From positions 1 to 38,074 of IMG/VR virus record IMGVR_UViG_3300042922_000487: 38,074 nucleotides of DNA. One strand, given 5' to 3'. This document shows, piece by piece, positions 1 through 38,074 of the stretch. Source of the DNA: a virus. A program made the position numbers and the translations under genes. The notes beneath the pieces were generated by a model. That model ran no database searches and was not told the origin of the DNA. It saw only the letters and a program-made list of their open reading frames with translations. The first letter of the stretch is position 1. Every line of letters begins with the position of its first letter.

Positions 1-269
1 GCAGCAACATCGCCCGTGTCACCGAAGACGTAGTTGACCTCACAGGTCACAGTCGTCTTACCGGGACGCTGAAGAACCTGCTTCAGCGTCAGTCGCGGGT
101 CGTCAACGACAGCCTGCGTTTCCGTCAGGTTGAACGTCTTCAGCGAGTAGGTGAGGTCATCACCAGTTGTGATGTCCGCCACCGAAAGCGGGTTGTCCGC
201 CTCCGCGACGAACGCGATACGCAGGTTGTCGTCCCAGTTCACTGACTGGGGAACGGCCTCAGCAACCAT
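1..269 (-). CDS. Major tail (tube) protein, N-terminal part, cut by window edge
   Basis: Reading leftward from ATG at 269 the frame stays open to the edge (89 codons visible). The N-terminus (AEAVPQSVNWDDNLRIAFV) and the following beta-rich, Asp/Thr-rich stretch fit a siphovirus tail-tube subunit, which polymerises into the tail tube. The call rests mainly on position: it follows the tail terminator and precedes (across the missing part) the tape measure whose end lies at the other edge. Its start overlaps the stop of the upstream 55-aa gene by one base (TGATG), with GGAG upstream. The C-terminus is missing, so no domain can be confirmed. Confidence 0.6.
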   Translation of the reverse strand, partial: MVAEAVPQSVNWDDNLRIAFVAEADNPLSVADITTGDDLTYSLKTFNLTETQAVVDDPRLTLKQVLQRPGKTTVTCEVNYVFGDTGDVA

Positions 270-436
270 CAGTTCTCCATTTCGTTGTCGCCCGTGGGCG
301 GCTCAATGGACACGGGTGTGTCCGGGGTCTCCGCCACGGGGCGGAAGTGTTCGGCGAGCTGCGGCCAGCGCTGCCAGTGCGCGACAGTCACGGTCACGCG
401 GTCGCCGCGCTCGTCCTCAAGTTCGATAAGGTCCAC
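269..436 (-). CDS. Small conserved-type protein (55 aa) between tail terminator and tail tube
   Basis: GTG start at 436 preceded by AGGGGG at a good distance; 55 codons ending in TGA that overlaps the tail-tube start. The protein is acidic with the stretch HWQRWPQLAEHFRPV, resembling the short proteins often found beside head/tail genes in actinophages (including the 49-aa product at 2204-2353). Function unknown; the position suggests a structural accessory. It could also be only a translational lead-in for the tube gene. Confidence 0.6.
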   Translation of the reverse strand: MDLIELEDERGDRVTVTVAHWQRWPQLAEHFRPVAETPDTPVSIEPPTGDNEMEN

Positions 437-459
437 GCCGGGTCCCCCTTAAATGCGAA

Positions 460-480
460 AGCCCCGCACAGGGCGGGGCT
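460..480 (-). terminator. Hairpin terminator between tail terminator gene and tail genes
   Basis: Perfect 8-bp stem AGCCCCGC/GCGGGGCT with a 5-nt loop. On the minus strand it is followed by TTTCGC, so it looks like a leftward, possibly weak, terminator or mRNA-processing hairpin placed directly upstream of the GTG start at 436. Confidence 0.6.
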
Positions 481-499
481 TGTGTGACTGGGTCAGAGG

Positions 500-922
500 T
501 CAGGCGGGACGAGCGGTCCACTCGACGGACAGGTCCGCGTAGTACAGGAACGGCTTCACCGACGTATCAGGCAGCACACGGCCAGCCGAACCGAGGGATA
601 CCCGGGCAGGCTGCCGACCAACAATGGTCAGACCGTGACCGATGAGTTGCGTGGTGACGCGGCCCATCATCACCCGCACCGTCGCCGCCGTCGTTCCAAC
701 CACTCGAACGTCGGACTCAAACACGACCGGCCCCGCAAACGACGGCACCAACGTGACCCGGTCCTGCGGAACCTCCAACGGAACCGGGGCGTACAAGATC
801 ACATAGTTGTCGCGGATAAGCACACCGCTCGAGTCGAGACGCACAGTGTCATACACGCGCCCCGCGAGACCCTGGCCGAGCTCGATCTGCGTCTTCAGAG
901 CCGTGTAATACTCGTCGATCAC
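500..922 (-). CDS. Tail terminator / tail completion protein
   Basis: 140 aa. N-terminal helix (MIDEYYTALKTQIELGQGL) followed by alternating beta strands, ending in a strand with YYADLSVEWTARP, the general plan of siphovirus tail-terminator proteins that cap the tail tube at the neck. It sits after the gp10-like neck protein and before the tail tube, exactly where this gene is expected. No catalytic residues. The call is by position and fold-like pattern, not by a diagnostic motif. Confidence 0.6.
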   Translation of the reverse strand: MIDEYYTALKTQIELGQGLAGRVYDTVRLDSSGVLIRDNYVILYAPVPLEVPQDRVTLVPSFAGPVVFESDVRVVGTTAATVRVMMGRVTTQLIGHGLTIVGRQPARVSLGSAGRVLPDTSVKPFLYYADLSVEWTARPA

Positions 923-931
923 AACGGCCCC

Positions 932-1315
932 CTAAAGGATGTCTTCGATAGCGATCTGCAAGCCGCGGATAAAGTCCGGTTCGTTCTTCCGAACCGCATC
1001 CCTGCCCGCGTACTGTGGTGCAGACCGAACCCCACCGTTGGCGTCCTCGACGAGACCAAACGATCCCGAGTCGCCGATAGTCGGGCCGATCTCAGCCTCA
1101 AACCCAGCGCGGGACTCTTTGGTCTCGTACGTGATGTCCGCGGCATACCCGCCCAGCCCGGTCCGGTCAGCCGCCGCACGCCAATCACGTTTGATGTTGT
1201 TCGCCGTGACTTGTACTGCCTTGCGAATATTCGGGGCAACCTTCGCAGGCACACCCTCAAGGTCGGCGGCCAGCTTCATAAGTTCGCTGAAGTCGAACGC
1301 GATCCCATCGGGCAT
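932..1315 (-). CDS. HK97 gp10-like neck / tail-completion protein
   Basis: 127 aa. The pattern DFSELMKLAADLEGVPAKVA, then VQVTANNIKRDW, then Y-ETKES---AEIGP and a helical C-terminus is that of HK97 gp10-like minor proteins, which join head and tail. ATG at 1315 overlaps the stop of the upstream connector gene. Part of the run of connectors between capsid and tail tube. Confidence 0.72.
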   Translation of the reverse strand: MPDGIAFDFSELMKLAADLEGVPAKVAPNIRKAVQVTANNIKRDWRAAADRTGLGGYAADITYETKESRAGFEAEIGPTIGDSGSFGLVEDANGGVRSAPQYAGRDAVRKNEPDFIRGLQIAIEDIL

Positions 1316-1722
1316 CAGGACACCTCCCGGACAGGCCAGCGAGCCGCCGTGACCTGCCCAGCTGAGGGAGGTTCGGAGATCATGAACACGCGACCCACGA
1401 GACTCGCGTCCGCCGTGGACCCCGTGACCCTGACGAACACACCCGGGTTCGCTTCAACAGCCCCCACCGCCACATGCACCTCGAGGCGTGTCACAACCGG
1501 GTACTGTCCACCCGACTCCACGTCTTGACCCTGCACCGCCGCCATCTTCACCCGACCAGCAACACCAGTTGCTACAGGGGTCTCAATGACCGTGGGCTCG
1601 AACGTTTCCGGGTCGACTGGGCCTTCCTCGGTCATGAAGAACGCGAACGTCTCGGTGAACCGGGACACAGCCTGCGCCCGTAGCAGAGGGAGTGCCTGCG
1701 CTAGCTCGTAGCCGAGGTTCAT
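1315..1722 (-). CDS. Head-tail connector (stopper-like) protein
   Basis: 135 aa, starting at ATG 1722 (MNLGYELAQALPLLRAQAVS) with GAGGAG just upstream; a longer reading from 1815 would run into the previous gene and is not favoured. The body (TEEGPVDPETFEPTVIETPV-TGVAGRVK... VTRLEVHV... GRVFMI) has the small beta-barrel look of head-closure proteins, similar to the DUF6093-type proteins of actinophages. It overlaps the upstream adaptor by four bases. Function inferred from location and general pattern. Confidence 0.6.
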   Translation of the reverse strand: MNLGYELAQALPLLRAQAVSRFTETFAFFMTEEGPVDPETFEPTVIETPVATGVAGRVKMAAVQGQDVESGGQYPVVTRLEVHVAVGAVEANPGVFVRVTGSTADASLVGRVFMISEPPSAGQVTAARWPVREVS

Positions 1723-2186
1723 TCCGGCTCCTCGAAGATCGGGTAACCGGCGATGTCGACCCCACACGAGCAGTACAGGGCACCGAAGTTCAGAGAGCAC
1801 CACGGTAGGTGGCACGAGTCGGTTCCGAGCATGTCGATCGTGTACGCCCCGGACGGGTCAGTGAGGCCCAACAGGATCCACCACTCATCAAGGATGGTGA
1901 CGCGCCCACTCCCCGACCGGAAGGTCTTCGACGTGGAACCGTCATCGACCGACCATGTCACCTGGGTTGCATCGTCAGGTCGCTTCACCTGCGCCACGAC
2001 AGCTTCGCGGACGACGTAGTCGACCTTCGCTTCATCGATCGGGTCCACACCCAGCGCGAGCCGGCGGGTCTCGATCAGCATCTCCGCGTCAGAGATCCAC
2101 ATCTCCCACTGCGCGTACGTAGTTGATGCGGGATCGGGGGCGGTCACGCCGAGCGCTACCGCAATGTTGTCGGGAGTCACAGCCAT
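1719..2186 (-). CDS. Head-tail adaptor protein with Cys-rich C-terminal extension
   Basis: 155 aa. The first ~110 residues (PDNIAVALG..., WISDAEMLIETRR, VDYVVREAVVAQVKRP, SGSGRVTILDEWW) are typical of Gp6-type head-tail adaptors that bind the portal. The last ~35 residues hold four Cys (CHLPWC...CSC), an unusual tail for this family that could bind metal or form disulfides. Upstream ATG at 2186 follows a GA-rich ribosome site; it lies just after the capsid and the 49-aa gene. Confidence 0.7.
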   Translation of the reverse strand: MAVTPDNIAVALGVTAPDPASTTYAQWEMWISDAEMLIETRRLALGVDPIDEAKVDYVVREAVVAQVKRPDDATQVTWSVDDGSTSKTFRSGSGRVTILDEWWILLGLTDPSGAYTIDMLGTDSCHLPWCSLNFGALYCSCGVDIAGYPIFEEPE

Positions 2187-2203
2187 GACCGCCCCCTCTC
2201 TGC

Positions 2204-2353
2204 CTAGTCCTCAGACTTCTTCGCCCGCTGCTTCCGCGGAGCCTTGACGGGAGCGGGAACCTCAACGGGTTCCCACTCACCGCCCAGACGCGCGGCCTTC
2301 TCGTCAGGAACGACGACGATCGCGCCGCTCTTGACGTTCCTCAGCCGAGCCAC
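2204..2353 (-). CDS. Small protein (49 aa) directly after major capsid protein
   Basis: GTG at 2353, two bases after the capsid stop; 49 codons. The sequence begins VARLRNVKSGAIVVVPDEKA and continues with a basic C-terminus (KQRAKKSED). Short proteins with a 'NVKSG---VPDEKAARLGG' pattern are common downstream of actinophage capsid genes; their role is not known (decoration or assembly factor possible). No other motif. Confidence 0.65.
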   Translation of the reverse strand: MARLRNVKSGAIVVVPDEKAARLGGEWEPVEVPAPVKAPRKQRAKKSED

Positions 2354-2355
2354 GA

Positions 2356-3252
2356 TCAGACGAGGTCGTGGATCTTCGCGAACGCGTTCAGGTCCGCGAT
2401 TCCCCAGCCGTAGACGACCTCCGCACGGAACGCGACCTGGTTCTTGCGCTTCAGGTCACCGCCACCGTCCGGGTCACCGTAACGAATGACCTCAAGACCG
2501 ATCGACTTCTGAACACCCCAGCGGATGGCGGAGAAGTCTCCGACGAAACCGAGGACGTCCGTGTCGACCGCGAGGACACCGGTACCACGAACCGTGTTGG
2601 ACACGGAAGCGCGGTGGCCGTCGAGCTCGCTGGTCTCGATTCCGAGGCGGAAGTTCGGGTAGAGCTTCTGCTCGGAGTTCACGCCACGCAGGGCGGAGAA
2701 CTTGGCCGCGTAGGTCGGGTCGAGCGCGATGTCGCGGGGAACGAATCCATCCGCGAGCACGAGAGCGTCGGCCGCGTCGAGGCTGACGTACGGCTTGTCC
2801 GCCGCCACGTACTCAACAACGTTGGTCGTGTCCGTGAGGCCACCGTTCATGGCGGCGACAACCGCGCCGCCGGTCGGGTTGATCTCGTGGAACACACCGA
2901 AGTCGAGCGCCCGCGAGAGCGCCGGCTGAATGAGGTCGAGGATCTCGTCCACGATCTCGAGCTGACGGTCCTCGTCCGCCCACAGAACCTCTTCGTTGAA
3001 ACGGAGGGTCTTGTGGAACTTGAACGGCTTGATCGTCTTCGACGTCGGAGTGATCGTCGAAGCACCCTTGTCGCCACCTTCAGCGACGTACTCGGCCTCG
3101 CCGATGTCGAACGTCCACGACTCACCCTCACCGAACGTCATCGGAGTCTGGGCGGACAGGGTGGCAACGGCCGACCCGTTCTGGATCGCACCAAGCCAGG
3201 GTGCGATCTTCTGCTTGGGGATCGAGAGCGACCCCGTAGCAAGTGATGCCAT
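2356..3252 (-). CDS. Major capsid protein (HK97 fold)
   Basis: 298 aa. Features of HK97-type capsid proteins without a large delta domain: N-arm followed by WLGAIQNGSAVATLSAQTPM, the E-loop-like GEGESWTFDIGEAEYVAEGGDKG, spine-helix region EILDLIQPALSRALDFGVF, and a C-terminal P-domain strand ending FRAEVVYGWGIADLNAFAKI. Preceded by a scaffold gene and followed by connectors, the usual order. High confidence in the assignment. Confidence 0.9.
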   Translation of the reverse strand: MASLATGSLSIPKQKIAPWLGAIQNGSAVATLSAQTPMTFGEGESWTFDIGEAEYVAEGGDKGASTITPTSKTIKPFKFHKTLRFNEEVLWADEDRQLEIVDEILDLIQPALSRALDFGVFHEINPTGGAVVAAMNGGLTDTTNVVEYVAADKPYVSLDAADALVLADGFVPRDIALDPTYAAKFSALRGVNSEQKLYPNFRLGIETSELDGHRASVSNTVRGTGVLAVDTDVLGFVGDFSAIRWGVQKSIGLEVIRYGDPDGGGDLKRKNQVAFRAEVVYGWGIADLNAFAKIHDLV

Positions 3253-3267
3253 AATCTTGCCTTTCGG

Positions 3268-3723
3268 TTAGTCGGCGCTGTCGAACAGGTTCCGCGCGAA
3301 CTCGCGCATCTCCGTGTCGTCGGCGCCTGATGTCTTGGAATCGCCCTCCTTGGGAGCGACGTTTCCCTGCTTCTTGTGGTCGACGGTGCGCTCCGCGAGC
3401 CGTGCGGCCTGCTTCGTCAACGTGTCCTCGTCGGTACCAGTGAGGAACAGTGCGGCGTCTTCGTCGGAGATGCCGTGGGTTGCCTGAACGCGGCTGACAA
3501 GCGCACTGCGCTTTGCCGCGCCGAGCTCCTCGCGCAACGTGGCGAGATCATTCGCCAACTTCTCCGCGTCTGTCTGACCAGCCTCGAGAGCGTCGGCGCG
3601 CGCCTTGTTCTCCTTGGCGCGGCCCTCCCACTTGCGGGAATGTTCGAGCGCTTCCTCGTACTTGGCTTTCCAGTCCGTCGTGTCCTGTTCCTGCTCCCCG
3701 TGCGGGGCGTTTTCCTCAGCCAT
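3268..3723 (-). CDS. Capsid scaffolding protein
   Basis: 151 aa, highly charged and almost entirely helical. A long predicted coiled coil covers about residues 17-75 (YEEALEHSRKWEGRAKENKA... ELGAAKRSALVSRV). The C-terminus has the acidic/basic capsid-binding look (DDTEMREFARNLFDSAD). Scaffolds of this length, charge and position (just before the capsid gene) guide procapsid assembly and leave before packaging. Confidence 0.82.
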   Translation of the reverse strand: MAEENAPHGEQEQDTTDWKAKYEEALEHSRKWEGRAKENKARADALEAGQTDAEKLANDLATLREELGAAKRSALVSRVQATHGISDEDAALFLTGTDEDTLTKQAARLAERTVDHKKQGNVAPKEGDSKTSGADDTEMREFARNLFDSAD

Positions 3724-3766
3724 GCGGCCCTCTCACTTAGGTTTCGCCCGTGCGGGCATGAAGAAA

Positions 3767-3785
3767 CCCACCCGAGAGGGGTGGG
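3767..3785 (-). terminator. Hairpin terminator between MuF-like and scaffold genes
   Basis: CCCACCC/GGGTGGG stem (7 bp, 5-nt loop). On the minus strand it is followed by TTTCTTC. A second, smaller GCCCG/CGGGC hairpin lies just downstream at 3746-3757. Likely attenuates or processes the late leftward transcript ahead of the highly expressed capsid genes. Confidence 0.6.
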
Positions 3786-3808
3786 CTGATCCCGACGTAT
3801 CGGGAAGT

Positions 3809-4480
3809 TCAATCCGGGTAGTTCGCTTCCAAGTACTCGCGAACACGTCTCCGCGTTTCCGGCGTCTTGTTCCGCCGGCTCGCCATGTACTGGAATTCGC
3901 CCACCTCGGTCCCGGGGTCGTTCTCCCGGAAAACTGGCTGCGCGGTGCAGTGACAGTTCGGGTGGGAGGCGAACTGCGCTGTCGCCTGCCGGTACACCGC
4001 GCCGCGGTCAGCCAGCATTCGGCAGAACTTGCACCCACTGGACGCGATTCGCCGCCAACCCACCGATTGGGGGTCGTTTCGACGGTTCGTCAGGATCGTG
4101 TCCCGGTACGGCCTGGCCGTTTCGAGCTGCACGATCTCCGCCAGCCGCTTACCGGACAGTTCCTCGTCATCCGAGAACAACGGGTCCGACGCCCATGCGA
4201 CGCCCCGCCGAATCTTCACCGTCCGGTCATTCACGACGAACTCGGTGACGAACGTCGAGTCTCTGACGCCAGCCCTGTCGCGCTCCTCCGCATAGAAATC
4301 GACCGCGAGAGCCGCCGACCCCTCGGAGAAGTACCCGATGATCTCCGGGACACCGTTGAGAAGTGCCGCGCGGCGCGCTGTGGGGCTGCCTGACAGCCCA
4401 ACAAGCAACCCGACCGCCGTGTCTACAGACTCAGTCGTCACTAGCTGTAGCGCCCGTTTCGACTCGCTCGCTGTCACCAT
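3809..4480 (-). CDS. MuF-like minor capsid (head morphogenesis) protein
   Basis: 223 aa. Follows portal with a 50-bp overlap, the standard place for MuF/VG15-type minor head proteins. The C-terminal half has the family hallmark: CKFCRMLADRGAVY followed ~15 residues later by HPNCHCTAQPVF, a Cys/His cluster (about residues 150-180). The C-terminus is basic (RRNKTPETRRRVREYLEAN). Some relatives are capsid-injected effectors, but no toxin domain is added here. Confidence 0.78.
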   Translation of the reverse strand: MVTASESKRALQLVTTESVDTAVGLLVGLSGSPTARRAALLNGVPEIIGYFSEGSAALAVDFYAEERDRAGVRDSTFVTEFVVNDRTVKIRRGVAWASDPLFSDDEELSGKRLAEIVQLETARPYRDTILTNRRNDPQSVGWRRIASSGCKFCRMLADRGAVYRQATAQFASHPNCHCTAQPVFRENDPGTEVGEFQYMASRRNKTPETRRRVREYLEANYPD

Positions 4481-5867
4481 TCGCGACCGCCCTCGAGTTC
4501 AACACCGCACGCACAACAGCGCGACCGTCCGCCTTCTGCTTCTCCGCAAGAGCACGCTTGATCTGCTGCTCCGTAAGACCCAGCAGCTCGAGACCAACTT
4601 CGGTCTCGGCAAGCCACGGAACCGCTGCAAGCTGCTTCTGCCCGGCGTCCGCAGCGGCCGACTTCGACACGTACTGCGGGTTCCGCCACTTCGTGTCGAT
4701 CGACGCCCACTCGGCCGGAATCCTGTCAAGGTCGTTCTGAATCGCGAGCGCACGAGTCACCGCACGACGAACAGAAATTGACCAGTCGTCGGTCGCACCC
4801 TCAGCCTCAGCAAGCAGGTTCTCCCGCGCCTCCGAGTAGGAGTCCGCAGCGGTCGGGTTCGCCATGTCCGTCAACGCAAAGTCCGCGTCCGACAGGTCGA
4901 ACTCCCGCGCCTCAAGCTTCGCCAGCGCGTTCAACTGCGCCAGATGCGCCTCAGGAGACTCAGCCTTGAACTGCTTGATATCCGCACGAGGACTAGCCGC
5001 GTCGTCATCATCGGGCACACCGAACACACGCCCAAGAGCGACCTGCCACGACGCCTTCTGCGTCCCGTCAGCGTTCTTGAAGATCGCATCACTCGCACCC
5101 AGCAGCCACAACTGCGGAATCGAGTAGATGTCCATGTGGCCTTCCATGCGAATCAACGCACGAACGGCGGCATCCTGAAGCCCCATCGTCGCCCGCGTGA
5201 TACGCGAACGACCCATCCGACGCGACGCCCGCGGCCGGTACACCATCGGATCCGCCGGCACACCCCACGGATGCTCCGACCGCCCCACCGACCACTTCGA
5301 ACCATCCTTGTCGGCGTTGATCGTCAGCCCGTCCAGATACAGGACAAACCCCGTCAACTTCCCGTCCTTCATGGACGTCACCGACAGCAGGTTCTCCAGC
5401 TTCCGCTTACGGTTGTTCCACACACCGGTCGCGCGCAACGCATCCTTAGCGTGGACAAGAGCCTTCGGTTCACCCCCCGACTCGTCACCACGCGTCGTAA
5501 TCAGATACGACACACCATTGATGAGCGAATCAGTACGAGCGTTCGCGATCTCCGACAGTAGGAAGTTCGCATCCGTCAGTTCCTGCATCCCAAGAGAGTT
5601 CAGGTCACCATCGGACCAACTCATCCCCTCGAGATTGCATCGACGCGCCAGACCGTCAACACCCTTAGCATTCCACCCCAGCACCAAACCCAGACGCTTG
5701 TACTGCGGCGGAATAACCGACCCAACCTGCTTGATCGCACGCTTCCCGTCGTACACAGACGCCCGAAGAAGGTTCCGCTTCGACTTCGCCTCCAACTGCT
5801 CGATGAGCAGATTCAGGGTGACAGTCTCGTCTTCCGAGAGCCCCGGAACGCGCAGCGTTTCACTCAC
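4431..5867 (-). CDS. Portal protein (SPP1 gp6-like)
   Basis: 478 aa, the usual portal length. The N-terminal part (KRNLLRASVYDGKRAIKQVG, ...LGWNAKGVDGLARR) and the middle ALIRMEGHMDIYSIPQLWLLGA and ADSYSEARENLLAEAEGATD are typical of SPP1-type portals in actinophages. It forms the ring through which DNA enters. Its start overlaps the terminase stop by four bases. The alternative frames here are shadows. Confidence 0.9.
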   Translation of the reverse strand: MSETLRVPGLSEDETVTLNLLIEQLEAKSKRNLLRASVYDGKRAIKQVGSVIPPQYKRLGLVLGWNAKGVDGLARRCNLEGMSWSDGDLNSLGMQELTDANFLLSEIANARTDSLINGVSYLITTRGDESGGEPKALVHAKDALRATGVWNNRKRKLENLLSVTSMKDGKLTGFVLYLDGLTINADKDGSKWSVGRSEHPWGVPADPMVYRPRASRRMGRSRITRATMGLQDAAVRALIRMEGHMDIYSIPQLWLLGASDAIFKNADGTQKASWQVALGRVFGVPDDDDAASPRADIKQFKAESPEAHLAQLNALAKLEAREFDLSDADFALTDMANPTAADSYSEARENLLAEAEGATDDWSISVRRAVTRALAIQNDLDRIPAEWASIDTKWRNPQYVSKSAAADAGQKQLAAVPWLAETEVGLELLGLTEQQIKRALAEKQKADGRAVVRAVLNSRAVANGDSERVETGATASDD

Positions 5868-7348
5868 AGAACCACCGCCGTCCTAGATCCAGAGCGTCGA
5901 GTGGGACGCTTTACGTTGTCGTTCTGAGCGCCCCAAAGGGCAAGAGTGATGGCGACTACGGGGGTAATGTCCGACGCGGCGTCCTTGCGGTTCCACGCCC
6001 ACCCCGCGCCGAGCGGGCGCTTACGCGCCATCGAGAGAGCAAGATTCACCGGCGGCTGATCGGTGTGACGTACCGTCGGGTTCGGGCTGACGACCGAGTC
6101 GTAAAACTTCGCGCACGCGATAGCCATGTCCCGACCCTCCGCGCCCGCCAATGTCACTTCCACATCAGTTCCGATGAGGAAGTTCCGGTCACGTCGCCGT
6201 TCGACCAGACCGGACATCTCATCCACGACGATGGAGTGCAACTTGTTCCTCTCGGAACGCGCCTTGATCCAAGGAATAACCCAGTCAACGCCGCGCCGAG
6301 ATTCGTCCATCTCCACGTGCCACAAACCGTCTGCGCGCAGCCCCGCAAGTCCCACCGAAGCCACATCGCGACCGGGAGGTACGTCGATTGCCAGAGTGAG
6401 GCGTTCAATCGGCATGGAAGCCGGGTCGGCCACGGCGGCCCACTCCGATTCGCTGATCACTCGGTGCTGCGAGTCGGCATCCCAGATACCCATCGCTTCC
6501 CGCAGGAATGAATCCTCCGAGAGTTGCTTCCGCATGCGCTGGATCGCCTCAGCGGGTGTCCGGTGGGGGAATGACGGGTTGGCCTTGGCCTGCTGGTCCA
6601 GATCGTCGGGGTTGGCGTTCTGATCGGCACTGAACTCGATGTACAGCGTCTCGCCGGAACCGCTACCGCTCTCGAGTGCTTCGTTACGCAGGCGCTCGAA
6701 GACTTCGCCCGGGTCGATAGGCCGCGGCGGAGTCCCCGTGAACAGTGCCAGCGCGTTCGGCGCCGCGTTCATCGCCGGAAGCATGTCGTCCAGCGCCCGC
6801 TCAGTAAGAATCTGCGCCTCGTCAAAGACCTCTACGTCAACCTTCGCGAAACCACGACCGAACCCGGTCTCGCGAGCTCCGAACATGATCCGGGAGCCGT
6901 TGCGGAACTTGATCTCTTCAGAACCTGCCGCGGTGAATACCTGCTCCACGAACGGAGCAATCTTGCGTCGTTTAGCCATGCCCTGCATCGACCGGAAGGT
7001 CTCTTTGGCCGTCTTCAACCGGTGAGCGGTCCACAAGACCGTCGTCCGCGGGTTCAGCAGGCACAGCGCAAACACGATGGCACCCAGCAGGTACGTCTTT
7101 CCGACCTGGCGGGGAATCGACATAGCAACGCCACCAACCGTGGCAGCGTACTTACCGTCCTCGCGCTTAGCCAGAATCGCCCGGCCCGCCCCGTCCTGCC
7201 ACTGGTCGAACGTCAACCCGAGCGCAAGACACTTGTCGCGCACCGCCGGCCAGCCGGTAGACACGATCCCCTTCGGCAGGACGACATGGCGCGCAGTGTC
7301 AGATAGCTTCGGCGTCCCAGGCTTCGTCGGGGGTTCGACTGTCACCAT
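5864..7348 (-). CDS. terL: Terminase large subunit
   Basis: 494 aa from ATG 7348, chosen because AGGAGG lies 9 bp upstream; the frame is open to 7390 but that adds only an Arg-rich stretch. The ATPase domain has a Walker A variant SIPRQVGKT (about residues 77-85), a coupling region WTAHRLKTAKETF and Walker B VEVFDEAQ (DE at 176-177), with LFTGTPPRP as motif III. The C-terminal half shows the RNase H-like nuclease Asp in LTLAIDVPPGRDVASVG and IVVDEMSG. It pumps and cuts the DNA during packaging. Overlaps terminase small by 50 bp. Confidence 0.93.
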   Translation of the reverse strand: MVTVEPPTKPGTPKLSDTARHVVLPKGIVSTGWPAVRDKCLALGLTFDQWQDGAGRAILAKREDGKYAATVGGVAMSIPRQVGKTYLLGAIVFALCLLNPRTTVLWTAHRLKTAKETFRSMQGMAKRRKIAPFVEQVFTAAGSEEIKFRNGSRIMFGARETGFGRGFAKVDVEVFDEAQILTERALDDMLPAMNAAPNALALFTGTPPRPIDPGEVFERLRNEALESGSGSGETLYIEFSADQNANPDDLDQQAKANPSFPHRTPAEAIQRMRKQLSEDSFLREAMGIWDADSQHRVISESEWAAVADPASMPIERLTLAIDVPPGRDVASVGLAGLRADGLWHVEMDESRRGVDWVIPWIKARSERNKLHSIVVDEMSGLVERRRDRNFLIGTDVEVTLAGAEGRDMAIACAKFYDSVVSPNPTVRHTDQPPVNLALSMARKRPLGAGWAWNRKDAASDITPVVAITLALWGAQNDNVKRPTRRSGSRTAVVL

Positions 7349-7610
7349 CCTCGTCAGCCTCCTGCTTCGCCTTCGCCTCAATCGCCTCAATCTCTCGGGC
7401 GATCTCTTGCAACCGACGCGTCAGCGCTGCCAGGTCTCGAGGTGGACAGTTCGGGTCCTGAACGGCCTTCGCCACCCGGTTACGCATAGAAACCAGCAGC
7501 TCAAGCTGACTGCCACCCTCCGCAGCCTCCAGAACGCCCTTGACCTTCGGCACAGTGGGCGGCTTCTCGTCCTCACCGAGGGCACGAAGCCCCTTCTTGG
7601 GATCAGCCAT
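7299..7610 (-). CDS. terS: Terminase small subunit
   Basis: 103 aa. Basic/acidic helical protein with SQLELLVSMRNRVAKAVQDP and PPRDLAALTRRLQEIAREIEAIEAKAK, typical of actinophage small terminases that recognise the packaging site. Starts after GGGGG at a 7-bp distance. The 80 bp upstream (7617-7698), with a T-run on the minus strand, and the nearby HNH genes are where a cos or pac site is usually found; I cannot identify the cut site itself. Confidence 0.78.
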   Translation of the reverse strand: MADPKKGLRALGEDEKPPTVPKVKGVLEAAEGGSQLELLVSMRNRVAKAVQDPNCPPRDLAALTRRLQEIAREIEAIEAKAKQEADEDGDSRTPDEAWDAEAI

Positions 7611-7698
7611 GGCAGAACCCCCTGTGGAAAAAACGGCCAGAATGTACGTCTCCTACACCCGGAGACCTGCTGAGAGGTCGAGGGGGGAGGCGGCGCCC

Positions 7699-8631
7699 CT
7701 ATGCCGCGAGGGCGTGCGCTTCGGTCAGTGCGAGGTGCTTGAAGGCATGTCCTGCGAGGGACGTGTCAACGGGCTCAAGTCCTCTGCGCTGTCTGTCTGC
7801 TGCCCACTCTTTGGGTGTGAGGTCGCGCTTGTCCGCGTTGCACTGTCTGCATGCGGCGACTATGTTGCTCATGCTGTTGTCCCCGCCTCGAGAGATCGGG
7901 ATGACGTGTTCGGGATCGGGTAGCCCGTCGCAGGGCTGGTGGCAGTAGGCGCAGGTCATGCCCTGCTTTCGGTACTGGTGCAGTACATCGAGGTATCGGA
8001 AGTGTCCTGGCGCGTTGTGCTCTCTCGCCTTGCGTCTACGTCGTGCCACTCGCTTGGCGCATCGTTCGGAGCACCACTTGGATGGGGTGGAGTAGGCTCG
8101 CTCGACGATGCCCCCGCCACAGTCGTCACATGATCCAACCCAGAACGCTGGGGTTGACTCGTGCTTCGGATGAGGTGGTGCCCATGGTTCGGAAGCTCCG
8201 AACCACAGTGCCCAGTGATCGGTCGGCAGTTCGCGCTTCAGTGGGCCGTACCTGTAGAAGTCTCGGCACAGCGTTGAGCAGAAGACGGACTTGTACCGTT
8301 GTTCGCGGCGTGCTTCCTTTTCGCAGTGTGATCCGCACGCATCGCACGCCATGATCACCTTGCGGTGTGCGGGTTTCCGGCAGGCGGCTCCGCAATAGAG
8401 TTGGCGCCCGTGCTTCGGCGTGTAAACCGTGCCGCATTTGCAGGTCCGCGCTTCGGGCTGCGGTGCTTCCGCGCCTTCGGCCCGTCGCTTCTGACCAGCG
8501 CGGATGCGCTCTATGAACGCGCGGTACCGCACTGGGTCAGCCTTGATCCTGAGGTACTTCGCAGCAGCCTTGCACTTGTCTGAGCAGTACTTGCGCGCCG
8601 AGGGCGCAGAGCAATGGGCGCACGTGGTCAT
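7699..8631 (-). CDS. HNH endonuclease with four N-terminal zinc knuckles
   Basis: 310 aa from ATG 8631 (GGGAGAA upstream). Four C2C2-type clusters precede the nuclease: CAHC...CSDKC, CKCG...CGAAC, CDAC...CSTLC and CDDC...CSERC (roughly residues 4-20, 60-85, 95-125, 165-185). The C-terminal HNH domain is CAYCHQPC...PEHVIPISRGG, then SNIVAACRQCNADK. Such enzymes make nicks or breaks, and some assist packaging. It lies between a second HNH gene and terminase, and four zinc knuckles in one phage HNH protein is notable. Could be a homing endonuclease that has settled here. Confidence 0.85.
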   Translation of the reverse strand: MTTCAHCSAPSARKYCSDKCKAAAKYLRIKADPVRYRAFIERIRAGQKRRAEGAEAPQPEARTCKCGTVYTPKHGRQLYCGAACRKPAHRKVIMACDACGSHCEKEARREQRYKSVFCSTLCRDFYRYGPLKRELPTDHWALWFGASEPWAPPHPKHESTPAFWVGSCDDCGGGIVERAYSTPSKWCSERCAKRVARRRRKAREHNAPGHFRYLDVLHQYRKQGMTCAYCHQPCDGLPDPEHVIPISRGGDNSMSNIVAACRQCNADKRDLTPKEWAADRQRRGLEPVDTSLAGHAFKHLALTEAHALAA

Positions 8632-8662
8632 GGCTTCTCCCCATGTCGGTGGGTACAAGAAA

Positions 8663-8718
8663 TGCCCGCCACGACGGGGATCAATCCGTCTGCGGGCACT
8701 CGCCCCCGACAGGGCGAG
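8663..8718 (-). terminator. Two tandem hairpins between the two HNH genes
   Basis: Stem TGCCCGC/GCGGGCA (8663-8669 and 8692-8698) and, next to it, CTCGCCC/GGGCGAG (8699-8705 and 8712-8718). On the minus strand the first transcribed is the compact one, downstream of the 89-aa HNH gene. There is no strong T-run, so these could be terminators, processing sites, or structures linked to packaging-site recognition. Confidence 0.45.
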
Positions 8719-8722
8719 CGGT

Positions 8723-8992
8723 CTAGTTCAGGGCGCCGGAACGGCGAATGATGGGCGATACATCACGGGCACGCTTCGTGCTGTTGCAGGATGCGTGCGC
8801 CGGCTGTTTGTTAGCCAGGGAATCGTCTTGGCTCTTCGCCCAGGGCTTGATGTGGTCGACTACGAACGACATCGGGTCGGGGTACTTGAGGCTGTAGTCG
8901 ATCGATTGGCCGCACAGGGCGCAGTCGGCTTTGAGGCGGGCGAAGTGTGCGCGATGCTTCCTGCGGAGCGGTTCTGAGCGTCCTTCTTGCAT
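8723..8992 (-). CDS. HNH endonuclease (packaging-associated type)
   Basis: 89 aa. Complete minimal HNH: CALCGQSIDY, SFVVDHIKPWAKSQDD (the DH catalytic pair), SLANKQPAHASCNSTK. This short form lying next to the terminase genes matches the HK97 gp74-like HNH proteins, which are known to help terminase in cos cleavage. Here it is one gene removed from terminase small. Start ATG 8992; SD weak. Confidence 0.85.
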   Translation of the reverse strand: MQEGRSEPLRRKHRAHFARLKADCALCGQSIDYSLKYPDPMSFVVDHIKPWAKSQDDSLANKQPAHASCNSTKRARDVSPIIRRSGALN

Positions 8993-9052
8993 TGGACACC
9001 CCCAACTTGGGCAGGTTGTCGGCGAAGGTAGTTGCCCGTCCGTGGCGCACCC

Positions 9053-9148
9053 TCATTTCGGGGCGTGCGGTTGAGCAAAGTGCTCGGTGTCGAAGGGAAG
9101 TTGTGGACCGTGTGGGAGTTGCACCCACTGTTCCCGCGCCGTCTGCAC
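9053..9148 (-). CDS. Possible small protein (31 aa) upstream of HNH gene
   Basis: GTG at 9148, 31 codons (VQTAREQWVQLPHGPQLPFD..., ending HAPK). The start has only a weak GGGA upstream. The amino-acid composition is protein-like, but the length is too short to be sure. The rest of the 9056-9244 interval is where the packaging site could lie, and the alternative is that this is non-coding. Confidence 0.35.
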   Translation of the reverse strand: MQTAREQWVQLPHGPQLPFDTEHFAQPHAPK

Positions 9149-9164
9149 ATCCCGTGTCGGACGT

Positions 9165-9248
9165 TCAGGCGCAGGGCGTTACTGCTCGGCCCGTGGTGTG
9201 GTTTGCGTCGTCACCCGCGACGAGATACAGGAACCCCCTACAGGTCAC
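9165..9248 (-). CDS. Possible small protein (27 aa), translationally coupled
   Basis: GTG start overlaps the stop of the upstream 86-aa gene (GTGA), as most genes in this operon do. 27 codons (VTCRGFLYLVAGDDANHTTG, ending AVTPCA). No recognisable motif beyond two Cys. Supported only by coupling and open frame. Confidence 0.35.
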   Translation of the reverse strand: MTCRGFLYLVAGDDANHTTGRAVTPCA

Positions 9249-9505
9249 TCTTCGTCTTCGTCGTCCGCGTCGACGGACGCCGCATCAATCCACTTGACAT
9301 GTAGTCGTTGCGCGTAGTCAAGCAGACCCGACGTGTTGTGTACGGGTTGCCCGTCAGGCCATTCCCGCATGTAGTAGCCGCCGCGGTCCTCAGCGTGGAC
9401 CCCGTACACCATGAGCACCCATTCGCTGCTGAAGGCACCGGGGAACTCGTCAGCGAAGTGCTGGGAGATTGCGTCCTCGAGGTCAGCCTTCGTTTGGTCA
9501 CTCAC
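9245..9505 (-). CDS. Hypothetical protein, acidic C-terminus (86 aa)
   Basis: GTG start at 9505, seven bases after GGGAG; the longer reading to 9538 lacks an SD. The N-terminus is VSDQTKADLEDAISQHFADE; the middle (SSEWVLMVYGVHAEDRGGYYMREWPDGQPVH) is a small beta-rich unit, and the last residues are a run of Asp/Glu (DADDEDEE). I do not recognise a family. Possible DNA-mimic or protein-binding role is speculation. Stop overlaps the next start. Confidence 0.65.
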   Translation of the reverse strand: MSDQTKADLEDAISQHFADEFPGAFSSEWVLMVYGVHAEDRGGYYMREWPDGQPVHNTSGLLDYAQRLHVKWIDAASVDADDEDEE

Positions 9506-9599
9506 GGCCGCGCTCCCATTCTTCCGAGCAGCACGCATCCCTAGCGGATTCCGTTGCCCACACCGAAGTGCAGTCAGGGCACTCGTATACGTCAGTCAC
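9498..9599 (-). CDS. Tiny zinc-ribbon-like protein (33 aa)
   Basis: GTG at 9599 with GGGAG eight bases upstream; 33 codons. CPDC near the N-terminus and CC---W near the C-terminus give four Cys that could bind zinc. Overlaps the following gene's start by eight bases, consistent with coupled translation. No function can be assigned. Confidence 0.55.
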   Translation of the reverse strand: MTDVYECPDCTSVWATESARDACCSEEWERGRE

Positions 9600-9627
9600 T
9601 GGTTGGTCTCCCTAACAGCTGCGACGA

Positions 9628-9642
9628 CCCTCCATGGGAGGG
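9628..9642. terminator. Compact GC hairpin in intergenic gap
   Basis: CCCTCC-ATG-GGAGGG, a six-bp stem with three-nt loop inside the 80-bp gap between genes at 9599 and 9680. No T-run follows closely on either strand, so termination is uncertain; an mRNA-processing role is also possible. Confidence 0.35.
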
Positions 9643-9679
9643 CTGCGGGTCTTTCGGGGTCACTGGTTTGGAGACTCGC

Positions 9680-9835
9680 CTACTGTTGACCCTTGTTCGG
9701 CGTGACTTGTTCGATCCAGTGGAAACGCCCCCCGTCACCCTCGCCCATGTGCAATCCGGGGTGGCCGGAGTGGAGCACGCAGAACAGGGAGTCGAAGTCG
9801 AGGACCAGGGACACTGTGCAACGGTCCCGGGACAT
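9680..9835 (-). CDS. Hypothetical protein (51 aa)
   Basis: ATG at 9835 overlaps the stop of the DUF7455-like gene (TGATG). 51 codons with the pattern SRDRCTVSLVLDFDSLFCVL followed by HSGHPGLHMGEG and FHWIEQVTPNKGQQ. Cys and several His are present, but no clear motif. It resembles short actinophage operon proteins of unknown role. Confidence 0.6.
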   Translation of the reverse strand: MSRDRCTVSLVLDFDSLFCVLHSGHPGLHMGEGDGGRFHWIEQVTPNKGQQ

Positions 9836-10035
9836 CACAGATCCTCAAGGAGAAACGAGTAGTCATGGAGTTCAGTCACAGCGGGGAGTAGCTTCTCCTC
9901 GTTCCGCCGCCAGTCATGGACACACCAACGCAGCAATGTCCCGTACGCGCGGGAGATGACATACGCCTGCGCCCCGCAACCGTCACACCGGTCCGACGCG
10001 TCGGGACGCATCTTCTCCCAGGACTCTTCATCCAT
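9835..10035 (-). CDS. DUF7455-like zinc protein (66 aa)
   Basis: Contains RCDGCGAQAYVISRAYG, then LLRWCVHDWRRNEEKL and AVTELHDYSFLLEDL, the C-x2-C ... C-x2-H layout of the DUF7455-like proteins common in actinobacteria and their phages. Role unknown; the Cys/His set probably binds zinc. ATG 10035 is preceded by GGGTGG. Stop overlaps the next gene. Confidence 0.72.
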   Translation of the reverse strand: MDEESWEKMRPDASDRCDGCGAQAYVISRAYGTLLRWCVHDWRRNEEKLLPAVTELHDYSFLLEDL

Positions 10036-10039
10036 GGTT

Positions 10040-10215
10040 GACCACCCGTCTTCAGGGGGTTAGGAATAGCCATCCGCCGCGCTCGTCGGCGCGGTCTGCA
10101 TAATCAAGCTCGAGGCCCGTTGTTACTGGAGTCGCCGGGTTGGCGGATGGAAGTAGTGGGGGCAGTTTCGCTCTCGGAAGCCATGCCCAGGGCTCGGCCC
10201 CTTGCAGCCTTTGGT
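10040..10215 (-). pseudogene. Gap with a possible frameshifted small gene
   Basis: An ATG at 10184 opens 23 codons (MASESETAPTTSIRQPGDSS...), then stops. A second minus frame over the same stretch is open from inside the previous gene and ends, at TGA just above 10040, in TTGLELDYADRADERGGW then LFLTP, which reads like real protein but has no start codon. One base shift would fuse the two. This may be a decayed gene or a sequence error, or simply non-coding. Confidence 0.25.
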
Positions 10216-10380
10216 TCAGATGCGACGGAGGTCTTCTACCGGGAGCCAGTAGTCGGCGTCACCGAAGTTGACCTTCGCCATCCGCGCGTCGTTCGTGATC
10301 CAACGCACAACGCCGGTCTCGTCGAGGCTGCGGCTCTGAACCGTGTCTGCGACCTGGAGTGTTCCAAGATGGGCGCTCAT
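10216..10380 (-). CDS. Hypothetical protein (54 aa)
   Basis: ATG 10380 with AGGA eight bases upstream. The product (SAHLGTLQVADTVQSRSLDE... ARMAKVNFGDADYWLPVEDL) looks like a small beta-barrel of the KOW/SH3 or 'VxxGDxV' sort, similar in style to the 80-aa product at 24369-24611. Function unknown. Confidence 0.62.
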   Translation of the reverse strand: MSAHLGTLQVADTVQSRSLDETGVVRWITNDARMAKVNFGDADYWLPVEDLRRI

Positions 10381-10393
10381 GGTTCTCATCCTC

Positions 10394-11215
10394 CTACACT
10401 CCACGGACCATGGACATTCGTTCGGGTTCGATGCTGAGGCGGGAGTAGCCGCCACAGTTGACGCACTTTCGCATCGTGTACGTGAGGACGTTGGCGACGT
10501 AACGTCTAGCGTCCTGCGCAGTTTCCCCACCGCACCGGTTGCATGTCGTCATCTTGCCTTTGCCGTCTACGAACAGGTGCGGGTGGTTCTTGATGTGGGG
10601 GCGCAGCCAGTCGTACAGGCCCTGTGTGGCGATGACGTCGCCGGCGCAGTACTCGGTGAGTCGTTCCCGGTCCTCAACGGACCCTGAAACAGCCCTGTCC
10701 ATCGCTTCCCGGTCGTACACGTCGGTCTTCGCTGGGATATCTAGGATCTGGCACAGCGCGTTCAGCGACTTGAACGCCACACCGGACTTGAACCGGCGTG
10801 CCACCTTGAGCGTGTCGACCGTCTTGAACGGCGGCAACGGGGCCAGGTTCGGTACATGCCGGTGACCGATGCGGGGAAAGTAGAGGTCCCCCTCGAGCCA
10901 CGGGATGTCCGCATTATCCAGGTTGTGGCCAACAATGATGTCGGCGCGGGACATGAGCTCGTGAACGTTCTTCAGGAAGCGGCCACGGCCACCCTTGTCC
11001 CACTCGGCAAGACGGATCACGTCGGGGCTGTCGTACCACTTCGCGCAAACGATCGTCGTGCGGGGTTCGCGCACCACCGTTTCGTGGTGGATGTACCGCT
11101 TTTGCAGGTCGCGGCGTTCCCACCAAGCCTGCTGGGTGATGCCAGCGACCCGCTCCACGTCCAGGATCAGGATTCGGTTACGAACCTTCGGGTCGATCGT
11201 CGCCGCAGCTCGCAT
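10394..11215 (-). CDS. DEDDy 3'-5' exonuclease (DNA polymerase B exo-like) with zinc ribbon
   Basis: 273 aa. RNase H-like exonuclease motifs: ExoI LILDVER (D19, E21), ExoII IIVGHNLDNADIPWL (N98 and an Asp at 100 or 103), ExoIII YCAGD (Y189, D193). This is the proofreading exonuclease domain without any polymerase domain. The C-terminus adds a zinc ribbon CNRCGG...CVNCGG (about residues 233-255). It may act in DNA repair, recombination or nucleotide recycling. The start at 11215 overlaps the stop of the upstream gene (TGATG). Confidence 0.85.
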   Translation of the reverse strand: MRAAATIDPKVRNRILILDVERVAGITQQAWWERRDLQKRYIHHETVVREPRTTIVCAKWYDSPDVIRLAEWDKGGRGRFLKNVHELMSRADIIVGHNLDNADIPWLEGDLYFPRIGHRHVPNLAPLPPFKTVDTLKVARRFKSGVAFKSLNALCQILDIPAKTDVYDREAMDRAVSGSVEDRERLTEYCAGDVIATQGLYDWLRPHIKNHPHLFVDGKGKMTTCNRCGGETAQDARRYVANVLTYTMRKCVNCGGYSRLSIEPERMSMVRGV

Positions 11216-11445
11216 CAACGGCATGAGCAGTCACCCCGACCATGCCGGCGAACCTTATCCGCGGACACATCATGCCCGTCAGCCTTGAATACGCGGGCAA
11301 TGTAAGACCCGTCCCGGCCCTCATCGACCATCTGGTCGTAGTAGGCGCGGTCTTCAGGGTCAAGTGAACGAAGAATGGCACCGAAACCACATTTGGGTCC
11401 CGGTTTCTTGGATTCCACGGCCTGCGCCGCTGTTCTGAGTCCCAC
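11215..11445 (-). CDS. Small HTH-like Cys-tailed protein (76 aa)
   Basis: GTG start at 11445 (GGGGAT upstream). Pattern KKPGPKCGFGAILRSLDPED, then YIARVFKADGHDVSADKVRRHGRGDCSC: a short helix-turn-helix-like unit ending in a C-S-C tail. Proteins with this 'KPGPKC-FG-ILRSL...V-RH-RG-CSC' layout recur in actinophages; the function is unknown and could be DNA binding. Confidence 0.65.
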   Translation of the reverse strand: MGLRTAAQAVESKKPGPKCGFGAILRSLDPEDRAYYDQMVDEGRDGSYIARVFKADGHDVSADKVRRHGRGDCSCR

Positions 11446-11753
11446 GGGTATCCCCCAACGGGTTAGTGCGCTCCCCCGTAACGCGAGGAAGCGCGGAAAC
11501 GGAAGAAATGGGTGCACACCTCAGCCACCCTGTGGGGTGCTGGCTCATGCGTTTAGCGCACACGGGGTAGCGGGCCATGCGGCGCGTTTGTGTGGGGCGG
11601 TCGGCTGCTGTGCCGACCTTCTCAACCCGTCATGGCGGTGGTAACTCAGTCGCTCGGCGGGGAGTCGGTTAAACGACGAACCGGCGGGAGACATGGCTCA
11701 CCACCGGCAGAACTAAGGATACTACATAAGTGGGTGCTTATGCAAGGGTTCCG
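11446..11753. other. Intergenic stretch upstream of exonuclease operon
   Basis: About 300 bp with no supported gene. It holds the minus-strand promoter candidate at 11716-11745 in a locally AT-rich patch, and CCGG-bounded inverted repeats near 11680-11708. The open frames here are GC-rich shadows. Confidence 0.5.
11716..11745 (-). promoter_or_regulatory. Candidate sigma-A promoter for leftward middle genes
   Basis: On the minus strand TTGCAT, an 18-bp spacer, and TATCCT, in the only AT-rich patch of the gap. It would drive the genes from 11445 leftward toward terminase. An alternative -10 (TAGTAT) gives a 15-bp spacer. Confidence 0.35.
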
Positions 11754-12209
11754 CTAGATGTTGTGTCGCGGGGCTCCTTCGGAGTTTCGCCAGATGCATA
11801 GCATGGTGGGAAAGGGTGCGGGCGTGGTGGCGTTGCCGAACTTCAGCCGGCCCTTGATGAATCGGATCTCGGCGAGCGGTAGCACGTAATCGTGGAACCA
11901 CTTCACGTCGGTACGGGCGGGGACGAGCATCACCGTGGTTGCCGCGGCGTGCGCGGCCTTCCAAACCCAATGCTTCAGCTGGTCGCCATACGGCGGGTTG
12001 CACCAGACGACCTCCCCGTCCCAGTCCTGCGATATCCCGTCATCGTCCACGGTGTAGAACTTCGGGCACTTCGTGTTCGTCGGGTCGGCTGCAACGTCGA
12101 CCGTGAATCCGAACTCCTTGTTGAGTTCGTCATACAGCCACTGCGGCGTGGGCCACTCCACCGTCTGCGACGACAGGAAGACGCTCCTGTCGATCGTCGT
12201 GTCAGGCAT
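11754..12209 (-). CDS. dam: DNA N6-adenine methyltransferase (phage Dam family)
   Basis: 151 aa. Opens with WPTPQWLYDELNKEFGFTVD then VAADPTNTKC, the family's substrate/SAM region, and has the catalytic motif NPPY (residues 71-74, in VVWCNPPYGDQL). VMLVPARTDVKWFHDYV is the usual later motif. It would methylate adenine in phage DNA, perhaps against host restriction. ATG 12209 lies directly after a GAGGA; a TTG at 12242 that overlaps the upstream stop is an alternative start, adding 11 residues. Confidence 0.88.
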   Translation of the reverse strand: MPDTTIDRSVFLSSQTVEWPTPQWLYDELNKEFGFTVDVAADPTNTKCPKFYTVDDDGISQDWDGEVVWCNPPYGDQLKHWVWKAAHAAATTVMLVPARTDVKWFHDYVLPLAEIRFIKGRLKFGNATTPAPFPTMLCIWRNSEGAPRHNI

Positions 12210-12238
12210 TCCTCGCCCTAACTTTACGGTCCATACGT

Positions 12239-12886
12239 TCAACGGTCATCACTCGCTGCTATCCGTGTGTGGTTCGCGGTTCCTGCGTTGAGCGCGGTGA
12301 GTAAGAACATGAACTGACCGGGTAGCCAGATGACACCGCAGGGTCCGCACCGGGCGTCGAGGGTGTCGCCGGTGTTCCTGTCGCGACGGAATGCGAGTGC
12401 GGCTGATCGGAGTTCTTCCCCGTCAACGACCCGGTATTCGTATCGTTCTCCACATGCGGGGCATGGGAGTTCAATGGGTGCGAGGCGGGGTGGGTCCAAA
12501 TAGTCTTCGATGGCTTGGATCCACTGTGCGACTACGGCGGGGGCGTACATGGTGCGTCCGTTGATGGTGACGATGGTTTCGGTGGTTGCCCACGCCGCCC
12601 ATTCGGACAGCAACGTTTCGGGGTGGACGACACCGTTGACACGGTTGAACGCCGCCCTGTGTGCTTCCCACACCTGTGTTTCGATCAGGTTGTACAGGTC
12701 GAACGCTGCCGCCTGAAACGGGAGCTTCGTTCTCCCCGCGCCTCCGATACCGTCCGTTGGTCCCCCACCGTGGATTGCGTCGCGGAGTTGGGACAGAAGA
12801 GACGGCACCGAATGGAACTCGATGCCGTCCTGGGTGCTGATCGCTTTCTTATGGTCAGCGACCAGTTGTTCAACGTCCAGCGTCAT
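12239..12886 (-). CDS. Conserved-type actinophage protein with zinc site (215 aa)
   Basis: Starts at ATG 12886, overlapping the upstream stop. N-terminal helical half (LDVEQLVADHKKAISTQDGI..., AAFDLYNLIETQVWEAH) then CPACGERYEYR and CGPCGVIW, which form a four-Cys zinc ribbon at about residues 150-195. Proteins of this shape (DUF7340/7341-like) are frequent in actinophage replication regions; their role is unknown. Lies between the methyltransferase and the small 80-aa gene. Confidence 0.65.
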   Translation of the reverse strand: MTLDVEQLVADHKKAISTQDGIEFHSVPSLLSQLRDAIHGGGPTDGIGGAGRTKLPFQAAAFDLYNLIETQVWEAHRAAFNRVNGVVHPETLLSEWAAWATTETIVTINGRTMYAPAVVAQWIQAIEDYLDPPRLAPIELPCPACGERYEYRVVDGEELRSAALAFRRDRNTGDTLDARCGPCGVIWLPGQFMFLLTALNAGTANHTRIAASDDR

Positions 12887-13125
12887 GTGCGCTCCCCTGT
12901 CGTTTCGAGTTCCTTGTAGTACCGGTCGAAGTTTCGTTGACTGATCCACCGCACCGTCCACGTGTCGGTGTCTGCGTGTACCCAACCCAAATAGTGGTCA
13001 CCGTTCCTGCGGGGTCGGGCGTCAACAATGCGGACAGGTTTCTCCCACCGTCGCCACCGTTTGTCGAATCCGTACTGGGTGAGGAGTTGCCCACGCTTCA
13101 CAGCAATGGCTTCGCTATACGTCAC
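12883..13125 (-). CDS. Hypothetical protein (80 aa)
   Basis: GTG at 13125 overlaps the previous gene's stop by 11 bp; no SD, so probably translationally coupled. Basic N-terminus (SEAIAVKRGQLLTQYGFDKR), middle VRIVDARPRRNGDHYLGWVH, then RWISQRNFDRYYKELE. A small beta-rich, Trp/Arg-rich protein. No family recognised. Confidence 0.55.
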   Translation of the reverse strand: MTYSEAIAVKRGQLLTQYGFDKRWRRWEKPVRIVDARPRRNGDHYLGWVHADTDTWTVRWISQRNFDRYYKELETTGERT

Positions 13126-13321
13126 CGCGAGGCACCGCCCCACTGTCTGGGACGAGCTCCTCAACCTGGGTCACCACAACGAAGGCATCCGCGGGGTGAC
13201 CCGGCCAGCCGAGGTCGAGCGCCCTTTCTGCGACGCCTTCCCGGCTGTGCGATACGACGATCACGGTGGTCTTGCCGGCCCCGTTGCGGGGGCGGACTTC
13301 GGTATGGAATTTCGCGAGCAT
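13115..13321 (-). CDS. Hypothetical protein (68 aa) next to DpdA-like gene
   Basis: ATG 13321 with AAAGG upstream. Pattern FHTEVRPRNGAGKTTVIVVS, then HSREGVAERALDLGWPGHPA, VVVTQVEELV. The GAGKTT string looks like part of a P-loop but the protein is far too short for an NTPase. Probably a small alpha/beta protein. It follows the transglycosylase-like gene and may be part of the same unit. Confidence 0.6.
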   Translation of the reverse strand: MLAKFHTEVRPRNGAGKTTVIVVSHSREGVAERALDLGWPGHPADAFVVVTQVEELVPDSGAVPRGDV

Positions 13322-13331
13322 GATGGGCCTT

Positions 13332-13946
13332 TCAGATGAGGGTTGGTGCGTTGACTTGGCGAAGCCAGCCGAGCACCTTGGGTAGGTTTTGGTCGGGGCC
13401 GAATACGAGGAACGTGCCGTCTGCGGAGTCGCATCCAATACCGTTCGCGTATCTCATGCGGGAGGCTGAGTTGACGCGTCCCATGTGGACCCGCTTGCCC
13501 CGCTCTTTTGCTTCCGCGGTCAGATCACGAGCGTGACGCCCAAGCTTCCATTCGGTTGTTCCGCCGAGGAATAGGATGTCGAACTCGCCCCACGGCACAC
13601 CGACGAACTCGGCACCGTCCTGCGCGACGAATGCTGCCGGGTATCCAAGTTCCCGAATCTTCGGGAGCCACGGAGTCGACCGGGCTAGGGTTCCCGCGGC
13701 GTCTGCGACCACGTCCGGAGCTGTTGCGAACAGGCACCGCGACCGTTGCTCCGGCGTGAAGGTGTCTAGCCATGCGAGCCACGCGTCTTCGCCTGGGAAT
13801 CCCTTACCGAAGCATCCGTTATCGGCGCACCATGCGGCACCCTCGGGGATCGAGTTGCCCTGCATGGGCGTGTTGATCATCCCGAGGGTGCCGTTGGTCA
13901 TGGCTTCACGGATTCGTGCTGTGGACGGGTTTCCGAAGTACAACAC
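13332..13946 (-). CDS. dpdA: DpdA-like 7-deazaguanine (TGT-family) DNA transglycosylase
   Basis: 204 aa. Motifs match the tRNA-guanine transglycosylase fold used by phage DpdA: CADNGCFGKG (D42, in place of DSGGFQ), FATAPDVV (residues 73-80), GGTTEWKLG (128-136, like the GG-x5-E strand) and HMGRVNS...YANGIGCDSADG (D173 as likely nucleophile). Phage DpdA enzymes exchange guanine in DNA for preQ0-type bases, which protects it from restriction. It is shorter than tRNA-acting TGT, and its neighbour is a queuosine-precursor-type transporter. Acting on tRNA instead is an alternative. Confidence 0.7.
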   Translation of the reverse strand: MLYFGNPSTARIREAMTNGTLGMINTPMQGNSIPEGAAWCADNGCFGKGFPGEDAWLAWLDTFTPEQRSRCLFATAPDVVADAAGTLARSTPWLPKIRELGYPAAFVAQDGAEFVGVPWGEFDILFLGGTTEWKLGRHARDLTAEAKERGKRVHMGRVNSASRMRYANGIGCDSADGTFLVFGPDQNLPKVLGWLRQVNAPTLI

Positions 13947-14472
13947 GGGACACCGCCCATCCGATGAGAAGGAACGCGAGCATGGCCCACACCTTGCCGA
14001 CGAGTTGTCCGGGCAGCGCGGGAAGGATGGCAGCAGGACCGAATGCGATTCCGAGGAACAGGACCGTGTCGACCACGGCCCCTACGACGGTGGAAGCGGC
14101 TACCGCGATAGCCCACTTGCGGTCACCGAACCGTGACCGTTTCCGAATGGGCGTGTACACGCCGTAGTCAGCGAGCTCAGAAACGAGGAACGCGACCGCC
14201 GATGCGATTGCGATGAACGGTGCAGACATCGCAAACGAGAGGATCGCCCCCGCCAGGATCGCGCCGACCACCACCCACCTTCCGAGGGTGTCCTGCACCG
14301 CGTCTCTGAGTGCGAGCGTCGCTCCTGCTACGAGCGTTCCCGCGGTCGCTGTCAGCCCGAATCCGACAGGGATGAATCCCATGTGGGTGGTGAGGACGTT
14401 CGCGAGAACGACCGTTGAAATGAAAACGGCCACCAGAATCCATCCGGTGACCTGTCGTGCTGTCTTGTTCAC
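13906..14472 (-). CDS. VUT/YhhQ-family queuosine-precursor transporter
   Basis: 188 aa with about six hydrophobic spans. GWILVAVFISTVVLANVLTT opens helix 1; LALRDAVQDTLGR is the conserved loop; SELADYGVYTPIRKRS and the late segment VVGAVVDTVLFLGIAF are family hallmarks. YhhQ proteins import preQ0/preQ1 across the cell membrane. It overlaps the DpdA-like gene by 41 bp, so the two are probably co-translated: import of the base, then insertion into phage DNA. No preQ0 synthesis genes are seen in the window. Confidence 0.82.
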   Translation of the reverse strand: MNKTARQVTGWILVAVFISTVVLANVLTTHMGFIPVGFGLTATAGTLVAGATLALRDAVQDTLGRWVVVGAILAGAILSFAMSAPFIAIASAVAFLVSELADYGVYTPIRKRSRFGDRKWAIAVAASTVVGAVVDTVLFLGIAFGPAAILPALPGQLVGKVWAMLAFLLIGWAVSRVVLRKPVHSTNP

Positions 14473-14488
14473 GTGTCTCTTCTTCCTG

Positions 14489-14671
14489 TCAATTCGATTC
14501 GGTCATCAGTGCGTCGAGTAGCCCGCCCCGCGGAGCAACCTCGGCGGGATACGTGCTCAGCGACTCGTCCCACTGGGCGAAGCCGCGGCGGATGTGATTC
14601 CCGTCGTGCCCAGCTCCGAGGTCGCATCGTGTGCCGCCGCCGTAGAACTCGGCTCGGCACCGCCCGGTCAT
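14489..14671 (-). CDS. Small Cys/His protein (60 aa)
   Basis: ATG 14671 overlaps the previous stop (ATGA). Pattern MTGRCRAEFYGGGTRCDLGA then GHDGNHIRRGFAQWDESL: two Cys and two His spaced like a small zinc finger (C-x10-C-x4-H-x3-H). The same 'C--------C-L--GH-G-H' layout is common in short actinophage and actinobacterial proteins. Function unknown. Confidence 0.62.
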   Translation of the reverse strand: MTGRCRAEFYGGGTRCDLGAGHDGNHIRRGFAQWDESLSTYPAEVAPRGGLLDALMTESN

Positions 14672-14769
14672 GACGTCCACATTTCACCGTCCTCGGCACA
14701 GTGCTGGGCGTGCATCTGGGGGAACTCTCGGGTGCAGACGCCGCCCTCGGGTCCGACTTCAGTGCACAT
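14668..14769 (-). CDS. Tiny Cys/His protein (33 aa)
   Basis: ATG 14769 lies inside the end of the previous gene; 33 codons with C-x9-C and H-x3-H-C (MCTEVGPEGGVCTREF, HAQHC). Both ends overlap neighbours, the normal spacing in this operon. Zinc binding likely, role unknown. Confidence 0.5.
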   Translation of the reverse strand: MCTEVGPEGGVCTREFPQMHAQHCAEDGEMWTS

Positions 14770-14941
14770 CGCCGCTCCCGTTCGTGTGGTTGGGGATCTC
14801 GTTGGGGCACGGGAGGCTGGACCGTCCGAACGGGGTTCGGCAGCGACCACAGATATGGGCGGGTGGTTCGGGTCGTTCGGTCAGCACAAAGTCCAACCAG
14901 ACCTGTTCGTCTTTGGAGACCTTGTAGTGCAACTCGTCCAT
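14759..14941 (-). CDS. Small zinc-ribbon protein (60 aa)
   Basis: ATG 14941 overlaps the SSB stop (TGATG). N-terminal MDELHYKVSKDEQVWLDFVL, then CGRCRTPFGRSSLPC, a three-Cys cluster, and a Gly/Asn-rich tail. It may assist SSB or DNA metabolism, judging only by coupling. Confidence 0.55.
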   Translation of the reverse strand: MDELHYKVSKDEQVWLDFVLTERPEPPAHICGRCRTPFGRSSLPCPNEIPNHTNGSGDVH

Positions 14942-15399
14942 CAGAAGGGGACCTCGGAATCCGTGGGAACGTTGGCGGTGGTCCACGGGTCGGCGGATAT
15001 GTCTTCGGGGACATAATCCGCGGCCGGCGTCTGCCCGCTGGTGGTTTTCATGATGACGGCGGTTGCGCGTTTCAGGGACGCACCCAGTTCGTCCACATCG
15101 AGTTCGAGGCTGGTCCGGTTATTGCCCTCACGGTCTTGGTAGTTACGCTGTTTCAGCCGCCCTGTGGCGATGACCCGGTCACCCTTGCGGAGCGAGCCGG
15201 CAATGTTCTCGGCGAAGTCCCGCCAAGCGGACGCTCTGAGGAACGTGGTGTCGCCGTCCTCCCACTGGTTCGTCTGCTTGTTGAGGCGTCGGGATGATGC
15301 GGCGATCGTGAAATCCACGACCGGGCGTCCGTTGCTCGTGTACCGGAGTTCGGGGTCGGCGGTCAGGTTCCCGGCGATTGTGACGTTGGAGAGTTCCAT
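14941..15399 (-). CDS. ssb: Single-stranded DNA-binding protein
   Basis: 152 aa. OB-fold signature: LSNVTIAGNLTADPELRYTS, VDFTIAASSRR, DTTFLRASAWRDFAENIA and KGDRVIATGRLKQRNYQDRE. The C-terminus ends TDSEVPF, the acidic tip with terminal Pro-Phe through which SSBs recruit partner proteins. It coats single strands during replication and recombination. ATG 15399 overlaps the upstream stop. Confidence 0.95.
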   Translation of the reverse strand: MELSNVTIAGNLTADPELRYTSNGRPVVDFTIAASSRRLNKQTNQWEDGDTTFLRASAWRDFAENIAGSLRKGDRVIATGRLKQRNYQDREGNNRTSLELDVDELGASLKRATAVIMKTTSGQTPAADYVPEDISADPWTTANVPTDSEVPF

Positions 15400-15554
15400 T
15401 ACTTGTACCGTTCCTTCAAAGCGATTTCGCAGTCCCAACACTCAGGCCAGTCCTGCGGGTGTTCGTGGGTTTCATGCCACCGGTCGAGTGCGTCATCCCG
15501 GCGTGCGTCTTCCTGGGCGGAGATCCAGTCGTCAGAACCCCAACTGCGGTCCAT
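15399..15554 (-). CDS. Small acidic Trp/Cys protein (51 aa)
   Basis: ATG 15554 overlaps the HNH gene's stop (TGATG). Pattern MDRSWGSDDWISAQEDARRD, DALDRWHETHEHPQDWPECW, DCEIALKERYK. Possibly a Cys/His metal site (H-x3-H ... C-x2-C). No family recognised. Confidence 0.58.
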   Translation of the reverse strand: MDRSWGSDDWISAQEDARRDDALDRWHETHEHPQDWPECWDCEIALKERYK

Positions 15555-16486
15555 CACTCCCACTCCTCTTCGTCGTAGGCGTCGATATCGACGGAGACGT
15601 CGAGCGCCATGCTGGCGTCGGGCTTCATCAGCTCGGCGCCGTTCTTGCGCGCCCATGCGAGGGAGATAAGTCGCTCCCACGTCCCTTCGCTGTTGACCCA
15701 CCGGGCGCCGCCGAGGATGCCGACGAGTTGGTGGCAGCCGGGGCACAGAGCGACGAGCATTGTGTTGTCTGGGTCGTTCTGTTTTCCGAAGACGTGGTGG
15801 GAGGACAGGCCCTTTGCGCCCTGTTTCTCGCACAGTTGGCAGATGCCTTCGGCGAGACCAACCGTCGTTCGGCGCTTTCCACCGAAGTAACTGACGTCCG
15901 CCCGCTGATCCGACCCGCATTTGCGGGTGCAGAACCGCTGCTTTCCCGTCGACGGAACGAATTGACCGCCGCAGTACTCACAGAGTTTCGATGGCAGGTC
16001 TGAGCGGGTTGCGACGTACTCTGCCCACTGCTCTGGGAAGTGGCGTTGGAACGCCTGCGACATGCCTTCGATGGAGTATCCGTTTGCGCGGCAGTACGCC
16101 GTGAACTTGCCGTCATATGCGAGAAGCGCCCGGAGGCGCTTCTGAGTGGTTGTCTTGTCGAACCCTTGCCCGCGTGGCGGCTTCCGGTCCCGAGGTCGGT
16201 ACTCTCGGGGCAAGTCGAGCCGGCTGACCTTGAGCGCGACTCCCGCGTAGGGGCGACCGAGGCGTCGGGCTACTTCTGACAGGGTGAGGCGTTCAAGCAG
16301 CAGTGCCCGCAGCTCTTCGATCTCATCCTCAGTCCAGCGGGCACCCGAAAGCGGATAGCCGATGCGGGCCAACCGCTCATGCACGGACTGCCCCGCCATG
16401 CCAAGTCTCTTAGCCGCTTTCCAAATGCTGCCGGTTTCCTTGTACGCGCGGACGATCTCATCCGTCTCCTTCTTTCGGTTCGGCAT
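15554..16486 (-). CDS. HNH endonuclease with N-terminal helix-turn-helix repeats
   Basis: 310 aa. Residues 1-100 hold two HTH-like units (SIWKAAKRLGMAGQSVHERL and TLSEVARRLGRPYAGVALKV) as in homing endonucleases that use HTHs to recognise sites. Then a C2C2 cluster CEYCGGQF...CTRKCGSD, and a nuclease core CQLCEKQGAKGLSSHHVFGK...CPGCHQL with the HH pair. The C-terminus is acidic. Probably a free-standing homing-type enzyme placed in the replication region. Confidence 0.82.
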   Translation of the reverse strand: MPNRKKETDEIVRAYKETGSIWKAAKRLGMAGQSVHERLARIGYPLSGARWTEDEIEELRALLLERLTLSEVARRLGRPYAGVALKVSRLDLPREYRPRDRKPPRGQGFDKTTTQKRLRALLAYDGKFTAYCRANGYSIEGMSQAFQRHFPEQWAEYVATRSDLPSKLCEYCGGQFVPSTGKQRFCTRKCGSDQRADVSYFGGKRRTTVGLAEGICQLCEKQGAKGLSSHHVFGKQNDPDNTMLVALCPGCHQLVGILGGARWVNSEGTWERLISLAWARKNGAELMKPDASMALDVSVDIDAYDEEEWE

Positions 16487-16530
16487 CAGCGATCACCGAC
16501 CACGTAGAACGACACAACGTCATCGGTCAT
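16486..16530 (-). CDS. Possible 14-aa coupled mini-ORF
   Basis: ATG at 16530 overlaps the previous stop (ATGA) and its TGA overlaps the HNH start (TGATG): MTDDVVSFYVVGDR. It may only keep ribosomes moving between two genes, or be a real micropeptide. Confidence 0.3.
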   Translation of the reverse strand: MTDDVVSFYVVGDR

Positions 16531-17174
16531 GCTGCTGTCCTGTCTGCTTGTTCAATCCACCTAGCGAGGTCGTGGTGGTTGTGGCGGGCGGCGAGGCGTG
16601 CCAACGATGCGGGTTTCCGACCCAACGATTTCGCTGCCGAGTCGGGTGATTCGCCGACCTGACGGAGGTGGTTGAGGTCCTCGAGAAGGTACTGGGCGCG
16701 GGTTGTGTCGGCGGGGGTGGTGATGGGTTCCGGGTCGGTGTCGGGGTCGTTCCAATGCAACGGTCCAACCCAGCCCATGCGGCGCGCGTGCGCCTTCACC
16801 CGGTTCGTGTGGAACAACGGTGGCGGAGTGCGGCCCCACACCTTCCGGTACACGTCACGCACCTTGTCCGCGTTGACCTTCCCGACCGTTTCGGCGTACA
16901 TGAGTTGCCGGATGCGGGCACCTGTGAGGCCGACGAGTTCACCGATCTGGTTCGTCGACCAGCCCATGTATGCGAGGGCTTGCAGGCGTCGTCGTGTGCC
17001 TGTGCCGTCAAGGACAGGGTTGGGGTGCTCGTACTTCCCCGCCCGTTTCATGTTCTTGTACCAGTACTGCTGATCCGTCGCCGCCTGCCTGCACTCGTCA
17101 CACCCACAGAGATGCTGGCAGTAGCAGGTTTTCGTCTCCCCGTGCTTGTGTGTCGGGGGGCAAATGTTCCTCAT
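16527..17174 (-). CDS. HTH DNA-binding protein with N-terminal Cys/His cluster (215 aa)
   Basis: ATG 17174 overlaps the previous stop. The N-terminus CPPTHKHGETKTCYCQHLCG then CDEC has seven Cys/His that probably bind zinc. A helix-turn-helix follows (LQALAYMGWSTNQIGELVGL, then ARIRQLM; about residues 65-100), a WGRTPPP linker and a second helical C-terminal domain (SPDSAAKSLGRKPASLARLA). Similar proteins are common in actinophages; a regulatory role is likely. Two HTH units suggest DNA with two sites. Confidence 0.7.
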   Translation of the reverse strand: MRNICPPTHKHGETKTCYCQHLCGCDECRQAATDQQYWYKNMKRAGKYEHPNPVLDGTGTRRRLQALAYMGWSTNQIGELVGLTGARIRQLMYAETVGKVNADKVRDVYRKVWGRTPPPLFHTNRVKAHARRMGWVGPLHWNDPDTDPEPITTPADTTRAQYLLEDLNHLRQVGESPDSAAKSLGRKPASLARLAARHNHHDLARWIEQADRTAA

Positions 17175-17482
17175 GCTGCACGCTCCCTGGCTTCCTTGAA
17201 TTCGTGGTCCCACGCGGCACGGTCGAACCGGTTGGGTTTCAACCCGTGCGCACGGCGAATGTCCCCGACGAACGCTTTTCCCACCCGCAACCGTTCAGCG
17301 ATCACCGCATCCGGTAGCCCTGCCTGCACCAGGACGGGGATTCGTTCGCGTGCTGGCACTTCGGCGGGAATCAACCCCAACACCGCCCGCCGCAGCAGGT
17401 CGTTGACCTTCACGTTCTTCGCGTCGGCGAGTTCGACGAGCGCAACCCATACCGGGTCTGGAAGGTCTAGAGGGATACGCAT
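17171..17482 (-). CDS. Small DNA-binding protein, RHH-like N-terminus plus HTH (103 aa)
   Basis: ATG 17482 with GGAG upstream; the longer frame to 17560 is not needed. Residues 1-40 (MRIPLDLPDPVWVALVELAD, VKVNDLLRRAVLGL) resemble a ribbon-helix-helix; residues 50-85 (RIPVLVQAGLPDAVIAERLR, GKAFVGDIRRAHGL) resemble an HTH. Lies next to the replication initiator and candidate origin, so it may control replication. Function is inference. Confidence 0.6.
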   Translation of the reverse strand: MRIPLDLPDPVWVALVELADAKNVKVNDLLRRAVLGLIPAEVPARERIPVLVQAGLPDAVIAERLRVGKAFVGDIRRAHGLKPNRFDRAAWDHEFKEARERAA

Positions 17483-17600
17483 ACGGGTCTCCGGGGGTAT
17501 GAGAAAGGGCCACACCAGACGGTGCGACCCTGGAACGAGAACCGCTGACTTGGTCATCAACGGGGAAAGGCCACGACCCTAGCGAGTGGATCGTGACCCC

Positions 17601-17740
17601 TGTGGATAACTGAGTGTCAGCGGGAGCGCATCTTCGAAGAAGATGTAGCAGTAGGTGTAGATGTAGCTGTAGAAGTAGTAGGCCCGCCCGTAGGCTTGCC
17701 CGACGTTTGGGCTAAACGTTGCCCGTAGCGTTGCCCGTAG
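17601..17740. other. Candidate replication origin (DnaA box and direct repeats)
   Basis: Just downstream of, and partly inside, the initiator gene. Seen directly: a perfect DnaA box (TTATCCACA on the minus strand, 17601-17609); CATCTTC/GAAGATG inverted repeat (about 17630-17646); six consecutive hexamers GTAGNN (17645-17680); two perfect tandem copies of a 12-mer CGTTGCCCGTAG (17717-17728, 17729-17740) with a further partial copy at 17686-17693; and the dyad ACGTTT/AAACGT (17703-17719). Such arrays beside an initiator gene fit an iteron-type origin. Function not shown. Confidence 0.5.
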
Positions 17741-18260
17741 GCCCTATTGGGAGGAAGCCGGGGAAGTCCCAGTCGAGCTCGGTCCGTGTCTCTCGAACAG
17801 GCACGGCAGGCTGCTTTAGGACCGTCATGACCTGTGGCTTCTCCCACGCCGCGAGGTCCGGTTCCTTCTTCTTGAGTCGTTGAAGCTCGTGCACTACGAC
17901 GGCGCGGATCTTGTTCGACGCGATGGCTCCGTACGCCTTCGCCGCCGACACAGCGAGGCGCGGCTGATGCATGAGGCCGTCGTGTCGGAGGAACGAACGC
18001 ACCAGGACTTCGTCGGTCGCCTGGTCGAAGACGCAGAAGTACGTGTCCGACAACTCCTGAGCTGCGATCATGACGTCACCCGACGCCTGTTCCTTCGACA
18101 TCGCGGCGAGGCGTCCGGGGTGGAACTCGACGCACCCGCAGTAGTCCAGTTTCGGGTGCGAGGTGAGTTTGAAGTACAGCGACTGTGCGGGGGCCGTCAG
18201 GTTACGGAAGTCTGCGTCCGACCAGATGTCAATGTTGATCGTGGCGCGCTCACGTGCCAT
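17712..18260 (-). CDS. Replication initiation protein (winged-helix type)
   Basis: 182 aa. N-terminus ERATINIDIWSDADFRNLTA, PAQSLYFKLTSHPKLDYCGC, then SKEQASGDVMIAAQELSD and LVRSFLRHDGLMHQPRLAVS match the phage replication-initiator/HTH family common in actinophages. The C-terminal half is variable, as usual. It probably binds the repeats at 17640-17740 and starts replication with host enzymes, as no phage polymerase or helicase is seen. The last codons overlap the repeats (ending TGNATGNV). Confidence 0.72.
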   Translation of the reverse strand: MARERATINIDIWSDADFRNLTAPAQSLYFKLTSHPKLDYCGCVEFHPGRLAAMSKEQASGDVMIAAQELSDTYFCVFDQATDEVLVRSFLRHDGLMHQPRLAVSAAKAYGAIASNKIRAVVVHELQRLKKKEPDLAAWEKPQVMTVLKQPAVPVRETRTELDWDFPGFLPIGPTGNATGNV

Positions 18261-18795
18261 TGGCCTCCCTCGCTTCCTGGATCTTGTTCCTGACGATTGC
18301 TGCGGCGTATGCCGCCTTCGCCTGCCACGGTGCGTCGGCCTGCACGGCTCGCCGGACCGCGAACTCGATCAGCGGGATTGGTACTTTCTGCTCGTACCAG
18401 TCGTTGATCCGCATCAGATCGATGGGCTTGGCGTACCTACGCCGGTATTCGGGGACGTAGTGATTCCAGATGTCGATGACCTCGTCCTCGTACGCGTTCA
18501 GCTCTTCGGAGTACGTCGCCAGGCGTTCGGCCACTTGGGCCCGCGCGGAAGCCTCTACAGCCACGGCAAGGTTGACCGCCGCCACCATCTCCTCGGATGC
18601 TCCCGTGGATGCCTTGCCGGCGTTGCAGTCCTCGCAAGCGGTCGTCAGGTTCTCGGGGATGTCAGTTCCACCGAGGGCGACCGGAACCACGTGATCGACG
18701 TGTAGTTCGGTTTCCTCCGGGACTGCACCGCAGTAGGTGCACCGGAACCCGTCGCGTCGGAAGATTTCAAATCGAAGTCGCTTGTTTACGGCCAC
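18250..18795 (-). CDS. HNH endonuclease (181 aa)
   Basis: GTG at 18795 (AGGGG upstream). Classic HNH: LRFEIFRRDGFRCTYCG, ELHVDHVVPVALGGTDIPEN and TACEDCNAGKAS with DH catalytic pair and two CxxC. After ~70 residues a helical C-terminal extension (VAAVNLAVAVEASARAQVAE, YVPEYRRRYAKPIDLMRIND) of unknown role. Overlaps the initiator gene start by 11 bp, suggesting an endonuclease that arrived in the operon. Confidence 0.85.
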   Translation of the reverse strand: MAVNKRLRFEIFRRDGFRCTYCGAVPEETELHVDHVVPVALGGTDIPENLTTACEDCNAGKASTGASEEMVAAVNLAVAVEASARAQVAERLATYSEELNAYEDEVIDIWNHYVPEYRRRYAKPIDLMRINDWYEQKVPIPLIEFAVRRAVQADAPWQAKAAYAAAIVRNKIQEAREANGT

Positions 18796-18808
18796 TACCC
18801 TGTTCCCC

Positions 18809-18952
18809 TCATTGGTTGTCTCCGGGCGGCGGAAGTTCCTCGAGAGCTTTCACGTCGTATCCGTCGCGCCGCAGTTCTTCGGCGGCTTCTTCGAACTCGT
18901 AGGCGTGCATCTCCACGACTGCCCGGTAGCGCTTGATCGATGGCGTGCTCAT
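18809..18952 (-). CDS. Hypothetical protein (47 aa)
   Basis: ATG 18952 overlaps the previous stop (TAATG). Sequence has a short charged helix (YEFEEAAEELRRDGYDVKAL) and ends PPPGDNQ. Probably a small alpha-beta protein; no function assigned. Confidence 0.6.
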   Translation of the reverse strand: MSTPSIKRYRAVVEMHAYEFEEAAEELRRDGYDVKALEELPPPGDNQ

Positions 18953-19161
18953 TATTCGTCTCCGGTTCGTTTGGTGGCTTCCCCGAGGATCGCTTGACGC
19001 ACCCTCCACAAGGGGAGACCGGATGCGGCAGCGATCTCGTCTACTTCGAACCCGTGGTTGTAGGCGAACCGGCAGGCCAGGATTTTGGCGGGTCCGTGGT
19101 CTACGGCGAGGCGGGATTCGATGTATGCGATTTGCCAGATGCGGAGGGTCTTGTCAGGCAT
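18952..19161 (-). CDS. Small HTH-like protein (69 aa)
   Basis: ATG 19161 with GGAG upstream. C-terminal half (NHGFEVDEIAAASGLPLWRV, RQAILG) is HTH-like. May be a small regulator or Xis-like DNA binder. Not assigned to a family. Confidence 0.6.
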   Translation of the reverse strand: MPDKTLRIWQIAYIESRLAVDHGPAKILACRFAYNHGFEVDEIAAASGLPLWRVRQAILGEATKRTGDE

Positions 19162-19170
19162 CGACTTCTC

Positions 19171-19548
19171 CTACGGCTGGTCGTGGGTGGTTCCGTCGTC
19201 GATGAGACGTACCTGCCCGTAGATGGTGTGCGGGACGCTGATCTCGGTGGGCAGGACGGTCCCGTGTCTGCGGACTAGCCACCCATCGCCGTACGCGTCC
19301 TGGCGGTGCGTTTCCACCCACCCGTGACATCCGGTGACCCCGGACCCGCACAAGACGACGAGCGCGCCAGGCAGGTTCACCCACGGCTGTCTTGATCCGC
19401 CCATGCCCCGCCCGACACGGTGATGAATGGACCATTCGGTGCCGCGTGATTCAAAGCGAAGGGACCGTCCGCAGCGTGCGCACGATCCCTGGTCTCTTTC
19501 CCAGACGAGCTCGACGGTTCGTTTCGTCGGCCCCGTATCCCTGGTCAT
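19171..19548 (-). CDS. HNH-type nuclease (125 aa)
   Basis: ATG 19548 overlaps the upstream stop. CARCGRSLRFESRG, then WSIHHRVGRGMGGSR with an HH pair, and LCGSGVTGCHGWVE: the layout of HNH domains as used in small phage homing endonucleases. The C-terminal ~40 residues are unassigned. Probably active as a nickase, though some key residues cannot be confirmed by eye. Confidence 0.75.
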   Translation of the reverse strand: MTRDTGPTKRTVELVWERDQGSCARCGRSLRFESRGTEWSIHHRVGRGMGGSRQPWVNLPGALVVLCGSGVTGCHGWVETHRQDAYGDGWLVRRHGTVLPTEISVPHTIYGQVRLIDDGTTHDQP

Positions 19549-19814
19549 GCGGGTAGCACCGTCCAGCAGTCACCCGCGGCACGTTTGCAGCCAGCGCACT
19601 TGTTCCCGGAGTCAATTTCGGCCTGCTTATTTCGTGCGGCGCACGCGCACATCAGGAAGCTGCGTCCCCGGCATGAGCAGAGGATCCGGTTGGTGACTTC
19701 CTGGGTGCAGTTCGCCGGGTTCAGGTGTTTGATCTGGCATCCGGGTTCATCCTCGAGCCAGGTTTCATCCAGGGTGGTGGTGTCCACGGTGGGCTTATCA
19801 AGAACACCGTTCAT
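19545..19814 (-). CDS. Cys-rich protein (89 aa)
   Basis: ATG 19814 overlaps the neighbour by four bases. Eight or more Cys: CQIKHLNPANC, ILCSC, MCACAARN, KCAGCKRAAGDC. Likely a zinc-binding structural protein. It lies between a nuclease and a paralogous gene, with no clear function. Spacing is regular enough to suggest a folded domain. Confidence 0.62.
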   Translation of the reverse strand: MNGVLDKPTVDTTTLDETWLEDEPGCQIKHLNPANCTQEVTNRILCSCRGRSFLMCACAARNKQAEIDSGNKCAGCKRAAGDCWTVLPA

Positions 19815-20212
19815 CTCGCCGCCTCCGCAGCTTCCTGAGCCACACGGGCAAGGTGTAGACCCTGTCGCGGGGTCAGTTCCGCGCCATTCACGGCAGTGGC
19901 CAGCATCAGCGCGTCTGCCACAGCGGTCACCTGCGCGTCGGTGACCGGCCCCTTTCGGCGGAAGCCAGCGGCGGTGTCGAACAACTCGAACAGCGCGGCC
20001 AGCGTCGAGTCGGGGTCCCAGTCCTCGCCGTCCGAACCTGTAACGCGGTTGTATGTGCGGGTTACCAGAGCTTCGCGTTCGTCGCCGGGGACCGGCTCAT
20101 CGAGCAGAGCGCGGATCGCGGCGGCCAGACTGCGCCCGCCTCCGCGCTCAGGGCTGGGCGGCAGCTGCTCCCACGCGGCGAGTGCGGCGCGCGCTTCGTC
20201 TCGTGCGTTCAT
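19811..20212 (-). CDS. Paralogue family protein A (133 aa)
   Basis: ATG 20212 overlaps the small upstream gene. It shares a framework with the products at 24608-25021 and 27286-27567: N-terminal DEARAAL---, LLDEPVPGDEREALV, AAGFRRKGPVTDAQVTAVAD and a C-terminal EAAEAAR. No catalytic motif. The family is common in actinophage early regions; the role is unknown. Three copies in one phage suggest duplication and divergence. Confidence 0.65.
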   Translation of the reverse strand: MNARDEARAALAAWEQLPPSPERGGGRSLAAAIRALLDEPVPGDEREALVTRTYNRVTGSDGEDWDPDSTLAALFELFDTAAGFRRKGPVTDAQVTAVADALMLATAVNGAELTPRQGLHLARVAQEAAEAAR

Positions 20213-20367
20213 TTGAGTCCTCCGAATACGTCTGTGAGTACGTTGCGTACCCGTGTGGCCGTATACGCAAACTCGTAAGCCTCATCCCATGTGGGGAACC
20301 ATCTGGGGGCGTCTCCGGGGACCAGGGCAACCCACTGGTGGAACGCGGACCAAACTTTCGTTTTCAT
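20209..20367 (-). CDS. Small Trp-rich protein (52 aa)
   Basis: ATG 20367 overlaps the previous stop (TAATG). KTKVWSAFHQWVALVPGDAP then RWFPTWDEAYEFAYTATRVR. Similar short proteins of unknown role are frequent in actinophages. It has four Trp, so a binding role is possible. Too short to be found by a length-limited search. Confidence 0.6.
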   Translation of the reverse strand: MKTKVWSAFHQWVALVPGDAPRWFPTWDEAYEFAYTATRVRNVLTDVFGGLK

Positions 20368-20747
20368 TAGTCGTCCCCTTCCCGTTGGATGCCGAGGAAG
20401 CGGAGTGCGCGTCCGATGGCGACGGTTTCGGCGGCTTCGACCGCCCGGTAGGAGAACGGGTCGGCGTCGTCCACGTAGGACCGTGACGCGGTCGCCGTTG
20501 TGGTTGGTGCCTGGTCCTTCCGGTCGCGCCAGACACGGGCGGCGGCGACCGCAACGTCACCGGACTGATTCAGGATCACTTCCGTTTCGATCCGCCCATC
20601 CGGGTACGCGGCCCAGAACGATGTCACCTTCCCGTCTACCGTGGACAGGTCGTCAGGGTCGGGCCCGAAGTCCGGCTTAGACGTGTGACGCCCCCTGTCC
20701 AGTCGGGAGGGGGAGTCATCGGTGTTCGGGATGAGAATGTCGACCAT
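20367..20747 (-). CDS. Recombination-associated protein with ET-AIGRAL motif (126 aa)
   Basis: ATG 20747. Central beta-rich part (VTSFWAAYPDGRIETEVILN, SGDVAVAAARVWRDRKD) and a C-terminal helix YRAVEAAETVAIGRALRFLG. The ET-x-AIGRAL string occurs in phage single-strand annealing/ERF-like and related proteins encoded next to exonucleases. With the PDDEXK exonuclease two genes upstream this suggests a Red-type pair, but the protein is short and the assignment is inference. Confidence 0.5.
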   Translation of the reverse strand: MVDILIPNTDDSPSRLDRGRHTSKPDFGPDPDDLSTVDGKVTSFWAAYPDGRIETEVILNQSGDVAVAAARVWRDRKDQAPTTTATASRSYVDDADPFSYRAVEAAETVAIGRALRFLGIQREGDD

Positions 20748-20752
20748 GATGG

Positions 20753-21490
20753 TCAGTTCCTTTCGTCTGATCGCTCAAACGCGATGTCGACCGGACCCTG
20801 TTGCAGGTACTTGATCGCTCGCTCTAGTCGGATTGGGTCGTCCTCGATATATCCGAGGGCGGAGTTGCAAAAGCTGCACAACAGTCCGCGCACATGACCT
20901 GTAGCGTGATCGTGGTCTACTGCGAACCGGTTGTTGATGCGGCCTCGGCCATTCGGGCCGCCGCGGCAGATCGCGCACGCACCTTCCTGTTCGGCGAGGA
21001 TCGTGGCGTAGTCGCCGGGGGTCATGCGGTACTTCTCCCACAGCATCTGCTTCCAGCGGGTTCGTTTGCCGTACGCACGCTTCCGCGCATCGCGACATGC
21101 GGCACAGCGCCGACGCACACCGCTGCTGGGTAGTTCGATCCCTGTACCGCAGTCCTCGCAAATCGGCTGAGGGATGTTCAGGTCGCCGTAGACGCGCTTA
21201 CGTGAGTAGTGGGGCATGCAGAGCCCCCCGGCCCGCCGCGACCCATCACACCCACTGACCGAGCACTGAGGATCCGGCGGTTCGTACCCGGTCCGCCTCC
21301 TGTACGCCGCGCGAAGATAGTGCTTCTGGCAGAGGCTCGCGGCGGTGGCTCCTCGACTGCACCCATCCTCTGAAGCGCAACGCGGTCTAGACGGGTCATT
21401 CTCTCGCTCGAGGGTGTAGTGCCATGTGCACAGCCCCCGGGCCTTCACGGTCTTAATGCACGACTCTCTCTTGCACTCCAACTGCTTCAT
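20753..21490 (-). CDS. Endonuclease VII-type nuclease with three CCCH modules
   Basis: 245 aa. Three tandem modules near the N-terminus with the pattern C-x4-C-x8-9-C-x2-HY: CKRESC...CTWHY, CASEDGC...CQKHY and CSVSGC...CMPHY. Next a C-x2-C...C-x2-C cluster (CEDC...CAAC), then an endonuclease VII core (EQEGACAICRG, FAVDHDHATGHVRGLLCSFC, NSALGYIEDD). T4 endonuclease VII cuts branched DNA such as Holliday junctions, useful before packaging. The triple zinc front is unusual. Overlaps the exonuclease stop by 38 bp. Confidence 0.82.
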   Translation of the reverse strand: MKQLECKRESCIKTVKARGLCTWHYTLERENDPSRPRCASEDGCSRGATAASLCQKHYLRAAYRRRTGYEPPDPQCSVSGCDGSRRAGGLCMPHYSRKRVYGDLNIPQPICEDCGTGIELPSSGVRRRCAACRDARKRAYGKRTRWKQMLWEKYRMTPGDYATILAEQEGACAICRGGPNGRGRINNRFAVDHDHATGHVRGLLCSFCNSALGYIEDDPIRLERAIKYLQQGPVDIAFERSDERN

Positions 21491-22310
21491 ACTTGTCCTG
21501 AAATTCGTAGATTGAGTAAACGGGAGGCCGGCAGATCCCTATCTCTTGGGAGTAGCCCGGCCACGTTCCCGAGTGCACTCCCTCGGCATACAGTTCGCGG
21601 GCACGTCGCGCCTTGGCGATACCAATGCGTGAGAAGTCCTCATCGAGCACATTCACTGACGTGAGGTAGGGAGCAGCCGCCTCTACGGCCACAAAGATGA
21701 ACCTCGGAGCTTCGCCGGTGACGAGCTCGTGCGTGTGCCGGTAGTGTGCCTGCTGAACGTCGTACCCGAAGGACGCGACCGAGCGTGCGAAACCTTCCGG
21801 ACTGGCCTCACCTGATGTCGTCTTGAGGTCGACCGCAATGTCCCCCAGGAAGTCGAACCGACAGCGCACGTCGATTTCGAACTCGGTATCTCTCGCAAAC
21901 ACCGAGACCTCGGGGCGTCCCGCCTTCTGTTCCAGCAGCGCGCGGGCGATGGGGTGGGCGAGGACGGATTCCGACATGAGTCGGACCACGTTGTACTGAA
22001 CCTTCTTGAGCGGGATCTTTCCCTCCGCTCTGCATGCCTCTTCGAACTCGCGGGCAGCGTTCGTGTTCGTGGACCCGTTCTTCGCGAGAACGTCATCCGG
22101 GTACACCTCGACTTGCGAACCAACGCCGAGGACGCGGCTATGGGTCGCGGTACCGACGTCGAACTCTGCTTTGGGTTCCTGCGGGTGAGACAGGGACCAT
22201 GCGAAGTGAGCCGGGGACTTGAGAAGCTTCTTGGCTCCTGTTGAAGAGAGACCTGCCGCGGCGTGATAAGCGGTGTCTGGGAGTCCGTGGACAATTCCGG
22301 TGTAGGTCAT
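21453..22310 (-). CDS. PDDEXK exonuclease (RecE/exodeoxyribonuclease VIII-like)
   Basis: 285 aa from ATG 22310 (MTYTGIVHGLPDTAYHAAAG); the longer frame lacks support. LSSTGAKKLLK and SPAHFAW are the usual N-terminal signature, and the active site is CRFDFLGDIAVDLKTTSG (D...DxK), with VQQAHYRH later as the QxxxY motif. Such enzymes degrade one DNA strand to give 3' tails for annealing. It starts the recombination block that may include the gene at 20367-20747 and SSB. Overlaps its upstream neighbour by four bases. Confidence 0.85.
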   Translation of the reverse strand: MTYTGIVHGLPDTAYHAAAGLSSTGAKKLLKSPAHFAWSLSHPQEPKAEFDVGTATHSRVLGVGSQVEVYPDDVLAKNGSTNTNAAREFEEACRAEGKIPLKKVQYNVVRLMSESVLAHPIARALLEQKAGRPEVSVFARDTEFEIDVRCRFDFLGDIAVDLKTTSGEASPEGFARSVASFGYDVQQAHYRHTHELVTGEAPRFIFVAVEAAAPYLTSVNVLDEDFSRIGIAKARRARELYAEGVHSGTWPGYSQEIGICRPPVYSIYEFQDKYEAVGVQERVVH

Positions 22311-22483
22311 GGCCAGTCTTTCCGTAGTCTCTGGTACTCGTCCGGGTGCCCAACCAGCCATTCCACGGCCGCGCAGAACGCGTCGACTTCGGCGCAACGG
22401 ATCAGGTTGGTGTCTTCCCCGAAGTTGGCGGGAAGGTTCGTGTACGTGTTGGCGGCTTCAACCACCACAGGATCAGTGCCCAT
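22307..22483 (-). CDS. Hypothetical protein (58 aa)
   Basis: ATG 22483 with AAGGGG upstream; a GTG at 22492 is an alternative. Helical, with VVVEAANTYTNLPANFGEDT, NLIRCAEVDAFCAAVEWLVG, HPDEYQRLRKDWP. Overlaps both neighbours. No family assigned. Confidence 0.58.
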   Translation of the reverse strand: MGTDPVVVEAANTYTNLPANFGEDTNLIRCAEVDAFCAAVEWLVGHPDEYQRLRKDWP

Positions 22484-22673
22484 CAGTTCCACCCCTTTTT
22501 GCCCCCGGTACTTGGACGTCAGCCTCAGCCGCGGCGAGAAGAAACGTCTCGAAGAAATGCGACGGAGAGGTGGCGACAGGCTGCTTCTCGAACTCGACGA
22601 ATATGCGGTCGGCCTCTTCGGAAGTGAGGCCGTGGTACATGCTGAAGATTGCGACTAACCCTTCGAACATCAC
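22473..22673 (-). CDS. Hypothetical protein (66 aa)
   Basis: ATG 22673 overlaps the previous stop. MMFEGLVAIFSMYHGLTSEE, ADRIFVEFEKQPVATSPSHF, FETFLLAAAEADVQVPG: mostly helical. No motif beyond its neat position in the operon. Confidence 0.58.
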   Translation of the reverse strand: MMFEGLVAIFSMYHGLTSEEADRIFVEFEKQPVATSPSHFFETFLLAAAEADVQVPGAKRGGTDGH

Positions 22674-22873
22674 GGCGTCTCATCTCCCCAATCGGCGATT
22701 AGTCCGTATGCGGCGGCTATCTCGTCGTAGAGCGGCTTCCAGAGTGCGTTGCCTTGCGGCGTGTCGTACATGAGCCGCAGAACCCGTTCGACCGCGCGCG
22801 CCGCCTCCCATTTGGGTGACGCGCCCCGGTTCTTCTCGTCGGTAATGGCCTTGAGCAGGTTGATGTCGGTCAT
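22670..22873 (-). CDS. Hypothetical protein (67 aa)
   Basis: ATG 22873 overlaps the 48-aa gene's stop. MTDINLLKAITDEKNRGASP, WEAARAVERVLRLMYDTPQG, LWKPLYDEIAAAYGLIADWG. Helical acidic protein, unknown function. Confidence 0.6.
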   Translation of the reverse strand: MTDINLLKAITDEKNRGASPKWEAARAVERVLRLMYDTPQGNALWKPLYDEIAAAYGLIADWGDETP

Positions 22874-23016
22874 CGGGTTCTCCTTCGTGGCGCGAACAGC
22901 ACGGTGACTACCGCGTGGGTTATGAGCATTACGAGTAGCGCGTCACGGACCGTCAACGCGACCACAAGGTGTAGTTGGCGGCGTACACGGGCGTACACCG
23001 GATCATCGACAGTCAC
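22870..23016 (-). CDS. Small single-pass membrane protein (48 aa)
   Basis: GTG at 23016 overlaps the previous stop (GTGA), with GGAGG six bases upstream. One hydrophobic span (LHLVVALTVRDALLVMLITH, continuing AVVTVLF) follows a short charged head; the C-terminus is basic (APRRRTR). A small inner-membrane protein, possibly involved in host takeover or exclusion. Absent from longer-ORF views because of its length. Confidence 0.6.
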   Translation of the reverse strand: MTVDDPVYARVRRQLHLVVALTVRDALLVMLITHAVVTVLFAPRRRTR

Positions 23017-23339
23017 CGTTGACCTCCGATGCAGTCGTTGCATGATCGATGCACGACGGAGCCACCAAACGTCATTACCTCGATAAGGTTGTGGCCCTCG
23101 TGCTCGGCGGGGTTGAACGGTTTTGGCGGGAATGCGGCCCGGTTCAGCGCCTCAAACTCGCGGTCCCACCATTTGGACGTCTGGTGAAGTTCGTCGAGGA
23201 TCGCAGTCGGTGGCGGGGTTCGTCTGATCCTGGCCTGCCGCCGGTCTTGAGCTTCGACGATCCAGAGCGACAGGGGTACAGCGATGATGCCGCCGCCGAT
23301 CATGCACAGCGCGAAACGGCCTAGCTCTTGCCAATCCAT
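23013..23339 (-). CDS. Membrane-anchored protein with Cys tail (108 aa)
   Basis: ATG 23339 with GGAGG upstream. N-terminal hydrophobic segment (ELGRFALCMIGGGIIAVPLS, LWIV) then a charged cytoplasmic region (EAQDRRQARIRRTPPPTAIL, HQTSKWWDREFEALNRAAFP) and C-terminal CNDCIGGQR. Probably a signal-anchor protein in the cell membrane. Role unknown. Confidence 0.62.
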   Translation of the reverse strand: MDWQELGRFALCMIGGGIIAVPLSLWIVEAQDRRQARIRRTPPPTAILDELHQTSKWWDREFEALNRAAFPPKPFNPAEHEGHNLIEVMTFGGSVVHRSCNDCIGGQR

Positions 23340-23364
23340 CTCGGCACCTCCGAGAGCAATGGGG

Positions 23365-23401
23365 AGGGCCGGTCATCGGGGAGAGTGAGATGACCGGCCC
23401 T
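23365..23401 (-). terminator. Perfect 12-bp hairpin upstream of a membrane-protein gene
   Basis: AGGGCCGGTCAT/ATGACCGGCCCT, 13-nt loop, lying between the HNH gene end (23417) and the next start (23339). Little T-run follows on either strand, so it may be an mRNA processing or transcription-pausing hairpin. Confidence 0.45.
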
Positions 23402-23416
23402 CTAGGGGGTGTTCAG

Positions 23417-23848
23417 TTATGTGGTTGCGGTATTGGCGCCCCTGCGCGCCGCACGTACGCGGCGGCTTCTTTCGCGGCAGCACGCCAAGCATTTGGACTT
23501 ACCGTCGCTATAGACGCGCCTCTCGGAGGGATCGTGGTCGCCCTTGCATGGTCTAGTGGCCGACTGCTTCATGCGGCCCTTCGCGATGGCATCCCGGTTG
23601 TTTTCTAAGGCAGTGCCGGTGAATAGGTGATCCGGGTTCAGGCAGCATCTGTTGTCGCAGCGATGGCACACGAAATGGTCTTCGGGTATGGGACCCACGA
23701 AGGTTGCGTAGGAGAGGCGGTGCACGGTACGCACCTTCCCGTTTAGCTTCATGTGCCCGTAGCCCTTGAGATTTCGCGAGCCCGTCCACTCCCAACATCC
23801 GGACGGGCTGACGGCCACCCGCGCCATGAGTCGTTTAGCTAGGTCCAT
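23417..23848 (-). CDS. HNH endonuclease (HNH_3/homing type, 143 aa)
   Basis: ATG 23848 directly after a strong GGAGG. Typical start [20 protein letters not shown], then [40 protein letters not shown] (CxxC..CxxPxH) and [14 protein letters not shown]. These are free-standing homing endonucleases. The C-terminus adds a basic Cys-containing tail ([19 protein letters not shown]). Lies right after the tRNA-like stretch, a usual place for such genes to insert. Confidence 0.88.
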
Positions 23849-24368
23849 TACTCCTCCAACCGGGTCGTTGGCTTGTTGCACTCGGGGCGGGAGTCGAACC
23901 CGCCCTGCGACCATCCGAGCTACCCGCGCCAGAAATTCTTTGGACGCGATGTATCTGAGGGAGCTGTACGCTCTCTTCCAATACGTGAACCAGTCAGGGC
24001 CGTTCCTACCGACGCGGATACCGCGGCGGCGTCAGGTGCGTTGGAGCGCACCGGATAGCTCCCTGCTGGGAAAGTTCGAGTCCCTTCGACCCGTCAATGA
24101 CGGAAGACTCAAGTTGGTAAGCAGCCGACCTCACGAGTCGACCCGCCCCATGGACATACATGGGATCCTCACAACCGCTGCGCCTATCCACCCCGTTCGG
24201 TGGCCTCTTGCACGCTTGGCTGCTATCTCTATGGAGTTCGCCGGATCAACCCTCAGCCGCTCGGTGGGCGGGATGGGTGCCGGATTCAGTTGTGGAACCG
24301 TCACGTAGGCGCGACGATTAGTGGCAGGGTCGCGTTCGACGGCGACCAAGCCCGGGAGTGGTGTGCGG
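23849..24368. other. 520-bp stretch without a supported gene
   Basis: No open frame here has both a plausible start and protein-like codon choice; the frames use many rare AGG/ATA/AGA codons. It contains the tRNA-like element at 23879-23929 and further tRNA-like scraps. A longer plus-strand frame through it (to 24308) is probably chance. It may be an insertion or a decayed region. Confidence 0.55.
23879..23929 (-). other. Truncated tRNA-like element without anticodon arm
   Basis: Minus strand: an acceptor-like 7-mer GCGCGGG, TA, D-stem start GCTC, a D-loop-like GGATGG, then after only about 13 nt a perfect T-arm (GCGGG, loop TTCGACT, CCCGC) and CCCGAGT, which pairs with the 5' 7-mer at six of seven positions. 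There is no room for an anticodon stem and no CCA. Either a decayed tRNA gene or a structured RNA. Confidence 0.4.
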
Positions 24369-24611
24369 TTATTCGCGGTCTGGGGGTAGCGTCTCCAACA
24401 CCGGGTCCTCAGGATCCGTAAACGTGTACGCCTCCCCAGTTGCACGGGTACTGATCCACATGTGACGGGACTCCCACCTGACCGTGTACGGGACCCCGTA
24501 AATCTCCACAACAACCCCATGAGCGTCATGGCCGATATAGACGGCGGGGAGTTCCCCTACGTCGTCGTGGAAGATGACCTGATCCCCCACATGCAGGGTG
24601 CCGGCGTTCAT
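24369..24611 (-). CDS. Small beta-barrel-like protein (80 aa)
   Basis: ATG 24611 overlaps the paralogue gene stop. NAGTLHVGDQVIFHDDVGEL, PAVYIGHDAHGVVVEIYGVP, YTVRWESRHMWIST, then DPEDPVLETLPPDRE. The 'VGDQV-FHDDVGE' start looks like an SH3/KOW-type barrel. Similar proteins are frequent in actinophages. Function unknown. Confidence 0.65.
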   Translation of the reverse strand: MNAGTLHVGDQVIFHDDVGELPAVYIGHDAHGVVVEIYGVPYTVRWESRHMWISTRATGEAYTFTDPEDPVLETLPPDRE

Positions 24612-25021
24612 CTCGCCGCCTCCGCACCTTCCAGAGCGGCGCGGCCTGCGTTCGTGTAGTACGTGTGCGTCCCGGCGTCCTCGGCATCCCAGTCGGGTTC
24701 CGTGTCCGAACCGGCGCACTCGAACTGGTAGATCACGCGGCCGACTGCTGCGGCCATTGCGTCGGTGATCGGCCCATGTCGGCGGAAGCCAGCAGCGAGG
24801 ATCGAATCCGCGGCCAGAACGTGAACGTGCGGGGTTAGGGGCCGAAAGCGGACTTCGCGTAGGACCTTGACTAGCGCTTCGCGTTCGTCGGTGGGGACCG
24901 GCTCATCGAGCAGGGCGCGGAGAGCCTCGACCGCGCGAGCCTCAACCGTCGCGGCAGTTCGCCACCACGGCCCCCGGTCGTACTCGTCCAGTGCCGCGCG
25001 GGCTTCGTCGCGTACGTTCAT
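24608..25021 (-). CDS. Paralogue family protein B (137 aa)
   Basis: ATG 25021. Shares the layout with 19811-20212: NVRDEARAALDEYDRG, LLDEPVPTDEREALVKVLRE, AAGFRRHGPITDAMAAAVGR, and C-terminal RAALEGAEAAR. Middle contains a Tyr-rich segment (AGTHTYYTNAG). Function unknown. Overlap of four bases with the 41-aa gene upstream and 24369 downstream. Confidence 0.65.
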   Translation of the reverse strand: MNVRDEARAALDEYDRGPWWRTAATVEARAVEALRALLDEPVPTDEREALVKVLREVRFRPLTPHVHVLAADSILAAGFRRHGPITDAMAAAVGRVIYQFECAGSDTEPDWDAEDAGTHTYYTNAGRAALEGAEAAR

Positions 25022-25143
25022 GACAACCCCTTTGATGCGTCCCACCCGGCACAGAACACGGTCTGGGCTAGTTCACGTTCCAGTTCCGTCAACGGTTCGA
25101 GGGTTGACGTGTACTGTTCGAAAGCCAACTCACGATCACTCAT
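25018..25143 (-). CDS. Small helical protein (41 aa)
   Basis: ATG 25143 lies in the end of the upstream gene; 41 codons. SDRELAFEQYTSTLEPLTEL then ERELAQTVFCAGWDASKGLS. Reads like the short 'AFCAGWDA---' helical proteins seen in actinophage early regions. No function assigned. Confidence 0.55.
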   Translation of the reverse strand: MSDRELAFEQYTSTLEPLTELERELAQTVFCAGWDASKGLS

Positions 25144-25291
25144 GACCTGACCCCCGTTCAGCCGGTTCAGGATCTGACCAGCGCACCATGTACAGGTGGT
25201 CGTAGTCGTGACCGTCGTCGTGAACGCAACGGAGGCCGACGACCGTTTCGTCCGCGGCGAGGTAGTACTCCGCGTCACATCGCCTAGCCAT
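25136..25291 (-). CDS. Small His/Asp-rich protein (51 aa)
   Basis: ATG 25291 overlaps the membrane-protein stop (TAATG). MARRCDAEYYLAADETVVGL, RCVHDDGHDYDHLYMVRWSD, PEPAERGSGHE. The C-x16-C-x1-H---H pattern resembles small zinc-binding phage proteins. Overlaps the following start by eight bases. Confidence 0.6.
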   Translation of the reverse strand: MARRCDAEYYLAADETVVGLRCVHDDGHDYDHLYMVRWSDPEPAERGSGHE

Positions 25292-25467
25292 TACTGGCCC
25301 CCGTTCGGCTGGCTGGATCGTTCTTCAATCCAGAACTCGACGGCAAGCATCGCCACACCAACACCAGCAACCACAGCCCAACCATTCGTCGACCATGTTG
25401 CGAACGTGACCGTGAGGCCCACGAGGGTGAGGATGAACCCGAGGAAAGCGTTCAACGCCCGGAACAT
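25291..25467 (-). CDS. Small two-span membrane protein (58 aa)
   Basis: ATG 25467 overlaps the excisionase stop (TGATG). Two hydrophobic spans (FRALNAFLGFILTLVGLTVT and NGWAVVAGVGVAMLAVEFWI) and a charged C-terminus. The second gene after the Cro-like gene, so expressed early. Could affect the host membrane or superinfection, but that is speculation. Confidence 0.65.
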   Translation of the reverse strand: MFRALNAFLGFILTLVGLTVTFATWSTNGWAVVAGVGVAMLAVEFWIEERSSQPNGGQ

Positions 25468-25712
25468 CACGCAACTCGCCTTCTTGAGCGGGACCGCGCG
25501 GACTGAGCCCACGGGTCAGCCTTCGGAGCCTTGACATGTGCCTTCACCTCAGACGGGAAGAACCGCCACGGTGCCCTCGGGCCGTCTCCAAGTCGAAACC
25601 CGGGGATCTCACCTCCGCGGACCTTCCGATAGATGGTGTCCTTGGAGAACCCCAGCATCGACGCGATAGCCGCGACATCGACGGCCGCTTCCTCACCAGA
25701 CGGCGCGATCAT
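25467..25712 (-). CDS. xis: Excisionase / MerR-like DNA-binding protein
   Basis: 81 aa. VDVAAIASMLGFSKDTIYRK then VRGGEIPGFRLGDGPRAPWR is the helix-turn-helix plus wing of the excisionase-type (HTH_17) fold; C-terminus basic (SARSRSRRRVA). Expected to bind near attP and direct excision by the integrase. It is the second gene of the early operon, following the Cro-like gene by an ATGA overlap. A replication or regulatory role is an alternative. Confidence 0.78.
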   Translation of the reverse strand: MIAPSGEEAAVDVAAIASMLGFSKDTIYRKVRGGEIPGFRLGDGPRAPWRFFPSEVKAHVKAPKADPWAQSARSRSRRRVA

Positions 25713-25942
25713 GCTGCACGCTCCGAGATGATGTCCTCAGCGTTACGGCCGAGAGCGTCCGCGATGCGGAGGAGGTTGGAGACAGTGAGACGTTCGGGCT
25801 TCACCTTGAGTTGGAAGCGGAGCGTGGACCGGGAGATGCCAGAGGCGTCGGCCAGCCAGGAAAATTTGCGGCCCTCGTCCTCGAGGACCCGGAGAACTCG
25901 CCCGGCTGCGATGCCGCCTGCGAGGTGCTGGTTGGTTGCCAT
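25709..25942 (-). CDS. Cro-like HTH regulator, leaderless start
   Basis: 77 aa from ATG 25942. HTH: RKFSWLADASGISRSTLRFQ, LKVKPERLTVSNLLRIADAL, then GRNAEDII. No SD precedes the ATG; the promoter at 25949-25977 would start transcription at or next to the ATG, so a leaderless mRNA is likely, as is common in actinobacteria. First gene of the leftward early operon and divergent from 26101-26355, so a Cro/CI-like pair is the natural reading. Which of the two is the lysogenic repressor is inferred. Confidence 0.75.
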   Translation of the reverse strand: MATNQHLAGGIAAGRVLRVLEDEGRKFSWLADASGISRSTLRFQLKVKPERLTVSNLLRIADALGRNAEDIISERAA

Positions 25943-25948
25943 ATGGCC

Positions 25949-25977
25949 ATAGTAGATGACCAAACGGCAATCTTCAA
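25949..25977 (-). promoter_or_regulatory. Early leftward promoter
   Basis: Minus strand TTGAAG (25972-25977), exactly 17 bp, TACTAT (25949-25954). The first transcribed base falls at about the ATG of the Cro-like gene. The operator half-site TTTGGTCATC occupies the spacer. Confidence 0.65.
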
Positions 25978-25993
25978 GAACTTTTTGGTTATC
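25955..25993. promoter_or_regulatory. Inverted operator-like pair between divergent regulators
   Basis: TTTGGTCATC on the minus strand (25955-25964) and TTTGGTTATC on the plus strand (25984-25993): a 9/10 match in inverted orientation, one copy inside the early promoter. A natural site for one of the flanking HTH proteins. Confidence 0.45.
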
Positions 25994-26100
25994 CGATGTA
26001 TCAGAGGTGAATCTGGGCCCTCTGCGTGGTCATGACGAACAACCAAGAAGCCATGTCAACCGCCAGTTTTCAGGCTGTCGGTACGGCTAGGATCGACGCC

Positions 26101-26355
26101 GTGGAAAGCACACCCCTGACCAGTTCCGACGTGGTCCGTGAACTGAAGAAGGAAGCGCTCGACGTCTTCGGGACGCGGGCAAAGTTTTCCCAAGCGATGG
26201 GTGAGAACGATCAGGTCGTTGGGCGATACTTCCGTGGAGAGCGGGAGATGCCGGCGGACTTCCTGCTGCGGGCGATCGCGGGTCTTGGCGTAACGCCCGA
26301 GCAGTTCTTCACAAACGCGCGAGCGACTCGGGCTGTCCCAACCAAGGGTGATTGA
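26101..26355 (+). CDS. Repressor-like HTH protein, plus strand
   Basis: 84 aa from GTG 26101, chosen because AGGA lies eight bases upstream; ATGs at 26026-26053 in frame lack an SD. HTH of the Cro/C1 type: VVRELKKEALDVFGTRAKFS, QAMGENDQVVGRYFRGEREM, then FLLRAIAGLGVTPEQFF. Divergent from the Cro-like gene, so it is the best candidate for the lysogeny repressor, though it lacks a separate dimerisation domain. Its 3' end overlaps the minus gene at 26309. Confidence 0.65.
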   Translation: MESTPLTSSDVVRELKKEALDVFGTRAKFSQAMGENDQVVGRYFRGEREMPADFLLRAIAGLGVTPEQFFTNARATRAVPTKGD

Positions 26356-26470
26356 TCTCCGCGAGCTCGAGTAGCAGTTCAGCGACGGATGGGCAGACCC
26401 GTCCTAACGCCTTGACCGGACAGGTTGCTTCGCAAGCGGCACCGCTGCCGCATATGCGTCCTTCATTCAT
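26309..26470 (-). CDS. Small Cys-containing protein (53 aa)
   Basis: ATG 26470 with GGGGGA upstream. NEGRICGSGAACEATCPVKA, LGRVCPSVAELLLELAEINH. Four Cys in the first 25 residues could hold a metal. It overlaps the plus-strand HTH gene by 47 bp in the convergent direction, so expression of one may interfere with the other. Confidence 0.5.
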   Translation of the reverse strand: MNEGRICGSGAACEATCPVKALGRVCPSVAELLLELAEINHPWLGQPESLARL

Positions 26471-26593
26471 GGTTGTCCCCCGACGAACGTGTCCTCCGCC
26501 CGGGAAGGTCACTCTGGGGAAGTGCCTGGCGGAGGCTCTAAGGGGAGCGTAAGTCAATGCACCGACATGGAAACCTCAGGATTGGCACAACGG

Positions 26594-26611
26594 GTCCCCC
26601 TTAAGGGGGAC
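26594..26611. promoter_or_regulatory. 18-bp perfect palindrome
   Basis: GTCCCCCTTAAGGGGGAC, fully self-complementary, in the gap between the gene at 26470 and the RHH gene. It could be an operator for a dimeric repressor. The string GGTCCCCCTTAA recurs at 441-452, where its complement is the SD region of the 55-aa gene. Confidence 0.4.
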
Positions 26612-26672
26612 AAACCGAAGCTATCTGGGTAACAATCCGGTAACTCACTAGCCAAGCGTCACAGATTTTCGC

Positions 26673-26688
26673 ATCTGTTCATACAGAT
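26673..26688. promoter_or_regulatory. TGTTCATACA operator copy 1
   Basis: ATCTGT-TCAT-ACAGAT, a perfect 6-bp inverted repeat around TCAT, containing TGTTCATACA (26676-26685). Upstream of the RHH gene promoter. Confidence 0.6.
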
Positions 26689-26707
26689 ATGTGCTATGGC
26701 CCAGTGG

Positions 26708-26736
26708 TTGAGGTGTTCATACACCCGGAGTAGGCT
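26708..26736 (+). promoter_or_regulatory. Promoter for RHH gene with operator copy 2 in its spacer
   Basis: TTGAGG (26708-26713), 17 bp, TAGGCT (26731-26736). The spacer starts with TGTTCATACA (26714-26723), embedded in GGTGT-TCAT-ACACC (26712-26725). Binding there would block polymerase. Transcript start about 26743, 28 bases before the start codon. Confidence 0.55.
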
Positions 26737-26766
26737 GTCCGCATGGGAGAGGCGAAAGGGGCTCAT

Positions 26767-26778
26767 CTGTATGAACAG
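26767..26778. promoter_or_regulatory. Operator copy 3 overlapping the RHH start codon
   Basis: CTGT-ATGA-ACAG; TGTATGAACA at 26768-26777 is the reverse complement of the repeated motif and includes the ATG at 26771. Suggests autoregulation. Confidence 0.55.
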
Positions 26779-26977
26779 TGAGCCCACGGGTGGCAGACTG
26801 TCGCGTATGCCGAACCAGCCCGCAACCACCATTCGCGGCGTCCGGGTCCCTGACGAGCTTTGGGCGGAGTCCAAGGTTGTGGCGAAGGCCGAGGGATTCA
26901 AGGGTGTCAGTGAGATGATTCGCGACTGCCTCGAGAAGCGCGTAGCGGAGTTCCGATCCGCCAACCCTCCCTCCTGA
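26771..26977 (+). CDS. Ribbon-helix-helix regulator
   Basis: 68 aa from ATG 26771 (AAAGGGG nine bases upstream). The C-terminal 45 residues are a classic RHH: strand TIRGVRVPDELW, helix A SKVVAKAEGFKG, helix B VSEMIRDCLEKRVAEF. RHH dimers (Arc/CopG/ParG-like) bind short inverted repeats through the strand, fitting the TGTTCATACA motif around this gene. Its own promoter holds one motif and its start codon another, so it is probably autoregulated. It faces attP and int. Role may be control of int, immunity or segregation. Confidence 0.75.
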   Translation: MNSEPTGGRLSRMPNQPATTIRGVRVPDELWAESKVVAKAEGFKGVSEMIRDCLEKRVAEFRSANPPS

Positions 26978-27091
26978 TGTAGGCATGCCTACAACTACCC
27001 CCTCAACCCTGCATGATTCTGCCTAGGTGCCGACCAGACGAACCCCCTGAAGTCCCGCATATTTCCGCGGTTTTCGCCCTCAAACCTCCAC

Positions 27092-27127
27092 GGTGGGGAA
27101 CTGGTTCAAGTCCCGTTACTCACCCCA
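27092..27127 (+). other. Candidate attP core: tRNA-His-like 3' end
   Basis: GGTTCAAGTCCCGTTACTCA followed by CCCCA reads as the T-loop (TTCAAGT), T-stem, 3' acceptor strand TACTCAC, C73 and CCA of a tRNA. C73 before CCA is the identity mark of tRNA-His. Only the 3' end is present, without a 5' half, as expected for an att site that restores a host tRNA gene on integration. The tyrosine integrase lies about 600 bp away and uses this class of site. Confidence 0.6.
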
Positions 27128-27133
27128 AGTTTT

Positions 27134-27161
27134 GGCCCGGATTTCTGCGGATTTCCGGGCC
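27134..27161 (+). terminator. Rho-independent terminator after tRNA-like core
   Basis: GGCCCGGA/TCCGGGCC perfect 8-bp stem (27134-27141 and 27154-27161) followed by TTTCTCG on the plus strand. It would supply a tRNA terminator after integration and isolate int from read-through. Confidence 0.65.
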
Positions 27162-27285
27162 TTTCTCGTTCTATGCCTACGTTTGCGCCTACATCCCTGT
27201 TAATCTAGGGGTGGGTACAGCCCACAAAGGAGCCCCGCGCCTGCTAGCGACAGGCCGGGGCGATGACCGGAAACGAGGTTCCGAT

Positions 27286-27567
27286 ATGACCACAGTACCG
27301 AACGATGAAGCCCGCGAAGAGTCCGCCCGCCGTTATCCCGCGGACCGTGGTGAAGTCCTGCTCTCCGCTGGCTCCCTGCGGAACGCGCGCCGCGAGGCAT
27401 TCGAGAAGGGTGCTGCGTGGCAAGCTAGCAGGCCGATCACCGACGCACAGGTGGAAGCGGCGTTGCACGCCTATCACGGGACAACCCCCAAGTTCGGATT
27501 CGAGTGGCGAGAAGGGGAGCCCGAACGCATGCGCGCCGCTCTGGAAGCTGCGAGGGACGCATCATGA
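27286..27567 (+). CDS. Paralogue family protein C (93 aa)
   Basis: ATG 27286 preceded by GAGG. Contains DEAREESARRYPADRGEVLL, then SRPITDAQVEAALHAYHGTT and a C-terminal MRAALEAARDAS. The ITDAQVEAAL and RAALEAAR parts match products at 19811-20212 and 24608-25021. First gene of the int unit in plus direction; its stop overlaps the next start (ATGA). Role unknown, possibly linked to early gene control. Confidence 0.65.
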   Translation: MTTVPNDEAREESARRYPADRGEVLLSAGSLRNARREAFEKGAAWQASRPITDAQVEAALHAYHGTTPKFGFEWREGEPERMRAALEAARDAS

Positions 27568-27737
27568 GCATCATCGTGGACCCGTCCGACTCCAACTACG
27601 CGATAGCTGACGGCAAGCTCGCGGTCGCAGTACGCGCCGTCGAGGTGGCGAACTGGGAGGCTCCCACTGTGGCCGAGCTCGCGGGCGGAAAGATCATCGG
27701 CTACTCCACCGACGGATTCGGCCCGGTCAATGCCTAA
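27564..27737 (+). CDS. Small protein upstream of integrase (57 aa)
   Basis: ATG 27564 overlaps the previous stop; the last eight bases overlap int. MSIIVDPSDSNYAIADGKLA, VAVRAVEVANWEAPTVAELA, GGKIIGYSTDGFGPVNA. Compact acidic protein; perhaps a cofactor that controls int translation by coupling. Confidence 0.6.
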   Translation: MSIIVDPSDSNYAIADGKLAVAVRAVEVANWEAPTVAELAGGKIIGYSTDGFGPVNA

Positions 27738-28923
27738 GCCGTCTCCGCGGAAGAACAAGGATGGTTCGGTTTCGTGGCGGGTGCAGTTCCGCATCGGGGA
27801 CAAGGTCGTTCAGGAGACGTTCGAGACGGAGAAGGGTGCCGCGGAGTTCGCGCGTCTCGTGGAGACTGCTGGCGGGAAGGCTGCCCGGGATGTCCTCGCG
27901 CGACGCCGTCAGGGCGAATCTGAGGCGGTAACGCTACGGTCCTGGACCGCGCACTACCTGGACCCTTCCAGCGGCCTCCTGACAGGCATTGAGCCTGGCA
28001 CCCGGAAAGGGTACGAGCGCGCTGCCGAGTCCAGCTTCCTCCGCATCCTCGGCGACTACCCGGTGGACGCGATCCAGAAAGCAGATGTCGGCCGGTGGTT
28101 GGCATGGCAGGAGCAGCAACCGTCCGCGCGGTCCAAGGGGCAACTGATCGCGGCGAAGACGGTTCGCAACTACCACGGCATCCTGTCGTCCGTGTTGGCG
28201 TCGGCAGTGACGGAGAAGATTCGTTCCGACAACCCCGCCCACCGGACTCGTCTCACCAAGGGCGTCAAGCGGGAGTCGGTGTTCCTGTCCCCTGACGAGT
28301 TCACCACACTCCTCTACTTCACCCCCCAGCACTATGAAGGCCTCGTGTTGTTCCTCGCGTCCACAGGAGCACGGTGGGGTGAAGCCACCGCCGTCAAATG
28401 GGGTGACGTGAACTCGAGAGCCATCCCCGCCACGGTACGGATCGACGAGGCGTGGAAGAAGTCCGAGACCAGCGTCCCCGTGTTGAAGCAACCCAAGACA
28501 GCAAGGGGACGAAGGACGATCAGCATCCCACCCGACACTCTCGCGGCGATGGGGGAACGGCGCGGCCCTGACGAGCTCGTGTTCACCACGCGGGTCCAGC
28601 AGCGGAGAGTCCGCTACCACACGTTCCGTGACCGGGTGTGGGCTCCTGCCGTGCTGCAAGCCATGGATAAGGCGGTCTGCGAGGAAGCCGGTCTGGTTCC
28701 CCTGACCCGCCGCCCCACCATGCACGATCTCCGACACAGTCACGCCTCATGGCTGATCGCAGCCGGAACACCACTCCCCTACGTTCAAGCCCGACTCGGC
28801 CATGAATCCATCCAAACCACCGTGAACGTCTACGGTCACCTCGTCCCCGAAGCGCACATACAGATGGCCGACGTCATCGGCGGAACCCTCGCGGGCGCGC
28901 GAACCCTCAAACAACTCACTTGA
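27730..28923 (+). CDS. int: Tyrosine integrase
   Basis: 397 aa. N-terminal arm-binding domain (about 1-65, KDGSVSWRVQFRIGDKVVQE), core-binding SAM-like domain (about 70-175), catalytic domain with R215 (STGARWGEAT), Lys near 254-257, H332-x2-R335 (MHDLRHSHASW), H358 (RLGHES) and the nucleophile Y368 (VNVYGHL). All active-site residues are present. It integrates phage DNA at the tRNA-like att site upstream. Translation overlaps the 57-aa gene by eight bases. Confidence 0.95.
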   Translation: MPKPSPRKNKDGSVSWRVQFRIGDKVVQETFETEKGAAEFARLVETAGGKAARDVLARRRQGESEAVTLRSWTAHYLDPSSGLLTGIEPGTRKGYERAAESSFLRILGDYPVDAIQKADVGRWLAWQEQQPSARSKGQLIAAKTVRNYHGILSSVLASAVTEKIRSDNPAHRTRLTKGVKRESVFLSPDEFTTLLYFTPQHYEGLVLFLASTGARWGEATAVKWGDVNSRAIPATVRIDEAWKKSETSVPVLKQPKTARGRRTISIPPDTLAAMGERRGPDELVFTTRVQQRRVRYHTFRDRVWAPAVLQAMDKAVCEEAGLVPLTRRPTMHDLRHSHASWLIAAGTPLPYVQARLGHESIQTTVNVYGHLVPEAHIQMADVIGGTLAGARTLKQLT

Positions 28924-28956
28924 CGAGGTGTTCATACACCCGCTAATGTTCATACA
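28920..28956 (+). promoter_or_regulatory. Promoter with two operator copies, immediately after int
   Basis: TTGACG (28920-28925, overlapping int's TGA), 18 bp, TAATGT (28944-28949). TGTTCATACA occurs at 28929-28938 (in the spacer) and 28947-28956 (over the -10). The 18-mer GAGGTGTTCATACACCCG is identical to that in the RHH promoter (26710-26727). Confidence 0.6.
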
Positions 28957-29077
28957 GACGTTGAAGCACACGGGATGACGGAGCACAACCCAACGGGGTA
29001 AGCAGACCAGCACGGCTCGCCAGCAAACCGCAAAGCTAAACGAAGGCCCCAGTCCACCGACACGGTAGCTGGGGCCT
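28957..29077 (+). ncRNA. Predicted short transcript behind int
   Basis: From the promoter at 28920-28949 to the hairpin at 29044-29077 is about 120 nt. It has no gene apart from a possible 8-codon ORF (MTEHNPTG, from the ATG in GGGATGACG near 28972). It could be a small RNA or a leader for the membrane protein at 29322. Existence inferred from promoter plus terminator only. Confidence 0.3.
29044..29077. terminator. Strong hairpin, AGGCCCCAG/CTGGGGCCT
   Basis: Perfect 9-bp stem (29044-29052 and 29069-29077). Followed by TCGTTT on the minus strand and CGTCGTT on the plus strand, so it may stop transcription from both sides. Confidence 0.6.
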
Positions 29078-29239
29078 CGTCGTTCCGTCGACACACCCGA
29101 AGGCTACGCCGGCTGGTATGCGGTCGCGGTTCCCTGTGGCTACTTTCACCTACCGTTCCCCGTGATTCTGCGGGCCGGTAGCGGGAAGTAGTCACAAGTA
29201 GTCCCCGAAAATAGCCACTAAACCGCCACGCACGACAAA

Positions 29240-29278
29240 GACGCCCCGCGCCCACCCGAAGGTGAGACGCGGGGCGTC
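29240..29278 (-). terminator. Terminator of the late leftward transcript
   Basis: GACGCCCCGCG/CGCGGGGCGTC, perfect 11-bp stem (29240-29250 and 29268-29278); on the minus strand it is followed by TTTGTC. Lies downstream of the polymerase gene in the leftward direction. Confidence 0.7.
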
Positions 29279-29321
29279 AAAGGTATGCGTTCTATTGTTG
29301 GGCGGGGGTAGGATCAGCATC

Positions 29322-29489
29322 ATGAATGACCCGGCACCCATCGACCGCCTCGCGCGCCGCGCCGAGGATGCGGGCGGATCGCGGGCGGTTCTGCGAGCCC
29401 TGGTCGCGCCGGGGCTGTTCATCGGAGCGACACTCTTCCTCTACCTCACTCCGGCAGGAAACGCTCTCTGGCGATGGCTCTCAGGCTGA
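29322..29489 (+). CDS. Small membrane protein convergent with polymerase gene (55 aa)
   Basis: ATG 29322 with AGGAT upstream. N-terminal charged helix (DPAPIDRLARRAEDAGGSRA) then one hydrophobic span (LVAPGLFIGATLFLYLTPAG) and a Trp-rich end (NALWRWLSG). Its stop lies two bases from the stop of the polymerase gene. Sits near int, where lysogenic-conversion or exclusion genes are often found. No known family. Confidence 0.55.
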   Translation: MNDPAPIDRLARRAEDAGGSRAVLRALVAPGLFIGATLFLYLTPAGNALWRWLSG

Positions 29490-29491
29490 CG

Positions 29492-30589
29492 CTACATCTC
29501 GATTGACGTCCTGTACGGTAGCAGTCCGCCGAAAAACTGTAGGTAGAACGCGAAGTACACTGTCGAAGCCGCCACAAGGGCGAACGAGAGCGTCTTACTG
29601 TTCTCTCGCTTGGCGAGCAGGTTTGGTAGCAGGAGTATGGCGAAGATCCCGAAGTAGTAGTAGATCCGGCCGACAACGACTGCCTGTGTGCCGACGATCA
29701 GGAGAGCTGCGGCTAGGGTCAGCATCGCGAGCCAATCCGGGTGCGACTGGCCCGCTCCGAGCCACATCGCTAGCCACAGCAGCATGATCAGCGCCACCAC
29801 GTTGAGGTAGGTTCCAACCCCAGAAACCTGCTGGTTGGATAGGTAGGTCTCGTAACGTTCGTTCAGCGACACTGCGAACTGCTGGATAGACGGCAGTGTG
29901 AGCAGGGCGCCGGCGGCGGCGACCGAACCGGCAAGCGCTACCACCACGGACAACTTCGTAGGACGCCATAGCCGGGCGACGATCATGAGGATGGCTGCGA
30001 TCAGTGCGGACACGTGGAACGTCGAGGCGAGAAGCGCGAGCGCAGCGAATATCACCCATCCGCCCTTCCTGCCCAGGAAGCTGTAAGCCCAGAAGGTGAG
30101 CGATACAGCGATGCCCTGCCGGATCAGGTTGAATGGCGCGACGTAGAACGCCAGGAGGACATACAGGGCGACGGCCAGTGCGACGTTGGTGGACTTCTTC
30201 TTGATGACGGCGTAGACCGGCACGACCGTGATCACGGCGGTGACCCACAGCAGCGCTAACGGATCTGCAACGACTGACCGCACTAGCAGTGAGAGCGTTG
30301 TGTACCCAACCTCCTGCGACGATGTGGCTATCTGCGCTCCCCATTCGGCCGCGGGATCAAGCGCGGCGAACATTCTGGCGTACATCGGGAAGTCCGTGCC
30401 AACCTCGAAACGCAGGGCCGAAAACGCAACCAGCACCGCGACTGCGGCGAAGTCAAACGGTGTCCACAGCAGTCGTCGCGGGCGTGCCTGGCCGTCGAGG
30501 ATGCGCCTCGAGCCGTACTTCCGGACGACCAGACTGCTGACGGCAGCTAGCGTTATCGCCGCAGTAGCGACGGCGAAGTACGCAAGCAT
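29492..30589 (-). CDS. EpsG/Wzy-like polysaccharide polymerase
   Basis: 365 aa with about ten hydrophobic spans. Hallmarks of EpsG: an early loop FSALRFEVGTDFPMYARMFA, a central APFNLIRQGIAVSLTFWAYS and ASTFHVSALIAAIL. These proteins sit in the membrane and join sugar repeat units of exopolysaccharide or wall glycan. A phage copy beside int, behind the tailspike, fits a lysogenic-conversion gene that alters the cell surface, as Wzy of Pseudomonas phage D3 does. Its RBS is in a hairpin (30594-30628). A hydrolase-inhibitor role, as some phage polymerase blockers have, would need a much shorter protein. Confidence 0.82.
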   Translation of the reverse strand: MLAYFAVATAAITLAAVSSLVVRKYGSRRILDGQARPRRLLWTPFDFAAVAVLVAFSALRFEVGTDFPMYARMFAALDPAAEWGAQIATSSQEVGYTTLSLLVRSVVADPLALLWVTAVITVVPVYAVIKKKSTNVALAVALYVLLAFYVAPFNLIRQGIAVSLTFWAYSFLGRKGGWVIFAALALLASTFHVSALIAAILMIVARLWRPTKLSVVVALAGSVAAAGALLTLPSIQQFAVSLNERYETYLSNQQVSGVGTYLNVVALIMLLWLAMWLGAGQSHPDWLAMLTLAAALLIVGTQAVVVGRIYYYFGIFAILLLPNLLAKRENSKTLSFALVAASTVYFAFYLQFFGGLLPYRTSIEM

Positions 30590-30593
30590 TCGA

Positions 30594-30628
30594 CCCCCTA
30601 TCGGATGCCGAGCCTATCCGATAGGGGG
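30594..30628 (-). promoter_or_regulatory. 12-bp perfect hairpin that contains the polymerase RBS
   Basis: CCCCCTATCGGA/TCCGATAGGGGG with an 11-nt loop. On the minus strand the 3' arm ends in TAGGGGG, four bases before the ATG at 30589, so the SD is fully paired. Position between tailspike stop (30641) and polymerase start. As a terminator it lacks a T-run. Confidence 0.7.
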
Positions 30629-30640
30629 CCGCGGGACCGG

Positions 30641-32248
30641 TTACACCCATGCCGCTCCGCTCCACGTCTTGAGGACACCACCGATGGAAAGCCGCGAACC
30701 CGTCTTCGCAGATGCCGGCTCCGCCCCGCTCGCAACATCCTCAGTCGGCTGGTCGATGAACAGTTTCGCAGCGTAGGTTCCGATGCTGCTCCCGTTCCCC
30801 GCATCAGCGCTGCTACCACCGATGGCCCCGAAGAAGCTGGACCAGTTGGCATCCTTTCGGGTGACCTTGTTCCCAGATACCTCCGTGAACGAGTCGGCGT
30901 GCGTGTTGGTCGTCGGGATGCCGATCGCGTACTTGCAGCCCGATATGCGGTTCCCCGCCACGGTCAGCTGGGAACGACCCGACGTTCCTCCGCCGATCTG
31001 GCTAACCCCGTAGCGACACGTCCCTCCACCATCGATGACGTTGTTCGCGACCACGCCCGTCTCACACCAGATGCCCCGAGAAGTTCCATCCACACCTGTG
31101 ATCTTCACGGTGTTGCCGACAACGGCGCTCTCAAATGCCCCGCTGTCAACGTTCGCGACGCTGATCCCGTCGACGCTCGTGATCTTGTTTCCCGTGATCG
31201 TCGCATAGCTGGAGTTGAACTCTATGAATATGCCCTGCTGGTTCGAGTTGGTCGTCCCGCTGTTATTGGCCACGACAAGGTTGTCAGCCCGGTTTCCGCG
31301 AATGAACGCCCAAGCGACGTTGAGGATCGTATTGCCCCGTACAATCACGTTGCCGACTCGATAGATGAGGATGCCGTTACCGTACTGGCCAGTGCCAGCG
31401 AAGGCGTCAGTGATATTGCGGATGCGGTTGCCCTCTACGACCGTCAGCACGCCGTCATACTTGGTGGTGCTCGCCGACGACCCGATGCGGATGCCGTTTC
31501 GGGTGCAGTTCTCAATCAGATTGTTTAGTATCTCGGTCGGGTAGTTTGCATGCGGAGTCACACCCTCAAGCACGCAGTCGTGGATCCAAGATTGTGAGAG
31601 CTCAATCGCCGAGTTGTAAGCAACGATGCCTGACTGGGTGGCGTTCTTGACCTCGACTCGCTGTACGACGGTGGCGCCGTTGTTCCGCGAGTCCAGTTTG
31701 AGAATCGAGGTCAGAACGTCCGAGCTCATGGCGACGTTGTTGCCGTCCAAGGTCAGGTCGGTAACCATAACGCGGTGCGACGTCCCGGACGCGATCCGCA
31801 GAAGGTGACCCGGGGAAGCGGAACTTGCCAACCGGATGATTGTGCGCCCCATGCCCGACCCGCGAATCTTGAGCGCGGCAGTCGGAGTGATCGAGATGGG
31901 ACCAGTGACGATTGTTCCCGGAGGCAGAACGAGTTCTTTGCCAGCCGACATCGCTGCTGCTACAGCACTAGTCAAGCCCGAGGTGTTGTCCGTCACGCCG
32001 TCTGCGACCACGTATTTGCTGCCCGCAATCTCCGGGACGCCCGACTCAATGGTGGCCGTTAGTGCGGCTCCTGTTGCTGTCCCGGAGTCTCCTACGAGTG
32101 CTGCGGTGTCGTCGTCGAGATCAGCAGCAACCTGTGCCGCGTCCGCCGTGGCCGCTGCGGCGAAGATCCCGTTCTCAATGTGTGTGAGTCCGGTCGCGTT
32201 GATGTGCGGCGGTGCACCGTTGTTCCACGTCTGCTTCGTGTACGCCAT
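30641..32248 (-). CDS. Tailspike / beta-helix receptor-binding protein
   Basis: 535 aa from ATG 32248 (GGGAGGG upstream). N-terminus AYTKQTWNNGAPPHINATGL then HIENGI is the usual virion-attachment head of actinophage tail fibres. From about residue 75 the pectate-lyase-like opening DNTSGLTSAVAAAMSAGKEL and GTIVTGPISI leads into repeated N-x-I ... G-I ... V-x-G-N coils up to about residue 450, typical of a right-handed beta-helix. The end (GGVLKTWSGAAWV) is a short cap. It probably binds or cuts surface polysaccharide. Unusually, it lies after the lysis genes. Confidence 0.82.
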   Translation of the reverse strand: MAYTKQTWNNGAPPHINATGLTHIENGIFAAAATADAAQVAADLDDDTAALVGDSGTATGAALTATIESGVPEIAGSKYVVADGVTDNTSGLTSAVAAAMSAGKELVLPPGTIVTGPISITPTAALKIRGSGMGRTIIRLASSASPGHLLRIASGTSHRVMVTDLTLDGNNVAMSSDVLTSILKLDSRNNGATVVQRVEVKNATQSGIVAYNSAIELSQSWIHDCVLEGVTPHANYPTEILNNLIENCTRNGIRIGSSASTTKYDGVLTVVEGNRIRNITDAFAGTGQYGNGILIYRVGNVIVRGNTILNVAWAFIRGNRADNLVVANNSGTTNSNQQGIFIEFNSSYATITGNKITSVDGISVANVDSGAFESAVVGNTVKITGVDGTSRGIWCETGVVANNVIDGGGTCRYGVSQIGGGTSGRSQLTVAGNRISGCKYAIGIPTTNTHADSFTEVSGNKVTRKDANWSSFFGAIGGSSADAGNGSSIGTYAAKLFIDQPTEDVASGAEPASAKTGSRLSIGGVLKTWSGAAWV

Positions 32249-32272
32249 TGGTCCCTCCCGGGCAAACAAAAA

Positions 32273-32292
32273 GCCACCCGGTAAGGGGTGGC
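32273..32292 (-). terminator. Strong terminator between lysis genes and tailspike
   Basis: GCCACCC/GGGTGGC stem, 6-nt loop; on the minus strand followed by TTTTTGTTTGC. It would separate the tailspike and polymerase genes from the lysis transcript. Confidence 0.75.
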
Positions 32293-32308
32293 GTCACAAA
32301 CAGATGGG

Positions 32309-32488
32309 TTATTCGGTGGGCTCGCCCGGAACGGCCGGCGGGTTCGTGTTGAACGCGGCCAGCACCAGAGGAACGATCAGCGGCGCAGCCTCCGGGTCCA
32401 ACCAGCCCAGATAGATCGCCACAGGAATGCCCGCAGACACAACGCCGTACAGCCAACGACGCACCAGATACCACTTGATATTCGACAT
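32309..32488 (-). CDS. Holin-like membrane protein (59 aa)
   Basis: ATG 32488 with GGAGGAAG upstream. RRWLYGVVSAGIPVAIYLGW then APLIVPLVLAAFNT: two hydrophobic spans with a short turn, N-terminal basic residues and a polar Pro-rich tail (NPPAVPGEPTE). Small two-span proteins following an endolysin are usually holins. Second of two candidates here. Confidence 0.72.
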   Translation of the reverse strand: MSNIKWYLVRRWLYGVVSAGIPVAIYLGWLDPEAAPLIVPLVLAAFNTNPPAVPGEPTE

Positions 32489-32506
32489 GCTTCCTCCATC
32501 CAAAAA

Positions 32507-32524
32507 GCCCCCCGAATGGGAGGC
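32507..32524 (-). terminator. Terminator between the two holin-like genes
   Basis: GCCCCCC/GGGAGGC (one G-U pair), 4-nt loop; minus-strand sequence continues TTTTTGG, a good T-run. Confidence 0.7.
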
Positions 32525-32580
32525 CCGATTCGTTCGTCCAAATGGGCTCACGGCGAGATGAGTCCTCTCTATTCGGTTGT

Positions 32581-32805
32581 TCAGAACGGCAGGAAAGCGC
32601 GGACCAACGCCGCACCAGCCGCGGTGGTGAGGATCCCGAACGCCACCCACTGCACAGCCACCTGAATCTCAAGCTTCCGCAAACGTGACCCCTGGTCCTT
32701 CACGATCTCCGGGACCGGGTCGACCTTCTTATCAACGTCGAGGAGCTTGTTGTAGATCACGTCGAGGGTGACCTTGACGTACGGCTGATCCTCAGGGGCC
32801 GTCAT
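32581..32805 (-). CDS. XhlA-type holin or holin partner (74 aa)
   Basis: ATG 32805 overlaps the endolysin stop by four bases. A charged helix that may form a coiled coil (LDVIYNKLLDVDKKVDPVPE, SRLRKLEIQVAVQ) precedes one C-terminal membrane span (WVAFGILTTAAGAALVRAFL). This is the layout of haemolysin-XhlA proteins that help release the endolysin. May act with the 59-aa protein. Confidence 0.72.
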   Translation of the reverse strand: MTAPEDQPYVKVTLDVIYNKLLDVDKKVDPVPEIVKDQGSRLRKLEIQVAVQWVAFGILTTAAGAALVRAFLPF

Positions 32806-33773
32806 CCCTCAACGCCCTCGATAGTCACCTTGAGATCAGCCAGAGCCTCCCGCGCACCGCGTTCCGCCGCCGCCTCAACGGCAGCCATGTCCAGAACTGC
32901 ACCGTTGGCCGCCGCGAGCTGCGCGACGACTTCCTGAATCGCGGCGATACCCGCCGACTGTTGCGCCGCCGCACGTCGCGTGCCCTCGTGCTCGGCGGGT
33001 TCGTACCGCAGGAAGTCTCTCGCTGGAACCATCGCCGCAGGGTTCAGCGGATGCTCCATTCGAAAGTCCCAAATCTCCTCCGCGATGGCCGACACGTCTG
33101 CTCCGGGGATCGCCCGCACAGCGTTGATCAGCTTGTCGAGCGTCCCGTATGTGTCGCGCACGAACGTGTCGAACGTCGTCACATCCCGACCAGGCACGCT
33201 GAACCGCACCCAGTCCCGGATGGTCGCTGCGACCTTGTCGGAGATCTTCTGGAGATCCGTGTCGTTCAGGGGCATGTCGTCCTCCTCGAAAGGGTTGGAG
33301 CCGGATCCAGCGGTTCCGCTGAGGTCTGCGTGAGCCATGAAATCGATCGTGTAAGGCTTCCCGTTCGGCTGGTATCCGAAGCGGGTTTGGTGCGTGGGCC
33401 ACAGGGTGCCGTGCACATGCGCACCGCCCGTGTTCGGATCAGCCGACCAATCGGCCTTGCCGTACCCGGTCGCCCCCGAATAAGCGATGATCTCCCCACG
33501 TCGCACGCGCCCTGACGTACGCACGAGACGTGAATAGTGCATGCCGCGGAACCGCATGCCGTTATCCAGATCGATCCCGTTCCACAGTCCCGTCGCCGGG
33601 GATATGCTCGTCCCGTACCCGTAAATCACACCGTCACCAGGAGCAAGCACAGGCGTCCCAATCGGGCAATACCAATCTGTCCCCGGTTCCGTGGACCGCG
33701 GGTTGCGTCGCTGGTGTGTAGCCCACGAACTCATCCGCCGTTGACCGACAGGAAGAAGAAGGTCTCCCATCAC
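32802..33773 (-). CDS. Endolysin, M23 (LytM-type) peptidase
   Basis: 323 aa. Peptidase domain about residues 1-140: RSTEPGTDWYCPIGTPVLAP with D33, and GGAHVHGTLW with the HxH pair H119/H121. The first zinc ligand, His in most M23 enzymes, appears to be Glu29 (EPGTD). It would cut peptide cross-links in the wall. After about residue 165 comes a long helical segment (DTDLQKISDKVAATIRDWVR, then AAAQQSAGIAAIQEVVAQLA) with no recognised wall-binding domain. Lies between minor tail and holin genes. Confidence 0.85.
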   Translation of the reverse strand: MMGDLLLPVGQRRMSSWATHQRRNPRSTEPGTDWYCPIGTPVLAPGDGVIYGYGTSISPATGLWNGIDLDNGMRFRGMHYSRLVRTSGRVRRGEIIAYSGATGYGKADWSADPNTGGAHVHGTLWPTHQTRFGYQPNGKPYTIDFMAHADLSGTAGSGSNPFEEDDMPLNDTDLQKISDKVAATIRDWVRFSVPGRDVTTFDTFVRDTYGTLDKLINAVRAIPGADVSAIAEEIWDFRMEHPLNPAAMVPARDFLRYEPAEHEGTRRAAAQQSAGIAAIQEVVAQLAAANGAVLDMAAVEAAAERGAREALADLKVTIEGVEG

Positions 33774-34558
33774 GTGACCCCGAAGATTCGAATCTCTGCG
33801 GTCGTCGTCCCACTACCCGGACAGACAATCTGTAGCCCCGTGAGCTGGTCGGTAGAGTTCAAGTTCGACGACACAATCTCGATACCCGTCGCACCGCCAA
33901 GAAGACCAATCTGAGACAGGATCTGTGTTGCCTCAGCGGCATTCGGAGACATCACATCCATGACAGACGTGGACACGCTTCCGGCCGACCCGAACATCGG
34001 GTCACCGAAAGTTGCTTGCCCGGTGTCCTGATTGGCGGCGATGGTCACCCCGGACACCATCCCGGACTTCGTACGGGAGTAGCTCGTGCCGCCGATAGCA
34101 CTGGTCCCGACAACCCCAGCGAGCGTGTATCCCGCACCAACCTTCGCCGTGGACTTCGTGTAGATCCGGTAGTGCCGGAACAGTGACGAGAACACGCCCC
34201 GAATTTGGATGCTCGTTAGGGCGGGTGTGGCTGTGAGGATGACTTCGCCTTCGGAGCCAATCGTGACCCCTGAGCCGGTGACCGAATCCGGGGTGATCCG
34301 GTACATGCCGCCGACACGCGCCAGCAACACCCAACTGGACCCGTCGTACCGATAAACGTCACCATCGGTCGTGTTCGACCACAACATTCCCTCGATGGGG
34401 TAGTCGAAATCGTTCATCTCCGTGGCGGTCCCCTTGAGGGTGTTGCCGCGGAACACTGCGTAGTCGGCTACCTCCTCGTAGTCGGCACCGGTCTGCGGCG
34501 CATCCGTCTCCGGGAACCGAGGACTTCCGGTAGTAGGGTCAACACCGTTGCTAGCCAT
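33770..34558 (-). CDS. Minor tail protein, possible receptor-binding (262 aa)
   Basis: ATG 34558 after GGAG. N-terminal TGSPRFPETDAPQTGADYEE then GMLWSNTTDGDVYRYDGSSW (a small beta motif common in tail fibre N-termini), then beta-rich segments with SSLFRHYRIYTKSTAKVGAG and a GSTT-containing end. Position at the end of the tail module before the lysin. Structural assignment by context. Confidence 0.65.
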   Translation of the reverse strand: MASNGVDPTTGSPRFPETDAPQTGADYEEVADYAVFRGNTLKGTATEMNDFDYPIEGMLWSNTTDGDVYRYDGSSWVLLARVGGMYRITPDSVTGSGVTIGSEGEVILTATPALTSIQIRGVFSSLFRHYRIYTKSTAKVGAGYTLAGVVGTSAIGGTSYSRTKSGMVSGVTIAANQDTGQATFGDPMFGSAGSVSTSVMDVMSPNAAEATQILSQIGLLGGATGIEIVSSNLNSTDQLTGLQIVCPGSGTTTAEIRIFGVT

Positions 34559-34578
34559 GCGGGCTCCTTAACGACGAA

Positions 34579-34598
34579 AGCCACCCCGGAGGGTGGCT
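34579..34598 (-). terminator. Hairpin terminator inside the tail module
   Basis: AGCCACCC/GGGTGGCT, perfect 8-bp stem with 4-nt loop; minus strand continues TTTCGTCG. Same GCCACCC-type stem as those near 3767 and 32273. Confidence 0.65.
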
Positions 34599-34615
34599 AG
34601 AAACTTGGACAGATG

Positions 34616-35494
34616 TCAGCGGGTACCAGCGAATCGGAGCGCGCCCGAGAGCGCATCCTGCGGGACGCCGGCCCACTGGTTGTCCCCCGCGCCGGAAGTC
34701 ACACCGATGCCGTGGCTTGGGTTGTCTCGCAGGAAGTTCCCCCAATGAGCCGGGAGCGCAACCCACCCTGAGCGTTGATTCAGTGGGACGGTGGAACCAA
34801 TCGAGGGCGCACCACCTGGCCTGGATGCGTGCGGATGGAGACCCACGAACGCCGCCCCGACTGCCCGCCACGGAGGCGGTAGGTAGAGTTCGATCGTTGA
34901 GACATTCGCGCCAGCAAGACCGGCGAGCGTGTTGTGGTAGAACCATGCACCAGCGTTATTGTTGCTGGCGCGCACATCGCCCGAGCCCCACCAGTTTCCG
35001 TTCGGGAAGTCATATTTGCCCGAACCGCGAGCTTGGATGAGCAGTCCGGAGAATTGCGTCACTGGGGGCTGCGCGGGTGCGGTTTCCTCTTCCTCCACCG
35101 AGCTCGCCTGCTCGCCGAGTATGAATCCAGACTCCCAGTTGATGACCACCTGATCTGTGGGCAACGGTGAGTACGGGGCCATCACTGGAAGGTTGTAACT
35201 TTGCCCGTCCACAGAAACCAGTGCCCGCGTATTCGACTCGAGGGCCTCAAGAACCTCACCGCGCGGAGTGAGCACCCTGGCGGGACCAACTACACGCATC
35301 GCCCCGTTCACGGTTTCCACCCGAACCGGCATACCCGGCACGGGGGGCGCCCAACCGTCACAGCGAACATCAACAGTGGAACCCTGCACGTTCACTCGAG
35401 CCAGACCATCGGCCATCGCCACAAAAACACCCGTAACCGAAGACACGCGCGGGGTATCGGCAAACTTCCGGTTCAACGCGTCCATCGGGTTCAT
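34616..35494 (-). CDS. Minor tail protein (292 aa)
   Basis: ATG 35494 overlaps the previous stop. N-terminal 100 residues form a beta-rich domain (VTGVFVAMADGLARVNVQGS, VDVRCDGWAPPVPGMPVRVE) that looks like an OB-fold hub, and the C-terminal half (SGKYDFPNGNWWGSGDVRAS, SGWVALPAHWGNFLRDNP) looks like a carbohydrate-binding jelly-roll. Expected at the tail tip. Assignment by context. Confidence 0.62.
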   Translation of the reverse strand: MNPMDALNRKFADTPRVSSVTGVFVAMADGLARVNVQGSTVDVRCDGWAPPVPGMPVRVETVNGAMRVVGPARVLTPRGEVLEALESNTRALVSVDGQSYNLPVMAPYSPLPTDQVVINWESGFILGEQASSVEEEETAPAQPPVTQFSGLLIQARGSGKYDFPNGNWWGSGDVRASNNNAGAWFYHNTLAGLAGANVSTIELYLPPPWRAVGAAFVGLHPHASRPGGAPSIGSTVPLNQRSGWVALPAHWGNFLRDNPSHGIGVTSGAGDNQWAGVPQDALSGALRFAGTR

Positions 35495-36699
35495 GACAGA
35501 TTCCTCCGCGTTCGAACGGTCACCGTCATCGCTTCCGAATCGGACTCGTCTACCCGCTGCACCACACCTTCGACACCCGCACCTTCGACGACACAGTGGT
35601 CGCCTAGCTCAACAAGCGGGTTGTAGACGCACGTCACAACAACGTCAACTTCCTGCGACGTGTACAACGCACCCACCGACGCAACCGCAGCATCCGCCGA
35701 AGCTTTCGTTCGCACCATGTCGGACTTGTGGTAGCGGACAAACTCACGACCCATGGCTTCCGGGGAGAGGTCCCCCGACGCCACCCACTCCGAACGGATC
35801 GGGGTTCCGCCTTCCGCCTCATAGTCACCAACGACCACGTTGTAGAACCCGTCGAGCGTCAGTTCAGCAGTGATGTCAATGACAGTCCCGTGCTCGCCTA
35901 GGCTGAGCGTGACCGTGTCGGTTGAGTTGTCCGCGAGCATCCACTGTCCGAAGGAATTCACTACCGGGAGACCACCGAGCCGTCGGGCGCATTCCTGCAC
36001 CGCATCCAACCTGGACCCCTGCTCAGCAGGCCACACACCCGCCGGCAGATCGGTGTCGTCATCCTCGCGGAGCACCGGGAGCAGACCGACAGCCTGCCAC
36101 TCATCCCATGCCGATGTCAGACTTGTACGTGGGGACCGGAACGATGCACCCAGCACACGCCCGTCCAGCGACTCAACCTCGACGTCAAGAATCGACGCCA
36201 CGACAATCTCGTATCCGTCTCGCCCTGGCGAAAGGTAGATCCCGCCATCACCAGGAACGAGATCATTCGACGGAACAAGAACGTCACTGGGCACGATCGC
36301 GTCAGTGACCTCGGCGCTACGCGGCGCGTACCCGACCGTCGCAACAATGTCCTCCGCATGCGGAACCGCCACCACATCGAACAGGCCGAGCTGCACCCGC
36401 TCCTCAAACCCACCCGCGATGATGACTTCCGTCAACACCAGGGTCGCCTTGAACGGCGACAGGACGCCACGGGTCCCTTCCGGCACCCACGACTCGCCCC
36501 GCACCGACTGGTGAACGAACCGCAACTCCCCCGTCGTCTTAGGGTCACGCCCCAAGTCCCCCGTAAGACTCCACGACTCCACCCGAACGTCCTGTGCAAC
36601 ACGATCCGTGCCATGCAGAATGTCGACGCTCAAATACCTCGAGAACGAACCCGAGAGGACCGTGTCAAGACCCGGAGATGAGTTCCGCGCCATCGGCAC
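35491..36699 (-). CDS. Minor tail protein / baseplate hub-like (402 aa)
   Basis: ATG 36699. Begins GLDTVLSGSFSRYLSVDILH and DVRVESWSLTGDLGRDPKTT, with later RLDAVQECARRLGGLPVVNS and TVTLSLGEHGTVIDITAE. This is the pattern of siphovirus hub proteins (gp27/Tal-like) in actinophages, which link the distal tail protein to the tip. No lytic motif. Follows the Dit-like gene with a short gap. Confidence 0.72.
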   Translation of the reverse strand: MPMARNSSPGLDTVLSGSFSRYLSVDILHGTDRVAQDVRVESWSLTGDLGRDPKTTGELRFVHQSVRGESWVPEGTRGVLSPFKATLVLTEVIIAGGFEERVQLGLFDVVAVPHAEDIVATVGYAPRSAEVTDAIVPSDVLVPSNDLVPGDGGIYLSPGRDGYEIVVASILDVEVESLDGRVLGASFRSPRTSLTSAWDEWQAVGLLPVLREDDDTDLPAGVWPAEQGSRLDAVQECARRLGGLPVVNSFGQWMLADNSTDTVTLSLGEHGTVIDITAELTLDGFYNVVVGDYEAEGGTPIRSEWVASGDLSPEAMGREFVRYHKSDMVRTKASADAAVASVGALYTSQEVDVVVTCVYNPLVELGDHCVVEGAGVEGVVQRVDESDSEAMTVTVRTRRNLS

Positions 36700-36708
36700 A
36701 CCTCCCGT

Positions 36709-37545
36709 TCACGCCCCAGCAACACCGGCCAGGTCGTATCTGCGATTCACCGCAAGACGGGTGAGATTGTCGTTATTCAGTTCTTCACGCGACGCGTAAT
36801 ACGCGTTCAGATCCATCCGCCTGAGCAGCGGAATGAAGAGGCCGGGCGCTGGCGGTGCCGCCTCGTCGCCCTGCATCCGCTGTCGCGTCCAAGTTCCACC
36901 CCACCCGACGTCTATCCCCTCTTCGGCAATGTCGAAGACACCGAGGAAAAGCGGGGAGTGGACACGTAGGCCGACGTAGTCGAGGCCGAGCCGGATGCAT
37001 ATGACGGGCACCATCGCGTTTCCCTGCGTCCCAAGGAACGCCTGGATCTGGTCGGCGGTGTCGAGATCGTGGCAAGTCACGTCAAAGACGACGCCAGACA
37101 AACCGCGACGTGGCTGTGCGACCGCGATCCCAACTCGGCGCCCACGCGGATACACCACGGCACCGGGGACAGGTCGGGAGAGCACCGCCCCCGCAGTGTC
37201 CATCAGGTCCACCTTCACGGCCCCGCCAGGATTCAACGGGTTATGCATCCAACACCCCGAGAATCCGAGGGTGATTGTGACGGACTCGGAGAACCCCAAC
37301 GAAACCCCATCGTCGTCGAAATACTCGACCCGATAGGTGGCCTGCTGTGCTGGGACCTCGAAATCGATCCACGTACCGGCCCCAGCCACCGCAGCATCGA
37401 TGATCCCACGCACCTGCAACTCGAACCCATTCGAGAGCCGGTACGCCGTCACCGACGCCACGGCAGCGTCAAGGTCCGTCAGCAGCACCTCAACCTTGGG
37501 TGGGTCGGCGGGACCGGCGGTGAGGTCGTTGATTGCCAGCGTCAT
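36709..37545 (-). CDS. Distal tail-like minor tail protein (278 aa)
   Basis: ATG 37545 overlaps the tape-measure stop by four bases. Beta-sandwich N-terminus (PADPPKVEVLLTDLDAAVAS, FDDDGVSLGFSESVTITLGF) and a C-terminal half containing HDLDTADQIQAFLGTQGNAM and WTRQRMQGDEAAPPAP. In tailed actinophages the gene right after the tape measure is the distal tail protein that ends the tube. Confidence 0.72.
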   Translation of the reverse strand: MTLAINDLTAGPADPPKVEVLLTDLDAAVASVTAYRLSNGFELQVRGIIDAAVAGAGTWIDFEVPAQQATYRVEYFDDDGVSLGFSESVTITLGFSGCWMHNPLNPGGAVKVDLMDTAGAVLSRPVPGAVVYPRGRRVGIAVAQPRRGLSGVVFDVTCHDLDTADQIQAFLGTQGNAMVPVICIRLGLDYVGLRVHSPLFLGVFDIAEEGIDVGWGGTWTRQRMQGDEAAPPAPGLFIPLLRRMDLNAYYASREELNNDNLTRLAVNRRYDLAGVAGA

Positions 37546-38074
37546 ATTGTCTGGTTCCTCCCCCGCGCGATCCGCGTCTGTGACCTGTCGTGCTCGTTCA
37601 GGACACCCTTGACGAGACCGGTGAGCCCGTTCCCGAGGTCCAACGTCCCCGAAATGGACACGCCGTCCAGAGAGACAGGGCCAGCGGGTGCGGCTCCACT
37701 GTGGAGTCCGTTTCGGAACGCGTAGACAGCGTGTTGTCCGCCCATCGCTGCCACATCGCCCGCGTCCAGCACGTGCTCACCCGGAGACAACCGCCGCAAC
37801 ACCATGTCGTCGCGAGGCCCACCGGGACCGTAGATAGCGCCACCATCAGCGTTGCCGGGAATGTCGTTCATCGACGGGTTGCCGGTGATCGTGTCGATGC
37901 TGACCGTCTTCCGGGCCGGGATGCGGCTCAACGCAGCGCGAAGGTTCTCGATCTTCTGCTGGGCAGTCTCAACGCCGCTGACAGAGACGAACGTGTCAAT
38001 GTTCCCGGGGATCAACCCAAGGTCATCGGCGTAAGTCTCAGCCGCTTCACCCGTGATCCCGAACTGCCCCAGCA
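37542..38074 (-). CDS. Tape measure protein, C-terminal part, cut by window edge
   Basis: The frame is open to the edge; 176 codons are visible. Near the edge come helical segments (TAQQKIENLRAALSRIPARK), then the hallmark C-terminal module GGAIYGPGGPRDDMVLRRLS, PGEHVLDAGDVAAMGGQHAV, YAFRNGL. This 'SPGEHVLDAGDVAAMGG' end is typical of actinophage tape measures, which set tail length and are injected with the DNA. The N-terminal bulk lies outside the window. Confidence 0.88.
   Translation of the reverse strand, partial: LGQFGITGEAAETYADDLGLIPGNIDTFVSVSGVETAQQKIENLRAALSRIPARKTVSIDTITGNPSMNDIPGNADGGAIYGPGGPRDDMVLRRLSPGEHVLDAGDVAAMGGQHAVYAFRNGLHSGAAPAGPVSLDGVSISGTLDLGNGLTGLVKGVLNEHDRSQTRIARGRNQTI

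Follow-up and report, generated by a model that had tools for sequence, protein, structure and literature searches.

What does a phage gain from a membrane protein of the queuosine-precursor importer type whose gene overlaps that of a very small, DpdA-like enzyme? We examined this question in a 38,074-base virus record, analyzed over its entire length and called the window below. Our preferred reading, which we hold with a probability of about 0.72, is that the two genes form an operon that marks the phage genome with a scavenged base, plausibly as protection against restriction, including restriction by bacterial Dpd islands. Under this proposal, the YhhQ-type membrane protein would import a queuosine precursor, most likely preQ0, into the infected cell. 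The 204-aa enzyme, judging from its fold, its motifs, and its genomic context, would then swap guanine for the imported 7-deazaguanine in DNA, and the resulting mark would let progeny DNA escape restriction.

The locus and its gene pair

The window encodes a terminase (positions 5864 to 7390) and an integrase (27730 to 28923) and therefore represents a tailed phage that is temperate or formerly temperate. Replication genes lie around the pair, namely those for SSB (14941 to 15441) and a RecE-like exonuclease VIII (21453 to 22397). The features considered here are the following:

13906..14472, minus strand: yhhQ-like (COG1738/Vut_1) importer of 188 aa, the first gene of the pair, scoring above the curated cut-offs of PF02592 and TIGR00697
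13332..13946, minus strand: short DpdA-like transglycosylase of 204 aa, so classified from its AF2 model, VIA-align, conservation, and hhalign
13906..13946, minus strand: 41 bp shared by both frames, a probable site of translational coupling; 16 of 59 related pairs overlap by exactly this length
13115..13321, minus strand: downstream ORF of 68 aa, left out as a functional part

Both ORFs of the pair were found on the minus strand with the 41-bp overlap that the first-pass annotation had described. Each begins with GTG, and the purine-rich AGGAAGAAGAG stands immediately upstream of the importer GTG. Such an overlap would couple production of the importer to that of the enzyme. In the 59 yhhQ pairs retrieved from related loci, other recurring overlap lengths are 32 nt (13 pairs) and 4 nt (8 pairs). 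Near the pair, an Rfam search returned no preQ1 riboswitch or other known RNA, and PADLOC matched neither gene of the pair to a Dpd model, nor the short ORF, nor a nearby methyltransferase. The latter, a Dam-type DNA methyltransferase at 11754 to 12242 on the minus strand (PF05869, 3.9e-31; an orphan MTase according to PADLOC), represents a second possible anti-restriction mark.

The short protein encoded at 13115 to 13321 had been singled out as noteworthy, but comparison with related loci does not support it as a partner of the pair. Read from the ATG at 13321, the ORF gave no family matches, and among all loci compared its relatives occur only in two close ones, L002 and L005. The third genes that recur in relatives of the pair are QueF-like or deoxyribosyltransferase-like instead. 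As such, the importer and the TGT/DpdA-superfamily enzyme of the module originally proposed are supported, whereas a partnership with the short ORF and a catalytic role for D173 (discussed below) are not. The minimal scavenging arrangement, also flagged at first as worthy of attention, is not unique to the window, being present in isolated phages of Mycobacterium, Rhodococcus, and Arthrobacter.

Predicted fold and residues of the short enzyme

The 204-aa enzyme has no matches in Pfam (0 families at an E value of 0.1) or NCBIfam, and its sole family match is the uncharacterized phrog_15826. Actinophage homologues share ∼57 to 64% identity with it, most of which were named "DpdA-like tRNA-guanine transglycosylase" by their depositors. 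The AF2 model is an eight-stranded TIM barrel (pLDDT of 96.4 and pTM of 0.92). When this model was compared to known structures with VIA-align, TGT structures occupied the top 43 PDB rows (Z of 15.2 to 14.6; rmsd of 2.6 to 2.9 over 188 to 196 residues), with the best match at a Z of 15.2 and an rmsd of 2.7 over 194 residues. A ribulose-phosphate epimerase follows close behind at a Z of 14.6, and the fold alone therefore does not decide the family; in Foldseek, ribulose-phosphate epimerases top the list. The structural search advised in the first-pass annotation nevertheless recovered a TGT-type barrel, and the Foldseek matches include 7ui4, the bacterial DNA preQ0 insertase DpdA, as well as several phage "queuine tRNA-ribosyltransferases" among predicted viral proteins. 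A sequence search of the PDB with the family profile of the enzyme gave nothing meaningful.

Profile-profile comparison using hhalign aligns the enzyme with CAjan/Seuratvirus-type DpdA at E values of 7e-5 (four sequences) and 0.0011 (deeper set), with modest probabilities in both cases; CAjan-type DpdA scores the same 0.0011 against TGT. Comparison of the enzyme to canonical TGT was not significant (E value of 0.38). The motif order DxGxF, D..GD, GG, and last Asp region is common to the enzyme and CAjan-type DpdA, and the corresponding segments are collinear (ADNGCF/LDSGAF, PDVVGD/LDGIGD, FLGG/ITIGG, and GCDSA/SCDSS). The succession of DxGxF, GG, and the candidate nucleophilic Asp also agrees with that of TGT, to which the alignment is likewise collinear.

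The motifs of the window enzyme comprise ADNGCF (D42), PDVV (D78), VAQDG (Q109), GG128-129, HMGRVN (H154), and D176-G-T. Across 49 aligned sequences, G44, G129, and D176 are invariant and D42 is nearly so. The first-pass annotation had named D42 and D173 as the telling residues of a TGT fold. D42 holds, and the fold, motifs, and genomic context would place it in the base pocket; D173, on the other hand, is replaced in two relatives (L013 and L028), and D176 is the probable nucleophile. That choice is based mainly on conservation because the two available alignments disagree: the alignment to TGT sets D176 on the Asp of FDCV, while that to CAjan DpdA sets D173 on D206. The zinc motif CxCxxC is absent from the 204 aa and present in the TGTs of L123 to L127. 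Separately, the enzymes of L022, L030, and L051 contain a Cys-pair insert, possibly a metal-binding loop, between the GG motif and TEWKL.

These comparisons bear directly on whether the pair acts on host tRNA, with the enzyme placing the imported precursor there and so tuning how phage genes are translated. It is true that the top structural matches of the enzyme are tRNA-guanine transglycosylases and that the family of the importer is known chiefly for its part in tRNA-queuosine salvage (PMC5372724, PMC11130926). However, the enzyme has neither a Pfam TGT match (PF01702) nor the zinc motif of the compared TGTs, and the modest profile match described above is to a phage DpdA that acts on DNA. 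In addition, canonical TGT is rare among the cellular genomes that bear the gene, being clear in three Nocardia and three Paenibacillus genomes of the 40 surveyed. We consider action on tRNA improbable and favor insertion into DNA.

Still less probable, to the point of being a marginal concern, is that the window phage has kept the two genes only as nonfunctional, decaying relics. Decay of this kind is seen in relatives. Techage (L122, 2986 to 3318) carries a shortened yhhQ and has lost dpdA, a joint decay that also counts in favor of the marking operon and serves as a natural control for GreaseLightnin-type relatives, and the short gene is split into two frames in phiG7 and in the Seuratvirus SHIN8 (L175, 6941 to 7533), the latter with an intact canonical DpdA. 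In the window, by contrast, both frames are intact, the invariant residues are kept, and third codon positions are GC rich, as in coding sequence.

The short enzyme is mostly an alternative to canonical DpdA, as the short gene was seen once within the flanks of 80 canonical DpdA loci. (Single-sequence scans with canonical DpdA found almost nothing and gave way to a profile scan.) In cases where a second, larger TGT/DpdA is encoded beside it (Arthrobacter phage Sonali, Vibrio phage R29Z, and L308), the short enzyme may therefore have its own target motif, site, or role. Sonali (L118) encodes two different TGT/DpdA-type enzymes, gp81 and gp87 (5001 to 5618 and 7988 to 8878), along with QueC, QueD, QueE, and a ParB-like protein. 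By eye, we also noted that a distant short dpdA in L034 is immediately preceded by a frame (2834 to 3733) with a radical-SAM-like Cys motif.

Import or synthesis of the precursor

The importer matches Pfam Vut_1 (PF02592) at 2e-13, with 51.4 bits against a cut-off of 27.2, and the NCBIfam model TIGR00697, "queuosine precursor transporter," at 52.6 bits, narrowly above the cut-off of 50.95. Residues invariant across 30 aligned sequences include A24, N25, R56, D135, F139, and K160. In E. coli, the COG1738/QPTR member YhhQ takes part in transporting preQ0 (PMC5372724), and family membership suggests that the window importer likewise takes up a queuosine precursor, most likely preQ0. Since members of the YhhQ family can switch to preQ1 or queuine as substrate, according to one report (PMC11570991), we infer the exact substrate rather than assign it.

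The first-pass annotation saw no genes for preQ0 synthesis and proposed that the phage may scavenge the base. In the window record, searches for QueC, QueD, and QueF found none, and no QueE emerged when a portion of the Sonali QueE served as the query of a local search. The logic of scavenging is further supported by the related loci, in which yhhQ is exchanged for queC, queD, or queE beside the same enzyme. Among the 80 nearest IMG/VR loci from a profile scan, yhhQ is next to the short enzyme, upstream and on the same strand, in 59, a pairing far more frequent than expected by chance. Another 10 have queC/queD, 11 have neither supply gene within their flanks, and none has both (Fisher P of 2e-7, a value that overstates independence, as the 80 loci are mutually related). 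A supply gene of one kind or the other is thus present near the enzyme in 69 of the 80 loci. The same pattern emerged when 49 records were searched whole: Vut_1 was detected in 26, QueC in 5, and QueD in 6 (either in 7), and importer and synthesis genes never occurred together (Fisher P of 0.003).

In a tree built from 135 enzymes, at least seven changes are needed between the yhhQ and que supply states, and the starred branches alone force at least three changes of the que label. In four loci (L275, L283, L287, and L314), queC, queD, and queE occupy the position immediately upstream of the enzyme that usually belongs to yhhQ, and one of these (L275) shares a supported clade of 11 rows with the window enzyme; in L306 and L307, queC follows the enzyme. 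This exchange between importer and synthesis genes constitutes strong indirect evidence for scavenging. Although Hutinet et al. (2019) found YhhQ to be uncorrelated with any phage group (PMC6884629), within the short-enzyme subfamily it does correlate, being the usual direct neighbor of the enzyme and excluding queC/queD.

Some relatives carry additional genes that are absent from the window. A third gene is found between importer and enzyme in 9 of the 59 yhhQ pairs and takes one of two forms. The first is a QueF-like protein of ∼105 aa (PF14489 at 3e-8 and 4.5e-7, above the cut-off in two members and weaker in others); Aoka has the gene order importer, QueF-like, enzyme, as do the QueF-bearing relatives. 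The second is a nucleoside deoxyribosyltransferase-like protein in L005/L264 (PF05014, 7e-7). The QueF-like protein may convert preQ0 before insertion, a step that would point to preQ1 or an amidine form as the base used by some members.

Several further observations concern these genes. QueF-like proteins of this size, which keep the Cys-Pro, Asp, and Ser-His-Glu motifs, are encoded immediately before dpdA or in the interval from yhhQ to dpdA in L009, L010, L011, L015, L016, L017, L023, L030, L060, and L119. A deoxyribosyltransferase-like gene lies inside the module in L005 (region 4647 to 5000) and L323 (2121 to 2687), and L323 has further short-dpdA frames together with que genes.

Cellular carriers, Dpd islands, and known systems

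A scan of GTDB retrieved 16 cellular genomes that carry yhhQ with the enzyme. For several of these genomes, an identical enzyme was found in an IMG/VR virus contig (for example, L058/L266, L065/L303, and L063/L299). Eight of the 16 yhhQ-positive genomes encode a bacterial DpdA elsewhere in the genome (E value of about 1e-180), whereas only 1 of the 33 genomes that have the short enzyme but lack yhhQ does so (Fisher P of 2e-4). The seven QueC neighborhoods examined yielded members of DpdA (7), DpdB (11), DpdC (6), and DpdD (5), with DpdA in all seven and the other three in most.

Sampling within a single genus gave a similar result. Among 295 Streptomyces genomes, 18 have Dpd, distributed as 4 of 6 carriers and 14 of the 289 others (∼5%; P of 1.4e-4). 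With the chosen center removed, 3 of 5 Streptomyces carriers have Dpd (P of 0.0015), and pooling gives 5 of 9. Across the class, Dpd was present in 2 of 391 noncarriers; this sample, whose yhhQ-positive genomes number three including the chosen center, with the other two lacking Dpd, is used as background only and not as a replicate of the link. A phylogenetically matched contrast offered two usable pairs only and hence no power. Carriers in these samples are few and were in part chosen for carrying the pair. Even so, the enzymes from Dpd-positive hosts are only 39 to 68% identical to one another and derive from Cellulomonas, Nocardia, Micromonospora, and Streptomyces; the association is therefore a repeated one, though based on few genomes.

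Two Streptomyces carriers without Dpd, G133 and G375, were considered as possible bearers of pseudogenes, since one stop was reported inside each match. The idea was dropped: the frames are essentially full length, and the stop lies at the C terminus. Streptomyces chromosomes also contain a clade of enzymes without yhhQ (L114 from Streptomyces scabiei and the near-identical loci L071 to L083 and L109), in hosts mostly without Dpd. By eye, a VirB4/TraG-like ATPase frame is upstream in L114, and this clade perhaps resides on conjugative elements.

Because half of the sampled cellular genomes bearing the pair encode a Dpd island, a purpose directed at Dpd is attractive: on entering Dpd-positive hosts, the phage would already bear a self mark like that of Dpd, even if it came from a cell unable to make preQ0. 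Phage DNA bound for a Dpd-positive cell would have to bring the mark from the previous cell, which an enzyme and an importer of its own would allow. Alternatively, the base may go into DNA through the same steps of import and insertion and differ in purpose alone, with the mark acting against ordinary restriction enzymes only and the Dpd link arising as a by-product of preQ0-supplying hosts or of sampling. Phage DNA that contains dPreQ0 or dG+ resists many ordinary restriction enzymes (PMC6884629), and 8 of the 16 carriers are without a recognized Dpd island. Moreover, the Dpd islands seen here adjoin QueC, so Dpd-positive hosts probably make preQ0. Yet preQ0-making hosts are precisely where an importer would be least needed, and Dpd is about 10 times as frequent in carriers as in the genus background. 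We regard this narrower purpose as a serious contender that falls somewhat short of an even chance. The most elaborate form of the Dpd-directed proposal is a portable counter-restriction device combining preQ0 import, a Dpd-like mark, interchangeable importer/queC/queD/queE cassettes, and optional base tuning by QueF-like or deoxyribosyltransferase-like proteins; taken as a whole, we put it forward tentatively and consider it rather unlikely. A genome mark made from a scavenged base, plausibly protective against restriction including Dpd, is the reading that we retain.

If correct, this reading links phage modification to a specific bacterial 7-deazaguanine defense and presents a candidate DNA base-exchange enzyme of TGT fold and very small size. 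It also offers a testable answer to how DpdA-only phages may obtain their substrate, namely, through importer or synthesis genes beside the enzyme, never both in our sample. Isolates already exist on M. smegmatis and Arthrobacter; among the former, GreaseLightnin and Ksquared carry the pair, and strain mc2 155 of M. smegmatis lacks preQ0 synthesis (PMC6884629). Our literature search found no biochemistry or mass spectrometry on the short-enzyme subfamily.

Among known systems, the DpdA-only phages that Hutinet et al. (2019) placed in "group 3," such as Mycobacterium phage Orion and Salmonella phage 7-11, resemble the window in that they encode a DpdA-type enzyme but no genes for preQ0 synthesis. 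For these phages, an exogenous precursor was proposed to be taken up, and some phages were seen to have YhhQ homologues (PMC6884629). The DNA of Orion is unmodified (PMC6884629), which counts against the DNA-marking reading; Orion is absent from the matches of a search with the window enzyme. In CAjan, dpdA is genetically required for dPreQ0 in phage DNA (PMC6884629). DpdA of this Seuratvirus/CAjan type belongs to the TGT superfamily and has the motif order of the window enzyme, but it is ∼306 aa long and supplied by FolE-QueDEC synthesis, whereas the window pairs a 204-aa enzyme with import. The two enzyme types coexist in R29Z and, with the short one broken, in SHIN8.

Bacterial Dpd islands (DpdA-C for modification and DpdD-K for restriction) place 7-deazaguanine in DNA, as proposed for the window pair, and ∼9% of them include YhhQ (PMC11888242). 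These islands are multigene systems with a DpdA of ∼410 aa, in contrast to the two genes and 204-aa enzyme of the window. Like E. coli YhhQ (COG1738/QPTR; PMC5372724), the window importer belongs to the family defined by the Vut_1 and TIGR00697 models; unlike it, the window protein is phage encoded, has a putative substrate, and overlaps its presumed consumer enzyme. The SEA-PHAGES "DpdA-like tRNA-guanine transglycosylase" proteins (GreaseLightnin gp55, Aoka gp40, and Sonali gp81) belong to the same subfamily at 57 to 64% identity to the window enzyme. In those annotations, the adjoining YhhQ gene is labeled only as hypothetical or as a membrane protein.

The kind of system is thus already known, as DpdA-only phages, some with YhhQ, were described in 2019 (PMC6884629). 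In the literature searched, we found no description of the importer/synthesis exchange or the Dpd link, and an earlier published account of the subfamily may exist. To the known picture, the present analysis adds that importer and synthesis cassettes replace one another, that QueF-like variants exist, and that there is a link to Dpd islands.

What the first reader, a model, noticed from the sequence alone, without database searches (positions are those of the whole stretch)
29492..32248. Tailspike and glycan polymerase form a receptor-binding plus receptor-changing pair
The beta-helix tailspike is out of place, after the lysis genes, and is followed by an EpsG/Wzy-like polymerase next to int. 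A strong terminator (32273-32292) cuts the pair off from the lysis transcript. Established: phage Wzy proteins such as that of D3 change O-antigen linkage and block reinfection. Inference: the lysogen remodels its surface glycan so the same tailspike no longer binds. A matched pair like this is not commonly described for actinophages.
Basis: partly seen in the sequence, partly recalled or inferred. Interest (0 to 1): 0.78.

Follow-up and report, generated by a model that had tools for sequence, protein, structure and literature searches.

The report
Phage cassette: tail tip plus surface-glycan editor
A virus of soil-type actinobacteria carries, side by side, the gene for the tail spike that recognises a sugar coat and a gene that can probably rewire such a sugar coat; related viruses swap this two-gene block as a unit, which suggests that they re-lock the cell they enter against their own kind, as recently proposed for viruses of Acinetobacter.

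Summary
The genes are real. 29492-30589 (-) is an EpsG-type polysaccharide polymerase (Pfam EpsG, E 3e-46; all conserved family residues kept). 30641-32248 (-) is a beta-helix tailspike (E 1e-11) with a widespread tail-attachment N-terminus. They lie between holin/endolysin and an attP-like region next to int. EpsG itself is absent from all 26 related virus records tested. However, the same slot, next to the terminal receptor-binding protein (RBP), repeatedly carries unrelated glycan enzymes (Wzy-like, acyltransferases, membrane-anchored SGNH esterases). In two pairs of near-identical phages (L032/L079, L041/L051) the RBP body and the enzyme are replaced together; a third pair (L065/L064) fits. 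So tip plus editor behaves as an exchange cassette. That the lysogen thereby escapes its own spike is inference; the same idea is already published for Acinetobacter prophages (PMC13228068). One RBP pair with different enzymes argues against strict one-to-one matching. New variant of a known kind: no report of such a cassette in actinophages was found.

The parts
29492..30589 (-). EpsG-family (Wzy-like) polysaccharide polymerase, 365 aa, 8 TM segments
   Evidence: Pfam PF14897 E 3.3e-46; conserved family residues G64, D66, Y70, Q158, F191, H192, P210, Y249, R308, Y312 kept
30641..32248 (-). Beta-helix tailspike, 535 aa; N-terminal anchor YTKQTW..L..THIE shared with RBPs of other phages
   Evidence: Pfam PF13229 E 1.4e-11; N-terminal anchor in 18 viral loci; 38% identity to L032 spike over residues 3-170
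30591..30631 (-). Hairpin between spike stop and polymerase start (16-nt arms, 9-nt loop), covering the polymerase's likely Shine-Dalgarno site; no T-run
32273..32292 (-). Terminator-like hairpin with T-run between holin and spike
   Evidence: fold z -1.5
29088..29229 (.). attP-like non-coding region, 77-84% identical in many relatives, between int and the cassette
29240..29278 (+). Strong hairpin after int (11 bp perfect stem, z -6.0), conserved in relatives; closes the cassette on the int side
29322..29489 (+). Possible small ORF (55 aa, one hydrophobic stretch), convergent with and 2 bp from the polymerase stop
   Evidence: sequence; no family match
27730..28923 (+). Tyrosine integrase
   Evidence: phrog_1 E 2.8e-68, Pfam PF00589
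32309..32488 (-). Holin
   Evidence: phrog_6116 E 1.3e-9
32802..33773 (-). M23 endolysin
   Evidence: Pfam PF01551 E 4.6e-10

Best explanation
The two genes form a receptor-reading plus receptor-editing cassette at the attP end of a temperate actinophage. The spike, made late and fixed to the virion by its N-terminal anchor, recognises and probably cuts a surface polysaccharide. The EpsG-type polymerase, made in the lysogen, joins the host's lipid-linked repeat units by its own linkage or competes with the host polymerase, so the coat of the lysogen differs from the coat the spike recognises. This lowers adsorption of the same phage to its lysogens and siblings. Shown: gene identities, layout, recurrence of RBP plus glycan enzyme at this slot, and joint replacement in relatives. 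Inferred: expression in the lysogen, change of linkage, loss of spike binding.
For: Gene identities. Same slot filled by other glycan enzymes beside the terminal RBP: L032 (Wzy-like), L041 (weak Wzy_C), L065 (weak Wzy_C), L047 (Wzy_C 3.5e-9, overlapping a beta-helix spike and 5 kb from int), L030 (Wzy_C 6.6e-14 + Acyl_transf_3), L040 and L068 (Acyl_transf_3), L079 (HGSNAT/OpgC-like), L051, L080 and L116 (anchored SGNH); L057 (two Acyl_transf_3) is a near case. Block exchange: L032 and L079 have 100% identical holins, a 97% identical spike N-terminus and 92% identical sequence on the int side, but unrelated spike bodies and enzymes; L041 and L051 have 95% identical integrases and 91% identical lysins, but unrelated spike bodies and enzymes; L065 and L064 have 95% identical lysin DNA with a different fibre and enzyme present or absent. 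Enzyme presence goes with a post-lysis RBP: 11/23 against 2/22, Fisher p 0.007; within one close holin family 2/3 against 0/18, p 0.014. Experimental precedents: phage Wzy changes capsule linkage in Acinetobacter (PMC9241936, PMC13228068) and O antigen in Pseudomonas (PMC4815439).
Against: No direct evidence of expression or of adsorption loss. L065 and L068 have 48% identical RBPs but different enzymes (Wzy-like against acyltransferase), so pairing is not strict. Many phages with a post-lysis RBP have no enzyme (12 of 23). Membrane enzymes alone give only p 0.07, and no count is corrected for phylogeny. No sigma-70-like promoter was found near the polymerase, and it is co-directional with late genes, unlike most relatives, where the enzyme is on the int strand. 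EpsG is rare in actinobacteria (3/300 Microbacteriaceae, 5/396 across the phylum), so whether the host makes a suitable lipid-linked repeat unit is unknown.
Confidence: 0.55

Rival explanations
1. Positional cargo: the end of the prophage next to attP is a general landing site for lysogenic cargo genes, and the last late gene there happens to be the variable RBP. Adjacency and joint replacement then reflect one recombination hot spot, not function.
For: Most enzymes lie between attP/int and the end of the late operon; recombination in conserved flanks would exchange everything between them; L065 and L068 have similar RBPs with different enzymes.
Against: In L047 the polymerase sits between spike and endolysin, 5 kb from int, overlapping the spike's 3' end. 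The cargo is nearly always glycan chemistry rather than a random sample of cargo genes. Phages with a short holin-int interval carry none of these enzymes.
Confidence: 0.25
2. Shared host matching: spike and enzyme are inherited together because both must fit the same host repeat unit. The enzyme changes the lysogen's coat for other benefits (other phages, niche), without blocking the phage's own spike.
For: Block exchange and the loose fit of tip class to enzyme class (polymerase-only modules 0/5 esterase tips, acyl-type modules 5/7, post hoc p 0.027; one later case, L116, fits).
Against: Any linkage or acyl change in the spike's own substrate would be expected to affect that spike; phage surface-modifying enzymes with measured effects (D3, O-acetylases) do exclude relatives (reviewed in PMC13123978).
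Confidence: 0.15
3. Lytic role: the polymerase is made with the spike late in infection, changing the coat of the dying cell so that released virions are not trapped on debris.
For: Co-directional with the spike and other late genes in the window, L079 and L047.
Against: The hairpin between spike and polymerase covers the polymerase's ribosome-binding site; most relatives carry the enzyme on the opposite strand.
Confidence: 0.05

Closest known systems
Acinetobacter baumannii prophages with tailspike depolymerase (dpo) plus wzy (PMC13228068, PMC9241936)
   Same: Tail depolymerase and Wzy polymerase close together, in one prophage at the end away from int; shared sequence running from the C-terminal part of dpo into wzy, as in a moved block; the authors propose the same exclusion idea.
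   Different: Gram-negative capsule; measured change of linkage; no swapping series of other enzymes in the same slot described in the sections read.
Pseudomonas phage D3 and O16 prophage Wzy-beta (PMC4815439)
   Same: Phage-borne polymerase that changes the linkage of a surface polysaccharide in the lysogen.
   Different: D3 also carries an inhibitor of the host polymerase (own knowledge); no tailspike-adjacent cassette tested here.
Klebsiella prophage SGNH and beta-helix RBPs with prophage acetyltransferases (PMC13123978)
   Same: Same two tip classes (pectin-lyase-like and SGNH); acetyltransferases frequent in the same prophages.
   Different: Adjacency and joint exchange with the RBP not shown in the passages read; Gram-negative.
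EpsG of Bacillus subtilis and other Wzy-dependent exopolysaccharide clusters
   Same: Protein family (Pfam EpsG).
   Different: Host EPS-cluster gene; the window's is a single gene in a phage, about 22-29% identical to actinobacterial copies.

Membership tests
EpsG-family polysaccharide polymerase | Match to the Pfam EpsG profile over its length | tested here: met
   E 3.3e-46, profile 5-325 of 326
EpsG-family polysaccharide polymerase | Polytopic membrane protein with the family's conserved residues | tested here: met
   8 hydrophobic segments; conserved columns kept
EpsG-family polysaccharide polymerase | Polymerises lipid-linked repeat units | not testable with these tools
   needs biochemistry
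Beta-helix tailspike | Right-handed beta-helix domain | tested here: met
   Pfam Beta_helix E 1.4e-11; NCBIfam TIGR03808 E 1.8e-29 but below its cut-off
Beta-helix tailspike | Virion attachment N-terminus | tested here: met
   Anchor shared with proteins in 18 other viral loci and conserved while the body is exchanged; virion presence itself untested
Beta-helix tailspike | Predicted trimeric spike fold and active site | tested here: inconclusive
   Single-sequence AlphaFold model unusable, pLDDT 35
Dpo-wzy lysogenic conversion module (Acinetobacter type) | Tail depolymerase and Wzy-type polymerase adjacent in one prophage | tested here: met
   (depolymerase activity of the spike is inferred)
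Dpo-wzy lysogenic conversion module (Acinetobacter type) | Tip and polymerase transferred together | tested here: inconclusive
   Met for relatives L032/L079 and L041/L051; not observable for the EpsG pair itself, which has no close relative
Dpo-wzy lysogenic conversion module (Acinetobacter type) | Changed linkage in the lysogen's polysaccharide | not testable with these tools
   needs glycan structure of lysogen and cured strain

The most novel reading that the evidence does not exclude
Temperate actinophages carry exchangeable read-and-rewrite cassettes in which the chemistry of the tail tip (backbone-type beta-helix or GH43-like, against acyl esterase) is matched by that of the adjacent lysogenic enzyme (polymerase, against acyltransferase or anchored esterase), so that each receptor specificity travels with its own superinfection lock.
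Probability: 0.3. Interest if true: 0.82.

Novelty: new variant of a known kind. Interest (0 to 1): 0.6.

Why it matters
Receptor recognition and surface editing are usually studied apart. If they move as one cassette, the enzyme next to an RBP becomes a clue to what the RBP reads, prophages become predictors of surface glycan type in actinobacteria, where receptors are mostly unknown, and the evolution of homotypic superinfection exclusion by adsorption block can be tested with natural pairs such as L032/L079 and L041/L051.

Tried and rejected
Direct relatives of the EpsG protein in viral contigs: none; in 300 Microbacteriaceae by protein query: none; in GenBank phages: one weak hit, an unannotated gut phage (MT835960, Pfam EpsG E 1.8e-37). 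No DNA relative in GenBank phages. The tail-protein query gave no viral relatives. Structure prediction of the spike from a single sequence failed, so no fold search was run. First suspicion that the L030 Wzy_C/acyltransferase genes were host flank: rejected, because they lie between int and the phage's own fibre, holin and endolysin. Strict one-to-one pairing of tip and enzyme: rejected because of L065/L068. A promoter whose -10 lies in the hairpin loop, freeing the Shine-Dalgarno site, was considered; the match is too weak to claim.

Full report
What is in the window. The window is a virus record of 38,074 bases, apparently a circularly permuted temperate siphophage: terminase, portal, protease and capsid on the minus strand at 2.4-7.4 kb, replication and recombination genes in the middle, integrase at 27.7-28.9 kb on the plus strand, and a tape-measure end, tail, lysis, spike and polymerase running down the minus strand from 38.0 to 29.5 kb. 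The host is probably an actinobacterium of the Microbacteriaceae: relatives of the integrase lie in Cryobacterium and Microbacterium genomes and in Microbacterium phage Footloose.

The two genes. 29492-30589 (-) matches Pfam EpsG end to end (E 3.3e-46) and keeps the family's conserved residues. 30641-32248 (-) is a beta-helix protein whose N-terminus is a tail-attachment segment found in many otherwise unrelated phages. Base composition does not differ from the rest of the phage (60-61% against 62% G+C).

Transcription signals. The late spike must somehow be transcribed, so it cannot be a complete block. A stronger feature was missed: between the spike stop (30641) and the polymerase start (30589) lies an inverted repeat with 13 perfect base pairs, one of the two longest stems in the window, with at most 10 bp in simulations. 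It has no T-run. It either ends the late transcript (inference: actinobacterial terminators often lack T-runs, own knowledge) or hides the polymerase's ribosome-binding site. Both would keep the polymerase out of late expression. A further strong hairpin (29240-29278) and an attP-like region (29088-29229) conserved in many relatives (77-84% over most of it) lie on the integrase side, so in the prophage the pair would sit at the end away from int, as described for an Acinetobacter wzy2Ph prophage (PMC13228068).

Is it linked or random? EpsG itself is absent from all 26 related virus records and two host genomes tested and is rare in actinobacterial genomes. But the same slot recurs. From integrase-, endolysin- and holin-anchored scans, polytopic glycan enzymes were found beside the terminal RBP in L030, L032, L040, L041, L047, L065, L068 and L079, with L057 a near case, and membrane-anchored SGNH esterases beside the RBP in L051, L080 and L116 (families; SGNH motifs of L080 and L116 read from sequence). 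The L032 enzyme has no Pfam match above threshold; it is called Wzy-like because it is homologous to the L065 enzyme (31%, E 5e-21), which itself matches Wzy_C only weakly. The L041 spike has no Pfam match either; it was counted as a beta-helix from its sequence by eye.

Block exchange. L032 and L079 have identical holins, a 97% identical spike N-terminus and over 90% identical DNA on the integrase side, yet the spike bodies and enzymes between are unrelated. L041 and L051 are 91-94% identical on both sides; between them one has a spike plus Wzy-like polymerase, the other an RBP with two SGNH domains plus an anchored SGNH esterase. L065 and L064 have a 95% identical endolysin region and about 91% identical far flank with different fibres, one with and one without an enzyme. 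In L047 the polymerase overlaps the 3' end of a beta-helix spike upstream of the endolysin, 5 kb from int: there the link is to the spike, not to attP.

Limits. By hand classification of 45 contigs, enzymes go with a post-lysis RBP (11/23 against 2/22, Fisher p 0.007), but for membrane enzymes alone p is 0.07, and related contigs are not independent. Matching of tip class to enzyme class (polymerase-only modules 0/5 esterase tips, acyl-type modules 5/7; p 0.027) was seen after the fact; it was written down before two further scans, which gave only one new complete module, and it fits (L116). L065 and L068 have 48% identical RBPs with different enzymes, so exchange of the enzyme alone also happens.

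Mechanism. Best supported: a cassette that reads and rewrites the receptor. In Acinetobacter a phage-borne Wzy demonstrably changes the linkage between capsule units (PMC9241936), and prophages holding both a depolymerase and wzy have led to exactly this exclusion proposal (PMC13228068). Here the genetic coupling is shown; expression in the lysogen, altered linkage and loss of spike binding are inferred. Paper searches found no report of such a cassette in actinophages, but the library is incomplete. Verdict: real, interesting, a new variant of a known kind, not a new category.

Noticed in passing
window 13906-14472 (-): Phage-encoded member of the Vut_1 family (Pfam E 2e-13), related by family to queuosine-precursor transporters (own knowledge); it lies among replication genes.
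   Followed up: partly
window 23364-23402: Longest perfect hairpin of the window (14 bp stem, 11-nt loop), just downstream of an HNH endonuclease gene.
   Followed up: no
L051 3960-4868 and 4865-7840; L080 12450-14442; L116 11969-14174: Tail RBP with SGNH esterase domain and, convergent and touching or nearly so, a separate membrane-anchored SGNH protein: possibly a lysogen-made version of the tail's receptor-destroying chemistry.
   Followed up: partly
L030 5151-7836: Wzy_C polymerase plus acyltransferase in one phage, beside a fibre with a SASA acetylesterase domain and an arabinofuranosidase-like domain.
   Followed up: partly
window 29088-29229 and relatives L062, L063, L067, L071, L075, L076, L078, L081: The attP-like region is conserved even in phages whose neighbouring integrase is of another family; either the integrase was exchanged over a conserved site or the region has another role.
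   Followed up: partly
MT835960.1 (L036 4833-6842): Unannotated human-gut phage record with a 669-aa EpsG-family protein (Pfam E 1.8e-37).
   Followed up: no
window 1-500 and 37542-38074: The tape-measure gene is cut by the record ends; the contig looks circularly permuted with part of that gene missing.
   Followed up: no
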